From the NCBI RefSeq assembly GCF_023517775.1, contig NZ_CP082904.1, positions 3,844,001 through 3,908,000 of the forward strand: DNA of 64,000 nucleotides, written 5' to 3'. Within the stretch, counting starts at the first letter, position 1, and every line of letters begins with the position of its first letter. Made by a program: the position numbers and the translations under genes. The stretch is from Mixta hanseatica (GTDB lineage: Bacteria > Pseudomonadota > Gammaproteobacteria > Enterobacterales > Enterobacteriaceae). The notes beneath the pieces were generated by a model that saw only the letters and a program-made list of their open reading frames with translations, made no database searches and had not been told where the DNA came from. Positions 1 through 64,000 of this stretch are shown here, piece after piece.

Positions 1-725
1 TCCTCGCTCCAGCGCCCTAAGCCGTCACGGTTATCGCCGCGCAGGTTGCTGGCGGTCCAGCCATCAATCGGCGCATTGCTGCCGGCAAGATAATCACTGC
101 CTTTCGCGTCGTTCAGCGCTTTTTCCTGCATGGTAATGCTGCGAGGCGTGTGGCAGGCGCCACAGTGACCCAAGCCTTCCACCAGATAACGCCCGCGCGC
201 CAGTTCGGCATCCTCGCCCGCTTTCGGCTGAAACGCCTTCACATCCGGCGCGAAAATGCCACGCCAGATAGAGAGCGGCCAGCGCATCGACAGTGGCCAG
301 GGAATATCGCTCTCTTTATTCTGCTGCGCGACCGGGGCCACGCCGTGCATAAAGTAAGCGTACAGCGCCTGCATATCCTCGTCGCTTACCACCGCGTAAG
401 AGGGATAAGGCATTGCCGGATAAAGCGTATCGCCATTTTTTGCGATGCCGTGACGTACTGCTTTCTGGAAATCGTCATAGCTGTAGTCGCCGATACCGGT
501 TTTTTTATCGGGCGTGATATTGGTGGAATAGATCGTGCCGATCGGCGTCGCCATCGGCAGACCGCCGGCAAACGGCTGGCCTCCTTTGCTGCTGTGACAG
601 GCGACGCAGTCACCCGCGCGCGCCAGGTACTCGCCGCGCTTAATTAAATCGCCGCCCTGGTTATCAGCCGCCAGCGCGCCAGAGGCGGACGCCATCAGGC
701 ACAGCGCCAGTAATACCTTTTTCAT
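1..725 (-). CDS. Cytochrome c subunit of membrane-bound gluconate 2-dehydrogenase (3' end cut by window)
   Basis: Periplasmic c-type cytochrome that passes electrons from the flavoprotein subunit to the quinone pool. The protein begins MKKVLLALCLMASASGALA, a typical Sec signal peptide with an AxA cleavage site. About 240 residues are visible, with two haem-binding CxxCH motifs (CVACH near residue 41 and CGACH near residue 190). The family normally has three haems and about 430-450 residues, so the third haem and the C-terminus lie beyond the left edge. In-frame ATGs also occur at 734 and 731; 725 is chosen because the AAGG box then has normal spacing and MKK is the usual start of a signal peptide. 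It follows the flavoprotein gene by 11 bases, as the last gene of a three-gene operon. The exact substrate (gluconate, 2-ketogluconate or sorbitol) cannot be told from this subunit. Confidence 0.9.
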   Translation of the reverse strand, partial: MKKVLLALCLMASASGALAADNQGGDLIKRGEYLARAGDCVACHSSKGGQPFAGGLPMATPIGTIYSTNITPDKKTGIGDYSYDDFQKAVRHGIAKNGDTLYPAMPYPSYAVVSDEDMQALYAYFMHGVAPVAQQNKESDIPWPLSMRWPLSIWRGIFAPDVKAFQPKAGEDAELARGRYLVEGLGHCGACHTPRSITMQEKALNDAKGSDYLAGSNAPIDGWTASNLRGDNRDGLGRWSE

Positions 726-736
726 CGCCATCATCC

Positions 737-2518
737 TTATGCCTGCACCAGCGGTCCGGGGTTTTTCAGATACTGTTCACGAATCGCCTTCGCCGACCAG
801 TAAGTCAGCGCGGCGACCATACCGGTTGGGTTATAGCCCAGCCCCTGCGGGAAAGCAGATGCGCCCGGTACAAAAACATTCGGCACATCCCAGCTTTGCA
901 AATAGCGGTTCACCGCGCTGGTTTGCGGGTCCTCGCCCATGATCGCACCGCCGTTCATATGCGTGGTTTGATAAACCGTGGTGTCGAAATGGGTGCCCTG
1001 CACTTTCGGCGCGCCGATAATCTCTTTCGGGTTCATCGCTTCGGCAATTTTGCGCATTTTGCCGTGCATAAACTGCGACATTTTGATGTCGTTGTCCTGC
1101 CAGTCGAAAGTCATGCGCAGCAGCGGCTGACCGAAGGCATCTTTATAGTTCGGATCCAGGTCAAGATAGTTGGTGCGGTAAGACTGGTGTGCACCATGCG
1201 CATCCATAGAAACGTGGTGCGTATAGTGATCGGCCACCGCCGCTTTCCACTTGCTGCCCCAGCCTGGCGTGCCCTGCGGCACCGGTAGGCCGGAAATCGG
1301 CTTTACGCCCGCCTGGTTCACCCAGAAAGGCGAACCGCCGACAAAGCCGTATTTGCCGTGGTCGAAGTTATCGGCGTTGAAATCATCCACGCCGACGCCA
1401 GCGCCGCCCGCGCCGATAAAGTTGTTGGTATGCACATCTTTACCGAAGAACGCCTTAATGGTGGAGATGTTCTGATAGGCAAAGTTACGGCCCACCACGC
1501 CTTCGTTGGTAATGGGGTTGTAAGGCTTACCGATGCCGGAAAGCAGCATCAAATGCACGTTATGGAACTGGAAGGCGGAAAGGATGACCAGGTCCGCCGG
1601 CTGCTCAACCTGACGGCCCTGCGCATCCACATAGGTGACGCCAGTGGCGCGCTTTTTATCGTCGGTGAGGTTAACGCGCAGCACATGCGAGTTATCACGC
1701 AGTTCAAACTTTGGTTCCTGACGCAGCGCAGGCCAGATATTGACGTTCGGCGACGCCTTGGAATACATGTAGCAGGCATAGCCACTGCAGTAGCCACAGA
1801 AATTGCACGGCCCCATCTGCGCACCGTAGGTATTGGTGTAAGGCCCGGAAGTATTTGCCGAAGGCAGATCGTAAGGGTGATAACCCACCGATTCCGCCGC
1901 TTTGGCAAACAGCTGGGCGGAATAAGTCCGCTTCTGCGGCGGCAGTGGGAAATCATCCGAACGATCGGGCGCAAACGGGTTGCCGCGCCCCTGGCCGACG
2001 ACTTTGCCTTTGATGCTCCAGGCCGAGCCGGAGGTGCCGAATACCTTTTCCGCCTTGTCGAAAAACGGTTCCAGTTCGTCGTAGCTTACGCCAAAGTCCT
2101 GAATCGTCATCCCTTCCGGAATAAAGTTTTTGCCGTAACGCTCTTCGTAATGGCTGCGCATTCGCAGCTCAATCGGATCGACGCGGAAATGCACGCCTGA
2201 CCAGTGCAGGCCCGCGCCGCCAGTACCGGTGCCGGGCAGAAAGGCCGCCAGCTGACGATAGGGCTGCGCGGTCTGAGAGGGGTTATGCCGAATGGTCACG
2301 GTGCTTTTCGACAGATCCTGGAACAGCTTTTTGCGTACGTTATAGGTGAGCTCATCAATCACCTGCGGGTAAGCGCCGTCCGGCCAGGTATCGCGATGCG
2401 GGCCGCGCTCCAGCGCCACCACATGCAGTCCCGCTTCCGTCAGTTCTTTTGCCATAATCGACCCGGCCCAGCCGAAGCCGACAATCACCGCGTCTACTTT
2501 TTTCATCTGGTTTGCCAT
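737..2518 (-). CDS. Gluconate 2-dehydrogenase-type flavoprotein subunit (GMC oxidoreductase)
   Basis: Catalytic FAD subunit of a three-component periplasmic sugar-acid dehydrogenase, 593 residues, the usual family length. The N-terminus has the dinucleotide-binding pattern AVIVGFGWAGSIMAKEL (residues about 11-27). GGAGLHWSGVHFRVD follows near residue 105, and a four-Cys stretch (CNFCGYCSGYAC) near residue 245 is typical of this subgroup. The C-terminal half carries GMC_oxred_C features (THMNGGAIMGEDP, then YNPTGMVAALTYWSA). It has no signal peptide of its own; in this family it is carried across the membrane with the Tat-signal gamma subunit, whose gene ends 2 bases upstream. Family knowledge gives gluconate to 2-ketogluconate, or 2-keto- to 2,5-diketogluconate, as the likely reaction. 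The GntR-like operator upstream of the operon favours gluconate. Confidence 0.9.
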   Translation of the reverse strand: MANQMKKVDAVIVGFGWAGSIMAKELTEAGLHVVALERGPHRDTWPDGAYPQVIDELTYNVRKKLFQDLSKSTVTIRHNPSQTAQPYRQLAAFLPGTGTGGAGLHWSGVHFRVDPIELRMRSHYEERYGKNFIPEGMTIQDFGVSYDELEPFFDKAEKVFGTSGSAWSIKGKVVGQGRGNPFAPDRSDDFPLPPQKRTYSAQLFAKAAESVGYHPYDLPSANTSGPYTNTYGAQMGPCNFCGYCSGYACYMYSKASPNVNIWPALRQEPKFELRDNSHVLRVNLTDDKKRATGVTYVDAQGRQVEQPADLVILSAFQFHNVHLMLLSGIGKPYNPITNEGVVGRNFAYQNISTIKAFFGKDVHTNNFIGAGGAGVGVDDFNADNFDHGKYGFVGGSPFWVNQAGVKPISGLPVPQGTPGWGSKWKAAVADHYTHHVSMDAHGAHQSYRTNYLDLDPNYKDAFGQPLLRMTFDWQDNDIKMSQFMHGKMRKIAEAMNPKEIIGAPKVQGTHFDTTVYQTTHMNGGAIMGEDPQTSAVNRYLQSWDVPNVFVPGASAFPQGLGYNPTGMVAALTYWSAKAIREQYLKNPGPLVQA

Positions 2519-2520
2519 GC

Positions 2521-3261
2521 TTATGCTCTTTCTCCACGAATCGATACCGCCGGGAAGGGATAACGCTCGCCGCGCTCCACCCAGTCCATAAAATCAGCGC
2601 GCGCGCCCGGGAAGCCGATTAGCTTCCAGCCCACCATGTGCTGATTGCCGCCGTGCAGCGGATCGCAGAAAAAGCCTTCGCGGGTATTTTGCAGCAGATA
2701 AGCAAAGAAAACTTTTGCCGGCAGCTGTTTAAAGCTCGCCTTGTTACTTTCAAAGTCGCCCAGCAGCGCGTCCTGCTGCTCTGGTGTCAGCGCGGCAAAG
2801 GCTTTGCCATGCTGCTGTTTCGCCCAGCCATCCGCTTCCGCAATGCCAAGACGATAAATCTGCTGCGGTACCAGCGGCAGTTGATAGCCCAGCTCTTTCG
2901 GCGCATCAGGATCGAACGGTCCCTGCATATACCAGTTGTTGCCGATGGCATACGGCGTATTCATCTGACGATCGATAAATTCAGGCACGCCCGCTTCCAG
3001 CGCGCCGGGCCCACGTTCGTCAGCCGGAATTAACCGGGCGACGGCCGCTTTGATAAAGGCGAATTCCTCAGCGGAAAACCAGACGGGCTGGTAATCGCGA
3101 GCGGTTTGCGGGCCGGCAGGCGGTGCGCTATCGGCAGCCTGTGCCTTATTGCTGAGCCCCAGTGCCCCAATTCCGGTGGTGCCCATCGCCACAGCAGGTG
3201 CCAGGGTGATGGTTTTCAGGAGAAAGTCTCTCCTGGAAGTGCTTGTTTTATTTTGCGACAT
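2521..3261 (-). CDS. Gluconate 2-dehydrogenase gamma subunit with Tat signal
   Basis: Small subunit of the three-component dehydrogenase, 246 residues. The N-terminus has a clear twin-arginine signal ([19 protein letters not shown], residues about 9-27), so the folded flavoprotein-gamma complex is expected to be exported through Tat. The rest matches the gluconate_2-dh3 family: an early [23 protein letters not shown] segment-type motif that recurs in the family, and conserved Trp and Gly positions around WYMQGPF. It is the first gene of the operon gamma - flavoprotein - cytochrome c. The 5' region holds a perfect palindrome resembling the GntR operator about 100 bases before the start codon. 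No oddities were seen. Confidence 0.88.
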
Positions 3262-3358
3262 GACATTGCCTTAGCGCTCGTGGGTAACGGCGCAACGATT
3301 AATCCTGGTTGTTATTTTAATCATCAGTAATTGAAGGATTTTTCCGGCAGCAAACCAT

Positions 3359-3374
3359 TTGTTACCGGTAACAA
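3359..3374. promoter_or_regulatory. Palindrome resembling the GntR (gluconate repressor) operator
   Basis: TTGTTACCGGTAACAA is a perfect 16-bp palindrome. It matches the core TGTTACCGGTAACA that I associate with LacI-family GntR/IdnR operators in enterobacteria. It lies about 85-100 bases before the start of the gluconate dehydrogenase operon, a sensible place for a repressor. The link to GntR is from memory of the motif; no gntR gene is in the window. Confidence 0.6.
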
Positions 3375-3770
3375 TGGCGCGCATTGTAACAGCTATTTGG
3401 TAAAATATTTAGCTTCGACAAACAAAAAATCTCAACTTTTTTAACATTAAGCTGACATCCTGGGAGCTGAAGCCCACCCGTACGAAAACGTACGCTACGT
3501 GTTTTTTGTACAACCAGCTATGGCCGTCGCGTAGTTCATCCGTGCAAAGGCAAACATGTGCAGCCCTGTTAACTTCAGGCGTTCCAGTAACGAACCAAAG
3601 CGTACTACTGCTGGCTGACCGGAATAGGCGTGAGCGCGCTGCCAGGGAAAGATTATGTTAATAGCGTCGAATATGCCAAAATTGCGCGACAGAGCGAAAA
3701 CTGACGAAGGTGAATGGTCAGATAGAGGCGTGGAGTAGCGAGAATCGTTAAATTTAAACATGTTATATAT
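3375..3770. other. Stretch without a recognisable gene
   Basis: Between the dehydrogenase promoter and the microcin-like locus. There is a short perfect hairpin, CGTACG-AAAA-CGTACG, at 3479-3494. An 88-codon open frame on the minus strand (3495-3761) begins MFKFNDSRYSTPLSD; I do not recognise its translation, and it lies downstream of a terminator, so it may be a decayed fragment rather than a gene. Confidence 0.4.
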
Positions 3771-3812
3771 AATATCACCTCTTTTCCGTTTAAAGGAAAA
3801 AGAGGTGATATT
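3771..3812 (-). terminator. Strong hairpin ending the microcin-like operon
   Basis: Arms AATATCACCTCTTTTCC and GGAAAAAGAGGTGATATT pair over about 17 bp with one bulged A. The loop is short and AT-rich, with T/A-rich flanks on both sides. It lies 33 bases after the end of the restored microcin-like frame and could act in both directions. Confidence 0.7.
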
Positions 3813-3844
3813 TAAAAGTTGTTAATATTGCTATATTTTAACGT

Positions 3845-4133
3845 TTAAAAGCGAGGGTAAAAGGCTGGCCCTGTCGGCTTATACCACGGCAGTACATTAT
3901 TTATCGGATCAATCACAACATTAGGAGGTATGGTAATAGTTTTTCTACCATTATCATATGCGAGCCCCCCCCAAATAACTACCGACAGCGGAACCAACAG
4001 CCTGACCTCCTGGTATTTTAGTGACATGGCCGATCCCGCCCCCGATCAGCGTTCCTGTCAACTGCGCTATATCCCTGTCATTTTGAGATGCCCCAGTCAC
4101 AATCTCAAGATCATTTTTATTTAACTTTTTCAT
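3845..4133 (-). pseudogene. Microcin-like (class II bacteriocin) precursor, frame broken at a G8 tract
   Basis: The start ATG at 4133 follows GAGGAGATAAAA. The peptide begins MKKLNKNDLEIVTGA, which has the look of a double-glycine-type leader ending in GA, as in microcins H47, L and E492. After the presumed cut it is glycine-rich (GTLIGGGIGHV; AVGSAVGSYLGG). As read, the frame stops at 3954 after 59 codons, just after a run of eight G (3965-3972). With seven G the frame runs on through AYDNGRKTITIPPNVVIDP to the end at 3845, giving 95 residues (about 80 mature). This continuing frame is open and ends 33 bases before a strong terminator, so the longer product is probably the true one. The locus lies in AT-rich DNA unlike its neighbours. 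No exporter (CvaA/CvaB type) is in the window. Bacteriocin function is inference from leader, composition and gene order. Confidence 0.6.
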
Positions 4134-4329
4134 TTTTATCTCCTCTATAAGATTTATACACAGCGGGCACTACGTTGAATATTATTGTTGCAATTAATGC
4201 AAACAATAATTTTATGAAGATATCGTCTATCTCCCGTAGTTTCTTATAAGAGGAAGGATCGGTTAGTAACATTACAAACAGAAAAAATAAATAATTAAAA
4301 AAAATCTCCCTCACCATTTTTCTCATCAT
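4117..4329 (-). CDS. Small membrane protein, possible microcin immunity protein
   Basis: About 70 residues beginning MMRKMVREIFFNYLFFLFVML. It has two predicted membrane segments (about residues 9-21 and 35-52) joined by a charged loop, and a lysine-rich tail. The ATG at 4329 is chosen because GAGGGATGG lies directly before it; a longer frame from 4377 has no clear ribosome site. Its 3' end overlaps the start of the microcin-like gene by 17 bases, so the two are translationally coupled. The same arrangement, immunity gene first and overlapping the toxin gene, is known for microcin V (cvi/cvaC). I do not recognise a family from the sequence; the immunity role rests on size, topology and position. 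Confidence 0.55.
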   Translation of the reverse strand: MMRKMVREIFFNYLFFLFVMLLTDPSSYKKLREIDDIFIKLLFALIATIIFNVVPAVYKSYRGDKNEKVK

Positions 4330-4360
4330 CCATCCCTCTTTTTCATAAAAAATAACTTTA

Positions 4361-4573
4361 TTAATTTTTATAGTCAATTTTTTTGATTTTTAATTTCGCA
4401 ATTAATTGTTGATAATATATTATTTTATATCTTTTATAATTAAACGAATTATCGGGCTCTGATGCAGGAGGAAAGCTGGCCATACGCATTGTGTCACCCC
4501 AGTATTGTTCTATCTTCCACCTATTAGCTGCGCTGCGAGCAAGAGCATTCAGCGCGCTGTAACGGCTGCTCAC
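4361..4573 (-). CDS. Unrecognised small ORF upstream of the microcin-like pair
   Basis: Seventy codons from a GTG start preceded by a good GGAGGG ribosome site. The first half (SSRYSALNALARSAANRWK, then QYWGDTMRMASFPP) has normal base composition. The second half (YKRYKIIYYQQLIAKLKIKK) is AT-rich and lysine-rich, so it may be a fusion across the edge of an inserted segment. It is in line with the immunity-like gene, which starts about 30 bases later, and could be the first gene of the same transcript. The family is unknown. It might also be only a remnant. Confidence 0.3.
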   Translation of the reverse strand: MSSRYSALNALARSAANRWKIEQYWGDTMRMASFPPASEPDNSFNYKRYKIIYYQQLIAKLKIKKIDYKN

Positions 4574-4634
4574 AACCCTCCACAGACTGTTAACACCGCC
4601 CAGGCTATAACAGAGCTCTTTTCGTGGAGGGCTT

Positions 4635-5861
4635 ATGTTTAGTTGTTTTTTCCCCAGGCCTGGGCTGTTTTTCAGTACGGCGGCACTGTTCAGCCTGGCC
4701 GCGATCGTTTGTTGGTTTACCGAAGCGAGCCAGCTGGTGTTTCATCTGGCGGCCTTCTCCGCCTGGGCCGGGCAGTCGCTACCCGATAATGCCTGGCGCT
4801 TTGTACAGCCCGGCGAGCTGTGGTTTTATCTCTATTTCGCCCTGATGACGGCGCTGTTCGCCACAGCCTGGTTTATCTTTAGCCCGCATCCGTGGCAGCG
4901 CTGGTCGGTGCTGGGCTCGGCGCTGATTCTGTTTATGACCTGGTTTGACGTGCAGGTTGGCGTGGCGATTAACGCCTGGTATGGGCCGTTTTACGACCTG
5001 GTTCAGCGTGCCCTAAGTCAAGCGGGCTCGGTCGCACTGGCGGCTTTTTATCAGCAGATCGGCGCTTTTCTCAGTATTGCGCTGATCGCAGTGGTGATCG
5101 GCGTGCTTAACGCCTTTTTTATCAGCCATTGGGTGTTTCGCTGGCGTACGGCAATGAACGATCGCTATATGGCGCACTGGCCGCAGCTACGTCACGTTGA
5201 AGGCGCTGCACAACGCGTTCAGGATGACACCATGCGTTTTTCCAGCACGCTGGAGGATTGGGGCGTGGGCCTGATCCAGGCAATTATGACGCTGGTGGCA
5301 TTTTTACCGGTGTTGGTCACGCTATCGAAGCATGTCAAAAGCGTTTCCCTGCTGGGCGATATGCCATATGGGCTGGTAGTAGCGGCTCTGCTGTGGTCGC
5401 TGTTTGGCACCACGCTGCTGGCGCTGGTCGGCATTAAGCTGCCGGGACTGGAATTCCGTAACCAACGGGTAGAGGCCGCCTGGCGTAAAGAGCTGGTGTA
5501 TGGCGAAGATGATCCTCAGCGTGCCGCGCCAGCCACGGTGAAAAAGCTGTTTAGCCGGGTGCGCTATAACTATTTTCGTCTGTGGTTTCACTACCTTTAT
5601 TTCAACGTTACCCGCATTCTTTATCTGCAGGTTGATAATGTTTTTGGGGTGTTCATCCTGTTTCCGGCGATTATTGCCGGTACCCTAACGCTGGGGTTGC
5701 TTCAGCAGATCACCAATGTTTTCGACCAGGTGCGCGCCTCCTTCCAGTATTTAATTATGTCCTGGTCAACGCTGGTATCCCTGATGTCCATTTACAAACG
5801 CCTGCGCAGTTTCGAGCGCGTTATAGACGGTAAAGCCGACTCTGCCACGCTGGCTGAATAA
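4635..5861 (+). CDS. sbmA: Peptide antibiotic transporter SbmA
   Basis: Inner-membrane importer of peptides such as microcin B17, microcin J25, proline-rich antimicrobial peptides and bleomycin; driven by the proton gradient. The protein is 408 residues (E. coli 406) and close to E. coli SbmA throughout. Recognisable blocks include FISHWVFRWRTAMNDRYMAHW, GAAQRVQDDTMRF, GIKLPGLEFRNQRVEAAWRK, ELVYGEDD and the C-terminal SIYKRLRSFE. About seven membrane segments are visible. A GTGGAGGG ribosome site lies 4 bases before the ATG. The usual E. coli neighbour yaiW is absent. Instead the gene is divergent from the microcin-like locus, separated by only about 60 bases. Confidence 0.96.
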   Translation: MFSCFFPRPGLFFSTAALFSLAAIVCWFTEASQLVFHLAAFSAWAGQSLPDNAWRFVQPGELWFYLYFALMTALFATAWFIFSPHPWQRWSVLGSALILFMTWFDVQVGVAINAWYGPFYDLVQRALSQAGSVALAAFYQQIGAFLSIALIAVVIGVLNAFFISHWVFRWRTAMNDRYMAHWPQLRHVEGAAQRVQDDTMRFSSTLEDWGVGLIQAIMTLVAFLPVLVTLSKHVKSVSLLGDMPYGLVVAALLWSLFGTTLLALVGIKLPGLEFRNQRVEAAWRKELVYGEDDPQRAAPATVKKLFSRVRYNYFRLWFHYLYFNVTRILYLQVDNVFGVFILFPAIIAGTLTLGLLQQITNVFDQVRASFQYLIMSWSTLVSLMSIYKRLRSFERVIDGKADSATLAE

Positions 5862-5964
5862 GACAATAGAATTACGAGCCGCTACGCAGAATCGATAACT
5901 TATTCATTATCCACAGTCGTTTTGCTGTTACTGCCTCAGCAACTGTTCAAAAATAGCTCAGGAG

Positions 5965-6002
5965 CCGCCGATGTTGACAACCGTCAACATCGGCGGTAAA
6001 TT
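5965..6002 (+). promoter_or_regulatory. Promoter with built-in 14-bp palindrome (autoregulation site)
   Basis: A perfect inverted repeat, CCGCCGATGTTGAC and GTCAACATCGGCGG with a 4-base loop AACC, covers 5965-5996. The left arm contains a perfect -35 box, TTGACA (5974-5979). Exactly 17 bases later comes TAAATT (5997-6002), a 4/6 match to the -10 box. Transcription would start near 6009, 15 bases before the ATG at 6024. A repressor bound to the palindrome would cover -35 and spacer, which fits autoregulation by the operon's own DNA-binding protein. Confidence 0.7.
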
Positions 6003-6023
6003 AGCCTTTGTCCAGGATGGATA

Positions 6024-6266
6024 ATGAAAAAGCATCCCAATAAACATGTTCAGGCCGCAATTGAGTATGCCTTGCTGTATGGCTGGCATTTTCGCCCCTC
6101 GAAAGGGCATGCATTTGGTCGACTGATCTGTGCGATACCCGAGCATAGCGAGCATCAAATCAGCATTTGGTCTACGCCGCGCGTGCCTGAACATCATGCG
6201 GAGCAAATCCGCCGCAAGGTAAATAGCTGTGCGGTTGATGTTGCGCCTCACATCAGGAGGAACTGA
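6024..6266 (+). CDS. HicA-like small protein, candidate toxin of a two-gene module
   Basis: Eighty residues, basic and histidine-rich. The segment ALLYGWHFRPSKGHAFGRLICA followed by a strand (QISIWSTPRVP) and a final helix resembles the small double-stranded-RNA-binding fold of HicA-type mRNA interferases, where a conserved Gly-His pair forms the active site (here KGHAFGR, residues about 37-43). The resemblance is my reading of the pattern, not a search result. The stop codon overlaps the next start by one base (TGATG), so the two genes are coupled. The promoter carries a palindromic operator. It could instead be an unrelated small RNA- or DNA-binding protein. Confidence 0.6.
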   Translation: MKKHPNKHVQAAIEYALLYGWHFRPSKGHAFGRLICAIPEHSEHQISIWSTPRVPEHHAEQIRRKVNSCAVDVAPHIRRN

Positions 6267-6817
6267 TGGTTTATCACTTTACCCTCACGCTTGCCGGCGT
6301 GACTGCCCACACGCCAGGGCTGGAAGATGCGCTTTTTGAATGCGGCTGCGATGATGCCCTGCTCTGTTTTTACGGAAATACGGTTTACCTGGAATTCGAT
6401 CGTGAAAGCAGCAGCTTTGAACAGGCGTTGCTGAGCGCTATCGCTGATATTGAAAACAGCGCGTTATCGGTACGCGTGGCGTCCGTTGATGCCACGCTGC
6501 TGGGCTTGAGCGATATTGCTCAACGCAGCCAGCTGTCACGTCAGGCGATTGCGATGTTAAAAGATGGCACGCGCGGGCCAGGTACGTTCCCGGCGCCGGT
6601 CCAGCGGCTTACCGGCTCTTCACCCCTGTGGCGCTGGGCCAGCGTCGCGCGCTGGCTGTATGAAAACGGCAAGCTCAGCGCTGAACTGGCGGAAAATGCC
6701 CAGATAATGGAAAACATTAATCTGGCGCTGACGCTACGAGCAACGCCGCAGCGCCAGTATGTGACGCAGCTGGCGGCACGCCTGGCAGAGCGCACCGAAC
6801 CACGTGGCGTTATTTAA
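6266..6817 (+). CDS. Helix-turn-helix protein, candidate antitoxin/repressor partner
   Basis: A protein of 183 residues. The N-terminal half (about 1-75) is an alpha/beta region rich in acidic residues. The middle (about residues 80-130) holds a helix-turn-helix of the MerR/AlpA excisionase look: LGLSDIAQRSQLSRQAIAML, then DGTRGPGTFPAPV, then a conserved Trp pair, LWRWASVARWL. In a toxin-antitoxin reading the N-terminus would bind the upstream 80-residue protein and the HTH would bind the palindrome in the promoter. An AGGAGGA ribosome site precedes the ATG. The gene meets the dihydroxyacetone kinase gene tail to tail with an 8-base overlap. I do not recognise a named family. Confidence 0.65.
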   Translation: MVYHFTLTLAGVTAHTPGLEDALFECGCDDALLCFYGNTVYLEFDRESSSFEQALLSAIADIENSALSVRVASVDATLLGLSDIAQRSQLSRQAIAMLKDGTRGPGTFPAPVQRLTGSSPLWRWASVARWLYENGKLSAELAENAQIMENINLALTLRATPQRQYVTQLAARLAERTEPRGVI

Positions 6818-8447
6818 GCGCGGCGAACACCCGCTCAACGGCGTAAGCGCCCGGGTCCTTAACGCCGTTCAGGCTATCCTGATTCAGATAAGAAGAGCGG
6901 CCGGCCCTGGCGGCGCTCATGCTGGCCGTCGACTCGGCGCCCTGATGAGCGGCGGCGGCGGCCTCGTTTAACCCTTTCCCCTCGACCAGCGCCTGCAAAG
7001 CCGGCTCCAGCGCATCAACCAGCGTTCTATCGCCAATGCGCGCGCCACCGTAGTGTTTCATCCGATCCAGCCCGGCCATCAGCGCCTGCGGCAGAGGTTT
7101 GCCCTGTTCCAGCTGCTGTCCGGCCGCGGTAAACATAATCGACATTAATACGCCGCTGGAACCCCCCATTACCACCGCTAACTGTTCGCCCACCAGCGTT
7201 AACAAACGCGCTGGCTCATTGAAAGGCAACGCTTGTTGCTGGCTACCCTGTAAAATCTTGCGCGCGCCGGCGGCAAAGGTAGAGCCGGTATCGCCATCGC
7301 CCACTTTGGCATCCAGCTTATTCAGCTCGCTTTCAAGATCCACCAGCGTTTGACATACCTTATCCACCACACGCTGTACGGCGGCGTTGGCGGAAGGCTG
7401 CGCCTGCGGCGGACGCTTAATCTCTTCGCCTTTTATCGTTGAGGGCGCAACCAGCTGCTCTACGGTCTGCCAGCCGCTGGCCTCTACCGGCGCCTGCAGC
7501 GCACGCAGCCGTTCTTCATCCAGCAGTAGCGTCGTTAAAGAAAAACCTTTCATGTCCAGCGAGCTGACCAGCGTCGCCGGACCAATCAGATGGCTCAGTT
7601 GCTTTGCCAGGGGTGAACGCAATGCTTCCCGTGCCAGCACGCTCAGTTCCAGCATAGAGAAGCCGCCGAGGTTATTGATCAGTAGCAGCGCCTGTTTATC
7701 TTCCGGCACCTTTTCCGCCAGTTTTTCCGCCATGATCTGCACAATTTCCCGACTGTTCTGCGTTTTTAGCGTCGTCACGCCCGGCTCGCCGTGAATGCCC
7801 ATTCCCAGCTCGCTTTCCCCTTCCGCCACACGATTATCCTGTGGCTCGCCGGGGATATGGCAGGTGGCAAACGCCAGACCGATACTGGCGGTATCCGCGA
7901 TGGCCTGCTGGGCGCGCTGCGTGACCTCCTCCAGCGAAGCGCCCTGTTCGGCGTAGTAACCGGCCAGCTTATGAATCAATACGGTGCCGGCCAGGCCGCG
8001 CGGCTGCGGATTATCCGGCAGCGCAATATCATCTTTTACGATCGCCAATTCGACTTTGTAGCCCAGCGCGCGCGCCTTCTCCGCCGCCAGGCCGAAATTT
8101 AGCCGGTCGCCGGTATAGTTTTTCACGATCAGCAAACAGCCTGCTTCGCCGGTGACATTGATAATGGCGCTAAGCACCGCATCCACGCTGGGCGAGGCGA
8201 AAACATCGCCGCACACGGCAGCGGTGAGCATGCCTTTGCCTACAAAGCCCACATGCGCTGGCTCATGGCCGGATCCGCCGCCGGAAATCAGCGCTACCTT
8301 GCGCTTATCCCAGTCGTTACGCACCACTACGCGAATCCCCTCTCCAGCATCAAGCCGGCTCAGGTTATGGAAAGGCGTGGTCATTAACGCGCCTTCAATC
8401 GCTTCGTTCACCAGTTCGCTTTTTTCGTTCATGAAAAACTGACTCAT
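6810..8447 (-). CDS. ATP-dependent dihydroxyacetone kinase (DhaK-DhaL fusion)
   Basis: Phosphorylates dihydroxyacetone (and glyceraldehyde) with ATP, feeding glycerol or triose metabolism in the cytoplasm. The 545-residue protein joins a DAK1 domain (about 1-330) to a DAK2 domain (about 355-545). The DhaK part has SGGGSGHEPAHVGFVGKGML and the substrate-binding His in GMGIHGEPGV. The DhaL part has the magnesium-nucleotide motif LDAKVGDGDTGSTFAAGA and later VMGGSSGVLMSIMF. The fused form uses ATP, unlike the PTS-linked DhaKLM of E. coli, and no dhaM is present. The ATG at 8447 follows AGAGAGGAAACC; a longer frame to 8489 lacks a ribosome site. No glycerol dehydrogenase gene is adjacent. Confidence 0.93.
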   Translation of the reverse strand: MSQFFMNEKSELVNEAIEGALMTTPFHNLSRLDAGEGIRVVVRNDWDKRKVALISGGGSGHEPAHVGFVGKGMLTAAVCGDVFASPSVDAVLSAIINVTGEAGCLLIVKNYTGDRLNFGLAAEKARALGYKVELAIVKDDIALPDNPQPRGLAGTVLIHKLAGYYAEQGASLEEVTQRAQQAIADTASIGLAFATCHIPGEPQDNRVAEGESELGMGIHGEPGVTTLKTQNSREIVQIMAEKLAEKVPEDKQALLLINNLGGFSMLELSVLAREALRSPLAKQLSHLIGPATLVSSLDMKGFSLTTLLLDEERLRALQAPVEASGWQTVEQLVAPSTIKGEEIKRPPQAQPSANAAVQRVVDKVCQTLVDLESELNKLDAKVGDGDTGSTFAAGARKILQGSQQQALPFNEPARLLTLVGEQLAVVMGGSSGVLMSIMFTAAGQQLEQGKPLPQALMAGLDRMKHYGGARIGDRTLVDALEPALQALVEGKGLNEAAAAAHQGAESTASMSAARAGRSSYLNQDSLNGVKDPGAYAVERVFAALK

Positions 8448-8602
8448 GGTTTCCTCTCTGTGTTGACTCGCCCAGGCACAGCGGCGCAAAACGTTAACTG
8501 TAGTTGAAGCTGTCAGGGATTCGACAGCGAATGTCAGTTATGCAGGCGCATGCAGCGGTTAATTGCTGAAAAATGAACAGACCAATTACCAGGGAGGCCT
8601 GT

Positions 8603-10294
8603 ATGCTGCAATATCCAAACGAAAAGTATCGCCCTTTCACTCCAATATCGCTGCGCGATCGCCGCTGGCCGGAACACGTTCTGCAACAGGCGCCGCGTTG
8701 GTTATCTACCGATTTACGCGACGGTAATCAGGCGCTGGCGGAGCCGATGGACAGTGAACGTAAGCTGCGTTTCTGGGAGCTGTTGTTGCAGTGCGGCTTT
8801 CGTGAAATAGAAGTGGCGTTTCCATCCGCGTCACAAACGGACTTTGATTTTGTGCGCCAACTGATTGAAGAGGAACGTATTCCCGAACAGGTCACGATTC
8901 AGGTACTTACTCAGGCGCGTGAGGATCTGATTGATCGTACGTTCGATGCGTTACGCGGCGCAAAGCGCGCCACCATACATCTGTATAACGCCACAGCGCC
9001 ACTGTTTCGCCGCGTGGTTTTCAGACAGAGCCAGGAGGAGATTATTCATCTGGCTGTGAGGGCGACGCAGCGTATTCGGCAACATTGCGAAGCACACCCC
9101 GAAACCAGCTGGAGCTTTGAGTATTCGCCAGAGACCTTCTGTTTTACCGAAGCGGAGTTTGCGCTACAGATTTGCGAAGCGGTCGCAGATGTCTGGCAAC
9201 CCTGCGCCGAGCGCCCCATGATCGTTAACCTGCCTGCTACCGTTGAAGTCAGTACGCCTAATGTTTATGCCGATCAGATTGAACATTTCTGCCGTCACTT
9301 TACCTGGCGTCAGGCGGTATGCATTAGCGTTCATCCTCATAACGATCGGGGAACCGGCATCGCCTGCGCGGAGCTGGCACTGCTGGCCGGAGCGGATCGT
9401 ATTGAAGGCTGTCTGTTCGGTAACGGTGAACGTACCGGAAACGTCGATCTGATTACGCTGGCATTGAATCTTTATACTCAGGGCATCGCGCCGGAACTGA
9501 ACTTTAGCCAGATGGATCAGATTATTGAGGTGGTCACAGAGTGCAATCAGCTGCCGGTCCATCCACGACATCCCTATGCGGGAGAACTGGTGTTTACTGC
9601 TTTTTCCGGTTCGCATCAGGATGCCATTAAAAAAGGTTTTGCCGCGCGGCAGCCTGGCAGTGCCTGGGAAATACCCTATCTGCCACTCGATCCGGCAGAT
9701 ATTGGACGCAACTATGCGGCGATTATTCGCGTTAATAGTCAGTCCGGCAAAAGTGGGGCCGCCTGGATGATTGAACAAAACCATGGTTTGGCGTTACCAC
9801 GCGCGCTTCAGCAGGATTTTAGCCAGCGCGTACAGTACGAGAGCGATCGCAGCGGCAAAGAGATGACCTTATCGTCGCTGTGGCAGCTATTCCGCCATGC
9901 CTATGGTTTACACGATACAATGCCACTACTCTTACACAGTTATAGCACACAAAGCGCCGCCAGCGGTGAGCTGTTGCTTAGCGCCGATCTAATGGTAAAA
10001 GGTAAATTAATTGCGGTGACAGGACACGGTAATGGCCTGCTCTCTAGCGCCGTCGATGCGCTACGCAGTGCATTCCATCAAGAGTTAACCATCCTGGACT
10101 ATCATGAACATACTCTGGGCCAACATAGCGATAGCCGTTCTGCCGCTTATCTGTGCTGTACACTGGCTGACGGCAGCGTAACCTGGGGCGTAGGGATCGA
10201 TCAGGATGTGGCTCGCGCATCGCTTCAGGCGTTACTCCATGCCTCGGCGGCTCAGCTTTTCTCTGCGTCGCAGCCTGAGTCTGAAAGAAAATAA
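8603..10294 (+). CDS. leuA: 2-isopropylmalate synthase, orphan long-type copy
   Basis: Condenses acetyl-CoA with 2-oxoisovalerate, the first step of leucine synthesis. The 563-residue protein has the catalytic barrel first: STDLRDGNQALAEPM near residue 35, metal ligands in SVHPHNDRGTG near 255, then GCLFGNGERTGNVDL. A C-terminal LeuA allosteric dimer domain follows (about 430-560). The length and the YRPFTPISLRDRRWP opening fit the long type found in actinobacteria and some proteobacteria rather than the 523-residue enterobacterial LeuA. No leuBCD or leader peptide is nearby. The ATG at 8603 is preceded by GGGAGG at good spacing. The 3' end overlaps the convergent AraC gene by 43 bases. It may serve as a second synthase with another regulation or substrate. 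Confidence 0.88.
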   Translation: MLQYPNEKYRPFTPISLRDRRWPEHVLQQAPRWLSTDLRDGNQALAEPMDSERKLRFWELLLQCGFREIEVAFPSASQTDFDFVRQLIEEERIPEQVTIQVLTQAREDLIDRTFDALRGAKRATIHLYNATAPLFRRVVFRQSQEEIIHLAVRATQRIRQHCEAHPETSWSFEYSPETFCFTEAEFALQICEAVADVWQPCAERPMIVNLPATVEVSTPNVYADQIEHFCRHFTWRQAVCISVHPHNDRGTGIACAELALLAGADRIEGCLFGNGERTGNVDLITLALNLYTQGIAPELNFSQMDQIIEVVTECNQLPVHPRHPYAGELVFTAFSGSHQDAIKKGFAARQPGSAWEIPYLPLDPADIGRNYAAIIRVNSQSGKSGAAWMIEQNHGLALPRALQQDFSQRVQYESDRSGKEMTLSSLWQLFRHAYGLHDTMPLLLHSYSTQSAASGELLLSADLMVKGKLIAVTGHGNGLLSSAVDALRSAFHQELTILDYHEHTLGQHSDSRSAAYLCCTLADGSVTWGVGIDQDVARASLQALLHASAAQLFSASQPESERK

Positions 10295-11040
10295 TCACTG
10301 GGCGTGCTGCCCATAATACGGCGGAACATAGCGCTGAAAGCACTGGGGCTGTCATAGCCTAGCTCCAGTGCCACGGTCGTTACCGGGTCGCCTTGCGCCA
10401 GACGGATCAACGCGGCCATTAATCTTGCCCTTCTAACCCACTCGCTAAAATTCAGGCTGGTTTGCTGGTAGAAACGGCGTGACAGCGTGCGTTCGCTCAC
10501 ACTCAACTGTTGCGCTGCTTTTTTTACCGTCCAATTCTCGCCTGGCTGCGCCTGTATTTGCTGACAAAAAGTTATTAACGCGCCGCTCTGCGGCTGCGGC
10601 AAATAAAATGGCAAAGCGGGCAAAACACGAATTTCATCAAGAATTAATTCATAGATACGCTCAGTACGACTGCCAGGGAGACAGGACTCTGGCAGCGATA
10701 GTGCGCTGACAATTAGCTCACGAAGCAGCGGAGAAATCTGTACTACCTGACAGCTGGCCGGCAGATCGGCACGGGCTAAGGGATCGATAAACAGCGTGCG
10801 CGCCGCCACTTGCCCTGTAATATCAAGAGCGTGTTGCGTACCTGCGGGTAGCCAGACGCCACGGCTGGGCGGCACTACCCAGTTGCCAAACCGGGTATGT
10901 ACCCGAATCACGCCGCTTAACGTATGGATAAGCTGGGCACAGCTGTGATAGTGGAGAGGCTCTCTGTCGCCGTGTTGGTAGTCGTGCGCCAGCGGCACTA
11001 ACGGACGGGAAGCGAAAGAGAAATCGATCTGTTTAGTCAT
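10252..11040 (-). CDS. AraC-family regulator with N-terminal cupin domain
   Basis: A 262-residue transcription factor. The N-terminal cupin (about 10-100) includes LHYHSCAQLIHTLSGVIRVHT and WVVPPSRGVWLPAGTQH. The C-terminal double helix-turn-helix (about 165-255) includes VKKAAQQLSVSERTLSRRF and VALELGYDSPSAFSAMFRRI, followed by TPSDYF. This layout is like E. coli NimR (YeaM), which controls a divergent transporter; no such transporter lies next to it here. The target is unknown; the tail-overlapping leuA-like gene is one candidate. The ATG at 11040 is used; a TTG at 11052 is an alternative. Confidence 0.88.
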   Translation of the reverse strand: MTKQIDFSFASRPLVPLAHDYQHGDREPLHYHSCAQLIHTLSGVIRVHTRFGNWVVPPSRGVWLPAGTQHALDITGQVAARTLFIDPLARADLPASCQVVQISPLLRELIVSALSLPESCLPGSRTERIYELILDEIRVLPALPFYLPQPQSGALITFCQQIQAQPGENWTVKKAAQQLSVSERTLSRRFYQQTSLNFSEWVRRARLMAALIRLAQGDPVTTVALELGYDSPSAFSAMFRRIMGSTPSDYFLSDSGCDAEKS

Positions 11041-11170
11041 TATGTCATGCAAGATTGCAGGAAAACATTACCTTAGCATTTCCTTCTACGTAGATGCATC
11101 AGGCTGACGGCATAACCGGAATTCAACCAAATGCCGCTGCCCGGATCACGGACAGATAAAAAGAACGCCC

Positions 11171-11195
11171 AAAACGCCGGGCAGCGCGCCCGGCG
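11171..11195 (-). terminator. Terminator after aer
   Basis: A perfect 8-bp stem, CGCCGGGC with GCCCGGCG and a 5-base loop, followed in the minus-strand direction by TTTT. It lies 6 bases past the aer stop codon. Confidence 0.75.
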
Positions 11196-11201
11196 CAGGG
11201 A

Positions 11202-12746
11202 TTAACGGAAAACGCTAATCGCTTCGACCAGACGCGTGGCCTGGCGCGTCATACGCCCTGAGGCTTCAGCCCCTTCCAGTACGCGCGCCGCGTTTTGATG
11301 GGTGATATCGTCTAGATTTTCTACCGCCAGGCTGACCTCACTCAGGGCGGTCGCCTGCTCTGCCGTGGCGGCGCTAATCTGACCAATCAGCGTGGAAACA
11401 TCCTGTACCCGTTCTACAATCTCCTGCATGGTACTGCCGGTCTGATTAACCTGCCCGGTGCCGGTTTCCACCCGCAGCACGCTGGTTTCCACCAGCGTTT
11501 TGATTTCGCTGGCCGCTTTGGCGCTACGGCTTGCCAGGTTACGCACCTCGCCAGCCACGACTGCGAACCCTTTGCCCTGCTCGCCGGCCCGCGCCGCCTC
11601 AACCGCCGCATTCAATGCCAGAATGTTGGTCTGAAAGGCGATGCTGTCGATCACGCTGATAATACTGGCGATCTTTTTCGAGCTTTCCGCAATCTCGCTC
11701 ATGGTATTAACCATTTCGCGCATCGACGCACCGCCTTTTTTCGCCGCCTCGCTGGTGGTGATGGAAAGCTGATTGACCTCTGATGCGCTCTCTGTATTGC
11801 TTTTTACCGTGGCGGTCATTTCGTTCATGGTCGCTGCGGTTTGCTGAACGTTGGCGGCCGCCTGCTCGGTACGCTGACTCAGCTCATCGTTACTGCGCGC
11901 CATCGCATCGCTGGCGCTCATCACATTAATCGCCTGTCCGCTGACATCATCCACCAGCCAGCGAAACATCAGGCCAAGCTGGCCGATGGCGCGCAGCGTG
12001 GTGCCGACCTCATCTACCCGATCCATCAAATCAACTTTATGGCTATTGCCGGTGGCAACGTTAAGCGCCTGCTGACAAACCCGCTCAAGCGGTCGGGAGA
12101 TCTGCTGCTCCAGCCAGGCGCTGGCCAGCAATAACAGCAGAGCCATGCCAACGCTGAACATGCCCAGCACGCCCGCCGTCACACCCAATGCCCAGACGCC
12201 AGCAATCGTTAACGGCAGCAGCGCCAGCAGCGTAGAGCGAATGCGCCAGCGTAGCGGCATGGTCTTGAAAACAGAACGCCAGCGTCGCCAGCCGCTGTAA
12301 ACCAGCAGACCCTGATGCAGTCTGCGGCCTTTATGACGCCCGGCACGAAAATCACCGTACAGCGCTTCCGCCTCATCAATTTCCGCTTTGGTCGGTTTGG
12401 TTCGTACCGACATATAGCCATGCGCGGCGCCGTTACGCATCACCGGAATAGCATTCGCCCGAACCCAATAGTGGTCGCCATTCTTACGCCGGTTCTTTAC
12501 CAGCGCCGTCCAGGGCAGGCCCTGCTTCAGCGTGGTCCACATATCGGCGAAGGCTTCAGGCGGCATATCCGGATGCCGCACCATATTATGCGGCTGGCCG
12601 TTGATCTCATCTGGGGTAAAGCCGCTCACATCAATAAACGCATCGTTGGCATAGGTTATGTAACTGTTAAGGTCAGTAGTCGACATCAGCGTCGCGTCAT
12701 CGCTAAACGCAAACTCCTGATGTGTGACGGGTTGATTGTTACGCAT
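11202..12746 (-). CDS. aer: Aerotaxis receptor Aer
   Basis: Senses redox state through FAD and steers swimming by way of CheW/CheA. The 514-residue protein (E. coli 506) begins with a PAS domain (about 5-115) that carries [21 protein letters not shown] and NMVRHPDMP, both typical of Aer. A hydrophobic membrane anchor lies at about 165-210 ([19 protein letters not shown] onward), then HAMP and the cytoplasmic signalling domain with the conserved hairpin [21 protein letters not shown]. There is no periplasmic domain, as expected for Aer. The ATG at 12746 follows CAAGGAATTATTTC; an upstream extension to 12821 has no support. Single gene with its own terminator. Confidence 0.95.
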
Positions 12747-13038
12747 GAAATAATTCCTTGAACGAGGCACAAAGCCAGATGCGGTGAATAGATTATATTT
12801 TTTATAATTACGGCATTTCACAGGCAGATCTTTAGCGGGGAAAAAGCGGTTTATTTCAATGCAGGTCGCGTTTTAAGCATTACGCCTGGGGCATGCTGAA
12901 AAAAGCAGCATAAAAAACCCGGTTAATCAAAACCATAAATTTTTATTTAGAGTAAAAAAATAAATGTTTAAAAGATTAAAAAGCGAGGGATCGGGCAGCT
13001 AACCTTTTGGGCCTGTCGGCTAGCCGCCTGGTGGGGAA
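12747..13038. other. Gap between murQ and aer
   Basis: An AT-rich stretch that should contain the aer promoter and the murQ 3' end. Nothing further was recognised in it. Confidence 0.4.
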
Positions 13039-13956
13039 TTACGGTTGTTGAGCCAACGCTTGCTGCAGCGCCTGACGAATGAAGCCCTGATTCTGCGCCA
13101 GCAAACGGATAGCCTCGGGCGCTGATAACTGCCCCATCACCATCAGGATGGCGGTTTTGCAATGGCCGTCGCAGGCCGCCAGCGCCGCCCGTGCCGTGTC
13201 CGCGTTACAGTCGGTCGCCTGCCTGACGATGTTAATCTGACGCTGCACCAGTTTCTGATTGGTGGCTTCCACATCCACCATCAGATTACCGAACACTTTT
13301 CCGCTGCGGATCATCGCGCCGGTGGTCAGCATATTTAACACCAGCTTTTGCGCCGTTCCGGCCTTCATGCGCGAAGAGCCGGTAACCACTTCCGGCCCGA
13401 CAACCGGCGTTAAAGCAATCTGCGCCACGCGCGCCATCTCGCTGTCAGGGTTACAGGTCAGCGCAACGGTCATAGCTCCCTGACGTTGGGCATAGGCCAA
13501 CGCGCCCAGCACATAGGGCGTACGTCCGCTGGCGGCAATGCCGACCAGTACATCTCGCTCGGTAAACTGAAGAGCCTGTAAATCCGCCGCGCCCATTTCC
13601 GCCTTATCTTCCGCGTTTTCCACCGCCTGTAAAATGGCCTGATGTCCGCCGGCTATTAACCCGACTACTTGCTCACGCGGTGTGCCGAAGGTTGGCGGGC
13701 ATTCACTGGCATCCAGAATACCCAACCGTCCGGAGGTGCCTGCGCCGCTGTAAATCAGGCGGCCTCCGCGTTGAAACGCGGCGGTAATCGCATCGACCGC
13801 CTGCGCTATCTGCGGCACGATAGCCTCGACGGCCAGCGCGACCTTTTTATCTTCATTATTGATAACGCGCAGCATCGCCTCCGTCGTCAGTTCATCAATG
13901 TTTTCACTGGCCGGATTGCGGCTTTCAGTGATCATACGTGACAGATCGAGACTCAT
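13039..13956 (-). CDS. murQ: N-acetylmuramic acid 6-phosphate etherase MurQ
   Basis: Cleaves the lactyl ether of MurNAc-6-phosphate to give GlcNAc-6-phosphate and lactate in cell-wall recycling. The 305-residue protein (E. coli 298) has the SIS fold. Clear blocks are [22 protein letters not shown] (shortened here: the catalytic Glu follows), [24 protein letters not shown] and [18 protein letters not shown]. In E. coli murQ precedes the PTS gene murP and is controlled by divergent MurR; here neither is adjacent, so the gene stands alone between aer and gltP. The ATG at 13956 follows AAAGGGAGTTGCT. Confidence 0.95.
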
Positions 13957-14062
13957 AGCAACTCCCTTTTAAACCTGATGCAGGAAACCGATTTTAACGC
14001 CCTATAATGAGCAACCTACCGCTGGAATGGAACAGTGCATGCCATAACGCTTTGCGGCAGGC

Positions 14063-14097
14063 AAAAAAAAGCCGCCCGGGCATGATGCCAGGGCGGC
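14063..14097 (-). terminator. Terminator after gltP
   Basis: GCCGCCC (14071-14077) pairs with GGGCGGC (14091-14097), and an inner GGCAT/ATGCC extends the stem. Eight A on the plus strand (14063-14070) give the U-run for minus-strand transcripts. It is 19 bases past the gltP stop. Confidence 0.85.
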
Positions 14098-14115
14098 GTT
14101 AAAGCTAATAGCAAC

Positions 14116-15417
14116 TTAGCGCGCGGTTTGTATCCGCAGCTGCTGCTCATATTCTTCCGCCTGAGCGTTATCGAACTGGTTTTCCCACTTGGCAATAACC
14201 AGCACCGCCAGCGCGTTGCCCACCACGTTCAGCGCGGTACGCGCCATATCCATGATGCGGTCGACGCCAGCGATAAACGCCAGACCTTCCAGCGGGATGC
14301 CAACGCTGCCCAGCGTTGCTAACAGTACCACAAACGAAACGCCCGGCACGCCGGCAATACCTTTTGAGGTCACCATCAGCGTCAGCACCAGCACAATTTC
14401 ATCCATCAGCGACAGGTCGATGCCGTACAGCTGAGCGATAAAAATTGCTGCGATGCTTTGGTACAGGGTGGAACCGTCCAGATTGAATGAGTAACCGGTC
14501 GGCACCACAAAGCTGGTGATGGCTTTCGGCGCGCCGTAGGCCTCCATCTTCTCCATGATGCGCGGCAGCACCGTTTCGGAACTGGAAGTAGAGTAAGAGA
14601 GGATCAGCTCATCCTTCAGAATGCGCATCAGCGTGGTAATTTTCAGCTTACAGAGACGCGCCACCGCGCCCAGCACCACAAAGGCGAAGAACAGGATAGC
14701 GGCGTACACCAGCAGCACCAGCTTCGCCAGCGGCCACAGCGAGGAGAAACCGAAGTTGGCGATAGTCACAGCGATCAGAGCAAACACGCCTACCGGCGCA
14801 TAGCGCATGATCATATGCGTCACTTTAAACATGGTTTCCGACACGGAGCGGAACACTTTCACCAGCGGATCACGATGTTCTGACGGCAGCGATGAAAGCC
14901 CCAGACCAAACAGCACTGAGAAGAAGATAATCGGCAACATATCGCCCTTGGCGATCGCCGCGAAAATATTCTGCGGGATCAGCGACAGTATGGTAACAAC
15001 CAGGCTGTGCGCCCCACTCTGTACCTGTTCAGTCGTCGCTTCATATTTAGAGATATCCACCGTTGCCAGCGTCGACATATCAATGCCGGTGCCAGGCTGG
15101 AAAACATTCGCCAGGGTAATCCCTACCACGATGGCAATGGTGGTAATCACTTCAAAGTAAACAATTGTTTTAACGCCGATACGTCCCAGTTTCTTTGCGT
15201 CGCCTACACCAGCAATACCCACCACTAAGGTAGAGATAACAATAGGCACAACAATCATCTTGATCAGATGAATAAAGATATCACCGGCGGGCGAGAGGAT
15301 ATTGGTGATTAACCATTCACGATCCTCAGGCTGATTATGCAAAATCGCACCAACGATGACACCCAGCACCAATGCAATCAGTATTTGCCAGGCAAGGCTG
15401 ATTTTAAAACCTTTCAT
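14116..15417 (-). CDS. gltP: Proton/glutamate-aspartate symporter GltP
   Basis: Inner-membrane dicarboxylate/amino acid:cation symporter, 433 residues (E. coli GltP 437) and closely similar throughout. Visible family blocks: HLIKMIVVPIVISTLVVGIAG, the serine-rich re-entrant loop SYSTSSSETVLPRIMEKMEAYG (given here only in part as key residues), FVVPTGYSFNLDGSTLYQS, and GVPGVSFVVLLATL with the ligand-binding DRIMDMARTALNVVGNA. About eight membrane segments plus two hairpins. In E. coli gltP lies at the end of the nrf operon beside acs; here nrf is gone and gltP is divergent from acs across a 510-base spacer. Confidence 0.95.
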   Translation of the reverse strand: MKGFKISLAWQILIALVLGVIVGAILHNQPEDREWLITNILSPAGDIFIHLIKMIVVPIVISTLVVGIAGVGDAKKLGRIGVKTIVYFEVITTIAIVVGITLANVFQPGTGIDMSTLATVDISKYEATTEQVQSGAHSLVVTILSLIPQNIFAAIAKGDMLPIIFFSVLFGLGLSSLPSEHRDPLVKVFRSVSETMFKVTHMIMRYAPVGVFALIAVTIANFGFSSLWPLAKLVLLVYAAILFFAFVVLGAVARLCKLKITTLMRILKDELILSYSTSSSETVLPRIMEKMEAYGAPKAITSFVVPTGYSFNLDGSTLYQSIAAIFIAQLYGIDLSLMDEIVLVLTLMVTSKGIAGVPGVSFVVLLATLGSVGIPLEGLAFIAGVDRIMDMARTALNVVGNALAVLVIAKWENQFDNAQAEEYEQQLRIQTAR

Positions 15418-15927
15418 AGTGTTTCATTTCCTTAACAAACCCTGATTCCGCCTGAGAAGCGCGGACGCTGACACATATAAGGGAAATGGACAAAGTCCGG
15501 TAAAATCGAGGGTCATTGATGGTATTACCCGGAAAAGGGCCGTTGATAAGTACCATTATCGACGGGCGAAAAGCAACCTTTGCGACTCTCCGTTTCGTCT
15601 GATTGCGTTATCGCACGATAAATGCCTTTAGGTTATCGATTCACTAACTCTATGTTCTAAAAAGTAATATAGGGTATATTTTTAGCATAGCTATGCATTA
15701 ACGGGCCGATATCGTTTGCTGATTTTTTCAACAATTCATCGCGCTATTACCTACACTTAATCAGACAATAAGAGATTATTTTTTGCCATCTGGCTGATAA
15801 AAACCCTGCACTTTTCATCGCGTTTACTATTCCCGTGATCTGTCGCGCAAAAAAGAAACAAAGCGCTGCTCCTCGCTGTCTTTAACCTTTGATTGACATA
15901 TCATTAACAACTTCAAGGAGATCAGCC
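15418..15927. other. Divergent promoter region gltP / acs
   Basis: A 510-base AT-rich spacer that must hold the promoters of gltP (leftward) and acs (rightward). In E. coli the acs promoter is CRP-activated; I see only poor half matches (such as CGTGATCTGTCGCG near 15835) and do not call a site. The acs ribosome site AAGGAGATCAGCC ends just before 15928. No ORF or RNA gene was recognised. Confidence 0.5.
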
Positions 15928-17883
15928 ATGAGCCAAATAATTAAGCATCCCGTTCCCGCCAGTATTGCGGAAAATACCCTGATTAATGCAGAACAGTACC
16001 AGGCAATGTACCAGCAATCGGTACAGGACCCCGATGCGTTCTGGGGCGAGCAGGGCAAGATACTGGACTGGATTAAGCCCTACAGCAAAATAAAAAACAC
16101 CTCTTTTGCCCCCGGAAATATCAGTATTCGCTGGTATGAAGACGGCACGCTGAATTTGGCCGCTAACTGCCTTGACCGGCATCTGCACGAGCGTGGCGAT
16201 CATCCGGCGATTATCTGGGAAGGCGATGACGCCAGTGAAAGTAAAACCCTGACTTATCGCGACCTGCATCGCGAGGTTTGCCGCTTCTCTAACGTCCTTA
16301 AAGAACTGGAAATCAAAAAAGGCGATGTGGTGGCGATCTATATGCCGATGGTGCCGGAAGCGGCTATCGCCATGCTGGCCTGCGCACGTATCGGCGCGGT
16401 GCATTCGGTGATCTTCGGCGGCTTCTCGCCAGAGGCGGTGGCCGGACGTATTATCGATTCCAGCGCGAAGCTGGTGATCACTGCGGATGAAGGCATCCGT
16501 GCCGGCCGCACCATTCCGCTGAAGAAAAACGTCGATGACGCGCTAAAAAATCCGGGTGTGACTACCATTAATCATGTGGTGGTACTGAAGCGTACCGGTA
16601 ATGAGATTAACTGGCAAAATGGACGCGACCGCTGGTGGCACGAGCAGATGAACAGCGCCTGCGCGCATCATCAGCCGGAAGAGATGAACGCCGAAGATCC
16701 GCTATTTATCCTTTATACCTCCGGCTCCACCGGCAAGCCGAAAGGCGTGCTGCACACCACCGGCGGCTACCTGGTCTACGCCGCCACCACCTTTAAATAT
16801 GTGTTTGATCATCACCCCGGCGACGTGTACTGGTGTACCGCCGACGTCGGCTGGATTACCGGTCACAGCTATCTGGTCTACGGACCGCTGGCCTGCGGCG
16901 CAACCACGCTGATGTTTGAAGGCGTCCCCAACTGGCCGCAGCCAAGCCGCATGGCGGAAGTGATCGATAAACATAAGGTCACGCTGCTGTATACCGCGCC
17001 TACCGCGATTCGTGCTTTGATGGCCGAAGGTGATAAGGCGATTACCGGCACCAGCCGCGCTTCGCTGCGTATTATGGGCTCGGTCGGCGAGCCGATTAAC
17101 CCGGAAGCCTGGGAGTGGTATTACAAAAAAATTGGCGACAGTCGCTGTCCCATTGTTGATACCTGGTGGCAAACCGAAACCGGCGGTTTCATGATTACGC
17201 CTCTGCCCGGCGCCACCGAACTGAAGCCGGGGTCGGCTACCCGTCCTTTCTTCGGCGTTCAGCCCGCACTGGTGGATAACGAAGGGCATTCGCAGGAAGG
17301 CGCCTGCGAAGGCAACCTGGTGATCGTCGATTCCTGGCCGGGCCAGGCGCGCACCCTGTTTGGCGATCATGAGCGCTTTGAACAGACCTATTTCTCCACC
17401 TTTAAAAATATGTACTTCAGCGGCGACGGCGCGCGACGTGATGAGGATGGCTATTACTGGATCACCGGCCGCGTGGATGATGTATTGAACGTCTCCGGCC
17501 ATCGCCTGGGTACCGCTGAAATCGAATCTGCGCTGGTTTCCCACGCCAAGATCGCCGAAGCGGCCGTGGTCGGCATCCCTCACTCAATTAAAGGCCAGGC
17601 GATCTATGCCTATATCACCCTGAATCACGGCGAGGAACCCTCTCCCGAGCTGTATACGGAAGTGCGCAACTGGGTGCGTAAAGAGATCGGGCCCATCGCC
17701 ACGCCGGACGTGCTGCACTGGACCGATTCACTGCCTAAAACCCGCTCCGGTAAGATTATGCGGCGTATTTTGCGCAAAATCGCCACGGGCGATACCAGCA
17801 ATCTGGGCGATACCTCTACGCTGGCCGATCCTGGCGTGGTGGAAAAACTGCTCGAGGAAAAACAGGGGATTACCATGCCATAG
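15928..17883 (+). CDS. acs: Acetyl-CoA synthetase (AMP-forming)
   Basis: Converts acetate, ATP and CoA to acetyl-CoA, the high-affinity route for scavenging acetate. The 651-residue protein (E. coli 652) begins [20 protein letters not shown]. The ANL-superfamily signature [18 protein letters not shown] is near residue 264 and the A5-type WWQTETGG near 413. The C-terminal catalytic lysine lies in [18 protein letters not shown] near 609, the residue controlled by reversible acetylation. The ATG at 15928 follows AAGGAGATCAGCC; an earlier frame start at 15889 has no ribosome site. First gene of the acs - yjcH - actP operon. Confidence 0.97.
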
Positions 17884-18013
17884 CCGACGGGCGGCTCACG
17901 GCTGCCCGGCGTAGTCAGCAAGCGATACGGCTAGATCTTCCAGCCGCTAAAAAACAGACGTCATAACACGATAAAAAATCCTGTGAGCTTTTCTTACCTC
18001 TGGAGACGCTGTA

Positions 18014-18322
18014 ATGAACGACGCTATCTATGCCCGAATAGAGAACAGCGCGCGCTTTAAACTGCTGGTGCAAAAGCGCCAGCGTTTCGCGCTGATCCTC
18101 ACCCTCATTATGCTTATTCTGTATGTCGGCTTTATTCTGCTTATCGCCTTCGCACCCAACTGGTTGGGAACCCCGCTACACGAAGGCACCAACGTGACGC
18201 GCGGTATCCCTCTTGGCGTCGGCCTGATTGTGATCTCCTTCCTGCTTACCGGCGTATACGTCTGGCGCGCTAACGGCGAGTTCGATCGTCTGACCAAACA
18301 GATCCTGAATGAGGTGAAATAA
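18014..18322 (+). CDS. yjcH: Inner-membrane protein YjcH (DUF485)
   Basis: A small membrane protein, 102 residues (E. coli 104), of the DUF485 family. It has two membrane segments (about 27-49 and 63-84) and the family pattern [20 protein letters not shown]. It is always encoded with actP, whose ATG overlaps its stop codon by one base, so the two are co-translated. The role in acetate transport is suggested by this linkage only. CTCTGGAGACGCTGTA precedes the ATG. Confidence 0.93.
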
Positions 18323-19983
18323 TGAACGGGCTGAAACGCTTTGCCGCGGGGCTCGCTCTGCTGTTCCCTCTGCCGCTGCTGGCCGCCGATGCGCTGACCG
18401 GCGCGGTGCAAAAACAGGGAACCAACTACCAGGCCATTATTATGTTTCTGGCCTTTGTCGCTTTCACGCTGGGGATTACCTGGTGGGCCTCTAAACGTAC
18501 CCGCTCGCGCAGTGATTATTATACCGCCGGCGGCAATATCACCGGCTTCCAAAATGGCCTGGCGATCGCTGGCGACTTTATGTCCGCCGCCTCGTTCCTT
18601 GGTATTTCCGCGCTGGTTTACACCTCCGGCTACGACGGCCTGATCTACTCGCTGGGCTTCCTGGTCGGCTGGCCGATTATTCTGTTTCTGATTGCCGAGC
18701 GGCTGCGTAATCTGGGGCGCTATACCTTTGCCGATGTCGCCTCTTACCGCTTACAGCAGAAGCCGATCCGCACGCTCTCCGCCTGTGGTTCGCTGGTGGT
18801 GGTGGCGCTTTACCTGATTGCGCAGATGGTGGGCGCGGGCAAATTGATTCAGCTACTGTTTGGCCTGGATTATCACGTCGCCGTGGTGCTGGTAGGCATT
18901 CTGATGGTGCTGTATGTGCTGTTCGGCGGCATGCTGGCCACCACATGGGTGCAGATTATCAAGGCGGTGCTGCTGCTGTTCGGTGCCTCGTTTATGGCGA
19001 TTATGGTAATGAAATCAGTCGGCTTCAGCTTTAATACGCTGTTTACCGAGGCGATGGCGGTGCATCCCAAAGGCCAGGCGATTATGCGCCCCGGCGGACT
19101 GGTTAACGACCCGATTTCGGCGCTGTCGCTGGGGCTGGGGCTGATGTTCGGTACTGCCGGGCTGCCGCATATTTTGATGCGCTTCTTTACCGTCAGCGAC
19201 GCCCGCGAAGCGCGTAAAAGCGTGTTCTGGGCCACCGGCTTTATGGGGTACTTCTATTTCCTGACCTTCATTATCGGCTTTGGCGCGATCCTGCTGGTAG
19301 GCGCCAACCCGATGTTTAAGGATGCTACCGGCGCGCTGATCGGCGGCAATAACATGGCGGCGGTGCATCTGGCGAACGCGGTAGGCGGCAGCACCTTCCT
19401 CGGCTTTATTTCAGCGGTGGCGTTCGCTACCATCCTGGCGGTGGTTGCCGGACTGACGCTGGCAGGCGCCTCCGCTGTTTCGCATGACCTGTACGCCAGC
19501 GTGCTGCGCAAGGGCCAGGCCAACGAACGCGAGGAGCTGCGTGTATCGAAAATCACCGTGCTGGTGCTGGGCGTGGTAGCTATCGCGCTGGGCATTTTGT
19601 TTGAGAAGCAGAACATCGCCTTTATGGTGGGGCTGGCCTTCTCAATCGCCGCCAGCTGTAACTTCCCGATTATCCTACTGTCGATGTACTGGTCAAGGCT
19701 CACCACACGCGGCGCGATGGTGGGCGGCTGGCTGGGTCTGTTAACCGCGGTGATATTAATGATCCTCGGCCCGACCGTATGGGTTCAGGTGCTGGGCAAT
19801 GCCGCTCCGGTGTTCCCATACGAGTATCCGGCACTGTTCTCCATGCTGGTGGCGTTTATCGGCACCTGGCTGTTCTCTGTTACTGACCATTCGGCTCAGG
19901 GCGCCCAGGAGCGTCAGCTGTTCCGCGCGCAGTTTGTGCGTTCGCAAACCGGGCTGGGCATCGATCAGGGCAAGGCGCACTGA
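18322..19983 (+). CDS. actP: Acetate/glycolate:cation symporter ActP
   Basis: Sodium/solute symporter family permease for acetate and glycolate, 553 residues (E. coli 549). It begins with a signal-like segment ([17 protein letters not shown]), then about 13 membrane helices. Recognisable blocks: [60 protein letters not shown] and [20 protein letters not shown]. It acts with acs: the operon couples import of acetate with its activation. A strong terminator follows. Confidence 0.96.
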
Positions 19984-20017
19984 TCGGCTGCTCATCACCT
20001 GATTCACTTCGTTACCA

Positions 20018-20044
20018 ACAGGGCCGCTACGGCCCTGTTTTTTT
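20018..20044 (+). terminator. Terminator of acs-yjcH-actP
   Basis: A 9-bp perfect stem, ACAGGGCCG with CGGCCCTGT and loop CTA, followed by seven T. It is 35 bases past the actP stop. Confidence 0.92.
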
Positions 20045-20068
20045 AGCCGTGGGCCATGCGGCCGCGGC

Positions 20069-20767
20069 CTACTGCGCCGCCCACATTATTTGGCTAATCA
20101 GCGGGGCGATAATGACGGTTACCACGCCAGATAGCATCATTACCAGGCTGGAGACCACCCCTTCCTGCTGTCCCAGTTCATACGCGCGTGCGGTACCGGC
20201 GCCGTGCGATGCCGCGCCAAAACCGGCGCCTTTCGCCATCCCCTGTTTTACCGCCAGACGCAGAAACAGCACGTCACCGACCGCCATGCCGAATACGCCG
20301 GTGATCACTACGAACAACGCCACCAGATCGGGCTGACCACCCACCTGCTTTGCCGCCGCCAGCGCAAAGGGCGTGGTAATGGAGCGTATCGCCAGGCTGC
20401 GCTGAATAATCTCCGGTAGCGCCAGCAGGCGCGCCAGCCAGACCGAGCTGCATACCGCGACCAGCGTGGCGGTGAACACGCCTACCGTCAGCGATAGCCA
20501 GTGCCGCCGGATAATCGTCTGGTTTTCATAAACCGGTACCGCAAACGCCAGGGTCGCCGGGCCGAGCAGCCACAGCAGCCAGCGGCTCTCGCTGATATAG
20601 CTCTGCCAGGAGATATGCATGATTAGCAACATGCCCACCAGCAGCAGCGGCGTCAGCACCAGCGGCATCAGCAGCAACCTGCGCCAGCGGCGATAGAGCC
20701 GTTTATTAAGGAAGTAGATGCACAGCGTAGCGATAAAACAGAGCAGGCTAATAATGAGGTTATTCAT
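20069..20767 (-). CDS. CidB/LrgB-family membrane protein
   Basis: A 232-residue membrane protein of the LrgB/CidB family, paralogue of E. coli YohK (231). Family blocks are seen in SITTPFALAAAKQVGGQPDL, VVITGVFGMAVGDVLFLRL and the strongly conserved GFGAASHGAGTARAYELGQQEG (positions near 185-206, given in part). Such pairs are associated with murein hydrolase activity, pyruvate or overflow-metabolism physiology. Its start overlaps the end of the CidA-like gene by 8 bases. Confidence 0.88.
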   Translation of the reverse strand: MNNLIISLLCFIATLCIYFLNKRLYRRWRRLLLMPLVLTPLLLVGMLLIMHISWQSYISESRWLLWLLGPATLAFAVPVYENQTIIRRHWLSLTVGVFTATLVAVCSSVWLARLLALPEIIQRSLAIRSITTPFALAAAKQVGGQPDLVALFVVITGVFGMAVGDVLFLRLAVKQGMAKGAGFGAASHGAGTARAYELGQQEGVVSSLVMMLSGVVTVIIAPLISQIMWAAQ

Positions 20768-21185
20768 GGCGCGCCTGCTTACGTTGCGCCAGCCAGATTT
20801 CCAGCCGGTAAACCCTGTCGACCACCAGCGCCGTCGCCGCCAGCACCATCATGGTACTTAGCGCGATGACCACGCAGATACGCCAGCCTTCGGTTTTTAG
20901 CAGATCGCCATAATTGACTACCGCCACCACTGCCGGGACAAAGAACAGTAGCATTTCCGCCAGTAGCCAGTTGCCGCCCGCCTTCACCCATTTCAGCGGC
21001 ATAACGCGCAGCGCCAACAGCGCCAGCAGTAGTAGCATGCCAACAATATTGGCTGGCAACGGCAGATGTAGCCAGCTTACCAATTGTTGCGCGCAGATAA
21101 ACAGACCGATATAGATAGCGACCTGTAACGGCACCTGCAGACGTTGCACCCATGCCGTTTTTTGCGGGCTTAAGGCCACGGCCAT
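20760..21185 (-). CDS. CidA/LrgA-family holin-like protein
   Basis: A 141-residue protein with four hydrophobic segments, of the LrgA/CidA family (E. coli YohJ, 132). Typical motifs: FICAQQLVSWLHLPLPANIVGM, then WLLAEMLLFFVPAVVAVVNYGD. Partner of the downstream CidB-like protein. Divergent from a LysR regulator with 107 bases between, the same layout as the cidABC-cidR system. The ATG at 21185 follows AGAAGGAGAGAAGATCT. Confidence 0.88.
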   Translation of the reverse strand: MAVALSPQKTAWVQRLQVPLQVAIYIGLFICAQQLVSWLHLPLPANIVGMLLLLALLALRVMPLKWVKAGGNWLLAEMLLFFVPAVVAVVNYGDLLKTEGWRICVVIALSTMMVLAATALVVDRVYRLEIWLAQRKQARHE

Positions 21186-21292
21186 AGATCTTCTCTCCTT
21201 CTGTTACTGTGATGGCTGTCAGTATACGGCGCTGGCAAAGGGTGAAAAAAATGAATTAAAATTATCCAAACTATGCACAAAAGGAATAGTTC

Positions 21293-22195
21293 ATGGATGT
21301 GCGGGCGTTGCGTTATTTTATTGAGGTGGTACGTCAGCAAAGCTTTACCCGGGCGGCTGAAGCGCTATTCGTTACGCAGCCGACCATCAGCAAAATGCTA
21401 CGCCAGCTGGAAGATGAGCTGAATTGCACGCTGTTGCTACGTGAAGGCCGTCGGTTGCACCTGACCGACAGCGGCCAGGTGGTTTATCAGCGCGGGCTGA
21501 TGATCCTGCAGGAATTCAAGCAGCTGGAGCTGGAAATTGGCGATATCAACCAGCTAAAAACCGGTGAGCTGCGCCTGGGCGTGCCGCCGATGGTCGGCAT
21601 GCAAATAGCCGGCTCCGTCTCTGCCTTTCGCCAGCGCTATCCCGGCATCACGCTAAAAATCGTCGAGTCTGGCGGACTGACGGTGCAGGAAGCGGTGCTT
21701 TCCGGCAGCCTTGATTTAGCGCTCACCGCCCTGCCGATAGATGAACAGCTGCCGCTGAATACGCTTACGCTGATGCATCATCCGCTCTGCGTGCTGGTGC
21801 CGCGCGCCGCACCCTGGCTGGATCGTAACAGCGTCTCCCTGGCGGAAGTTACCCAGCATCCACTGCTGATTTTTAATGAAGAGTTTTCGCTTAATCGCCA
21901 GCTAAAGCAGGCTTTTCAGCGCGAAGAGCTGACGCCGCAAATAGCAGTACGCAGCGGACAGTGGGATTTCCTGGCGGCAATGGTGCAGGCGGGAATGGGC
22001 GTGGCGATTTTACCGGAACCAATCTGTCAGCGGCTGGACAGGCAATCACTGTTGTGGTTACCGCTGGAATCGGAGCTGGCCTGGACGCTGGGATTACTCT
22101 GGCGAGAGGGCAGCTATCTTTCCCGCAGCGCGCAGGCGTGGATTGATTGCTGCCGTGAGTACTGGCCGGGCGACGCGCCCACCCTATCGGTCTAG
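21293..22195 (+). CDS. LysR-family regulator next to the CidA/CidB pair
   Basis: A 300-residue LysR-type factor. The N-terminal winged helix (about 1-60) reads MDVRALRYFIEVVRQQSFTR (start), with EALFVTQPTISKMLRQLEDE. An effector domain of two alpha/beta lobes follows (about 90-295). Divergent from the cidA-like gene, it is most likely its regulator, comparable to CidR, which responds to acetate or weak-acid stress in other bacteria. Location beside the acetate operon is compatible with that. The effector is not known from the sequence. Confidence 0.85.
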   Translation: MDVRALRYFIEVVRQQSFTRAAEALFVTQPTISKMLRQLEDELNCTLLLREGRRLHLTDSGQVVYQRGLMILQEFKQLELEIGDINQLKTGELRLGVPPMVGMQIAGSVSAFRQRYPGITLKIVESGGLTVQEAVLSGSLDLALTALPIDEQLPLNTLTLMHHPLCVLVPRAAPWLDRNSVSLAEVTQHPLLIFNEEFSLNRQLKQAFQREELTPQIAVRSGQWDFLAAMVQAGMGVAILPEPICQRLDRQSLLWLPLESELAWTLGLLWREGSYLSRSAQAWIDCCREYWPGDAPTLSV

Positions 22196-22222
22196 GCGGA
22201 CAGGGCTGCCCGCCTGATGTGC

Positions 22223-23872
22223 TTAATGATCTTTCTCTACCAGTAACGCTTCCAGCAGGTCGAGATCGCGCAGCAATTTCTGCATGGTTTCATTGCTGAT
22301 TTTCTGCGTGGCGCGCAGATGGTACAACTCGGCGCGCTCGGCGCGTAGCGCGGTAAGACGGAAGCGGCGTTCCAGATCCTCGACGATATGCGCGTTATCC
22401 AGATCGCTCTGTCCGTCGGCGCGGCGACGCAGGTTGCCGATAACGCGCGAGCTTACCTCTTTAAGCAGCTCGTTATCCACGTTCTCTTCCGTATCATGCG
22501 CCAGACGCTCTTCCATCTTGTACAGGCTTTCGATCGCTACGCCCGCCATGATCGCCCGCGCCTGCTGTAGCTCGCGACGATGCACCGCCTTATCAACACC
22601 ATCAATGCCGCGCAGCAGCAAAGGCAAAACAATCACGCCGATAAACAGCGAGAACAGAATGACGCCGGTGGCGAGGAAGACCAGTTCATAACGCCCTGGA
22701 AACGCATCGCCGTTAGGCAGGAATAAAGGAATCGACAGCACACCGGCCAGCGTAATCGCACCGCGCACCCCTGCCACGGAGGCGATCAATAGCTCACGTG
22801 AGCTGTAGCTGCTGAACTCCATCGGCTTTTTGCTCAGGAAACGTTTACTGATCCGCTGCATGGTCCACAGCCAGCTAAAGCGTACCAGCATCAGCGCGGC
22901 GTAAATCAGCAGAATGTCGGTAAACAGCATCCACAGCTCAACATTAGGATCGGCGTTGGCTTCGGTAATGGAGGTTTCCAGAATCCCCGGCAGCTGCAGG
23001 CCCAGCATCAGGAACACCATGCCGTTAAACACGAACTCCAGCATCTGCCAGACGCTGTTAGCACGCAGACGCATTGCCAGCGGCGCACGGCGCATAATGC
23101 CGGAGCGGGTGATCATCATGCCGGCCGCTACTGCCGCCAGGATGCCCGATACGCCCAGGTGTTCCGCAATCAGATAGGAAGCGAACGGCAGCAGCAGCAG
23201 CAGTACGGTTTGCGTGGCGGGATCGTCACCGCTCAGACGACTGAACAGACGCAGCGACTTACCAAACAGCCAGCAGACCGCAGCACCTGCCAGCAGACCG
23301 CCAATCGCTACTTTCAAAAATTCCACCGTTGCGCCGGAAACGGTAAAGACCATCGTTCCCATCGCCACCGCGACGGCAAACTTCAGCGAAACCAGGCCGG
23401 ATGCGTCATTCATCAACGCTTCGCCCTGTAGTATCGACATAATCTTTTTGGGAATACGCCCTTCGCCCACAATGCCGGAGAGTGCGACGGCATCGGTAGG
23501 CGACAGCACCGCCGCCAGCGCAAAGGCCGGCACCAGCGGAATGCCCGGCACCATCCAGTAGATCAGATAGCCAATACCCACTACCGTAATCAGTACCAGC
23601 ACTAAGGCCAGTCCCATGATTTCCCGGCCATGATGCAGAAATTCATTAACCGGTGTTTTCCAGCCGTCGGCAAACAGCAACGGCGGAATAAACAGCACCA
23701 GAAACAGTTCCGGATCGAAATCCACATGCAGGCCAAAGGTTGGCCATGCCAACAGCGCACCGGCGGCGATTTGCACCAGCGGCAGAGGGATCTGGAACGG
23801 AATAATACGGGCAGCGACGCCGGAGAGCGACACCACCAGAGTCATAATGAGAATAGTAAAAAAGATTTCCAT
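22223..23872 (-). CDS. yjcE: Sodium/proton antiporter of the CPA1 family, YjcE
   Basis: A 549-residue protein, the same length as E. coli YjcE. It has about 12 membrane helices from MEIFFTILIMTLVVSLSGVA onward, a LFIPPLLFADGWKTP block like the amiloride-binding region, VLSPTDAVALSGIVGEG in the ion-binding helix, and a cytoplasmic tail of about 130 residues with coiled-coil character (LERRFRLTALRAERAEL). The ATG at 23872 follows ATAAGGAAAGC; the 34-codon extension upstream lacks a ribosome site. In E. coli it sits next to ghxP, as here. Confidence 0.93.
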   Translation of the reverse strand: MEIFFTILIMTLVVSLSGVAARIIPFQIPLPLVQIAAGALLAWPTFGLHVDFDPELFLVLFIPPLLFADGWKTPVNEFLHHGREIMGLALVLVLITVVGIGYLIYWMVPGIPLVPAFALAAVLSPTDAVALSGIVGEGRIPKKIMSILQGEALMNDASGLVSLKFAVAVAMGTMVFTVSGATVEFLKVAIGGLLAGAAVCWLFGKSLRLFSRLSGDDPATQTVLLLLLPFASYLIAEHLGVSGILAAVAAGMMITRSGIMRRAPLAMRLRANSVWQMLEFVFNGMVFLMLGLQLPGILETSITEANADPNVELWMLFTDILLIYAALMLVRFSWLWTMQRISKRFLSKKPMEFSSYSSRELLIASVAGVRGAITLAGVLSIPLFLPNGDAFPGRYELVFLATGVILFSLFIGVIVLPLLLRGIDGVDKAVHRRELQQARAIMAGVAIESLYKMEERLAHDTEENVDNELLKEVSSRVIGNLRRRADGQSDLDNAHIVEDLERRFRLTALRAERAELYHLRATQKISNETMQKLLRDLDLLEALLVEKDH

Positions 23873-24050
23873 GCTTTCCTTATAGCCTCTTCCAACAGGC
23901 GTATGTGAATCGATTACCCTGAGGGGGTTCCCCTGTAGCAGTGTAAAACAAAACGTTAAACCTGTTAAAAACAAGGCGTGCGATCGCTACGCTTCAGGAT
24001 ATTTCTCTGTAGATGAAATAAATCAGAGGGAGTTTGATGGAAAGGTAGAG

Positions 24051-24074
24051 AAAAGCGCGGCCCTGGGGCCGCGC
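24051..24074 (-). terminator. Terminator after ghxP
   Basis: GCGCGGCC pairs with GGCCGCGC around a CTGG loop, followed on the minus strand by TTTTCTCT. It lies 9 bases past the ghxP stop. Confidence 0.75.
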
Positions 24075-24082
24075 CAGAATCA

Positions 24083-25432
24083 TCAGAGCGCCCAGCCTCC
24101 GGCATAGAACGCCACCAGAGCGATAGCGATAATCACGGTGCCGATATTCAGCCGACGCCATTCGCCAGCGAACACTCGGCCAATCACCAGCGAACCGAAG
24201 CCCAGCATAATGCCGGTGACGATATTGCAGGTCAGTACGATAAAGACCGCCGTCAGCAGACCGGACATCGCATCGACAAAGTCATTAAAGTCGATTTTCG
24301 CCACGTTGCTTAACATCAGCAGGCCAACATACATCAGCGCCGGTGCCGTGGCGTAGGCGGGAACCAGATAAGCCAGCGGCGACATAAACAGGATCAACAG
24401 AAACAGCAGACCGACCACGATTGCCGTCAGGCCGGTCTTGCCGCCTGCCGCCGTTCCCGTCGCCGATTCGATATAAACCGCTGCGGGCGATGCGCCGACT
24501 AAACCGGCAAAAATGCTGCTGACCGAGTCGGTGGTTAACGCTTTACCGCCGCTGATAATCTGACCCTCTTTATCCAGCAGGTTAGCCTGCCCGGCCACGG
24601 CGCGGATAGTACCGGTCGCGTCGAATACTGCCGTCATCACCAGCGCCAGCACGCTCGGCAGCACCGCCGCCTGCAGCGCGCCGCCGATATCCAGGCTGAA
24701 CAGCAGCGACTCGCCGTTGGCATCGCGCAGGCTGGGCATGGCAAATAAACCTTTAAAGCTAACGGCCGGATCCACCGCCAGGCCGATCAGGGAAATAGCA
24801 ATAATCGTTAGCAAGATGCCGCCCGGCACGCGACGTTTTTCCAGACCAAAAATGGCTGCCAGGCCGATCAGCGACATGATAACCGGGAAAGAGGTAAAGT
24901 GGCCCAACGCCACCGGCAGGCCAGGAGCCGGGTTTTTCACCACCAGGCCGACACCATCCGCGGCGATGAGCAGTAAAAACAGGCCAATGCCGACGCCGGT
25001 GCCGTGCGCCACGCCCATCGGCAGATTACGCAGGATCCAGGCGCGAATGCCGGTGGCGGAGATCAGGGTAAACAGCACGCCCATCAGGAAAACCGCGCCC
25101 AGCGCAACCGGAATGCTGATTTGCTGTCCCAGCACCAGGCTAAAGGCGGTAAAAGCAGTCAGGGAGATAGCGCAGCCGATAGCCATCGGCAGGTTTGCCC
25201 ACAGCCCCATAATAATGGAACCGAAGCTGGCGACCAGACAGGTGGAAACAAAAACCGCCGCGGGAGGAAAGCCCGCCTTGCCCAGCATTCCCGGCACCAC
25301 GATCACGGAATAGACCATCGCCAGGAAGGTGGTTAAACCCGCCAGGATCTCCTGACGCACACTGCTGCCACGCGCAGAAATTTGGAACCAGCCGTCAAGC
25401 GAGCGACGCGCGGGTTGTGTTGGAGTCGACAT
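24083..25432 (-). CDS. ghxP: Guanine/hypoxanthine permease GhxP (YjcD)
   Basis: A proton-driven purine-base importer of the AzgA branch of NCS2, 449 residues, the same as E. coli GhxP and nearly collinear with it. Characteristic blocks: [58 protein letters not shown] and [20 protein letters not shown]. About 13 membrane segments. The upstream region holds two directly repeated GCAAACGATTA elements that resemble PurR boxes, in line with PurR control of purine uptake. Its own terminator follows. Confidence 0.95.
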
Positions 25433-25545
25433 GAAAACCTCATTATTTTTGGATAACAGCCTGCGCGGCGAGCAGAGCGCACCGTTTTTTAATGTCCCTG
25501 GATAAATGCTGGCGTTGAAATGAACAGCCGACGCCAGTTAAAAAA

Positions 25546-25609
25546 GCAAACGATTACTTCGCCGCGCAAATGAGGCCGCAACAGCGGCCTGTAAAAAGGC
25601 AAACGATTA
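25546..25609 (-). promoter_or_regulatory. Two direct repeats resembling PurR boxes, upstream of ghxP
   Basis: GCAAACGATTA occurs at 25546-25556 and again at 25599-25609, 53 bases apart, both preceded by an A-run. Against the PurR core GCAAACGTTTGC the first copy with its next base matches 10 of 12 and the second 9 of 12. They lie 114-177 bases before the ghxP start, far for simple repression. Confidence 0.4.
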
Positions 25610-25698
25610 TCCTGCCTTTGCAGGCATATTTTCAACTGCTATATCTACCCGAACCAGGATAATTCGCAGGAAGAGAGTTTCACGCCGCGTGCAGGCGG

Positions 25699-26367
25699 CT
25701 ATTCCGCCGCCAGGTTGAGCTCGCCGCCCTGCTGAATGGCGCGCTGCCAGGCGGGACGACGCATAATATTATCCAGCCAGGCCTGCGTGGCTGGCATATT
25801 ATCCAACCCGCCACGCGCCGCCAGGCCCTGAATGGGAAAGCTCATTTGAAAATCAGCCAGCGTAAGCCGCTGACCGGCAAACCAGGGATGGCCGGTTAAA
25901 TGCTGCTCGATAAACTGACGATGCGTGGCCAGTTGCTTATCAATAAAGCCCTTACGCACGCCGTTGCCGAACGCCGCGCCGACGGGACGCAACAGCCAGG
26001 GCACCGGCGGCTTGCCCATCCGGCTAAAGATCAGGCGCATCACTACCAGCGGCATCAGCGAGCCTTCCGCATAGTGCAGCCAGTAACGGCTCTGTAGCTT
26101 TTCCTCTTCAGTCTGCGGCGTCAACAGCTGCTGGCTATCGTAGCGCTCAGCCAGATATTCCAGAATCGCGCCCGATTCCGCCACCACGCGGTCGCCGTCG
26201 CTAATCACCGGCGCTTTTCCCAAGGGGTGCACCTTTTTCAGCGCCTCCGGGGCCAGCATCGTCGCCTGACGCTGATAGCGGCGAATTTCATAGGGCAGTT
26301 CCAGCTCTTCAAGTAGCCAAAGGATCCGCTGCGAACGGGAGTTATTCAGATGATGGACAACGATCAT
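25699..26367 (-). CDS. Glutathione S-transferase family protein
   Basis: A 222-residue soluble protein. The N-terminal thioredoxin-like domain (about 1-80) starts MIVVHHLNNSRSQRILWLLE, with Ser11/Ser13-type residues where GSTs bind glutathione, and has the cis-proline region GKAPVISDGDRVVAESGAIL. The C-terminal helical domain (about 90-215) ends with LTLADFQMSFPIQGLA, the N-capping box and Asp typical of the fold. It lies between ghxP and soxR, on the same strand as soxR. Substrate unknown; a role in oxidative or electrophile stress is suggested by the family and by soxRS next door. Confidence 0.88.
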   Translation of the reverse strand: MIVVHHLNNSRSQRILWLLEELELPYEIRRYQRQATMLAPEALKKVHPLGKAPVISDGDRVVAESGAILEYLAERYDSQQLLTPQTEEEKLQSRYWLHYAEGSLMPLVVMRLIFSRMGKPPVPWLLRPVGAAFGNGVRKGFIDKQLATHRQFIEQHLTGHPWFAGQRLTLADFQMSFPIQGLAARGGLDNMPATQAWLDNIMRRPAWQRAIQQGGELNLAAE

Positions 26368-26408
26368 GACGGATTCCTGTGGTTAAGCGCCAGCCTCCAG
26401 TATAGCGG

Positions 26409-26876
26409 CTACTCTTCCTCGCGCTGCGGATCGAGCAGGATCGCGCCGGTGCCTTTTTCCGCCAACCGGTCGCCGGGGTTACGCAACGGGCAGTCACGCA
26501 TCGATAAACAGCCGCAGCCGATGCAGCCGTCCAGATCGTCACGCAGATGCGTTAAGGTTTCGATCCGTTTTGTTAGCTCGGTGCGCCATTGATCGGTCAA
26601 CTCCTGCCACGCTTTAGGCGAAATACGCTTATCGGTCGGCATATGCGACAGGCTTTCGCTGACCGTCGCCAGCGGAATACCGATGCGCTGAGCAATTTTA
26701 ATAATCGCCACGCGGCGCAGCACATCACGACTGTAGCGCCGCTGGTTGCCGCCATTGCGCGTGCTGGCGATCAGCCCTTTCGCTTCATAAAAATGCAGCG
26801 CGGAAACCGCTACCCCGCTACGTTTCGCCACTTCGCCTGGCGTCAGCACCGGTTTTGGATAACTGTTTTTTTTCAT
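26409..26876 (-). CDS. soxR: Redox-sensitive transcriptional activator SoxR
   Basis: MerR-family sensor of redox-cycling drugs and nitric oxide that activates soxS. The 155-residue protein (E. coli 154) has the winged helix at about 11-80 ([20 protein letters not shown]), a dimerisation helix, and the [2Fe-2S] cluster ligands Cys118, 121, 123 and 129 in [12 protein letters not shown]. All four cysteines are present. Divergent from soxS, with the SoxR-binding palindrome 11 bases before its start codon. Confidence 0.97.
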
Positions 26877-26887
26877 TTTGCGCTTTA

Positions 26888-26905
26888 CCTCAAGTTAACT
26901 TGAGG
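26888..26905. promoter_or_regulatory. SoxR-binding site between soxR and soxS
   Basis: CCTCAAGTTAACTTGAGG is a perfect 18-bp palindrome, identical to the known SoxR site in the soxS promoter of E. coli. It lies 59-77 bases before the soxS start, as expected for the long-spacer promoter that SoxR distorts. Confidence 0.95.
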
Positions 26906-26964
26906 AATTATACTCCCACCTCATTAACCCGCAACGCGTAAAATCTCATCAGAAGGACTTAGTC

Positions 26965-27393
26965 ATGATGCATAACGACATTATTCATTCTCTGACTGAC
27001 TGGATTGATCAGAACTTAGATAAAAATTTGTCCATCGATGAAGTCGCTGCCAAAGCAGGCTACTCTAAATGGCATCTGCAACGTATGTTCCGTACCGTCA
27101 CGAAACAGACGTTGGGTAGCTATATTCGTGAACGTCGGCTAACGCTGGCGGCGGAAGCCCTCACTCTGACCCAGCGTCCAGTGTTTGATATTGCGATGCA
27201 GTATGGTTTTGACTCGCAGCAGACTTTTTCTCGTGTATTCCGCCGTCAGTTTTCACAAACGCCCACGGCCTATCGCCACAGTATGCGCCGCCAGAGCGCG
27301 CTGCGTCAGCGTTCCGCTAATTATGCTCGTAACGACGTTATCGGCAGCTATGCCCAGCGTACTACCGGCATTTGCTGCCCGGTCAGCGGTTAA
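26965..27393 (+). CDS. soxS: Superoxide response regulator SoxS, with C-terminal extension
   Basis: AraC-family activator of the superoxide regulon, made only of the double helix-turn-helix DNA-binding domain. The core (residues about 5-108) matches E. coli SoxS: IDEVAAKAGYSKWHLQRMFR and FDIAMQYGFDSQQTFSRVFR. E. coli SoxS ends there at 107 residues. Here the frame runs on for 34 more residues (RQSALRQRSANYARNDVIGS and a Cys-Cys near the end), total 142. The start has two ATGs in a row at 26965 and 26968 behind AGAAGGACT. The identity as soxS is certain from the divergent soxR and the SoxR site. In proteobacteria the Lon-sensitive signal of SoxS is at the N-terminus, so the tail may have another role. 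Confidence 0.95.
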   Translation: MMHNDIIHSLTDWIDQNLDKNLSIDEVAAKAGYSKWHLQRMFRTVTKQTLGSYIRERRLTLAAEALTLTQRPVFDIAMQYGFDSQQTFSRVFRRQFSQTPTAYRHSMRRQSALRQRSANYARNDVIGSYAQRTTGICCPVSG

Positions 27394-27407
27394 AGCCTTG
27401 TCAGACA

Positions 27408-27431
27408 TGGCCCGACGCGCCTGCCGGGCCA
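27408..27431. terminator. Possible shared terminator between soxS and the diguanylate cyclase
   Basis: TGGCCCG pairs with CGGGCCA around a 10-base loop, in the 41 bases between the two convergent stop codons. It has no T-run, so it may act only as a 3' stem. Confidence 0.4.
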
Positions 27432-27434
27432 GCG

Positions 27435-28715
27435 TTACGCTAAGTCAACCTGCGGATGGCTTTGCAGCAACGGCGACAGATACCATCCGCCGCCCAGCGC
27501 TTTGATGTGATACATGGCGGCATCCGCCTGCGCCAGCAAGCCTTCCGCCGATCGCGCATTTTTCCCCATGGCGGCGCCAATACTCAACGACCAAACAATC
27601 GGCTCGCCTTCTGGCAAGATCAACGGGTTTTCCATGCTGGCCATCAGATGCTGCACGACGCTGGCTATCTGTTTTGGCTCCGTAATATTACGTAGCAGGA
27701 TAGCAAATTCATCGCCGCCGAGACGCGCCACCATATCCGTTTTTCTTACCTGCGCGCGCAGCCGCTGGGCAGTGGCGGTAATAATGGCGTCACCTGCCGC
27801 GTGGCCCCAGGTATCATTGATCTGTTTAAAGCGATCGCCATCAATAAACAGCAGCGCCAGCCCCTGCCGCTGGGCCGTATCAGCAAAAGCCTGAGTGAGC
27901 GCCTCTTCAAAGGCGATACGGTTCGGTAAGCCGGTCAGGCTGTCATGACTGGCCTGGTGCGCCAGATTATCATGTTCACGTTTCATATGACTTTGCCATT
28001 CATCCAGTTCGGCCAGCAAACAATTAAAGTCATGGCTGAGCGCATGCAGCTCGGCGATTTCCGCAGCGGGAACCCGCTGACCAAAGGCGCGACGCTGCCG
28101 TACATCCTGCGTGACCGCGGTAATACTTTGCAGCGCCTGAATCACACCGGCATGCATCCGCCGCGACAACAAGGAAGCCAGCGTAGCCGTCGTCAGCAGG
28201 CTGGCCGCCAGCCAGGCGAGGGTTTTGTAGATATACTGGGTTACCTGACTCACGCTACCGATAAGCCAGATCTGCCCTACTTCTTTCCCGTCGTGGGTGA
28301 CCGGCATACTTATCGGCTGCGGGAAAAACCAGCGCGCAATCAGGCGATCCAGGCTGCTTTGCCGCGCACGTGAGGCGGTATGCCAACTGGCCAATAACCT
28401 TCCCTCTCCGTCATACACCCGTCCGTTGGCTAAACAGCCACGTTCGCCAATTTCCGCTAACGCGGCGCGAACAATTTCGCCATCGCCTTTAATCACCGCC
28501 GACTCCACCGTATAGCTTAACGTCGAAGCCAGCAGCGCCAGGTTATTTTCCGCGTAGTTACGTAGCGCGATTAACGAGAGCGTGGATAGCGAGATCCCGG
28601 AAATCGACATTGAAATGACAATAATAATCAGATGGATACGCTGCAGCGATTGACGCAGCGTAGGACGCACGGTTAACGCGTCAGCATCGGTAAGATCAAG
28701 ATGAGGTTTAATCAC
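27435..28715 (-). CDS. Membrane diguanylate cyclase, DgcN (YfiN) type
   Basis: Makes c-di-GMP from two GTP. The 426-residue protein has a first membrane helix (about 27-50), a periplasmic CHASE8 sensor region (about 55-160, with LRNYAENNLALLASTLSYTVESA-like residues shared with E. coli DgcN), a second helix (about 163-183), HAMP (about 184-245) and a GGDEF domain (about 255-415). The active motif GGDEF is intact at 333-337, and an inhibitory RxxD site (RKTD, 324-327) is present, so it should be active and product-inhibited. The start is GTG behind GGAGGATGAT. E. coli DgcN works with YfiR and YfiB; neither is adjacent here. Where it sits, E. coli has the phosphodiesterase gene pdeC. Confidence 0.85.
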   Translation of the reverse strand: MIKPHLDLTDADALTVRPTLRQSLQRIHLIIIVISMSISGISLSTLSLIALRNYAENNLALLASTLSYTVESAVIKGDGEIVRAALAEIGERGCLANGRVYDGEGRLLASWHTASRARQSSLDRLIARWFFPQPISMPVTHDGKEVGQIWLIGSVSQVTQYIYKTLAWLAASLLTTATLASLLSRRMHAGVIQALQSITAVTQDVRQRRAFGQRVPAAEIAELHALSHDFNCLLAELDEWQSHMKREHDNLAHQASHDSLTGLPNRIAFEEALTQAFADTAQRQGLALLFIDGDRFKQINDTWGHAAGDAIITATAQRLRAQVRKTDMVARLGGDEFAILLRNITEPKQIASVVQHLMASMENPLILPEGEPIVWSLSIGAAMGKNARSAEGLLAQADAAMYHIKALGGGWYLSPLLQSHPQVDLA

Positions 28716-29133
28716 ATCATCCTCCGAAACCGAGGGCGTTTAACCATGCGCAGGACTGCAGACGATGCCTGAGACAGAGGTCAGCAGCAGAGAGCAACCG
28801 GATCATAAATAAAGTCCTGAATAGTAGGGGCAGACGCAGCGCTGGCTACATGCGTATCACGGGCGCAGTAAGCGCTAACACCCATGCGCCGGAAAATCCT
28901 GACTCAATGTCGCCGGCGGCACAATGTCGCTAACGGTCAGATTCATCCCAAAGCCCACGCATAATCAAAATAAAACATAATAATCAATGATTTACTTTAA
29001 GTTTCATCCTGTTATTACTTGTCTGATTAGGACTCATCCTGGCGCGGCGTTTGATACAAATCTGCGGTTAATTTTTCACAGCTAAAGGCGTTTTCACTGG
29101 TGTAAATTTTGTTCAAATTTTAAAAACCAGTGA
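28716..29133. other. Long spacer upstream of yjcB
   Basis: About 420 bases without a credible ORF. The left half has normal GC content and should contain the promoter of the diguanylate cyclase gene. The right half (from about 28970) is AT-rich and leads into the yjcB promoter. No RNA gene was recognised. Confidence 0.4.
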
Positions 29134-29154
29134 TATAATGTGACCCAAGTCACA
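29134..29154 (+). promoter_or_regulatory. Perfect -10 box overlapped by a perfect CRP-type site, before yjcB
   Basis: TATAAT lies at 29134-29139. Starting at its last T is TGTGACCCAAGTCACA (29139-29154), which has both half-sites TGTGA and TCACA with the required 6-base spacing. The position over -10 and start point predicts repression by CRP-cAMP rather than activation. The ATG of yjcB is about 100 bases further on. Confidence 0.65.
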
Positions 29155-29257
29155 CTTTAGTGCTGCACATTAATGACCGGTAAAGGCTCCCTGACATCTT
29201 TATCGCCGTCTTTTTCTTCCAGGCGTCAGGGTTGATAAGAAACAGAGGTTGCATGTT

Positions 29258-29539
29258 ATGGCTACGCTTACCGCCAGCCTTGTTGTAATGCGTTGGGAAT
29301 TGCTGAGCGCCGTACTGATGTTTTTCGCCAGCACGTTTAAAACAAAATGTCGTCAAACCAGCCATCCGGTAATGGCCTTTGTTTTTAGCGGAATTGGTGT
29401 CGGCCTGACCTGCTGGTTTGTCGCCGGGCTGTTAGGCATGTCGTTCAGTATGGAAAATATCAATAACTTCCTGAACATCACCAAAGACGCATTTATTAAT
29501 ATCATGAGCCAGACGCCGCCAGAATGGCCGATGCCCTGA
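29258..29539 (+). CDS. yjcB: Small inner-membrane protein YjcB
   Basis: A 93-residue protein homologous to E. coli YjcB: both begin MATLT, share RWxLLSAVxMFxAST near residue 13 and end in a QTPPxWPM motif. Two membrane segments (about 9-27 and 40-60). Function unknown. The ATG at 29258 has AGAGG 9 bases upstream; an earlier ATG at 29249-frame gives only three extra residues. In E. coli the next gene is ssb; here 22 kb of accessory DNA follows. Confidence 0.88.
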   Translation: MATLTASLVVMRWELLSAVLMFFASTFKTKCRQTSHPVMAFVFSGIGVGLTCWFVAGLLGMSFSMENINNFLNITKDAFINIMSQTPPEWPMP

Positions 29540-29551
29540 TGCTTGTCTGTT

Positions 29552-29583
29552 AAAAAAGCGAGCTGCCCGGCTCGCTTTTTTTA
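29552..29583 (+). terminator. Terminator after yjcB
   Basis: AAAAAAGCGAGC pairs with GCTCGCTTTTTT around a 6-base loop, with T-runs on both strands. It serves yjcB and probably also the convergent ATP-grasp gene. Confidence 0.92.
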
Positions 29584-29605
29584 TTATTAACCCAACCGAA
29601 TGCCG

Positions 29606-30568
29606 TTATACTTTTTTCAGCATCACCGGCAGCGTGACGTCGGTGACATCGACATCTGACGAACCAACAGGCGTCGGCGGCGTGATATGATCCTGCAGCC
29701 ACATTTCACCCATCATACGATTCAGACCACGATCGAGACCGGTCACCAGCCCAGCGCCTGGGGTAAAGGTTAATTCGCCGAAAAATACCTGCTCTTCATG
29801 GATATACCAGTCGACACGAACGTAATCGAAATCTTTCGCCAGCGTCTTACTCAACGCTAATACGTGCTCCAATTTCGGCATCACCGCATTAAGATCGAGA
29901 CCGGTATCGCGAATTTTGTACCAGGCTTCGTTCAGGTTATTAACATAGAAGTTCATTGATAACGCAGGATTGCTGCGGTTATAAATGACCTGCAACACAT
30001 ATTCAAATGTCCCGTCCTTTTTATTGAACATGTGGAACTTATAATCGATCGGCGCGCTTTTCCCATCGCCAATATATTTTTCTACCAGAATGCGCGGTTT
30101 AATGTAGCGGTAATGAATTTCACGCGCTTCTTCGGAAAAGTCTTTACGCAGCCATTCCTGGCAGCGATTAATAATCAGCTGCTTTTGCAGGCTGTCCGGC
30201 TCTTCTAGCAGAATCTCTACCATGTTAGAGCCATGATTAGGCTTCACTACCGTGTTCTTCAGGCCTGGCAAGCTCAACAGCGTCGTCGGATCGCTGGTCT
30301 CATGTACCAACGGAATCAGATACTCTTCGCCAATCGCATCAGCAATATAGTCGCGTACCGTGAACTTATCGGAAAGCCTGCCGTAACGGGCGTAGTCGCC
30401 GTTAACGAACTTACGATACAGAACCTTCTCATTAAACAGTTTAGGTTCACGGATATTGGGTAGTCTTTTAAATTTACGAAAATAGTGAATGCGGTCCTGG
30501 TATGCCCACGGCATTTTCTTAACAAAATAGAGAACGCTTCTTCTTAATTCATCTTTAAACTTAGACAT
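29606..30568 (-). CDS. TupA-like ATP-grasp protein, likely cell-surface polysaccharide modification
   Basis: A 320-residue cytoplasmic protein of the TupA-like ATP-grasp family, known from teichuronopeptide and capsule clusters, where members are thought to link amino acids to sugars. Visible blocks: PKLFNEKVLYRKF near residue 41, VVKPNHGSN near 110 (nucleotide-binding lysine), PRILVEKYIGDG, DYKFHMFN and the C-terminal VRVDWYIHEEQVFFGELTFT with metal-binding Asp and Glu, then PGAG. The ATG at 30568 follows GAGGTTAAA. It is 7 bases after the flippase stop, so the two form one operon. No glycosyltransferase lies beside them. Confidence 0.8.
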   Translation of the reverse strand: MSKFKDELRRSVLYFVKKMPWAYQDRIHYFRKFKRLPNIREPKLFNEKVLYRKFVNGDYARYGRLSDKFTVRDYIADAIGEEYLIPLVHETSDPTTLLSLPGLKNTVVKPNHGSNMVEILLEEPDSLQKQLIINRCQEWLRKDFSEEAREIHYRYIKPRILVEKYIGDGKSAPIDYKFHMFNKKDGTFEYVLQVIYNRSNPALSMNFYVNNLNEAWYKIRDTGLDLNAVMPKLEHVLALSKTLAKDFDYVRVDWYIHEEQVFFGELTFTPGAGLVTGLDRGLNRMMGEMWLQDHITPPTPVGSSDVDVTDVTLPVMLKKV

Positions 30569-30575
30569 TTTAACC

Positions 30576-31832
30576 TCATTTGTAAGTTTTGTAGTTGAGT
30601 GAGGAAACGTGGATCTTGTGTATGACGCCATGTTTGAAGAAGTAATTCATTACGGTCAGGGACAGAACTTCCGTGATTAAAACGCTCCAGGCTGCGCCAA
30701 CCAGGCCGAAGCTGGTAATTAATAACCAAGCTAAGGGCACACTGATTAACATCAGACAGAGGATTTTCTTCAACAGATAATTAAAACCTCCTTCTTTGAC
30801 CATATAACGATATGCGACCGTCCCCATTGACGAAAAGCAGGTTGCTAACGACAACAACGTAATGAGACTTCCCGATTGTGTGTAATCTTCCCCATACAGG
30901 GTAATAATGATCTTCTCACCGTAGAGGGATACGATAAGCAGCATCAATAGCGATATAACCATCACATAACCATTCAGACGCGCCGTCAGCTTTAACGCTT
31001 TTTCTGACTGCTCTCTGAATATTTCAGTAAAACTTGAGGTAATAATTGCCGCAGGAATAAATATCCATGATGCTGAGATAATATTCGCTGCGTTAAATAA
31101 CCCAACATCCTTTGCAGTCCCTACGCTGACCAGGAAAAATTGCGCCATTTTTATCTGAATTGAGATAAATATGCTGGAAATAGCTAAAGGCAGTCCGGCA
31201 TAAATTAAATAACGCAGATAATTGCCGCTTTTGCCGCGCGGCGGTTCTTCATCACTGTAACGCTGATAAAAGCTGTACCGCTTAATCAGATACGGCACCA
31301 GCGTAACGGCCACTATTGATAGCGTTAACCACACCGGGCTCAGCTTCAACCAGGCGATGCTAAAGCTGATAGCAAAGCTCAGCAGCATACCTATCGTATT
31401 AGCGATGGTATTAAAGCGCGACGCCAGTTGGGCATTGTTAAAAACGCTAAAGGTGTCCTGTGTAACAAACAGCGCCGCCAGAAACGAAGCCAGCGCAAAG
31501 GCGAGATAGTTCTCGCGCATGTGGTAGTACATCCATACCAAAAGCGGCAAGGAGAGCAGCAGTAATAAAGCCAAACGCAGCTTTTTGGCGATGGTCATCA
31601 GACGCATCCCTTTCTGCGCGCTTTTGCTGATGCGCTTAAACAGAAGGGTTTCAGTGCCAAAAATTGCAATAGTTTGCACCACTGAGAACAGCGATGTTGA
31701 AAACGACATCTGACCAAATACCGTGGGTCCAAAAGACTTTGCTACATAAGACGTGACAAAAATTACGCCAAATATGGAAACAAATTTTTCAGATATCATC
31801 CAGGCGGCGTTGGACATCACACTGTATTTCAT
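30576..31832 (-). CDS. Wzx-type polysaccharide flippase
   Basis: A 418-residue integral membrane protein of the polysaccharide-exporter (MOP/Wzx) superfamily with about 12 membrane helices. It opens MSNAAWMISEKFVSIFGVIF, followed by SYVAKSFGPTVFGQMSFSTS, a common beginning in O-antigen flippases. The lysine-rich C-terminus is short. It is the first gene of a two-gene operon with the ATP-grasp gene. A flippase without polymerase, ligase or transferases nearby is unusual; the glycan it moves cannot be told from here. The composition is slightly more AT-rich than the backbone. Confidence 0.85.
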   Translation of the reverse strand: MKYSVMSNAAWMISEKFVSIFGVIFVTSYVAKSFGPTVFGQMSFSTSLFSVVQTIAIFGTETLLFKRISKSAQKGMRLMTIAKKLRLALLLLLSLPLLVWMYYHMRENYLAFALASFLAALFVTQDTFSVFNNAQLASRFNTIANTIGMLLSFAISFSIAWLKLSPVWLTLSIVAVTLVPYLIKRYSFYQRYSDEEPPRGKSGNYLRYLIYAGLPLAISSIFISIQIKMAQFFLVSVGTAKDVGLFNAANIISASWIFIPAAIITSSFTEIFREQSEKALKLTARLNGYVMVISLLMLLIVSLYGEKIIITLYGEDYTQSGSLITLLSLATCFSSMGTVAYRYMVKEGGFNYLLKKILCLMLISVPLAWLLITSFGLVGAAWSVLITEVLSLTVMNYFFKHGVIHKIHVSSLNYKTYK

Positions 31833-32362
31833 CGACGCATCCTTTGTATTTCTAACTACTCACATATGAAAACGACATCCGTGTTTAAAACGTACAATTA
31901 CGCACAGTGACTCTGGCGACACAAGATTAAAAACCACATCTCATTAACGGTTATTTTTAATAACCTGTCCTTGCCTATTCCTGAGATTTTTCTCATAGGC
32001 TATCTGATAAAAAATGGCCTTTTCAATTTTGTGTAAACGATTTCATAAAAATTATTTTTGATGACAACCCTGGCACAACTTTACCGTTACGCAAGTTCAT
32101 TTGAACGCGTCAGCATTGTCAAAATCGTTCACCTGACGGGGAAAGAATTTATAACAAAACTGGGTGCTGAGAAAGGTATGGGGGTAAGCCAAAGATAAAA
32201 TAAGAGAAATCCCATGATGATATTTCTACAGGATAACTTAACTTATTGCTTGCCATTCAAATCGCGCACTTTAAAACGCTGCTTTAATATTCCAGGGGAT
32301 TAGATCCATTTATTATTGCAGCCGCTCTCATCCATTAATTGATTAGAAAGGTAACAGCATTT
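31833..32362. other. AT-rich spacer upstream of the flippase operon
   Basis: 530 bases without a credible gene, between the divergent flippase operon and the IS3-type ORF. It should hold the promoters of both. No terminal inverted repeats or target duplication of an IS were found by eye, and no known operator was recognised. Confidence 0.4.
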
Positions 32363-32761
32363 ATGAGAAAGTCACGATACACCGAAGAGCAAATCACCAA
32401 TGCGATTAAAGCTTCTGAGTGTGGCGTTAAGGTCAAAGAGATCTGTGAAGATTTGGGGATTTCTGAAGCGACCTTTTATAGCTGGAAGAAAAAGTATGCC
32501 GGACTCTCATCTGAAGAAGGAAGAAAAATCAAAGAGTTAGAAGAAAAACTACAGGCCCTTAGCCGGGAACTGCAAATGCTAAGCTCGGATAAAGCAATGC
32601 TGCAAAGCGTGGTAAAAAACTTCTTTACGACTAATGATAAGCGGCAAGCAGTTAATTATTTACAGGATACCTTCGAGATCGGTACGCGCCGCAGCTGTCG
32701 CCTGCTTGATATTAGCCGTAGCGTTTATCACTATCCTTCCGGGCAGTGTGATAATCACTGA
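32363..32761 (+). CDS. Truncated IS3-family transposase: OrfA fused to the start of OrfB
   Basis: A 132-residue protein that begins MRKSRYTEEQITNAIKASEC and has the OrfA helix-turn-helix (VKEICEDLGISEATFYSWKK, about 26-45), then a leucine-zipper coiled coil (about 55-85). From about residue 92, KRQAVNYLQDTFEIGTRRSC and the following LLDISRSVYHY match the N-terminus of IS3 OrfB, read in the same frame. The protein stops there: the DDE catalytic domain is absent, and no OrfB continuation is visible downstream in any frame. So it is either a dead remnant or a domesticated DNA-binding protein; the intact frame hints at the latter. An alternative TTG start lies 8 codons upstream. Confidence 0.7.
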   Translation: MRKSRYTEEQITNAIKASECGVKVKEICEDLGISEATFYSWKKKYAGLSSEEGRKIKELEEKLQALSRELQMLSSDKAMLQSVVKNFFTTNDKRQAVNYLQDTFEIGTRRSCRLLDISRSVYHYPSGQCDNH

Positions 32762-33680
32762 GCAAATATTAACGTATATGCGCAGGATAAGTCTGATAAG
32801 CAAAGATGTGTGAAATTAACTAGAATTTTAAGAACCAGCCATTCGTACCATTTTTTCCTGAACTATTTCAGTTTGGGCGCGATCGTTTTTTAGGCTTTCT
32901 TTTATCACACTCACATTAAAACCCTTTATTTCAGGTATTTCCCGGCTTACTTTTCTTTACTTATGTAGGAAAAGCAGCCGGGAAGCACTTCAACTCTACT
33001 AATCATCTCCCCTTTAACGGACCGTTTTCCTACAATCCAGCTTATCCTTTCCAGATAAATCTGTATCCATGCTCAGGCAAATTTTAACGAATATCAGGGA
33101 CTATTCACCCTACCCGATCGGCGTCTCATGCAGCAGGCCCATCGCGGCCTTATTAAGCATGGTTAATGATTAAAGCCTTGTAGAGCGCTCAAAAGATCAT
33201 CTACAGCGATTTTACTTTCATATGACTAATGATTTTTATGGGCGTTTTTTCGCCATCCGCTTCGCTTGTTTGAGCTAACTCAAGCTAACGCTGGCTCGCA
33301 CTTTGTGTACAAATGTGATGTAGAACACATTAGCGATACAGTAGTAAACATTGACATTCTTACGGCGGGGTTGAAACGTTTTAGCGAAAAATCCGATAGC
33401 ACTAGTAGGGGGATTTATGGCAAGACAATCAGTTAGTTAGTTGATAAATCACCACAATAACTCGCTTTGCTGGCTTAAGCATAATCTTAATATCAGGGCC
33501 AATTTTTATCTACTTCAATATTAGCTCTATTTCAGTGAAAAATTTATTACCTTCGCGGCCTTTTTTCACGTAAACGTTGCCACTTAACGCAAATCTAATC
33601 AAAAACAGCCAAAAGCCGCTAAGGGTTTTCTTAAAAAAGCGCAGCCAGCAATATAAACAGGCTGCTTTTCTTCGGGAAAA
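32762..33680. other. Gene-poor AT-rich stretch with a possible toxin-antitoxin fossil
   Basis: 919 bases with no sustained ORF on either strand. Near 33312-33331 there is an inverted repeat AATGTG-N8-CACATT within a region that looks like an operator. At 33351 there is a TTGACA box, and at 33417 an ATG behind GTAGGGGGATTT opens a frame that stops after seven codons (MARQSVS). This looks like the promoter and first codons of a small-gene operon whose body is gone. The rest looks like degraded DNA. Confidence 0.4.
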
Positions 33681-34646
33681 TTAAGAGGAAATATCCAGCG
33701 ATTTCACTATCGGTTGCGGCTTAATGCGAATAGCAATCAATACGCCAATTATTAAACAGGCAATTCCTGCCAGCGTAAGCAGCGGCGGCCAGCTTTGACG
33801 CAGCATAAAAGTATAGGCCAGCCCCGCCAGGGTTTCGAAAACAATCAACGGACCCACCAACACTGTTGGCAGTCGCTGACAGGCTTCATTCCAGCACAAT
33901 GTTCCCAGCCATGAGCAAAACAACCCAATCGCCAGCATTAAGGGAATAAAGACCTCTGGCCGGGGGCCAAAAGGCAAAGCAAACGTCGGCTGGGTCCAGT
34001 TCAGCATCAGGGCCACCAGCAGCCAGCCAAGCAGCGCCAGCGGCAGCGTAGCCACGCCCTGCGCCGTTGCCCAGGTGCCCGGCTTTTTATGAGGATTGGC
34101 GCGTAGCCAACGCGCATTGCGCAACGGATACCACGTCCAACAGATCACCGCCATGATCGCTAATAAGATGCCACTCAGATAGCGACTCAGCTCAAGATGA
34201 TGTGCCGCGCTCTGTAACTCGGCCAGGTTAACGCAGCCTAAACCGATAACGATCAGCAACAGCGCGGGCATTAGCTTGCCCCACGCCAGTCGTCCTTCAT
34301 GACGGCCGTAAAGCAGATTCGAGGTAATGGTTATCACTACCGGCAGCGTACCGATCAGCATGGTCGATACCGGTGCGCCGGTACGCTGGATAGCGGCGGC
34401 CAGGCAGGTGTAATAAAGCAGGTTGCCTATCAGCGTCAGGCGAAAAGCTTCCATCCAGTCGCGTCTTGATAACTGTTTCAGACGGTGGCGATCGTGCCAC
34501 GCCAGCGCCACGGCAATGATCCCAAAAGCCAGATAGCGTCCGACGGAAAGCAACGTGGCCGGATATTCCGGCACCAGCAACGGACCAATGAAAATCAGTC
34601 CCCACATCAGGCCAGCGGCCAGCGCAAAAAGTACTCCTGCAAGCAT
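33681..34646 (-). CDS. EamA/DMT-family transporter
   Basis: A 321-residue membrane protein with ten hydrophobic helices arranged as two EamA repeats (about 1-135 and 150-300). It opens MLAGVLFALAAGLMWGLIFI, the usual first helix, and the second repeat ends VFETLAGLAYTFMLRQSWPP before a last helix and a basic tail. Members export metabolites or amino acids. The ATG at 34646 is chosen because the hydrophobic start fits the family; the frame is open 77 codons further upstream without family character. It is 110 bases downstream of an AraC gene on the same strand, a common regulator-exporter pairing. Confidence 0.85.
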   Translation of the reverse strand: MLAGVLFALAAGLMWGLIFIGPLLVPEYPATLLSVGRYLAFGIIAVALAWHDRHRLKQLSRRDWMEAFRLTLIGNLLYYTCLAAAIQRTGAPVSTMLIGTLPVVITITSNLLYGRHEGRLAWGKLMPALLLIVIGLGCVNLAELQSAAHHLELSRYLSGILLAIMAVICWTWYPLRNARWLRANPHKKPGTWATAQGVATLPLALLGWLLVALMLNWTQPTFALPFGPRPEVFIPLMLAIGLFCSWLGTLCWNEACQRLPTVLVGPLIVFETLAGLAYTFMLRQSWPPLLTLAGIACLIIGVLIAIRIKPQPIVKSLDISS

Positions 34647-34756
34647 AGCGGTCTCATTAAAAATTGGATGAGCGGCTATTGTGTCGTAGCTGACGCGAGA
34701 AATATTGTAGGAGATTGCGGTCACGGCAGGCGACCCGCCGCGTTGCCGACCGCCGT

Positions 34757-35584
34757 TTAGCGGCCAGCTATCTGCTTTTGATAGCGAACGGGCGTAATGC
34801 CGTAGCGTTGAGCGAAGGCACGCGTAAGATGCGCCTGATCGGTTAGCCCTACGCTCAGCGCAACATCGGCGGCGCATTTTCCCTGCGCCAGCAGGCGCTT
34901 GGCCTCAAACAGGCGAAAAGCCATCAGCATTTGGTGCGGCGTAACGTGAAACTGGCGTTTAAACTGGCGCAAAAAGTGAAAAGGACTAAGCGACACCAGC
35001 CCGGCCAGCTCCGCCAGCGAGACCGGCTGGGCATAGCTGGCGCGCAAATAGTCGCGCACGATATCGAAACGGTGCCCCTTCTCCTGTACCGTTTTATCGG
35101 CAATACGCGCCCAGGGCCGGAACAGATCAACCAGCTGCAGTATCTGTCCATGTGCCGTCAGCGAATCGGGCGCCTGCCACAGCGCGGCGATCGCCTGTGA
35201 AAGCCGATAAGCGTTTAACGGATCCGCTTTCACCACCTCGGTAAACCACCAGCCGCGATCCCCCGTTAGCGCCTCCAGCGTCGCAGGATCGATATAGATC
35301 ATCCGGTAGCGCCAGCCCTCTTCTCCCAGTGATTCGCCGGTATGCAGCTCATCCGGATTCATCATCACCAGCGATTGCGCCGCCGCAATATGGTTGGCGC
35401 CACGGTAACGGAAGCGCTCCGCACCAAAATCAATCGCGCCAATGCCAAAAGCCTCATGAGTATGAGGTTCAAAGGCATAACGTGAAATATGAGCCTGATA
35501 AAGTTCAACGCCGGGCAGCTCGCTAAGCTGACGAAACTGAGCGCGATCTTTTTCACTGGGAAACTGTTCCGGCACACCCTGCAC
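34757..35584 (-). CDS. AraC-family regulator beside the EamA transporter
   Basis: A 275-residue factor. The N-terminal ligand-binding cupin (about 20-150) has RYAFEPHTHEAFGIGAIDFG and LVMMNPDELHTGES. The C-terminal DNA-binding domain (about 175-272) has LAELAGLVSLSPFHFLRQFK and AADVALSVGLTDQAHLTRAF. In this subfamily the usual partner is an exporter or amino acid transporter gene close by, here the EamA gene just downstream. The effector is unknown. Confidence 0.87.
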   Translation of the reverse strand: MQGVPEQFPSEKDRAQFRQLSELPGVELYQAHISRYAFEPHTHEAFGIGAIDFGAERFRYRGANHIAAAQSLVMMNPDELHTGESLGEEGWRYRMIYIDPATLEALTGDRGWWFTEVVKADPLNAYRLSQAIAALWQAPDSLTAHGQILQLVDLFRPWARIADKTVQEKGHRFDIVRDYLRASYAQPVSLAELAGLVSLSPFHFLRQFKRQFHVTPHQMLMAFRLFEAKRLLAQGKCAADVALSVGLTDQAHLTRAFAQRYGITPVRYQKQIAGR

Positions 35585-35697
35585 GCTGGGCTCCTGACAA
35601 AAAGAGAAAGAAAGCAGAGCATGGCAGCTGCGCGCGTATAAGGCAAAAGGAGGCTGATGCCAAAGCGCGTTTTTTGCGAAAAGGATCGAAAAGAGAA

Positions 35698-35724
35698 AGG
35701 GCGACGCGCTCCCGCCGCCCTTGT
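35698..35724 (-). terminator. Possible terminator after the chemoreceptor gene
   Basis: AAGGGCG pairs with CGCCCTT around a GC-rich loop, followed on the minus strand by TTTCTCTTTT. It starts about 9 bases past the stop codon. Confidence 0.5.
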
Positions 35725-35732
35725 TGATCTGA

Positions 35733-37280
35733 TTAATGCGCCGGCAGCTGGAAGGCCGAAACGGTATTTTTCAGGTAGTTGACCTGTTCTTCCAACGAAG
35801 AGGCGGCAGAAGCAGATTCCTGTACTAACGCGGCGTTCTGCTGAGTAACGCCATCCATCTCCGTTACCGCCTGTTCAATCTGCAGAATACCGCGACTCTG
35901 CTCGTCGGAAGCGGTAGACACTTCCTGCATCAGCGCGTTTACGCGCGTAACGGAATCGATAATATTGGCGATCGCTTCGCCGGTTTTACTGACCTGCTGC
36001 GAGCCCTGGCTAATGCCGGTAACGGAATCTTTGATCAACCCTTCGATTTCGCGCGCGGCGGCAGCGCTGCGCTGCGCCAGGTTGCGCACTTCACCGGCCA
36101 CCACCGCGAAGCCGCGTCCTTCTTCCCCGGCGCGCGCCGCTTCTACCGCGGCGTTCAGCGCCAGGATATTAGTCTGGAAGGCAATGCTGTTAATCACGGT
36201 GGTGATCTCTTCGATTTTACGCGAGCTCTGCGTAATGCCGCTCATGGTGGTAATCACCTGTTTTGAGACTTCATCACCGCTCTGCGCGGCTTTAACCGCC
36301 TCTTGCGTCAGGCGCGTCGCCTGATAGACGTTCTCAGTATTCTGTTTCACCGTCGCGCTCAGCTCTTCCATGCTGGCCGCGGTTTGCGTCAGCGCGGAAG
36401 CCTGCTGTTCGGTACGTGAAGAGAGATCGATATTACCAGCGGCAATTTCCTGCGATGCATTGGCAACGGAGTGACAGGAATCACGTACCTGACTAATGAT
36501 CTGGATCAGCGCCAGGCGCATCTGCTCAATGGAGCGCATAACTTCAGAAATTTCAGTACGAGAGGTGGCGCCAACCGGCACGCTATGCTGCAGCTGCCCC
36601 TGGGCGATTTTACTGCACTGCTCTTTCGCCGCCAGCAGCGAATCAAGCAGGTACTTTTTCAGCAGGAAATAGATCAGGCCAATAATGAAAATAAACACTA
36701 CGGCAAACAGTACCAGCATGATCACTGAGAAGTTAAAGTTCTGCTGAGCAGTCGAATTCAGCTGCTTCGCGTAGGCTTCATGGAGCGCCAGTACTTTATC
36801 CAGTGCAATTTCATACTGACGATCCAGTTTTGCAACCGTGGTGATTTGGTGGGTGAAACCTGCCTGATCGCCGTTGTTTGCCGCCGCCATCAGCGGTTCA
36901 ATACCCTGCTGCTTATAGGCCTGCCAGGCACGCTGATATTCCGCCAGCAATGGGGCTTCATTTTCCAGTCGGGGCGCTTTTACGTAGGCAGCGAAGGCGT
37001 CATCCATTTTCTGCACCAGCGCTTCTACACCCGCTAGCCTGGCGTTGGCGCTCTCAACGTCGCCTTTCTCCAGCTGCTTCATATATTCCATCAGATGCAC
37101 ACGCAGGTTACGGCTGTGGTTAATCGGATCGATAATTGACAACACCACGCGAATTTCTTTGTTTACGCTGTCGAGTGAGTTGTTGCTGCGTACAAACAGC
37201 CAGGCGTTGGTCAGGGAGCTAATTAAAAAAATCGCCAGTAAAGCGATAAGGATGAGTAGGGAAGAGCGTTTGATGGTCAT
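35733..37280 (-). CDS. Methyl-accepting chemotaxis protein, Tar type
   Basis: A 515-residue transmembrane chemoreceptor. First helix about 8-30, a periplasmic four-helix ligand domain (about 31-190) with NHSRNLRVHLMEYMKQLEKG, second helix about 191-213, HAMP (about 215-268), and the signalling domain with [21 protein letters not shown] near 380. Methylation helices flank it. It ends SAFQLPAH, without the NWETF-type pentapeptide that tethers CheR in Tar and Tsr, so it would rely on other receptors for adaptation. The ligand is unknown; sugar or amino acid sensing is possible, since it sits between transport modules. Single gene. Confidence 0.9.
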   Translation of the reverse strand: MTIKRSSLLILIALLAIFLISSLTNAWLFVRSNNSLDSVNKEIRVVLSIIDPINHSRNLRVHLMEYMKQLEKGDVESANARLAGVEALVQKMDDAFAAYVKAPRLENEAPLLAEYQRAWQAYKQQGIEPLMAAANNGDQAGFTHQITTVAKLDRQYEIALDKVLALHEAYAKQLNSTAQQNFNFSVIMLVLFAVVFIFIIGLIYFLLKKYLLDSLLAAKEQCSKIAQGQLQHSVPVGATSRTEISEVMRSIEQMRLALIQIISQVRDSCHSVANASQEIAAGNIDLSSRTEQQASALTQTAASMEELSATVKQNTENVYQATRLTQEAVKAAQSGDEVSKQVITTMSGITQSSRKIEEITTVINSIAFQTNILALNAAVEAARAGEEGRGFAVVAGEVRNLAQRSAAAAREIEGLIKDSVTGISQGSQQVSKTGEAIANIIDSVTRVNALMQEVSTASDEQSRGILQIEQAVTEMDGVTQQNAALVQESASAASSLEEQVNYLKNTVSAFQLPAH

Positions 37281-37441
37281 TCAAGGGATCTCTAAATTAA
37301 ACCGATGCACTCTTTATCGGCTATTGTCAGATTTTTTTTATCTGTTTCCTCACCGATAGCCGCCATTTTCCCGCCATATCGAGCATTTCATTGATCCTTC
37401 ACAACAAATAATTAAGTGTTGCTTATAACATACCCGCAACT

Positions 37442-38269
37442 TTAGTCGACTCGCGCCCATTCACGCTGACGCCACTCGCTGGGCGTCTGCTGATAGACTT
37501 TGCGAAACAGACGAGAAAACTGCATCTGATCGTTATAGCCCACCGAACAGGCCACCACTTTTACCGGCAGCTTTTTATCCTGTAGCAGCGAGGCGGCCTG
37601 CGACATGCGCAGCAGCAACAGATAATGCTTGGGCCCATAGCCAAACTGCTGATGAAACAGGCGGCTCAGATAGCTCCGATCGATACGGCAATAGCGCGCT
37701 ACATCGACAATATCAAAACGCTTCTGGTAATTGCGCTCCATCCAGCCGATCGCCTTGTCGAGGTGGCGGTTTTCACTGACCGCCGGACGGCAACCGTTCT
37801 GCGCATGGTTTACCAGCGCATCCAGCAGCAAGAAGGTTTGTCCGGCGATGCGTAGTACCTGATGCGTCTCCAGCTGAATAAGCTGCCGCATAAGCTGGCA
37901 CGCTTCCGCCTCATCCGTCTGCGGCCGCGCGCGATAGACCGGCATCGCGCGTCTTAACCCGCAGGACTCAAAGGCGCGGCTGGCAATCAAGCCATCCAGC
38001 TCTATCCACATATATTCCCACGGATGATTTTTATCTGCGGTATAGGTGGTGATTTCATGGGGATAGATCAGGAAGGCCTCGCCGGTCTTCACCTGCCAGC
38101 TACCGGTTTCGGTAAATAGCGTGCCACCGCCCTGAATCACGTAATGCAGTAAATAGTGCTGACGAACGGCGGGGCCATAGCTGTGTTGGCTCACGCAGGC
38201 TTCATGCCCGAACTGGTAAACATTTAATCCCAGATGCGTCATCTCTTCCGGCCGTAAATCTTTCTGCAT
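37442..38269 (-). CDS. AraC-family regulator of the melibiose/alpha-galactoside genes
   Basis: A 275-residue activator. The N-terminal cupin (about 20-140) includes HYLLHYVIQGGGTLFTETGS and GEAFLIYPHEITTYTADK. The C-terminal domain (about 170-270) has DVARYCRIDRSYLSRLFHQQ and VACSVGYNDQMQFSRLFRKV. This is the MsmR/RafR layout, rather than the 302-residue E. coli MelR. Divergent from melA across 233 bases. Two near-identical 13-base elements, one near each start, are candidate binding sites. Regulation of melA-melB is inferred from position. Confidence 0.85.
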   Translation of the reverse strand: MQKDLRPEEMTHLGLNVYQFGHEACVSQHSYGPAVRQHYLLHYVIQGGGTLFTETGSWQVKTGEAFLIYPHEITTYTADKNHPWEYMWIELDGLIASRAFESCGLRRAMPVYRARPQTDEAEACQLMRQLIQLETHQVLRIAGQTFLLLDALVNHAQNGCRPAVSENRHLDKAIGWMERNYQKRFDIVDVARYCRIDRSYLSRLFHQQFGYGPKHYLLLLRMSQAASLLQDKKLPVKVVACSVGYNDQMQFSRLFRKVYQQTPSEWRQREWARVD

Positions 38270-38290
38270 TTTCGCCTCCGCTATCGGGGT

Positions 38291-38435
38291 TCACAAATCG
38301 ACAATTCGGCCTGGCCGCCTGCGGGCAGTATAGGCCAGCGCCGCAGCGCCATAACCTCCGGGTTTCCGCAGTGAGAAGAGGATCACATTTCATTTACAGC
38401 TTCGTTTTTTGCCATATGGAAGTCACAAATCAACA
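38291..38435. promoter_or_regulatory. Pair of direct repeats between the AraC gene and melA
   Basis: TCACAAATCGACA (38291-38303) and TCACAAATCAACA (38423-38435) differ at one base in 13 and point the same way. The first is 22 bases from the AraC start codon, the second 68 bases before melA. They are 132 bases apart, about 12-13 helical turns. The pattern suits an AraC-type protein that loops DNA between both promoters. Confidence 0.5.
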
Positions 38436-38502
38436 TATGATGCGCCCGTTTCCTCGCCTACAGTCTGCTCGAACACTTCATTAAAACAGCGCAGGGTGAG
38501 TT

Positions 38503-39807
38503 ATGAAAATTACGTTCATTGGAGCGGGGAGTACCGTTTTTGCGAAAAACGTGCTGGGCGATATTCTGGCCACGCAGGCCATATCGGATGTGGATATTGC
38601 ACTTTACGATGTTGACGAGCGTCGCCTGACCGAATCCTGGAATATGTTGAACAATATCAATCGCAATATTAATCAGGGACGGGCCAGAATAGAGAAATAT
38701 GTTGGCGTGGATCAACGACGCGCGGCGCTGGCTGGCGCCAGCTACGTGATTAACGCCATTCAGGTCGGCGGCTATCAGCCCTGTACCCTGACCGATTTTG
38801 ATATCCCCAAAAAATATGGCCTGCGGCAGACCATTGCCGATACGCTGGGCATCGGCGGGATCTTCCGCGCGCTGCGTACGCTGCCGGTAATGTTCGATCT
38901 GGCGCGCGATATTGAAGCCTGCTGCCCGGGCGCCTGGCTACTGAACTATACCAACCCGATGGCGTCGCTGACCGGGGCGATGCTGCGCCATACCGGCGTC
39001 AAAACGGTTGGGCTGTGTCACAGCGTACAGGTTTGCGCCGAGACGCTGCTGAAATCGGTGGATATGCCCACCGACGGCGTGAAATACCATATCGCCGGCA
39101 TCAACCATATGGCCTGGCTGCTGAATATTACCCGTCACGGCGAAGATATCTATCCGGAGATCCGCCGTCGTTCCGCTGCCCTGACGCACAAGCATGACGA
39201 TATGGTGCGCCACGAAATCATGCGCGTCTTCGGCTATTACGTGACGGAATCTTCCGAGCACAACGCCGAATATATGCCCTACTGGATCAAAGGGCGCTAC
39301 CCGGAACTGATCGATCGCTTCAATATTCCGCTGGATGAATATCCGCGCCGCTGCGTCGAACAGATTGAACAGTGGCGCGAGGTGGGCGAGCGCTTAACGC
39401 AAAACCAGTCCCTTACGCATACCCGCACCCACGAATATGCCTCGTGGATTATTGAAGCGATCGAAACCGACCGCCCATATAAAATCGGCGGCAACGTGCT
39501 GAATACTGGCTTAATCACCAATTTGCCCGCCGAGGCGTGCGTCGAGGTGCCGTGTCTGGTGGACGGCCAGGGAATTACGCCCTGTTACGTGGGCGATCTG
39601 CCGCCGCAGTTGGCCGCGCTTAACCGCACCAATATCAATACCCAGCTGCTGACGATTGAGGCAGCGGTCAGCGGCAAAAAAGAGCATATCTACCACGCGG
39701 CACTGCTCGATCCGCATACCTCGGCCGAGCTGTCGATCGATGACACCATCCGGCTGTGCGACGATCTGATCGCCGCTCACGGCGACTGGCTGCCCGCTTA
39801 CCGCTAA
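38503..39807 (+). CDS. melA: Alpha-galactosidase MelA (GH4)
   Basis: NAD- and manganese-dependent family 4 glycosidase that splits melibiose and related alpha-galactosides in the cytoplasm. The protein has 434 residues (E. coli MelA 451). The N-terminal Rossmann motif is IGAGSTVFAKNVLGDIL; the metal ligands are the Cys in GLCHSVQ (near 171) and the His in GINHMAWLLN (near 203). The tail VDGQGITPCYVGDLPPQLAAL is typical of the family. TGAG lies a few bases before the ATG. Followed by melB, with an intergenic stem-loop. Confidence 0.93.
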   Translation: MKITFIGAGSTVFAKNVLGDILATQAISDVDIALYDVDERRLTESWNMLNNINRNINQGRARIEKYVGVDQRRAALAGASYVINAIQVGGYQPCTLTDFDIPKKYGLRQTIADTLGIGGIFRALRTLPVMFDLARDIEACCPGAWLLNYTNPMASLTGAMLRHTGVKTVGLCHSVQVCAETLLKSVDMPTDGVKYHIAGINHMAWLLNITRHGEDIYPEIRRRSAALTHKHDDMVRHEIMRVFGYYVTESSEHNAEYMPYWIKGRYPELIDRFNIPLDEYPRRCVEQIEQWREVGERLTQNQSLTHTRTHEYASWIIEAIETDRPYKIGGNVLNTGLITNLPAEACVEVPCLVDGQGITPCYVGDLPPQLAALNRTNINTQLLTIEAAVSGKKEHIYHAALLDPHTSAELSIDDTIRLCDDLIAAHGDWLPAYR

Positions 39808-39830
39808 TTTCCCCACCTCAACCCTACTCT

Positions 39831-39867
39831 GCGGCAGAAGTCGATTCATGGCTGTGGCTTCTGCCGC
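39831..39867 (+). promoter_or_regulatory. Intercistronic stem-loop between melA and melB
   Basis: GCGGCAGAAG (39831-39840) pairs perfectly with CTTCTGCCGC (39858-39867) around a 17-base loop. There is no T-run after it, so it is more likely an mRNA stabiliser or processing site than a terminator. It lies 22 bases before the melB start and just ahead of its ribosome site. Confidence 0.55.
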
Positions 39868-39888
39868 TTAAAAAATGAGGAAAGCAGA

Positions 39889-41301
39889 ATGAGCGTTTCC
39901 CTGAAAACAAAAATCAGCTATGGCTTTGGTGCCTTTGGCAAGGATTTCGCCATCGGCATTATCTATATGTATCTGATGTACTACTACACCGACGTAGTAG
40001 GCATTTCGGTGAGCATGGTGGCCACGCTGTTTCTGGTGGCGCGTATTCTCGATGCGCTGGCAGACCCGCTAATGGGCTGGATAGTAGAACGCACCCGCTC
40101 GCGCTGGGGCAAATTTAAACCCTGGATATTGATCGGCACATTATTGAATGCGGCGGTGCTGGTCAGCGTATTTTGCGCCCATCACTTCTCCGGTACCGGG
40201 CTAATCGTCTATATCTGGGTTACCTATCTGCTGTGGGGCTTTACCTATACGATTATGGATGTGCCCTTCTGGTCGCTGGTGCCCTGCATTACCATCGATA
40301 AGCGCGAGCGCGAAGCGCTCACGCCCTGGCCGCGCTTTTTTGCCAGCAGCGCCGGTTACCTGACTGGCGTAATCGGTCTGCCGCTGGTGCACTGGCTCGG
40401 CGCGGGCGATGAAGGTCAGGGATTTATGCGTTTCACCTTTATTCTGGTGTTCTTTTTTATCCTTTCCACGCTAGTGACGCTACGCAACGTGAAAGAGCGC
40501 TACTCGTCATCACACAGCGCGCAGCAGGTCGCACACCGCCTGAGCGATGTGCTGATGCTGATCTACCGTAATAAGCCATTGTTCGCCCTGCTGATTATGG
40601 CGCTCTCCTGGAACCTGGCGCATAACATCATTACCTCTTTCGCTATCTATTACTTTAAGTATGTGGTGGGCCGCGCCGATCTTTTTCCGTGGTACATGAT
40701 GTTCGCCGGCGTGGCTAACCTGCTGACCATTGTGCTGTTTCCGAAGCTGGCGCGGCGCTTCTCGCGGCGCAAACTCTGGATCGCCGCTTCGCTGCTGCCG
40801 GTAATGAGCTGTTTCCTGCTGCTGGGCGTCGCGCTATTCGCGCCCCAGAGCGCCAGTCTGATTGCGCTCTCAGGCATGCTGGTCAACGCGGGCGGCGCCT
40901 TCTTCTGGGTAATGTTGGTAATTATGGTGGCCGATACCGTCGACTACGGTGACTATGCGCTGGGGGTGCGTATTGAAAGCATCGCCTATGCGGTGCAAAC
41001 CATGGTGGTAAAAGCGGGGTCCGCCTTTGCCGGGCTGGTTATCGGCGTGATGCTGAGCCTGGTAGGCTACGTCCCCGGCGTGGTCCAGAGCAGCGGCACC
41101 GTTGCCGGTATGCAGGTCATAATGGTGGGCGCGCCGCTACTGTTTTTCATAGTGACGCTGTGGGTTTATCGTCGCTATTACCATCTGGACGGTGCGCTGT
41201 TGCATCAGGTACAGATTCATCTGCAACAGAAATATGGCGCCGGTAAAGAGCATGAGCCGTCCGCCGCGCCTGGGCGTCTGCCGTTAGGGGCCGCAGAGTA
41301 A
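39889..41301 (+). CDS. melB: Melibiose:cation symporter MelB
   Basis: Glycoside-pentoside-hexuronide (GPH) family symporter, 470 residues (E. coli 473), 12 helices, very close to MelB. It shows [20 protein letters not shown] and [12 protein letters not shown]; the cation-site acids Asp55 and Asp59 are in [14 protein letters not shown] and Asp124 in [24 protein letters not shown] and the cytoplasmic DKRERE loop are also kept. It imports melibiose with sodium, lithium or protons for MelA. TGAGGAAAGCAGA precedes the ATG. Confidence 0.95.
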
Positions 41302-41401
41302 CGTCCTGCCTGCCGGGACCGCCCCGCTGCGGCCCGGTATTATCTCCTCTCACTTAAACGTCAGCTTACAATGGCGCTATCACCCGCCTTAAAAAATGTG
41401 C

Positions 41402-41437
41402 CATGATTAGCTAAATCGGTTTAGCATGATTAGCTAA
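41402..41437 (+). promoter_or_regulatory. ScrR operator before scrK, with flanking repeats
   Basis: GCTAAATCGGTTTAGC (41410-41425) is a nearly perfect 16-bp palindrome of the CcpA/ScrR LacI-family type. It is framed by two exact copies of CATGATTAGCTAA (41402-41414 and 41425-41437), 23 bases apart. The second copy ends 9 bases before the ATG. The site should block scrK transcription when ScrR is bound; fructose or fructose-1-phosphate is the inducer in known systems. Confidence 0.8.
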
Positions 41438-41446
41438 GAGGAACGC

Positions 41447-42355
41447 ATGACAAAACGTATCTGGGTATTAGGTGACGCCGTGGTGGATCTGCTGCCTGAA
41501 GGCGAACAGCGTTTGGTGATCTGTCCGGGCGGCGCGCCGGCAAATGTGGCGGTCGGCATCGCCCGGCTGGGCGGCAATAGCGCCTTTATCGGCTGCGTTG
41601 GTCAGGATCCCTTTGGCCAGCTGCTGCGAAAAACGCTGCAACAGGAAAAGGTGGATACCGGCTATCTGCGCACGTCGCCGGAACATCGCACCTCAACAGT
41701 GCTGGTTGGCCTGGATGACGAAGGCGAACGTACTTTTACCTTTATGGTGCGGCCCAGCGCCGATCTGTTTCTTACCACAGCGGATTTACCAGTATTTCAG
41801 CCGGGCGAGTGCCTGCATCTTTGCTCAATTGCGCTCAGCGCCGAACCTTCACGCAGCGCAGCCTTCACCGCAATCGATCGCATCCACCAGGTGAATGGTT
41901 GGGTCAGTTTCGACCCCAACCTGCGCGAAGATCTCTGGCCGGATCCGCAGGAAATGCGCCGCGTGGTCGAGCTGGCGTTACAGAAGGCTGATGTGATTAA
42001 GCTTTCGCTGGAAGAGCTCTGGTTCTTCACCGACAGCAGCGATCTGCAGGATGGCATCGCGCGCTTTAGCCAACGCTATCAACCTGCGCTGCTGCTGATT
42101 ACCCAGGGCAAAGCGGGCGTGACGCTCTGGCAGAACGGCGAGCTCAGCCACTATCCGGCGCCAGAGGTAAAGGTGGTCGATACCACCGGCGCGGGCGACG
42201 CCTTCGTCGCTGGCTTACTGGCTTCGCTGATCCGCGATCCTGTTCCGCTCTCCCCGCTTAATCTTCAGCAGGCGATTGCCAGCGCGCAACGCTGCGGCGC
42301 GCTGGCAACCACCGCGCGTGGCGCGATGACCGCCCTGCCTTATCAGGATCGTTGA
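41447..42355 (+). CDS. scrK: Fructokinase ScrK
   Basis: PfkB-family kinase that turns the fructose released from sucrose-6-phosphate into fructose-6-phosphate. The protein has 302 residues (enteric ScrK about 307). PfkB signature 1 is the GGAPANVAVGIARLGGNSAFIG region near residue 27 (key residues GG-PANVA). The C-terminal signature holds VDTTGAGDAFVAGLLASL, with the catalytic Asp in GAGD near 247. AGAGGAACGC precedes the ATG. It has its own operator and is separated from scrY by a second regulated promoter. Confidence 0.95.
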   Translation: MTKRIWVLGDAVVDLLPEGEQRLVICPGGAPANVAVGIARLGGNSAFIGCVGQDPFGQLLRKTLQQEKVDTGYLRTSPEHRTSTVLVGLDDEGERTFTFMVRPSADLFLTTADLPVFQPGECLHLCSIALSAEPSRSAAFTAIDRIHQVNGWVSFDPNLREDLWPDPQEMRRVVELALQKADVIKLSLEELWFFTDSSDLQDGIARFSQRYQPALLLITQGKAGVTLWQNGELSHYPAPEVKVVDTTGAGDAFVAGLLASLIRDPVPLSPLNLQQAIASAQRCGALATTARGAMTALPYQDR

Positions 42356-42388
42356 TAAAAATAGAAAATTGCTGGCCCGGTCACATTT

Positions 42389-44116
<1,728 letters not shown>

Positions 44117-44148
44117 TACCGGATAAAAATAACCTGACAGGGGGTAGT

Positions 44149-45522
44149 ATGGATTTCAACAAGGTTGCGCAGCAGCTTTTACCGTTATTAGGCGGCAGGG
44201 AAAATATTGCATCAGCCGCGCACTGCGCCACGCGTCTGCGTCTGGTACTGGTGGATGATGCCAGGGCCGATAAAGAGGCGATCGATAAGCTGGAGGGCGT
44301 TAAGGGCTGTTTTCGTAATGCCGGACAGATGCAGATTATTTTCGGCACCGGCGTAGTGAATAAGGTCTATGCGGCCTTTATCCAGGCGGCAGGCATCAGC
44401 GAAGCGACGAAAGGCGAAACGGCGCAGGCCGCGACGCAGAAGCTGAATCCGGCTCAGCGCATCGCCCGGCTGCTGTCGAATATTTTCGTGCCAATTATCC
44501 CGGCGATTGTCGCGTCTGGCGTCCTGATGGGCCTGCTCGGCATGATGAAGACCTATGGCTGGGTTAATGCCGATAGCGCGCTGTTTGTCATGCTGGATAT
44601 GTTCAGTTCGGCGGCCTTTATTATTTTACCTATTTTGATCGGCTTTACCGCCGCCCGCGAATTTGGCGGCAACCCCTATCTTGGCGCCACGCTGGGCGGC
44701 ATTCTGACTCATCCGGCATTGACCAACGCCTGGGGTGTCGCGGACGGCTTTAAGACCATGAATTTTTTCGGCCTGGACGTGGCGATGATTGGCTATCAGG
44801 GCACGGTATTTCCGGTGCTGCTGGCGGTCTGGTTTATGAGCCTGCTGGAAAAACGGCTGCGCCGGATTATCCCGGACGCGCTGGATATTATCCTGACGCC
44901 GTTTCTGACGGTGATCGTCTCCGGTTTCGTCGCCATGCTGATTATCGGTCCGGTGGGACGGGGGCTGGGCGACGGCATTTCGCTGGTGCTCAGCACGCTG
45001 ATTGCGCATGCGGGCTGGCTGGCGGGGCTGCTGTTTGGCGGGCTCTATTCGGTGATTGTGGTCACTGGTATTCATCACAGTTTTCACGCCATCGAAGCAG
45101 GACTGTTGGGCAATCCTGCTATCGGCGTTAACTTTCTGCTGCCGATCTGGTCGATGGCGAACGTAGCGCAGGCGGGCGCCTGTCTGGCGGTTTGGTTTAA
45201 AACACGCGATATCAAAGTGCGCAGCATTGTTCTGCCTTCCGCCTTTTCCGGTATGCTCGGCATTACCGAAGCGGCCATTTTCGGCGTGAACCTGCGTTAT
45301 ATGAAACCCTTTATTGCCGGGATCGTCGGCGGCGCAGCGGCGGGCGCCTGGGTGGTAATTAGTCACGTCAATATGACCGCGGTTGGGCTGACGGCGCTGC
45401 CGGGCATGGCTATTGTGCAGACCAGCTCACTGGTGAACTACATTATCGGAATGGCTATGGCCTTTGGCATCGGCTTCCTGCTTTCACTGATGCTGAAATA
45501 TAAAGTAGAGGCCAGCGCATGA
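44149..45522 (+). CDS. scrA: Sucrose-specific PTS enzyme IIBC ScrA
   Basis: Imports sucrose and phosphorylates it to sucrose-6-phosphate; needs a separate IIA (Crr). The protein has 457 residues (enteric ScrA 456). The IIB domain (about 1-85) has the phosphocysteine Cys26 in SAAHCATRLRLVL. The IIC membrane domain (about 105-455) has the family block HHSFHAIEAGLLG and GITEAAIFGVNLRYMKPF. AGGGGGTAGT lies directly before the ATG at 44149; a frame start at 44080 overlaps scrY and is not used. Its stop overlaps scrB by 4 bases (ATGA). Confidence 0.95.
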   Translation: MDFNKVAQQLLPLLGGRENIASAAHCATRLRLVLVDDARADKEAIDKLEGVKGCFRNAGQMQIIFGTGVVNKVYAAFIQAAGISEATKGETAQAATQKLNPAQRIARLLSNIFVPIIPAIVASGVLMGLLGMMKTYGWVNADSALFVMLDMFSSAAFIILPILIGFTAAREFGGNPYLGATLGGILTHPALTNAWGVADGFKTMNFFGLDVAMIGYQGTVFPVLLAVWFMSLLEKRLRRIIPDALDIILTPFLTVIVSGFVAMLIIGPVGRGLGDGISLVLSTLIAHAGWLAGLLFGGLYSVIVVTGIHHSFHAIEAGLLGNPAIGVNFLLPIWSMANVAQAGACLAVWFKTRDIKVRSIVLPSAFSGMLGITEAAIFGVNLRYMKPFIAGIVGGAAAGAWVVISHVNMTAVGLTALPGMAIVQTSSLVNYIIGMAMAFGIGFLLSLMLKYKVEASA

Positions 45523-46928
45523 AAGAGATCTCTCTGTTAAAACAAACCCTCAAGGCGTTGATGCAGGGACAGCTACGCGCCGCTCAGGATCCTCATCGTC
45601 CGGCCTGGCACCTGGCGGCGCCGGTGGGGCTACTGAATGACCCGAACGGTTTTATTCAGTTCGATGGACATTTTCATCTGTTTTATCAATGGAATCCGCT
45701 GGCCTGCGCGCACGGCGCCAAGTTTTGGGGCCACTGGCGTTCTGACGATCTGATTCACTGGCAACATGAGCCGATTGCGCTGGTACCGTCGGAGGAGTAT
45801 GAAAGCCACGGCTGTTACTCTGGATCTGCGGTAGATAATAATGGCGTGCTGACACTGATCTATACCGGCAACGTGAAGTTCCCGGAAGGCCGCACCGCCT
45901 GGCAGTGTCTGGCGACGCTGGAAGAAGATGGCAGCTGCCGCAAGCTGGGGCCGGTTATAGCGTTGCCTGACGGCTATAGCGGCCACGTGCGCGATCCAAA
46001 GGTATGGCGTCACGACGATGGGCAGTGGTATATGGTGCTGGGCGCGCAAAATCTGGCGGGCGAAGGCAAAGTACTGCTGCTACGCAGCGCAGATCTGCAT
46101 AACTGGCAGCTGTTGGGCGAAATCGCCGGTAGCCAGCTTAACGGGCTGGGCGAGTTTGGCTATATGTGGGAGTGTCCGGATCTGTTCCGGCTTGGCGACC
46201 GCGACATCCTGATTGCCTGCCCGCAGGGGCTGGCCCCTCAGCAGACGCGCTGGCTCAATACCTTTCAGAGTGGCTATTTTATTGGCGAGCTGGATTATCA
46301 GCAGGCTCGTTTTGCGCACGGCGAATTTCATGAGCTGGATTTAGGCTTTGAGTTCTATGCGCCGCAAACCACCGCCAGCAGCGACGGCCGACGCCTGCTG
46401 TTTGGCTGGATGGGCATTCCCGATGGCGACGAGTTTTACCAGCCCACCCTCGCTTACGGCTGGATCCATCAGATGACCTGCCCGCGCGAGCTCTCACTGG
46501 AAGAGGGGCGTCTGCATCAGCGTCCGGCCCGTGAGCTACAGCAGCTGCGCCGTTCACCGCAGACGTGGCAAGGCGCGGCGCATCAGCTGGCACCGCTCGA
46601 TATCAGCAGCGCCGAGCTGTTGATCCAACCTGAGGGCGCGCTGACGTTGCACTTTGCCGATGCGCTCTGCTTAAGCTGGAATGGCGAGCAACTTCGGCTG
46701 TCGCGGCGCAATCCGCGTAGCGGCCTCGAAGAGCATCGCTACTGGCACGGCAGCCTTGCCCAGCTGCATATTTTTTGCGATCGCTCCAGCGTGGAGATTT
46801 TTATTAACGATGGCGAAGCGGTGATGTCCAGCCGCTATTTCCCGTCCGCTGCGCCGCAGCTGCGGCTGACAGACGAAACACAGGTCAATTTGCATTACTG
46901 GCGGCTGGAAGATGGCGTGATAGTATAA
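45519..46928 (+). CDS. scrB: Sucrose-6-phosphate hydrolase ScrB (GH32)
   Basis: Splits sucrose-6-phosphate into glucose-6-phosphate and fructose. The protein has 469 residues (enteric ScrB about 466). The GH32 signatures are complete: WHLAAPVGLLNDPNGF with the nucleophile Asp near residue 46, the transition-state stabiliser in HVRDPKVW near 161, and the acid/base Glu in MWECPDLF near 218. A C-terminal beta-sandwich follows and ends CDRSSVEIFINDGEAVMSSR. Translationally coupled to scrA. The fructose goes to ScrK. Confidence 0.95.
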   Translation: MKEISLLKQTLKALMQGQLRAAQDPHRPAWHLAAPVGLLNDPNGFIQFDGHFHLFYQWNPLACAHGAKFWGHWRSDDLIHWQHEPIALVPSEEYESHGCYSGSAVDNNGVLTLIYTGNVKFPEGRTAWQCLATLEEDGSCRKLGPVIALPDGYSGHVRDPKVWRHDDGQWYMVLGAQNLAGEGKVLLLRSADLHNWQLLGEIAGSQLNGLGEFGYMWECPDLFRLGDRDILIACPQGLAPQQTRWLNTFQSGYFIGELDYQQARFAHGEFHELDLGFEFYAPQTTASSDGRRLLFGWMGIPDGDEFYQPTLAYGWIHQMTCPRELSLEEGRLHQRPARELQQLRRSPQTWQGAAHQLAPLDISSAELLIQPEGALTLHFADALCLSWNGEQLRLSRRNPRSGLEEHRYWHGSLAQLHIFCDRSSVEIFINDGEAVMSSRYFPSAAPQLRLTDETQVNLHYWRLEDGVIV

Positions 46929-46959
46929 TCCCTATCAAGCCATCCTGATGTAGCCAACA

Positions 46960-47967
46960 GTGAATAAACCAAAACGCGTCACGATCAAAGATATAGCCCA
47001 GCTGGCGGGCGTCTCTAAGTCTACCGCCAGCCTGGTTCTCAGTGGACGAGGTAAGGAGCTGCGCGTTTCGGAAGCGACGCGCGAGCGGGTAATGGATATT
47101 GCCCGTCAGGCGCACTATCAACCCAGCATTCATGCGCGCGCATTGAACTCCTCCCGAAGTCATACCGTCGGTCTGGTGGTGCCAGAGATGACCAATCAGG
47201 GCTTCGCCACCTTTTCCCATGCGCTGGAAACCCTGTGCCGCGACGCCGGGCTACAGCTGTTGATCGCCTGTACGGATGAAAATGCCAGCCAGGAGACGTT
47301 AGCGGTGAATAACCTGATCCAGCGCCAGGTTGATGGTTTGATCGTCGCCTCCAGCATGCTGAATGACGCGGAATACCAGAAGATTAATCAGCAGATCCCG
47401 GTAGTGCTGTTTGACCGCCATTTAGGCGAATCCACGCTGCCTTTAGTGATCACCGAGGCGGTGGAACCGACCGCCAGCCTGGTGGAAATCGTGGCGCGAG
47501 AGGGCTTTGACGAATTCTATTTCTTCGGTGGCCAGCCGCGCATTTCGCCTACCCGCGATCGGCTGGAGGGTTTCCGTCAGGGGCTGGCGCGAGCGGAAAT
47601 GCCGCTAAAACCGGAGTGGATTATTCATGGCCATTACCACGCCAGCTCCGGTTATGAAATGTTCGCCGAGCTTTATATGCGCCTGGGCCGCGTGCCGCAG
47701 GCATTGTTTTGTGCCGCCTGCGGATTGCAGGAAGGCGTACTGCGCTACCTGAGCCAGCATGGCCTGTTGGATCAGCCGATCCGCCTGTGCAGTTTTGACG
47801 ATCACTATCTGTATGATGCGCTGTCGATAAAAATCGATACGGTGGTACAAGATGAGCGCATGCTGGCCTGGAACTGTTTTGAGATCGTTTCGGGATTAAT
47901 GGAAGGCGAAACACCGGAAAACCTGCAACGTCATCTGCCGGCGCGACTGAAGTGGCGTAGCGCCTGA
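46960..47967 (+). CDS. scrR: Sucrose operon repressor ScrR (LacI family)
   Basis: A 335-residue repressor. The N-terminal helix-turn-helix ([20 protein letters not shown], about 6-25) and the hinge helix region ([20 protein letters not shown]) fit LacI-family ScrR. The effector domain follows ([33 protein letters not shown]). The start codon is GTG at 46960, as the match to enteric ScrR begins right there; no strong ribosome site is visible, so low expression or read-through from scrB, which ends 31 bases upstream, is likely. It should bind the palindromes before scrK and scrY. Confidence 0.94.
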
Positions 47968-48084
47968 CTACGTGCGCCCGGTATTATCTGTAATTCGCTC
48001 ATTTTACCGTTAGGGTCATCGCTCTGTCATATTGCGCACGTAACACTCCAGTGCTGCGATATCACTTCTTTTGCGAGGCCCATC

Positions 48085-49692
48085 ATGAGCGAGAACCAAA
48101 CCTGGCACGCCGCGTCATCGCCTGCGCCTGCGCGTCCTGATCTGAGCAGTAAGCACAGTAAAAAAACCGCGTTGGCCGTGATCGTCCTGATGGTTGGCGG
48201 ACTGATTTTTGCCGGCGTGAACCTGTTTGCCGATGTGGAAGAATCGGGGCAAGTGGTGACCAGTTACTTCCCCTTTGTGCTGTTAGGCCTGGCGCTGGTG
48301 ATTGCGCTGGCGTTCGGATTTGTCAACGGCTTTCATGACACCGCCAATGCGGTAGCCACGGTGATTTACACCCATTCTCTGCCGCCCGGCGCGGCGATCC
48401 TCTGGTCCGGCTTATGCAACTTCAGCGGTGTGCTGCTGTCCAGCGGCGCGGTGGCCTTCGGCATTATTTCGCTGCTGCCGATGGAGCTGATGCTGCAGGC
48501 AAGCAGCGGCAACGGCTTTGCCATGATTTATGCCCTGCTCTTTTCCGCAATCGCCTGGAACCTCGGCACCTGGTATCTGGGACTGCCCTCTTCTTCATCC
48601 CATACGCTGATTGGCTCAATTATCGGCGTCGGCGTGGCGAACGCGATTAATAACGGCCGCAGCGGCATGGAAGGAGTTAACTGGGATCAGGCGTTGAATG
48701 TCGCTTATGCGCTGCTGTTTTCACCGCTTATCGGCTTTGCCAGCGCCGCGTTGCTGCTGTTAGCAATGAAAAAATGGCTGCGCAATCGCCAACTCTATAG
48801 CGCGCCGGAAGGAAAGCAGCCGCCGCCGGGCTGGATCCGGGCGCTGTTGATCCTCACCTGTACCGGCGTTTCTTTTGCTCATGGCTCTAACGACGGACAG
48901 AAAGGCATGGGACTAATTATGCTGATTCTGGTCGGCGCAATGCCGATTGCCTATGCCCTTAACCGCTCGGTGCCGCCTGAACAGATCCCACGTGTCGCGG
49001 CACTGGCGCAGATCACCAGCCAGCAGCTGGTTGGGCAACATGCGCAGCCGCCGCAGGATGCGCCGCGCGATGTGCTGATGCAGTTTATGCGCAGCGGCGA
49101 TAACACCCCACAGGTAGCGCCAGCGCTGGGCGCGATGCTGGATAAGATTGGCCGACAGATTAAGCAATACGGTTCGATGGAGAATATCCCGGCGCAGCTG
49201 GTGGCCAATACCCGTAATGATATGTATCTGGCGGCGGAAAGCATTAAACAGCTAAAGGCGGCGAAAGCGCAGTTTCCCGCGGATACGCAAAATAATCTTG
49301 ATGCGATGAAAAGCGAGCTGGATAACGCCACTCGCTTTATTCCACTTTGGGTGAAAGTAGTGGTGGCACTGGCGCTCGGCCTGGGCACTATGGTGGGCTG
49401 GCGGCGTATTGTGATTACCGTTGGCGAGCGGATCGGCAAGACCCATCTGAGCTATGCGCAGGGCGCCAGCGCGGAACTGGTCACGGTGGCCACCATCGGC
49501 GCCGCTGACGCCTTTGGCCTGCCGGTTTCCACCACGCATGTTTTGTCATCTGGCGTCGCAGGCACCATGGCGGCTAACCGCTCCGGCCTGCAGATGGCGA
49601 CGCTGCGCAATCTGCTGATCGCCTGGGTATTGACGCTGCCGGTATCTATTCTGATTTCCGCCCTGCTGTTTATGCTGTTTATTCATCTTTAA
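48085..49692 (+). CDS. Low-affinity inorganic phosphate transporter, Pit family
   Basis: Metal-phosphate:proton symporter, 535 residues (E. coli PitA 499). Both PiT signatures are present: GFVNGFHDTANAVATVIYT near residue 75 and VSFAHGSNDGQKGMGLIML near 258. A large cytoplasmic loop (about 290-425) separates the two membrane halves, and a hydrophilic N-terminal tail of about 27 residues precedes the first helix. About 10-11 helices. Pit in E. coli lies elsewhere in the chromosome, so this may be a second copy or moved gene. It could also be called PitA or PitB; I leave the symbol open. The last residues are hydrophobic (LLFMLFIHL). Confidence 0.92.
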   Translation: MSENQTWHAASSPAPARPDLSSKHSKKTALAVIVLMVGGLIFAGVNLFADVEESGQVVTSYFPFVLLGLALVIALAFGFVNGFHDTANAVATVIYTHSLPPGAAILWSGLCNFSGVLLSSGAVAFGIISLLPMELMLQASSGNGFAMIYALLFSAIAWNLGTWYLGLPSSSSHTLIGSIIGVGVANAINNGRSGMEGVNWDQALNVAYALLFSPLIGFASAALLLLAMKKWLRNRQLYSAPEGKQPPPGWIRALLILTCTGVSFAHGSNDGQKGMGLIMLILVGAMPIAYALNRSVPPEQIPRVAALAQITSQQLVGQHAQPPQDAPRDVLMQFMRSGDNTPQVAPALGAMLDKIGRQIKQYGSMENIPAQLVANTRNDMYLAAESIKQLKAAKAQFPADTQNNLDAMKSELDNATRFIPLWVKVVVALALGLGTMVGWRRIVITVGERIGKTHLSYAQGASAELVTVATIGAADAFGLPVSTTHVLSSGVAGTMAANRSGLQMATLRNLLIAWVLTLPVSILISALLFMLFIHL

Positions 49693-49796
49693 AAGAAGAA
49701 GGCGCAGCGGAGGCGCTTTTTTCACGCATCAACATGCCTTTCCTTCAGGTAACGATTAATTATCTATACTTTACTTTTAGTTAACAGGAGGCACTG

Positions 49797-50102
49797 ATGG
49801 CGGACTTACAACTGATTGATACACTGGAATTAAACGATGATGGCGCGGCAGCCTATAAATATGAAATTTATGGCGCTGATGAATCGACGCCGGAATATGC
49901 GCTGATATTTACTCGTCAGAGCGAAGGCGGTGAGTGGCAGCAGCAGGACGGCAAACTTGAGTTTGCCGCGGCGGAAGAAAAACAGGAAGCCAAAAGCGGC
50001 ACGATGGATTATGGCTCTGGCGACAGCATGCCGGATCTACGTGATTTACGTCAGGAAGCCAAAGAACGCTGCGAACAACACTATCAGGAAAATCAGTCAT
50101 AG
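49797..50102 (+). CDS. Small acidic protein of unknown function
   Basis: A 101-residue soluble protein, strongly acidic, with a repeated EAKxxxE pattern in its second half (AAEEKQEAKSGTMDYGSGDS; DLRDLRQEAKERCEQHYQEN). There is no signal peptide or membrane segment. An AACAGGAGGC ribosome site gives good support for the ATG at 49797. The first half is likely a small beta sheet (LIDTLELNDDGAAAYKYEIY). It follows the pit gene by about 100 bases, with its own possible promoter. I do not recognise the family. Confidence 0.7.
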   Translation: MADLQLIDTLELNDDGAAAYKYEIYGADESTPEYALIFTRQSEGGEWQQQDGKLEFAAAEEKQEAKSGTMDYGSGDSMPDLRDLRQEAKERCEQHYQENQS

Positions 50103-50114
50103 TGGCAAGCAAAA

Positions 50115-50137
50115 CAGGGCGGCCTGAAGTCGCCCTG
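50115..50137 (+). terminator. Possible terminator after the small acidic protein gene
   Basis: CAGGGCG pairs with CGCCCTG around a 9-base loop, 12 bases past the stop codon. There is no clear T-run. Confidence 0.45.
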
Positions 50138-50286
50138 CTGTATTGCCGAATCGCCGCGATGGATTTCACCAGCTGCGCTTCCAGCACCAATTTAAAGCAA
50201 CTTATATTGAAAGCCCGCTACGTACATGCAGGACGCTATAATTAAGAAAGGATTTGACCACATCTGAGTTAAGCCTTTGCCAAAAA

Positions 50287-52083
50287 CTAAAAGTAGTTTT
50301 TTAAACTTTCAGGTATAAACACTTTATGTTTTGCTCGGGTGATAGCAACATAAAGTACCGAAAGCTCACTATCTATATCTGCGTTAGGGTTATCAAGCAC
50401 GACAGCATAGTCGGGGGCAATAACAATATTATCCCATTCCTGCCCTTTAATAGCATGGGTGGTTGATATTACCTTAACCGCCTGTTCCACCGGGTAATTA
50501 TTTTCTGCAATTTTATCAATGAGATCAGTGGTGTAAAAGCCATATTTTTTAAACAATTTCCATGCAAAATAGACGTCTGGCTCTGGATTATCTATCAGGT
50601 CGCTTTCCAGAAAAGCAACGTTTGGGCACTTTAAAATATAGGGGTGCGTTATTTTATCCAACTCGCCCTGAGATAAATAAATGATATTATTAATAATAAA
50701 CTTTAAAGAATTTATTTCAGTTTTGATATGTATTTTATGCCCGGCACGTAGCTCATTATCGGCAATAAAAATTATCTGGCTTCGGGTTCTGGTTAAAATC
50801 GCACCGGCCATATTCGGCAGGTTTTGAGACTCATCATAAAAAATTACCTGCGAGCGTAGATTTTGCTGACCACACACTAGATACTGCGGCGGTTGGCTGT
50901 GTTTGGCAAGCACCCGATTTGAACAATCGGCGATCGCTTCACCGAAACGGTAACTGGTGGTTAAGGGAAAACGCGGTTTATCGAACAGTCCCATGGAGTT
51001 AACTGCGCCGCGCCATTTGAATAACTGCTGGTAGGTATCCCCTACAATGACAATATTACGATCGGTATGATTACGTAATACATTAAAAAACGCGCCGCTT
51101 ATATCCTGAGCCTCATCGACGATAATATTTTCATAGTCGTCAGGTAAAGTGATAGATGCCGTTAACGACCAATATTTCATAAGGTGCTCATAGGTAGCGC
51201 CCTGCTCCAGAGTTGCGCGTCCTGAAGTAAGGTAATCCCATTAGGTTGTCGCCCAGGCTAAAACCTTTTTCCGGGCGGCAGAAGAAAGTATCGCAACGGG
51301 TAGATGCACTTCAGCTAGTTGCAGATCCGTTGAGGTACAGAATCGACTTACCGTTTGGGTAATCAAGCGTGCAACAGTATGACGCTTGACCTTATTGCGT
51401 CCCAAATCCAGCGAAGCATCAAACCCCACAATATGTTGTAGAGAATAGGGATGCGGAGCATGCTTATTATTAAAAATGGATTTAAAAGGGGCGTACTCTA
51501 AAGCATATCGATGGGCTAATGCATCCTGTGTATAGGCTTGTTCAGTAATCTTTAGTTTCGCCTCGGTGATATTCTCACGCAAAAAAGCGGTATAGAGCGT
51601 TTTATTATTGCCTAGCTCATCAATCATCAACTTTGAAACGGTAGATTTACCCGCACCAGCAAAAGCATCAACCTGAATGCCTTGATGACAGTGGTTAATA
51701 ATTTCCGTTTGTTGATTATCAGGCGTAATAGCAAGAGCAGGTATTTTGGAGCGCGCTTTCCTGTTTGCCTTTTGTCTGATTTTAGTTTGAGATTGCGATA
51801 TTACCGCGCTGAGACTATTTTCTTCAGGTACTTTACCTACTATAAATCGCTCGAGAATTTGTTCTGAAAGTGCATCATCTGAAGAACAGATAAAGGAGAT
51901 GTAGGATAAAAGTTCTTGTACGTTATCATAGCCGTACGCTTTTTTACTTAGCGATTCATCATGCTGAACAAGCTCTATCCCCAGCTCAAGTAATTTCTGT
52001 TGTTCATGCTGGCTAAGCTTATTAACTATCTTTTCCTGAAACCGGCTATTTATTAGAAAAAAGTAAGGGTGTACTTTATGCAT
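50287..52083 (-). pseudogene. UvrD-like superfamily 1 helicase interrupted by one in-frame stop
   Basis: Two adjacent open frames lie in the same reading frame, separated by a TAA (51241-51243) and 19 open codons. Together they make a 598-codon helicase. The first part (280 codons, from ATG at 52083 behind AAGGA) has a helical N-terminus and the Walker A box VDAFAGAGKSTVSKL near residue 138. The second part has Walker B IIVDEAQDIS, then GDTYQQLFKWRGAV (motif III), TTHAIKGQEWDNIVI (motif V) and LYVAITRAKHKVF (motif VI). All helicase motifs are kept, so the break looks recent, a single-base change or a sequencing error. The gene is more AT-rich than ssb next to it and probably acquired. It resembles the FBH1/UvrD-like helicases found in defence islands; no nuclease partner is seen. 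Confidence 0.8.
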
Positions 52084-52323
52084 AATCGTCCTTAATGAAA
52101 CACCTTGTGCTTAATTAAACGGCGCCCAGACTTATCTTTTATCGAATGTTTTTCTATTGATATGGACTTTTCTTCAGTCAGCTAGTGTAACGTTAATCAC
52201 TACAATATAAAGCATAAATTCATCCATAATATCACTGGCAGGACACATAGCTTGCTCGGATTATAAGATTAATGCCATCGCGCCTTCCACGCTGTAAAGG
52301 GGTTGCAGGTCAAACTCAAACCA

Positions 52324-52346
52324 TAAAAAACCCCGCTGACGCGGGG
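52324..52346 (-). terminator. Terminator after ssb
   Basis: CCCCGC pairs with GCGGGG around TGAC, with six A on the plus strand giving the U-run for leftward transcripts. It is 36 bases past the ssb stop. Confidence 0.9.
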
Positions 52347-52382
52347 CTTAGTGTTACTGCTGACAGCAAACGCACTATAGAC

Positions 52383-52931
52383 TCAGAACGGAATGTCGTC
52401 GTCAAAATCCATTGGCGGTTCGTTATTTGCCGGCGCGCTCTGCTGCTGCGGACGAGCAGGTGCCTGGCCGCCGCCGCTGAACTGGCTGCCGCCCTGCGGC
52501 TGCTGAGGCTGACCCCAGCCGTTATTATTGCTGTTGCTGCCGCCCATACCGCCGCCTGCCGGCGCGCCTGCGCCGCCGCCCTGACGGCCGCCCAGCATCT
52601 GCATGGTGCCGCCAACGTTAACGACCACTTCCGTGGTGTAACGTTCCTGGCCGCTCTGATCCTGCCATTTGCGCGTTTGCAGAGAGCCTTCGATATAAAC
52701 CTGAGAACCTTTACGCAGGTATTCACCTGCTACTTCCGCCAGTTTGCCGAACAGCACAACGCGGTGCCATTCCGTTTTCTCTTTGGTCTCTCCGGTCTGC
52801 TTGTCACGCCAGCTTTCGGAGGTAGCCAGCGTAATATTCGCTACGGCTCCACCATTAGGCATATAACGCACTTCCGGATCCTGACCCAGATTCCCGACAA
52901 GAATCACTTTGTTAACGCCTCTGCTGGCCAT
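52383..52931 (-). CDS. ssb: Single-stranded DNA-binding protein
   Basis: Tetrameric ssDNA-binding protein needed for replication, repair and recombination. The protein has 182 residues (E. coli 178). The OB fold spans about 1-112 ([40 protein letters not shown]). A flexible Gly/Gln/Pro/Asn linker follows, and the conserved protein-interaction tail MDFDDDIPF closes it. Divergent from uvrA across 224 bases, with a LexA box between them, as in E. coli. Confidence 0.97.
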
Positions 52932-53054
52932 GTTCGCATCTCCCGATGAGTATTCATTAAGTCTAAACGGTAAATTCTATCACGCTAGCCTGCCCGATCA
53001 TACTTCCGAGCAAGCTTCCAATAATGAAGATCTTTTTGCACGGTTGCAACAGAC

Positions 53055-53074
53055 TACTGGATATACATTCAGTT
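53055..53074. promoter_or_regulatory. LexA (SOS) box between ssb and uvrA
   Basis: TACTGGATATACATTCAGTT has the required CTG-N10-CAG core (53057-53072) with an AT-rich centre. It is 82 bases before the uvrA start and 123 before ssb. Regulation of uvrA, and weakly of ssb, by LexA is known in E. coli. Confidence 0.93.
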
Positions 53075-53155
53075 ATTTTTTGTGCCATAATGACCTGTTT
53101 AGTCCTGCCGTATCGTTACGGGCATGGTGAGTCTGCGCTAATCCGGGAAATGTGA

Positions 53156-55987
53156 ATGGATAAGATTGAAGTCCGGGGTGCTCGCACCCACAACCTGAAA
53201 AACATCAACCTGATCATCCCTCGCGACAAACTGATCGTTGTCACCGGCCTGTCAGGTTCCGGTAAATCCTCGCTGGCGTTCGATACGCTGTATGCTGAGG
53301 GACAACGCCGCTACGTGGAATCGCTTTCCGCCTATGCGCGTCAGTTTCTTTCGCTGATGGAAAAACCGGATGTCGATCATATCGAAGGCCTGTCGCCGGC
53401 GATTTCGATCGAGCAGAAATCAACGTCCCATAACCCGCGATCGACCGTGGGCACCATCACCGAAATTCACGACTACCTGCGCCTGCTGTTCGCTCGCGTC
53501 GGCGAGCCGCGCTGCCCCGATCACGGCGTACCGCTGGCGGCGCAAACCGTCAGCCAGATGGTGGATAACGTGCTGGCCCAGCCGGAAGGCGCACGCCTGA
53601 TGCTGCTGGCACCGGTAGTGAAAGATCGTAAAGGCGAACATACCAAAACGCTGGAGAATCTGGCGACGCAGGGTTATATCCGCGCGCGCATCGATGGCGA
53701 AGTGTGCGATCTTTCCGATCCGCCGAAGCTGGAACTGCAAAAGAAACACACCATCGAAGTCGTTATCGATCGCTTTAAGGTCCGCGAAGATCTGGCGACG
53801 CGACTGGCGGAATCGTTTGAAACCGCGCTGGAGCTTTCCGGCGGTACGGCGATCGTCGCCGATATGGATGACGCCGATGCGGATGAACTGCTGTTCTCCG
53901 CTAACTTCGCCTGTCCGATTTGCGGCTACAGCATGAGCGAGCTGGAGCCGCGCCTGTTCTCGTTTAACAACCCGGCAGGCGCCTGCCCGACCTGCGACGG
54001 CCTTGGCGTACAGCAATATTTCGATCCTGAGCGCGTGGTGCAAAATGCCGAGCTATCGCTGGCCGGCGGCGCGATCCGCGGCTGGGATCGCCGTAATTTC
54101 TACTATTTCCAGATGTTGCGTTCGCTGGCAGAACATCTGAAGTTTGATGTGGAAGCGCCGTTCAATACCCTGAGCGAGAAAGCGCAGCAGGTGATCCTGT
54201 ATGGATCAGGCAAGGAAAGCATCGAATTTAAATATATTAACGATCGCGGCGATACCTCGGTGCGCCGTCATCCGTTCGAAGGCGTTCTGCATAATATGGA
54301 ACGCCGCTATAAAGAGACGGAGTCCAGCGCGGTACGCGAGGATCTGGCGAAGTTTATTAGCAACCGCGCCTGCGCCACCTGCGAGGGGACGCGTCTGCGT
54401 CGCGAAGCGCGTCATGTTTACGTGGAAGACACTACGCTGCCGACCATCTCAGATATGAGCATCGGTCATGCGATGGACTTTTTCCGCAACCTGAAGCTGA
54501 GCGGCCAGCGTGCGAAAATCGCCGAGAAAGTGCTGAAAGAGATTGGCGACCGCCTGAGTTTCCTGGTGAATGTCGGTCTGAACTATCTCTCTATGTCGCG
54601 TTCGGCGGAGACGCTCTCCGGCGGCGAGGCGCAGCGTATTCGTCTGGCCAGCCAGATCGGCGCTGGCCTGGTCGGCGTAATGTACGTGCTGGATGAGCCC
54701 TCTATCGGTCTGCATCAGCGTGATAACGAACGCCTGCTGGAAACGCTGATTCATCTGCGCAACCTCGGCAATACGGTAATTGTGGTCGAGCACGATGAGG
54801 ACGCCATTCGCGCCGCTGACCATATTATCGATATCGGGCCGGGCGCCGGCGTGCACGGCGGTCAGGTAGTGGCGGAAGGCACCGCTGAAGAGATTATGCA
54901 GGTAGAAGAGTCGCTTACCGGCCAGTATCTGAGCGGCAAGCGGAAAATCGCCGTACCGGAGCAGCGTGTTCCCGCCGATCCCACGAAGGTGCTGAAGCTG
55001 AGCGGCGCGCGCGGCAACAACCTGAAAGACGTTACGCTAACGCTGCCGGTTGGACTGTTTACCTGTATTACCGGCGTTTCCGGCTCCGGTAAATCGACGC
55101 TGATTAACGATACGCTGTTCCCTATCGCCCAGCGTCAGCTGAACGGGGCGACCATTGCCGAACCGGCGCCTTACCGCGAAGTAACCGGTATGGAGAACTT
55201 CGATAAGGTTATCGATATCGATCAAAGCCCGATTGGCCGTACGCCGCGTTCAAACCCGGCGACCTATACCGGCATCTTTACGCCGATTCGCGAACTGTTT
55301 GCGGGCGTGCCGGAGTCGCGCTCACGCGGCTATAACCCGGGACGCTTTAGTTTTAACGTGCGCGGCGGGCGCTGCGAAGCCTGTCAGGGCGACGGCGTAC
55401 TGCGCGTAGAGATGCACTTCCTGCCGGACATTTATGTGCCGTGCGATCAGTGTAAAGGCAAGCGTTATAACCGTGAGACGCTGGAGATTAAATATAAAGG
55501 CAAAAGCATTCATGAAGTGCTGGATATGACCATCGAAGAAGCGCGCGAGTTCTTTGATGCCGTGCCTGCGCTGGCGCGTAAGCTGCAAACGCTGATGGAT
55601 GTGGGCCTTTCCTATATTCGCCTTGGTCAGTCGGCAACCACGCTGTCGGGCGGCGAGGCGCAGCGCGTGAAGCTGGCGCGTGAGCTGTCGAAGCGCGGCA
55701 CCGGCCAGACGCTCTATATCCTTGATGAGCCGACCACCGGCCTGCACTTTGCCGATATTCAGCTGTTGCTGACGGTGCTGCATCAGCTCCGCGATCAGGG
55801 CAATACCATCGTGGTGATTGAGCATAACCTCGACGTGGTGAAAACCGCTGACTGGATTGTCGATCTCGGTCCGGAAGGCGGCAGCGGAGGCGGACAGATA
55901 TTGGTCGCCGGTACGCCGGAAACCGTCGCCAAATGTGAAGAATCCCATACGGCCCGCTTCCTGAAGCCGCTGCTGGAACAACGTTAA
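53156..55987 (+). CDS. uvrA: UvrABC excinuclease subunit A
   Basis: Damage-recognition ATPase of nucleotide excision repair. The protein has 943 residues (E. coli 940). It has two ABC-type ATPase modules: the first Walker A is [19 protein letters not shown] near residue 31, the second [15 protein letters not shown] near 640, each with its own signature ([40 protein letters not shown]) and Walker B. Zinc ligands are in CPICGY and CPTCDG (about 255-285) and in CEACQGDGV and CDQCKGKRY (about 740-770). Induced through the upstream LexA box. Confidence 0.98.
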
Positions 55988-56001
55988 TCGACTATACCTC
56001 C

Positions 56002-56033
56002 GCCCCTGCCGCGCTCCGCGTCAGGGGCTTTTT
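56002..56033 (+). terminator. Terminator after uvrA
   Basis: GCCCCTG pairs with CAGGGGC around a loop that itself holds CGCG/CGCG, followed by five T. It lies 15 bases past the uvrA stop. Confidence 0.9.
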
Positions 56034-56224
56034 AATCATCTTGCCTCTTTCCAGGGCATTCATGCAGAATCAGGCAAGATTTAGACACTTTCAGGTCTGG
56101 TTGCTCTTCCACACGCTGTTATGCTTATTAGCTCTTACTCGCACTCAGGTGCTGAGCGCCCGGTTTAACCGGAGCGGAATGCTTTTCCTCTCGCTTCACA
56201 ACGGCTTCAATCACAGGAGACACC

Positions 56225-57289
56225 ATGAATATTACGCACGCTTATGCTGCCCAGGATGCGAAATCCAAACTCGCGCCTTTTGACTATAAGCCGCGTGAAT
56301 TGCGCGCACATGATGTACAAATTGAAGTGTTATTTTGCGGCGTTTGCCATTCCGACCTGCATCAGGCTCGCGATGAATGGAATAACACCCTGTTCCCGGT
56401 GGTACCCGGCCATGAAATTGTCGGACGCGTAACCGCCGTCGGCGGCCATACGCAAAAATATAAAGTAGGCGCTCTGGTAGGCGTTGGCTGTATGGTCGAT
56501 TCCTGTCGCACCTGCCCCAGCTGCCAGGAAGGCCTGGAGCAGTATTGCGAAAACGGTATGGTGCCGACCTATAACGGTCAGGATCGCGAAACGCAGGAAG
56601 TGACCTACGGCGGCTACTCCACCAGCATTGTGGTGCATGAAGATTTTGTGCTGCGCGTACCGGAAAACCTCGACCCGGCAGGCGTGGCGCCGCTGCTGTG
56701 CGCAGGTATTACCACTTACTCGCCGCTGCGTCACTGGAACGTCGGCCCGGGCAAAAAAGTGGGTATCGTTGGCCTGGGCGGCCTGGGTCATATGGGCGTG
56801 AAACTGGCGCATGCCATGGGCGCGCATGTGGTACTGTTTACCACTTCCCCTTCGAAAATTGAAGATGGCAAACGCCTGGGCGCCGATGAAGTGGTGGTTT
56901 CTAAAGATCCGCAGCAGATGGCGCAGCACACCAACAGCTTTGACTTTATCCTGAATACCGTCGCGGCTCAGCACGATCTCAACCCGTTTATCAACCTGCT
57001 GAAGCGCGATGGTAACATGACGCTGGTCGGCGCCCCGGAAAACGATCATCCGTCGCCGCACGTATTCGATCTGATTTTCAAACGTCGCAGCGTGGCCGGT
57101 TCGCTGATCGGCGGCATTGCCGAAACCCAGGAGATGCTCGACTTCTGCGGTAAGCACAATATCACTTCCGATATTGAGCTGATCGCCATGAATCAGATTA
57201 ACGAAGCCTATGAACGCATGCTGAAAAGCGATGTGAAATATCGCTTTGTTATCGATATTGATACGCTGCGTCAGGAATCTGCCGCATAA
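56225..57289 (+). CDS. Zinc-dependent alcohol dehydrogenase, YahK/cinnamyl-alcohol type
   Basis: Medium-chain dehydrogenase/reductase that reduces aldehydes with NADPH; 354 residues (E. coli YahK 349). The catalytic zinc ligands lie in CGVCHSDLHQ (Cys near 38) and PGHEIVGRV; the structural zinc cysteines in CMVDSCRTCPSCQEGLEQYC. The cofactor site is GIVGLGGLGHMGVKLAHAMG near 180 followed by FTTSPSK, where serine in place of acid favours NADPH. Substrate is broad in this family. A CACAGGAGACACC ribosome site precedes the ATG. In E. coli this place after uvrA has no such gene, so it is an insertion. Confidence 0.92.
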   Translation: MNITHAYAAQDAKSKLAPFDYKPRELRAHDVQIEVLFCGVCHSDLHQARDEWNNTLFPVVPGHEIVGRVTAVGGHTQKYKVGALVGVGCMVDSCRTCPSCQEGLEQYCENGMVPTYNGQDRETQEVTYGGYSTSIVVHEDFVLRVPENLDPAGVAPLLCAGITTYSPLRHWNVGPGKKVGIVGLGGLGHMGVKLAHAMGAHVVLFTTSPSKIEDGKRLGADEVVVSKDPQQMAQHTNSFDFILNTVAAQHDLNPFINLLKRDGNMTLVGAPENDHPSPHVFDLIFKRRSVAGSLIGGIAETQEMLDFCGKHNITSDIELIAMNQINEAYERMLKSDVKYRFVIDIDTLRQESAA

Positions 57290-57294
57290 CAGCC

Positions 57295-57323
57295 CTGTCG
57301 CTGCGGCTTGTCCGCAGCGACAG
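57295..57323. terminator. Bidirectional terminator between the alcohol dehydrogenase and yjbR
   Basis: A perfect 12-bp stem, CTGTCGCTGCGG with CCGCAGCGACAG and a 5-base loop. It fills the space between two convergent stop codons. Confidence 0.8.
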
Positions 57324-57324
57324 T

Positions 57325-57663
57325 TTAGTGATGACCCGCCGCTTTGGTCGCCAGCGCCTGCTGTAGCGACGCATCGACCAGATAGTAAATCTGCGAATCT
57401 TTCAGGCCGCCATCCAGATAAAGCGTGCTCCAGTGGGATTTATTTAAATGAGCGCTGGGAAAAACGTCGGCATGCTGTTGGCGCAGCAAATCAGCCAGCG
57501 CCGGAGAGGTTTTCAACGATACGGCTGGCCGCCCTTCTGACTCATGCACCATGGCGAATAGCACGCCGTCCGACTGAATTTGCGTTGCCTTCCAGTCATT
57601 GTGAACGCGCTGTTCCGCCCCTTCTTTACTCATGCAGTATGACAACAGATCTGAAGTATTCAT
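57325..57663 (-). CDS. yjbR: YjbR, MmcQ/YjbR (CyaY-like fold) family protein
   Basis: A 112-residue cytoplasmic protein (E. coli YjbR 118) of the MmcQ/YjbR family. Conserved features: SYCMSKEGAEQRVHNDWKAT near the N-terminus, SLKTSPALADLLRQQ, and the NKSHWSTLYLDG block near 74-85. It is thought to bind DNA; the true role is unclear. The ATG at 57663 follows AAGGAGAGTAACA, which is also the end of yjbQ; only two bases separate the two genes, so they are co-translated. Confidence 0.92.
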   Translation of the reverse strand: MNTSDLLSYCMSKEGAEQRVHNDWKATQIQSDGVLFAMVHESEGRPAVSLKTSPALADLLRQQHADVFPSAHLNKSHWSTLYLDGGLKDSQIYYLVDASLQQALATKAAGHH

Positions 57664-57665
57664 TG

Positions 57666-58082
57666 TTACTCTCCTTGCAGCGTGGCGATAATGCGGCGTG
57701 AACCGCCGTGTATGCGATGCTCTCCCAGCCAGATCCCCTGCCATGTGCCTAACACCAGACGCCCGCGGTTAACCGGCAGCAGTAGCGAAACGCCAAGCAA
57801 TGAAGATTTAATATGCGCCGGCATATCATCCGCGCCTTCGTAGTCATGCTGATAAGGCGCGCTTTCCGGCACGTGACGCATAAAGTGCTGCTCCATATCG
57901 CTGCGCACCGTGGGATCGCAATTCTCATTTAACGTCAGAGACGCGGAGGTATGCTGTAGCAACAGATGCAGCAGCCCGGTATTAATTTCACGTAGCACCG
58001 GCAATTGCTCAACAATTTCATCGGTAACCAGGTGAAAGCCGCGCGCTTTCGCGCCCAGCGCCAGGGTCTGTTGATGCCACAT
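57666..58082 (-). CDS. yjbQ: YjbQ, UPF0047 family protein
   Basis: A 138-residue protein, the same length as E. coli YjbQ. Family blocks: [20 protein letters not shown] near 38, [20 protein letters not shown] with conserved His, Glu and Asp, and [12 protein letters not shown] near the end. YjbQ proteins show weak thiamine-phosphate synthase activity, and the fold has a metal-binding cleft. First gene of the yjbQ-yjbR pair, as in E. coli. Confidence 0.95.
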
Positions 58083-58153
58083 AACGCCACACTCCTTTTT
58101 TAAAAGACTTCGTTAAGTGTGCAGCATGTGGCGCAAAGGTAAACCTGCAAAGA

Positions 58154-59353
58154 TTAAAAATTATTTACTGCCGCGAAGGCTTCCGCGACCTGATGAACGT
58201 TGTTGCCATTCAGGCCCGCTACGCACATACGTCCGCTGTGAATCAGGTAAATACCAAATTCTTCACGCAGGCGATCGACCTGTTGGGCGCTCAGTCCGGT
58301 GTAGCTGAACATACCGCGCTGTTTCAGCAGGTAGTCAAAATTCTTGCCCGGCAGCGCGGCGCTGAGGGCGGTAACCAGTGCCTGGCGCATATCCAGAATC
58401 CGCAGGCGCATCGCCTCCACTTCTGCCAGCCAGTTGGCCTTCAGCGCATCATCATTCAGTACGCAGGCCACAACCTGAGCGCCAAAGTTTGGCGGTGAAG
58501 AGTAGTTACGACGCACCGTGGCTTTCAGTTGCCCCTGAACGCGCGCCGCCTCTTCCGCATCCGCACAGACGACCGATAGCCCACCGACGCGCTCGCCATA
58601 CAGCGAGAAGATTTTTGAAAAAGAGTTGCTGACAAGCGCAGAAATACCGGCGGCGGCGATGGCGCGGATAGCGTACGCATCCTCTTCCATACCGGCACCG
58701 AAGCCCTGATAGGCAATATCAAGGAAAGGAATGAGCTGCTGCGCCTGCAGCACTTCCACTACGCGATCCCACTGCGCGTCCGTCAGATCGGCGCCGGTTG
58801 GGTTATGGCAGCAGGGATGCAGCAGTACTACGCTCTGAGCAGGAAGCGTCTTCAGCGTGGCCAGGAAATCATCGAACTTAACCCCATGCGTTTGCGCGTC
58901 ATACCAGGGATAGGTATGTACCTCAAAACCGGCACCCGCAAAGATCGCCACATGGTTTTCCCAGGTCGGATCGCTTACCCACACCTGTGACTGCGGAAAA
59001 TAGCGCTTCAGGAAATCAGCCCCGACTTTCAGCGCGCCGGAGCCGCCCACGGTTTGAATCGTCGCGATGCGTTTTGCCTGCAGCGCCGCGTGCTGCGCGC
59101 CAAACAGCAGAGGGGCAATCGCCTGGCGGTAGCTGACCAGCCCGTCCATCGGCAGATAGAGTGATGCCTGCTGCGGCTGGGCATTCAGGCGCGCTTCCGC
59201 TTCGGCTACCGCCTGCAGCTGCGGGATAATGCCCTGCTCGTTGTAATAGAGGCCAATGCTCAGGTTAACCTTATGCGGGCGCGGATCCTGCCTGAAGGTC
59301 TCCATTAATGTAAGAATCGGATCGCCAGCGTAGGCATCAACTTTCTGAAACAC
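58154..59353 (-). CDS. tyrB: Aromatic-amino-acid aminotransferase TyrB
   Basis: PLP enzyme for the last step of tyrosine and phenylalanine synthesis (also leucine). The protein has 399 residues (E. coli 397). The PLP-binding lysine is in [15 protein letters not shown] near 250; the Asn and Asp ligands are in [15 protein letters not shown] and [10 protein letters not shown]; the substrate Arg lies in [13 protein letters not shown] near the end. In E. coli tyrB is repressed by TyrR; I see no clear TyrR box upstream. In E. coli alr lies between tyrB and dnaB; here it is absent. Confidence 0.95.
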
Positions 59354-59631
59354 GGTAAATCTCCATAGTGATAGTGTCGTTTATCAGATCAAATCTCATA
59401 ACGCCGGGACCGGGATTTATCATAATAATCGGTCGTCTTTAGCGTTACCTACAATGTCATATAAAACAGATTCAATAAGTAGGCCTGACGTCGGCGGGCG
59501 ACATGCCTGTCTGGAATAGCGGGGAAGGTTTGCCGCTCTTAATGCATTAATCGTTACAGATAAGCGCAGTTAAGCGGCAAATGTCCAACAGAATTTTTCA
59601 ATCTCTGGCGGGGATGCGCAAAAGACGCGCG

Positions 59632-61038
59632 TTATTCGTCGTCGTATTGCGGCCCGGCATAATTGTCGAAACGCGACCACTGACCGTTAAAGGTCAAACG
59701 CACCGTACCGATTGGGCCATTACGCTGCTTACCGATGATGATCTCGGCGATCCCTTTCAGATCGCTGTTTTCGTGATACACCTCGTCACGATAAATAAAC
59801 ATGATCAGGTCGGCATCCTGCTCGATCGAGCCGGATTCACGCAGATCGGAGTTTACCGGACGTTTATCGGCACGCTGCTCCAGCGAGCGGTTAAGCTGCG
59901 ACAGCGCCACCACCGGCACATTCAGTTCTTTTGCCAGCGCCTTCAGCGAGCGGGAAATCTCAGCGATCTCCAGCGTACGGTTATCGGAAAGCGACGGTAC
60001 GCGCATCAGCTGCAGGTAGTCGATCATGATAAGGCTTAATCCGTTATTTTCACGGAAAATGCGCCGCGCGCGTGAGCGCACTTCCGTCGGCGTCAGGCCG
60101 GAAGAGTCATCGATATAGATGTTCTTTTTCTCCAGCAGCACGCCCATGGTGCCGGAAATCCGCGCCCAGTCTTCATCATCCAGCTGACCAGTACGAATAC
60201 GCGTCTGATCCACGCGTGACAGCGACGCCAGCATACGCATCATAATCTGCTCGCTAGGCATCTCCAGACTAAAAATCAGGACCGGTTTTTCATGCAGCAT
60301 CGCGGCATTTTCGCACAGGTTCATCGCGAAAGTGGTTTTACCCATCGACGGACGCGCCGCCACGATAATCAAGTCCGAACCCTGTAGGCCGGCGGTTTTT
60401 TTATTGAGATCCTGATAGCCGGTATCAACGCCGGTTACGCCGTCATGCGGCTTCTGATAAAGCGACTCGATACGTGAAACCGTCGCTTCAAGGATTTGCT
60501 CAATGTTTTTCGGGCCTTCATCTTTATTGGCGCGCTGCTCGGCGATTTTAAAGACGTTTGATTCGGCAAAATCCAGCAGATCTTCGCTACTGCGTCCTTG
60601 CGGATCGTAACCGGCATCGGCGATCTGGTTCGCTACCGCGATCATCTCGCGTACCACCGCGCGCTCGCGCACGATATCGGCGTAGGCGTTGATGTTCGCC
60701 GCGCTGGGGGTATTTTTTGACAGCTCGGCCAGGTAGGCAAAGCCGCCTACCATATCCAGCTCGCCGCGCTGTTCCAGCGAATCGGAAAGCGTAATCAGGT
60801 CGATGGGCTGGCTGGCTTCCAGCAGACGCTGCATTTCACTGAATATCAGACGATGAGGGCGACTGTAGAAGTCTTCGGCCACCACGCGCTCTGAGACGTT
60901 ATCCCAGCGCTCGTTGTCCAGCATCAACCCGCCCAGCACCGACTGTTCCGCTTCCAGCGAATGGGGCGGTAATTTCAACCCTTCTACCTGGCGATCGCGA
61001 ACCTCGTTGGATTTGTTGGTGGGTTTATTTCCTGCCAT
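59632..61038 (-). CDS. dnaB: Replicative DNA helicase DnaB
   Basis: Hexameric 5'-3' helicase at the replication fork. The protein has 468 residues (E. coli 471). The N-terminal domain (about 20-130, PHSLEAEQSVLGGLMLDNER) binds DnaG; a linker helix follows; the RecA-like domain has Walker A AARPSMGKTTFAMNLCENA near 230, LIFSLEMPSEQIMMRML, Walker B LIMIDYLQLM and an arginine finger region. The ATG at 61038 is used; the frame extends to 61074 without a ribosome site. No intein. Confidence 0.97.
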   Translation of the reverse strand: MAGNKPTNKSNEVRDRQVEGLKLPPHSLEAEQSVLGGLMLDNERWDNVSERVVAEDFYSRPHRLIFSEMQRLLEASQPIDLITLSDSLEQRGELDMVGGFAYLAELSKNTPSAANINAYADIVRERAVVREMIAVANQIADAGYDPQGRSSEDLLDFAESNVFKIAEQRANKDEGPKNIEQILEATVSRIESLYQKPHDGVTGVDTGYQDLNKKTAGLQGSDLIIVAARPSMGKTTFAMNLCENAAMLHEKPVLIFSLEMPSEQIMMRMLASLSRVDQTRIRTGQLDDEDWARISGTMGVLLEKKNIYIDDSSGLTPTEVRSRARRIFRENNGLSLIMIDYLQLMRVPSLSDNRTLEIAEISRSLKALAKELNVPVVALSQLNRSLEQRADKRPVNSDLRESGSIEQDADLIMFIYRDEVYHENSDLKGIAEIIIGKQRNGPIGTVRLTFNGQWSRFDNYAGPQYDDE

Positions 61039-61135
61039 AGTGAATGCAATACCGAATATGTGAGTGACGCGCAAGTATACCCGTTTTTCGCCTGCTTGAC
61101 GTCATGTCGTAACTGGAAAACCGACAGGAGTGGTA

Positions 61136-62119
61136 ATGGCAAAACGTATTCAAATCGCCGAATATGGCGGCCCGGAAACGCTGCAATGGGTTGACTTTAA
61201 CCCCTCCGATCCCGCGGAAAACGAGGTACAGGTAGAAAACAAAGCTATCGGCATCAACTATATCGATACTTACGTGCGCTCCGGGCTGTATCCCGTGCCT
61301 GAACTGCCTTCCGGAATCGGCACCGAGGCCGCCGGCGTGGTGGTCAAGGTCGGCAGCAAGGTGACGGCGATAAAACCCGGCGATCGCGTGGTGTATGCAC
61401 AATCCCCGCTGGGCGCCTACAGTGAAATCCATCATGTGCATCAGGATAAGGTCGCGCTGCTGCCTGATGCCATCTCTTTTGAACAGGCGGCCGCCTCGTT
61501 TTTGAAAGGGCTTACCGTGCATTACCTGCTGCGCCAAACTTATGAAGTGCAGCCGGATGAGATCTTTTTATTTCACGCCGCAGCGGGCGGCGTAGGCCTG
61601 ATCGCCTGTCAGTGGGCGAAGGCGCTCGGCGCGCATTTAATCGGCACGGTAGGCTCGGCGGAAAAAGCGCAGCTGGCCAAAGATCGCGGCGCCTGGGCGA
61701 CCATCAACTATCGTGAAGAGGATATTGCGCAGCGCGTCAGCGAGCTGACCGACGGGAAGAAAGTCCGCGTGGTGTATGATTCGGTGGGCAAGGCGACCTG
61801 GGAAGCCTCGCTTGAGTGCTTACAACGGCGCGGCCTGATGGTGAGCTTCGGCAACGCCTCCGGCCCGGTGACCGGGGTTAATCTGGCGATTCTTAACCAG
61901 AAAGGCTCGCTTTACCTGACACGCCCTTCGCTCAATGGCTATATCACGACGCGGGATGAACTGCAGCGCGCCAGTAACGATCTCTTTTCAATGATTGCCA
62001 GCGGTGCGATTAAGGTGGAAGTCCCGGAGAACCAACGTTTTCCGTTACGCGAGGCGCAGCGCGCCCATACGCAGCTGGAAAGCCGCGCAACGCATGGGTC
62101 CAGCCTGTTGATCCCCTGA
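61136..62119 (+). CDS. qorA: NADPH:quinone oxidoreductase QorA
   Basis: Zinc-free MDR enzyme of the zeta-crystallin type, 327 residues, the same as E. coli QorA. It starts MAKRIQIAEYGGPETLQWVD; the NADPH fold has FHAAAGGVGLIACQWAKALG near 148; YDSVGKATWEASLECLQRRG follows. The ATG at 61136 follows ACAGGAGTGGTA; a GTG two codons earlier is less likely. Divergent from dnaB across 97 bases, as in E. coli. Confidence 0.95.
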   Translation: MAKRIQIAEYGGPETLQWVDFNPSDPAENEVQVENKAIGINYIDTYVRSGLYPVPELPSGIGTEAAGVVVKVGSKVTAIKPGDRVVYAQSPLGAYSEIHHVHQDKVALLPDAISFEQAAASFLKGLTVHYLLRQTYEVQPDEIFLFHAAAGGVGLIACQWAKALGAHLIGTVGSAEKAQLAKDRGAWATINYREEDIAQRVSELTDGKKVRVVYDSVGKATWEASLECLQRRGLMVSFGNASGPVTGVNLAILNQKGSLYLTRPSLNGYITTRDELQRASNDLFSMIASGAIKVEVPENQRFPLREAQRAHTQLESRATHGSSLLIP

Positions 62120-62141
62120 GGCCGCCGCCGTACAAAACAAT

Positions 62142-62175
62142 AAGGGCTTCCCGCAGGAAGCCCTTTTGCTTTTTT
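62142..62175 (+). terminator. Terminator after qorA
   Basis: AAGGGCTTCC pairs perfectly with GGAAGCCCTT around CGCA, followed by TTGC and six T. It is 22 bases past the stop codon. Confidence 0.93.
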
Positions 62176-62398
62176 TAGTTCGCGCTGTTGTAGGGTACAG
62201 CGGCGATAAATTATTTCGACTCAACGAGAAAGAGTCTCGCAGAATTCATAAGTAAAAAATATGTTTAATTGCGAAAAATGGCAAAGCAAAACTTTACTCT
62301 GTGATCCATGCCTCATCTTGACTGAATTTGTCTACCTAACTCCTTGATAAATATCCTGAGAAGGTTTTCTTATCGCGGCTTAACGTTAACAGGCAATA
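62176..62398. other. Spacer between two convergent terminators
   Basis: AT-rich spacer between qorA and dusA terminators. In E. coli the phage-shock gene pspG lies in this place; no PspG-like frame or sigma-54 promoter was seen here. Confidence 0.45.
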
Positions 62399-62429
62399 AA
62401 AAAACCCGTACGGCAGCCGTACGGGTTTT
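62399..62429 (-). terminator. Terminator after dusA
   Basis: A perfect 13-bp stem, AAAACCCGTACGG with CCGTACGGGTTTT and a 3-base loop, with T-rich ends on both strands. It lies 18 bases past the dusA stop. Confidence 0.93.
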
Positions 62430-62446
62430 AACATAATCGAAACAAA

Positions 62447-63493
62447 TCAAGCGCCTGTCGTCATCTTATCTGCGACCAACGATAGCGCTTTTTCTACCAC
62501 CTCAATTCCGGCGCCCGGCTTATGCGCGTTTTCGCTTAAATAACGACGCCACTGCCGCGCTCCGGGAATGCCCTGGAACAGACCCAGCATATGACGCGTG
62601 ACATGGCCGAGGTAAGTTCCCTGCGCCAGTTCTTGCTCGATATACGGGTACATGGCACGCACCACGGCAACCGGATCGGCATCTGGCGCGGCGCTGCCAA
62701 ACAGCACGCGATCCACCTGCGCCAGCAGGCCAGGGTTCTGGTAGGCCTCTCGCCCCATCATAACGCCGTCCAGATGACGAAGGTGTTCCTGCGCCTCCTC
62801 CAGCGTTTTTACTCCGCCGTTGATCGCCATCGTCAACTGGGGAAAATCACGCTTCAACTGATAAACGCGCGGGTAGTCCAGCGGCGGGATCTCACGGTTT
62901 TCCTTCGGGCTAAGGCCGGAAAGCCAGGCTTTACGCGCATGAATAATAAAGGTATCGCAGCCGCCCTGCTGAGCTACCGTACCGATAAAATCACACAGGA
63001 ATTCATAGCTGTCTTGATCGTCGATACCGATGCGCGTTTTCACCGTGACCGGGATAGAAACCACATCGCGCATCGCCTTGATGCAATCCGCCACCAGCGC
63101 CGCTTCGCCCATCAGGCAGGCGCCGAAACGCCCATTCTGTACGCGGTCGGACGGGCAGCCGACATTCAGGTTGATCTCATCGTAGCCACGCGCCTGCGCC
63201 AGCTGCGCGCACTGCGCCAGTGCCACCGGATCGCTGCCGCCCAGCTGCAGGGCAACCGGATGTTCCGCCTCGTTATAGGCCAGATAATCGCCTTTGCCAT
63301 GAATAATGGCACCGGTAGTGACCATTTCGGTATAAAGCAGTGTATTGCGCGTTAGCTGACGATGAAAATAGCGGCAGTGGCGATCGGTCCAGTCGAGCAT
63401 AGGCGCGATGGAAAAGCGCTGAGAAGAAAAAGTCGCGCTATTTTTAGCGGCGCCGTCGTGCTGGGCCGTTGATAATTCTGAGTTTTGAGACAT
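62447..63493 (-). CDS. dusA: tRNA-dihydrouridine(20/20a) synthase DusA
   Basis: FMN and NADPH enzyme that reduces uridine 20 and 20a in the D-loop of tRNA. The protein has 348 residues (E. coli DusA 330-345 depending on the start). The barrel starts at [20 protein letters not shown] near 27. The catalytic cysteine is in [20 protein letters not shown] near 111; the tRNA/FMN region includes [20 protein letters not shown] and [13 protein letters not shown]. The first 25 residues ([19 protein letters not shown]) are not conserved, so the true start could be later, but no other good ATG with a ribosome site is seen. Confidence 0.96.
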
Positions 63494-63853
63494 TTTTTAA
63501 CTTTTGATGTTTCGGTTCTCTGCCAGCCTGCGGCAGGAACGGAGGAAAGAGCAGCATAAAAGATGGCCTATTATAACATAGCGCTGGGCCAGGCGCGTAG
63601 AGGACGTATAGCGCTATCGCTGTACTGAGGGCGTCAGGGAACGTCGCACAGGAAAGCCGCGCCGGACGCCGGGCAGCCTGAAAGTAGTATTGATCTGATA
63701 CCCTGGCAGTTCGATGAATCGGGCTGTTTCACTGCGTGCTGAAGTACTCTGCCCCGGCCTCATAACATCAGCCAGGCGGAAGCAGGACCGCAGTAAAAGA
63801 ACGGTGGTCCCGCCAGGTAAAGCGTGCCGTTTCCGGCGCAGCTTGTGGTTTTA
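63494..63853. other. Spacer between dusA and the outer-membrane protein gene
   Basis: 360 bases without a credible gene. The left part should contain the dusA promoter (AT-rich near 63560-63580). Nothing else was recognised. Confidence 0.45.
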
Positions 63854-64000
63854 TCAGAAAGAGAAGCCCAGCTGCGCCATCGCGCCCCAGGTTTCGTCTT
63901 CCCCGACTGAGCCCGCCAGATCAAGATGAACACGGTTGTTAAACGGTGAAATGCCAAAACCGGCGCTAACAACGTTGCTATCGTTAGATTTCATATCAGC
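63854..64000 (-). CDS. C-terminus of an outer-membrane beta-barrel protein (start beyond window)
   Basis: The last 48 codons of a gene that enters from the right edge. They read as alternating hydrophobic/polar strands (SNVVSAGFGIS; NRVHLDLAGSVG; TWGAMAQLGFSF) and end in Phe after a final amphipathic strand, the Bam-recognised signature of outer-membrane barrels. It might be a YfaZ-like or similar small porin; this part is too short to say. The stop is TGA at 63854-63856. Confidence 0.65.
   Translation of the reverse strand, partial: ADMKSNDSNVVSAGFGISPFNNRVHLDLAGSVGEDETWGAMAQLGFSF

What the first reader, a model, noticed from the sequence alone, without database searches (positions are those of the whole stretch)
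3771..4573. Undescribed microcin-like locus: leader peptide gene, overlapping membrane immunity candidate, terminator
Seen directly: a peptide beginning MKKLNKNDLEIVTGA with a glycine-rich body, an upstream two-helix membrane ORF whose 3' end overlaps the peptide gene by 17 bases, ribosome sites for both, and a strong hairpin at the end, all in AT-rich DNA. Known: class II microcins have leaders ending GG or GA, glycine-rich cores, and immunity genes that can overlap the toxin gene (cvi/cvaC). Inference: this is a small class II microcin operon not resembling a named microcin in its core. It lacks its own exporter, so it would depend on a peptidase-containing ABC transporter elsewhere.
Basis: partly seen in the sequence, partly recalled or inferred. 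Interest (0 to 1): 0.85.

Follow-up and report, generated by a model that had tools for sequence, protein, structure and literature searches.

The report
Microcin gene broken at variable G-run
A Mixta bacterium carries a small acquired gene pair for an antibacterial peptide and its likely protector, but here the peptide gene is out of frame at a run of eight Gs whose length seems to differ between related sequences, so the cell probably keeps the protection without making the whole weapon.

Summary
It is a microcin V-like (class II microcin) pair on the minus strand: a two-helix immunity candidate (4117-4329) overlapping the microcin gene (start 4133) by 17 bases, then a strong hairpin. It sits in an AT-rich island of about 1.1 kb, missing at the same site in 5 of 5 sister Mixta genomes whose site I could examine. 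Two C39-peptidase exporters lie elsewhere in the genome, one in a full export operon.

A run of eight G (3965-3972) puts it out of frame, giving 59 residues instead of 95. A full-length form exists in public sequences (P0001). The lost part holds residues conserved in 28 relatives (Yersinia, Serratia, Raoultella and unnamed) and corresponds in position to microcin V's receptor-binding part. The window's form and three others imply at least four lengths of the run, so it slips readily. Whether this is an evolved on/off switch or plain decay is open; I favour decay slightly. A switch would be new for an enterobacterial microcin as far as my limited literature searches show.

The parts
4117..4329 (-). 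Immunity candidate, 70 aa, two hydrophobic segments; overlaps the microcin gene by 17 bases
   Evidence: one public cluster, 99% identical, 8 member sequences, 4 contigs
3954..4133 (-). Microcin precursor gene as read in this genome, 59 aa: leader MKKLNKNDLEIVTGA, then a glycine-rich body
   Evidence: MccV profile below cut-off; P0002 is this same form, its longest contig having the length of the window's own contig
3965..3972 (-). Run of eight G at which the frame is lost; length inferred to differ among related public proteins
3845..3964 (-). Out-of-frame remainder of the microcin gene: the C-terminal (uptake-type) part that the full-length public form has
3771..3812 (-). Strong hairpin after the gene; probable terminator (inferred)
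   Evidence: z -6.8; not listed by the consensus scan
4349..4377 (-). Promoter-like site upstream of the immunity candidate (9 of 12 matches; 6 sites found against 3.1 expected in the region, so not evidence by itself)
3460..4551 (.). AT-rich island absent at the same site in 5 of 5 sister species examined; edges approximate
   Evidence: composition
4478..4552 (.). Transposon-like remnant at the island edge, about 80% identical to plasmid DNA annotated as Tn3 family transposase in 8 of the 12 listed records (15 in all)
   Evidence: protein-level search of the 70-aa ORF found nothing

Best explanation
This is a horizontally acquired, exporter-less class II (microcin V-like) microcin/immunity pair. 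In its full-length form the precursor has a 15-residue leader ending GA (to be cut by a C39 exporter), a glycine-rich antibacterial part acting at the inner membrane, and a C-terminal part that docks on an outer-membrane receptor of the target cell. The upstream two-helix protein protects the producer. A resident CvaAB/TolC-like operon, whose ABC protein is found in 6 of 8 Mixta genomes, would export it. In this genome the run of eight G near the joint of the two parts puts the gene out of frame: the cell makes leader plus glycine-rich part but not the uptake part, so immunity is kept and the working weapon is not made. The run slips, as related sequences point to several lengths. Shown: the frames, family conservation, the empty site, exporter genes, several forms among public proteins. 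Inferred: run lengths of the other forms, antibacterial action, immunity, use of that exporter, receptor role of the C-terminus, loss of activity.
For: MccV profile E 0.00029 (read-through, residues 1-62) and 0.00069 (59-aa form), both below Pfam's cut-off. 28 further relatives; 12 have a genus in a source's name: 8 Yersinia, 2 Raoultella, 2 Serratia. Columns invariant in 29 rows include Y59, D60, T67, P69, all after the G run. An HMM of the 28 relatives without P0001 scores the 95-aa form 58.6 bits, the 59-aa form 44.1, the 73-aa form 43.8; of the three frames behind the run only the full-length one scores positively, weakly (7.6 bits; one other -3.0, the third not listed). Public forms: P0001 95 aa, P0002 59 aa (the window's own), P0003 73 aa, P0004 59 aa in another frame. 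Overlapping cvi-like upstream ORF. Empty site in 5 of 5. Exporters: two C39 ABC proteins; one stands with HlyD-type and TolC-type genes and its own GG-leader peptide and occurs in 6 of 8 Mixta genomes, this one included. Closest well-kept relative locus, L010: upstream 78-aa hydrophobic ORF, microcin, then a CvaA-like gene (by eye).
Against: P0001 scores below Pfam's MccV cut-off (20.9 against 27) and matches no NCBIfam model; in the genome-wide MccV search this genome had no match at E<=0.01 (12 of 20 candidates scored). No cysteine (class IIa hallmark) and no Ser/Gly-rich tail (class IIb). The immunity candidate has no homologue outside its own cluster. No activity is shown. Structure model of low confidence (mean pLDDT 54). 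DNA of the other forms could not be read; run lengths are inferred from protein letters.
Confidence: 0.82

Rival explanations
1. Plain decay: the orphan microcin is no longer needed, and the G run is simply the place where it broke, more than once. The immunity gene persists because it still protects or has not had time to go. (This rival shares the identity claim of the best explanation and concerns the meaning of the broken frame.)
For: Other family members are broken by unrelated damage: a stop at codon 2 of the leader and, by eye, a CvaA-CvaB deletion fusion in the G176 locus; only a C-terminal remnant in G228; truncated P0031. Of the four forms only one is full-length.
Against: The letters behind the run are the same in the window, P0001, P0003 and P0004, each in its own frame, while all differences seen between forms lie before it; the 95-aa cluster holds 4 of the 8 member sequences; repeated hits on one 8-base place are not expected of random decay.
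Confidence: 0.45
2. Evolved on/off switch (contingency locus): slippage in the G run flips cells between immune producers and immune non-producers.
For: At least four run lengths implied by the window's form and three others; one of only 7 chromosomal runs of eight or more G/C; the run lies near the joint of antibacterial and uptake parts and downstream of the immunity gene, so immunity is never lost; in the Neisseria nap island the GG-leader peptides NapR (poly-G of 6-12) and NapC (poly-T; class II microcin-like) are described as likely phase-variable (section 5 and passages of PMC11798529).
Against: Eight G is short for a fast switch; the two relatives whose DNA I read have no run longer than four in the gene; no within-clone data; three of four forms are off; related loci are decayed.
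Confidence: 0.3
3. Assembly or sequencing error in the run; the isolate is really in frame.
For: Homopolymers are error-prone; another gene of this genome, a radical-SAM-like maturase (named by eye), is also frameshifted near a run of six A.
Against: Of the six other chromosomal runs, three lie inside frames of 667, 477 and 453 codons that stay open across them (one more lies in a 132-codon frame that ends just behind it, two in none). P0003 and P0004 are off forms from other sequences and the P0002 cluster holds 2 member sequences.
Confidence: 0.15
4. The short 59-aa product, or a mixture made by RNA-polymerase slippage on the G run, is the functional output.
For: The short form keeps leader and glycine-rich body.
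Against: 27 of 28 relatives keep a full C-terminal part (P0031 is cut short).
Confidence: 0.06

Closest known systems
Microcin V (cvi/cvaC), class II microcin of E. coli
   Same: Immunity gene upstream of and overlapping the toxin gene (PMC13174018 passage); profile match over residues 1-62; C-terminal part of similar length (microcin V receptor-binding domain: 32 residues, PMC12511343 passages)
   Different: No exporter genes alongside; no cysteines; different C-terminus; below the Pfam cut-off; frame lost at a G run here
Uncharacterised microcin-like proteins of Yersinia, Serratia, Raoultella and unnamed sources (P0006-P0033)
   Same: Aligned over the whole length, sharing the YD...ITIP...P pattern
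   Different: Yersinia-type members have longer tails with cysteines; no long G run in the two relatives whose DNA I read, L009 and L010
Neisseria nap island peptides (NapR, NapC)
   Same: GG-leader peptides in an AT-rich acquired island with length-variable homopolymer tracts (PMC11798529, section 5 and passages)
   Different: Sequences not compared here; reported to act in self-lysis without activity on competitors; tracts near the 5' end
Pantoea/Erwinia class II microcin candidates (PMC13174018)
   Same: Nearby genera; immunity ORFs adjacent or overlapping in the six described in section 18
   Different: Those had exporter components in the same genome, in most cases nearby; the words Mixta, frameshift, pseudogene and orphan do not occur in the main text. 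Their sequences were not compared with this one

Membership tests
Class II microcin | Leader of about 15 residues ending GG or GA | tested here: met
   MKKLNKNDLEIVTGA; G14 in all and L4 in at least 90% of 29 aligned rows; cleavage not tested
Class II microcin | Adjacent immunity gene for a small inner-membrane protein | tested here: inconclusive
   Adjacent overlapping 70-aa ORF with two hydrophobic segments; protection not testable here
Class II microcin | Export by C39-peptidase ABC exporter, HlyD-type adaptor and TolC | tested here: inconclusive
   None at the locus; a set elsewhere in the genome; use by this peptide not shown
Class II microcin | Complete precursor with antibacterial and uptake parts | tested here: not met
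   Not met by the window's copy (59 aa); met in form by public protein P0001, 95 aa
Microcin V family (Pfam PF17508) | Score at or above the gathering cut-off of 27 bits | tested here: not met
   20.6 (59 aa), 21.8 (read-through), 20.9 (P0001) bits; no match for this genome; 12 of 29 family members match at E<=0.001
Class IIa microcin | Cysteines for disulfide bonds (called a hallmark in PMC13174018, 'permissible' in PMC12511343) | tested here: not met
   No cysteine in P0001-P0004
Class IIb microcin | Ser/Gly-rich C-terminus and siderophore-attachment genes nearby | tested here: not met
   No such tail in P0001; no such genes by eye among ORFs of 1-9000, not profile-searched
Phase-variable (contingency) gene | Reversible tract-length change within a clone | not testable with these tools
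   Only variation between sequences, inferred from proteins
Bacteriocin | Inhibits sensitive relatives | not testable with these tools
   No assay

The most novel reading that the evidence does not exclude
A bet-hedging microcin: a slipping G run placed near the joint of the antibacterial and uptake parts, downstream of a never-affected immunity gene, lets a Mixta population switch cell by cell between armed and unarmed while every cell stays immune. As far as my literature searches show it would be the first such switch in an enterobacterial microcin.
Probability: 0.28. Interest if true: 0.65.

Novelty: new member of a known kind. Interest (0 to 1): 0.42.

Why it matters
It adds an uncharacterised branch of microcin V-like peptides (Mixta, Yersinia, Serratia, Raoultella) and a concrete case in which an antibacterial gene is out of frame at a slipping run while its immunity gene stays whole. 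If reversible, it makes testable how populations ration costly antibacterial weapons. It also warns that frame-based gene calling splits such microcins: the protein database holds four different predicted proteins for what looks like one gene.

Tried and rejected
Named-genome scan for the microcin: 104 stretches matched a pattern, none confirmed. Viral contigs: 24 stretches, none confirmed. Plasmids by protein: none. So no DNA of the other forms could be read. Genus Mixta: microcin in 1 of 8 genomes, this one. Genome-wide MccV-profile search: 20 of 392 genomes at E<=0.01, 5 over the cut-off, this genome not among them (the other hits were not followed up apart from L009-L011 found). Of the 5 of 392 genomes, the G310 hit lies in a 640-codon frame and was set aside as unrelated. 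Plasmid DNA of this genome to name the organism: only general enterobacterial plasmids; the genus came. Naming the 4361-4573 ORF as transposase by protein: no match, only DNA similarity. The 3462-3517 end matches plasmid DNA in 48 records, the 12 listed ones without annotation; not identified. Exchanger, DctA and BofA profile hits of the immunity candidate are below cut-offs and read as chance hydrophobic matches. Ribosomal frameshifting as the normal route: a one-base backward slip leads to the 73-aa type of frame, not the conserved one, so unlikely. Structure model: low confidence, so no fold search. Literature for an enterobacterial example: searches (3 papers; 42 papers, 15 listed; 1; 0; 2): none seen in listings; only PMC11798529 of these was opened. 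Mixta with microcin: 4 papers listed, none opened.

Full report
WHAT IS THERE. On the minus strand, an ORF of 70 codons (4117-4329) with two hydrophobic segments overlaps by 17 bases an ORF of 59 codons (3954-4133) that starts MKKLNKNDLEIVTGA; a 17-pair hairpin follows (z -6.8). The block 3771-4470 has 34% G+C against 56-57% around it.

WHERE IT CAME FROM. The genome is a Mixta: one of the unnamed same-genus genomes (G007) has a contig of the same length and gene position as a record named Mixta theicola. Of 8 genomes of the genus searched, this one included, 6 have the neighbouring gene, which Pfam calls SbmA/BacA-like. In the 5 sisters among these, window flanks up to about 3459 and from about 4551 align to places only 26-33 bases apart. 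The two sisters without the neighbouring gene were not examined there. None of the 7 sisters has the microcin. Hence an acquired island of about 1.1 kb.

WHAT THE PEPTIDE IS. The 95-residue reading matches Pfam MccV over residues 1-62 at E 0.00029, the 59-residue form at 0.00069, both under the curated cut-off. The genome-wide MccV search gave no match for this genome at E<=0.01. The first protein search found 4 proteins: P0001 (95 aa), P0002 (59 aa, the window's own form), P0003 (73 aa), P0004 (59 aa in another frame). A profile search with three rows found 32 proteins at E<=0.01; 29 of the 32 were aligned (P0002, P0003 and P0004 were left out). Twelve of the 28 relatives carry a source name with a genus: 8 Yersinia, 2 Raoultella, 2 Serratia. 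Of the 29, 12 match MccV at E<=0.001 and none matches an NCBIfam model at E<=0.01. In 392 genomes of the family the three-row profile matched 14 at E<=0.001, 11 of these only in the leader and glycine-rich half; the single 95-aa sequence matched 5 of 392, this genome included and one hit set aside.

THE FRAME IS BROKEN. Columns invariant in all 29 rows include Y59, D60, T67 and P69. In the window these lie in another frame than the leader: the two frames meet at a run of eight G, 3965-3972. An HMM of the 28 relatives without P0001 gives the 95-aa form 58.6 bits, the 59-aa form 44.1 and the 73-aa form 43.8; behind the run only one frame scores above zero, weakly (7.6 bits). So the full-length form is most likely the ancestral one and the 59-residue peptide a truncated reading. 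A full-length form exists in public sequences.

THE RUN VARIES. The letters of P0001, P0003 and P0004 can each be explained by the window's DNA with another run length; with the window's own they imply at least four lengths between five and nine. This is inferred from proteins; I could not read their DNA. The clusters hold 4, 2, 1 and 1 member sequences; the immunity cluster holds 8. Only forms of about 52-166 residues could be found by that search. Runs of eight or more G or C number 11 in this genome (12 overlapping matches), 7 of them chromosomal, against about 250 from base composition alone (a naive figure). Of the 6 other chromosomal runs, 3 lie in frames of 453 codons or more that stay open across them, 1 in a 132-codon frame that ends just behind it, 2 in none; this argues against general miscalling of such runs. 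Against that, a radical-SAM-like gene (named by eye) of the same genome is frameshifted near six A.

WHAT IS LOST. In microcin V the 32 C-terminal residues are the receptor-binding domain (passages of PMC12511343), and class II microcins are described as an N-terminal antibacterial part plus a C-terminal uptake part (section 18 of PMC13174018; passage of PMC13101503). By position the break removes the uptake part and leaves leader and glycine-rich part; carrying this over to the Mixta peptide is inference. The immunity candidate lies upstream and is untouched, so such cells should be immune non-producers (inference). In the closest well-kept relative locus (L010) a hydrophobic 78-aa ORF precedes the microcin and a CvaA-like gene follows (by eye).

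EXPORT. Two C39-type ABC exporters are encoded in this genome. One operon has TolC-type, HlyD-type and C39-ABC genes and its own 104-aa GG-leader peptide; its ABC protein is found in 6 of 8 Mixta genomes, this one included, at 87% identity or more. The other stands beside a short GG-leader peptide and the frameshifted radical-SAM-like gene. By eye the first has the leader type closer to this peptide; that it serves the peptide is inference.

SWITCH OR DECAY. For a switch: several lengths, a rare kind of run, its place near the joint of two parts, an untouched immunity gene, unchanged letters behind the run in all four forms, and the precedent of the Neisseria nap island (section 5 and passages of PMC11798529), where the GG-leader peptide genes napR (poly-G of 6-12) and napC (poly-T) are called likely phase-variable. 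For decay: related loci elsewhere are plainly damaged (a stop at codon 2 and, by eye, an exporter deletion fusion in G176; a C-terminal remnant in G228 whose DNA similarity to the window begins at its own run of six G; truncated P0031), three of the four forms are off, eight G is short, and the two relatives read at DNA level have no such run. I put decay at 0.45, an evolved switch at 0.3, assembly error at 0.15. Searches for a described enterobacterial example showed none in their listings (one search listed 15 of 42).

STRUCTURE. AlphaFold2 on the 29-row alignment gave mean pLDDT 54: helices at 17-37 and 43-62, then coil; too weak to use.

Noticed in passing
L008 (G000:C1:4279000-4296000), 3858-9880: Microcin-type export operon (LuxR-like regulator by eye; TolC-type, HlyD-type and C39 ABC by Pfam) with a 104-aa GG-leader glycine-rich peptide: a second candidate microcin of this genome.
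   Followed up: partly
L007 (G000:C1:2892000-2908000), 4565-9521: Short GG-leader peptide with an aromatic/Arg-rich core, a radical-SAM-like gene split by a frameshift near six A, HlyD-type and C39 ABC genes: looks like a XyeA/triceptide-like peptide cluster; that name is recalled, not tested.
   Followed up: partly
L045 (G176:C1:562000-578000), 8265-11670: Decayed microcin locus: a family member with a stop at codon 2, a CvaA-CvaB-like deletion fusion (292 aa, by eye), and a second leader-type peptide with a Ser/Gly-rich tail (95 aa).
   Followed up: partly
L046 (G228:C1:3992000-4006000), about 7828-7903: C-terminal remnant of a close relative (53% over 41 residues) whose DNA similarity to the window begins at its own run of six G.
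   Followed up: partly
window 3462-3517: Island end similar (about 84%) to plasmid DNA without annotation in the listed records (48 records in all); possibly an insertion-element end.
   Followed up: no
window 4635-5861: SbmA/BacA-type gene directly beside the island; importers of this family take up other antibacterial peptides (recalled). No link shown; sisters have the gene without the island.
   Followed up: no
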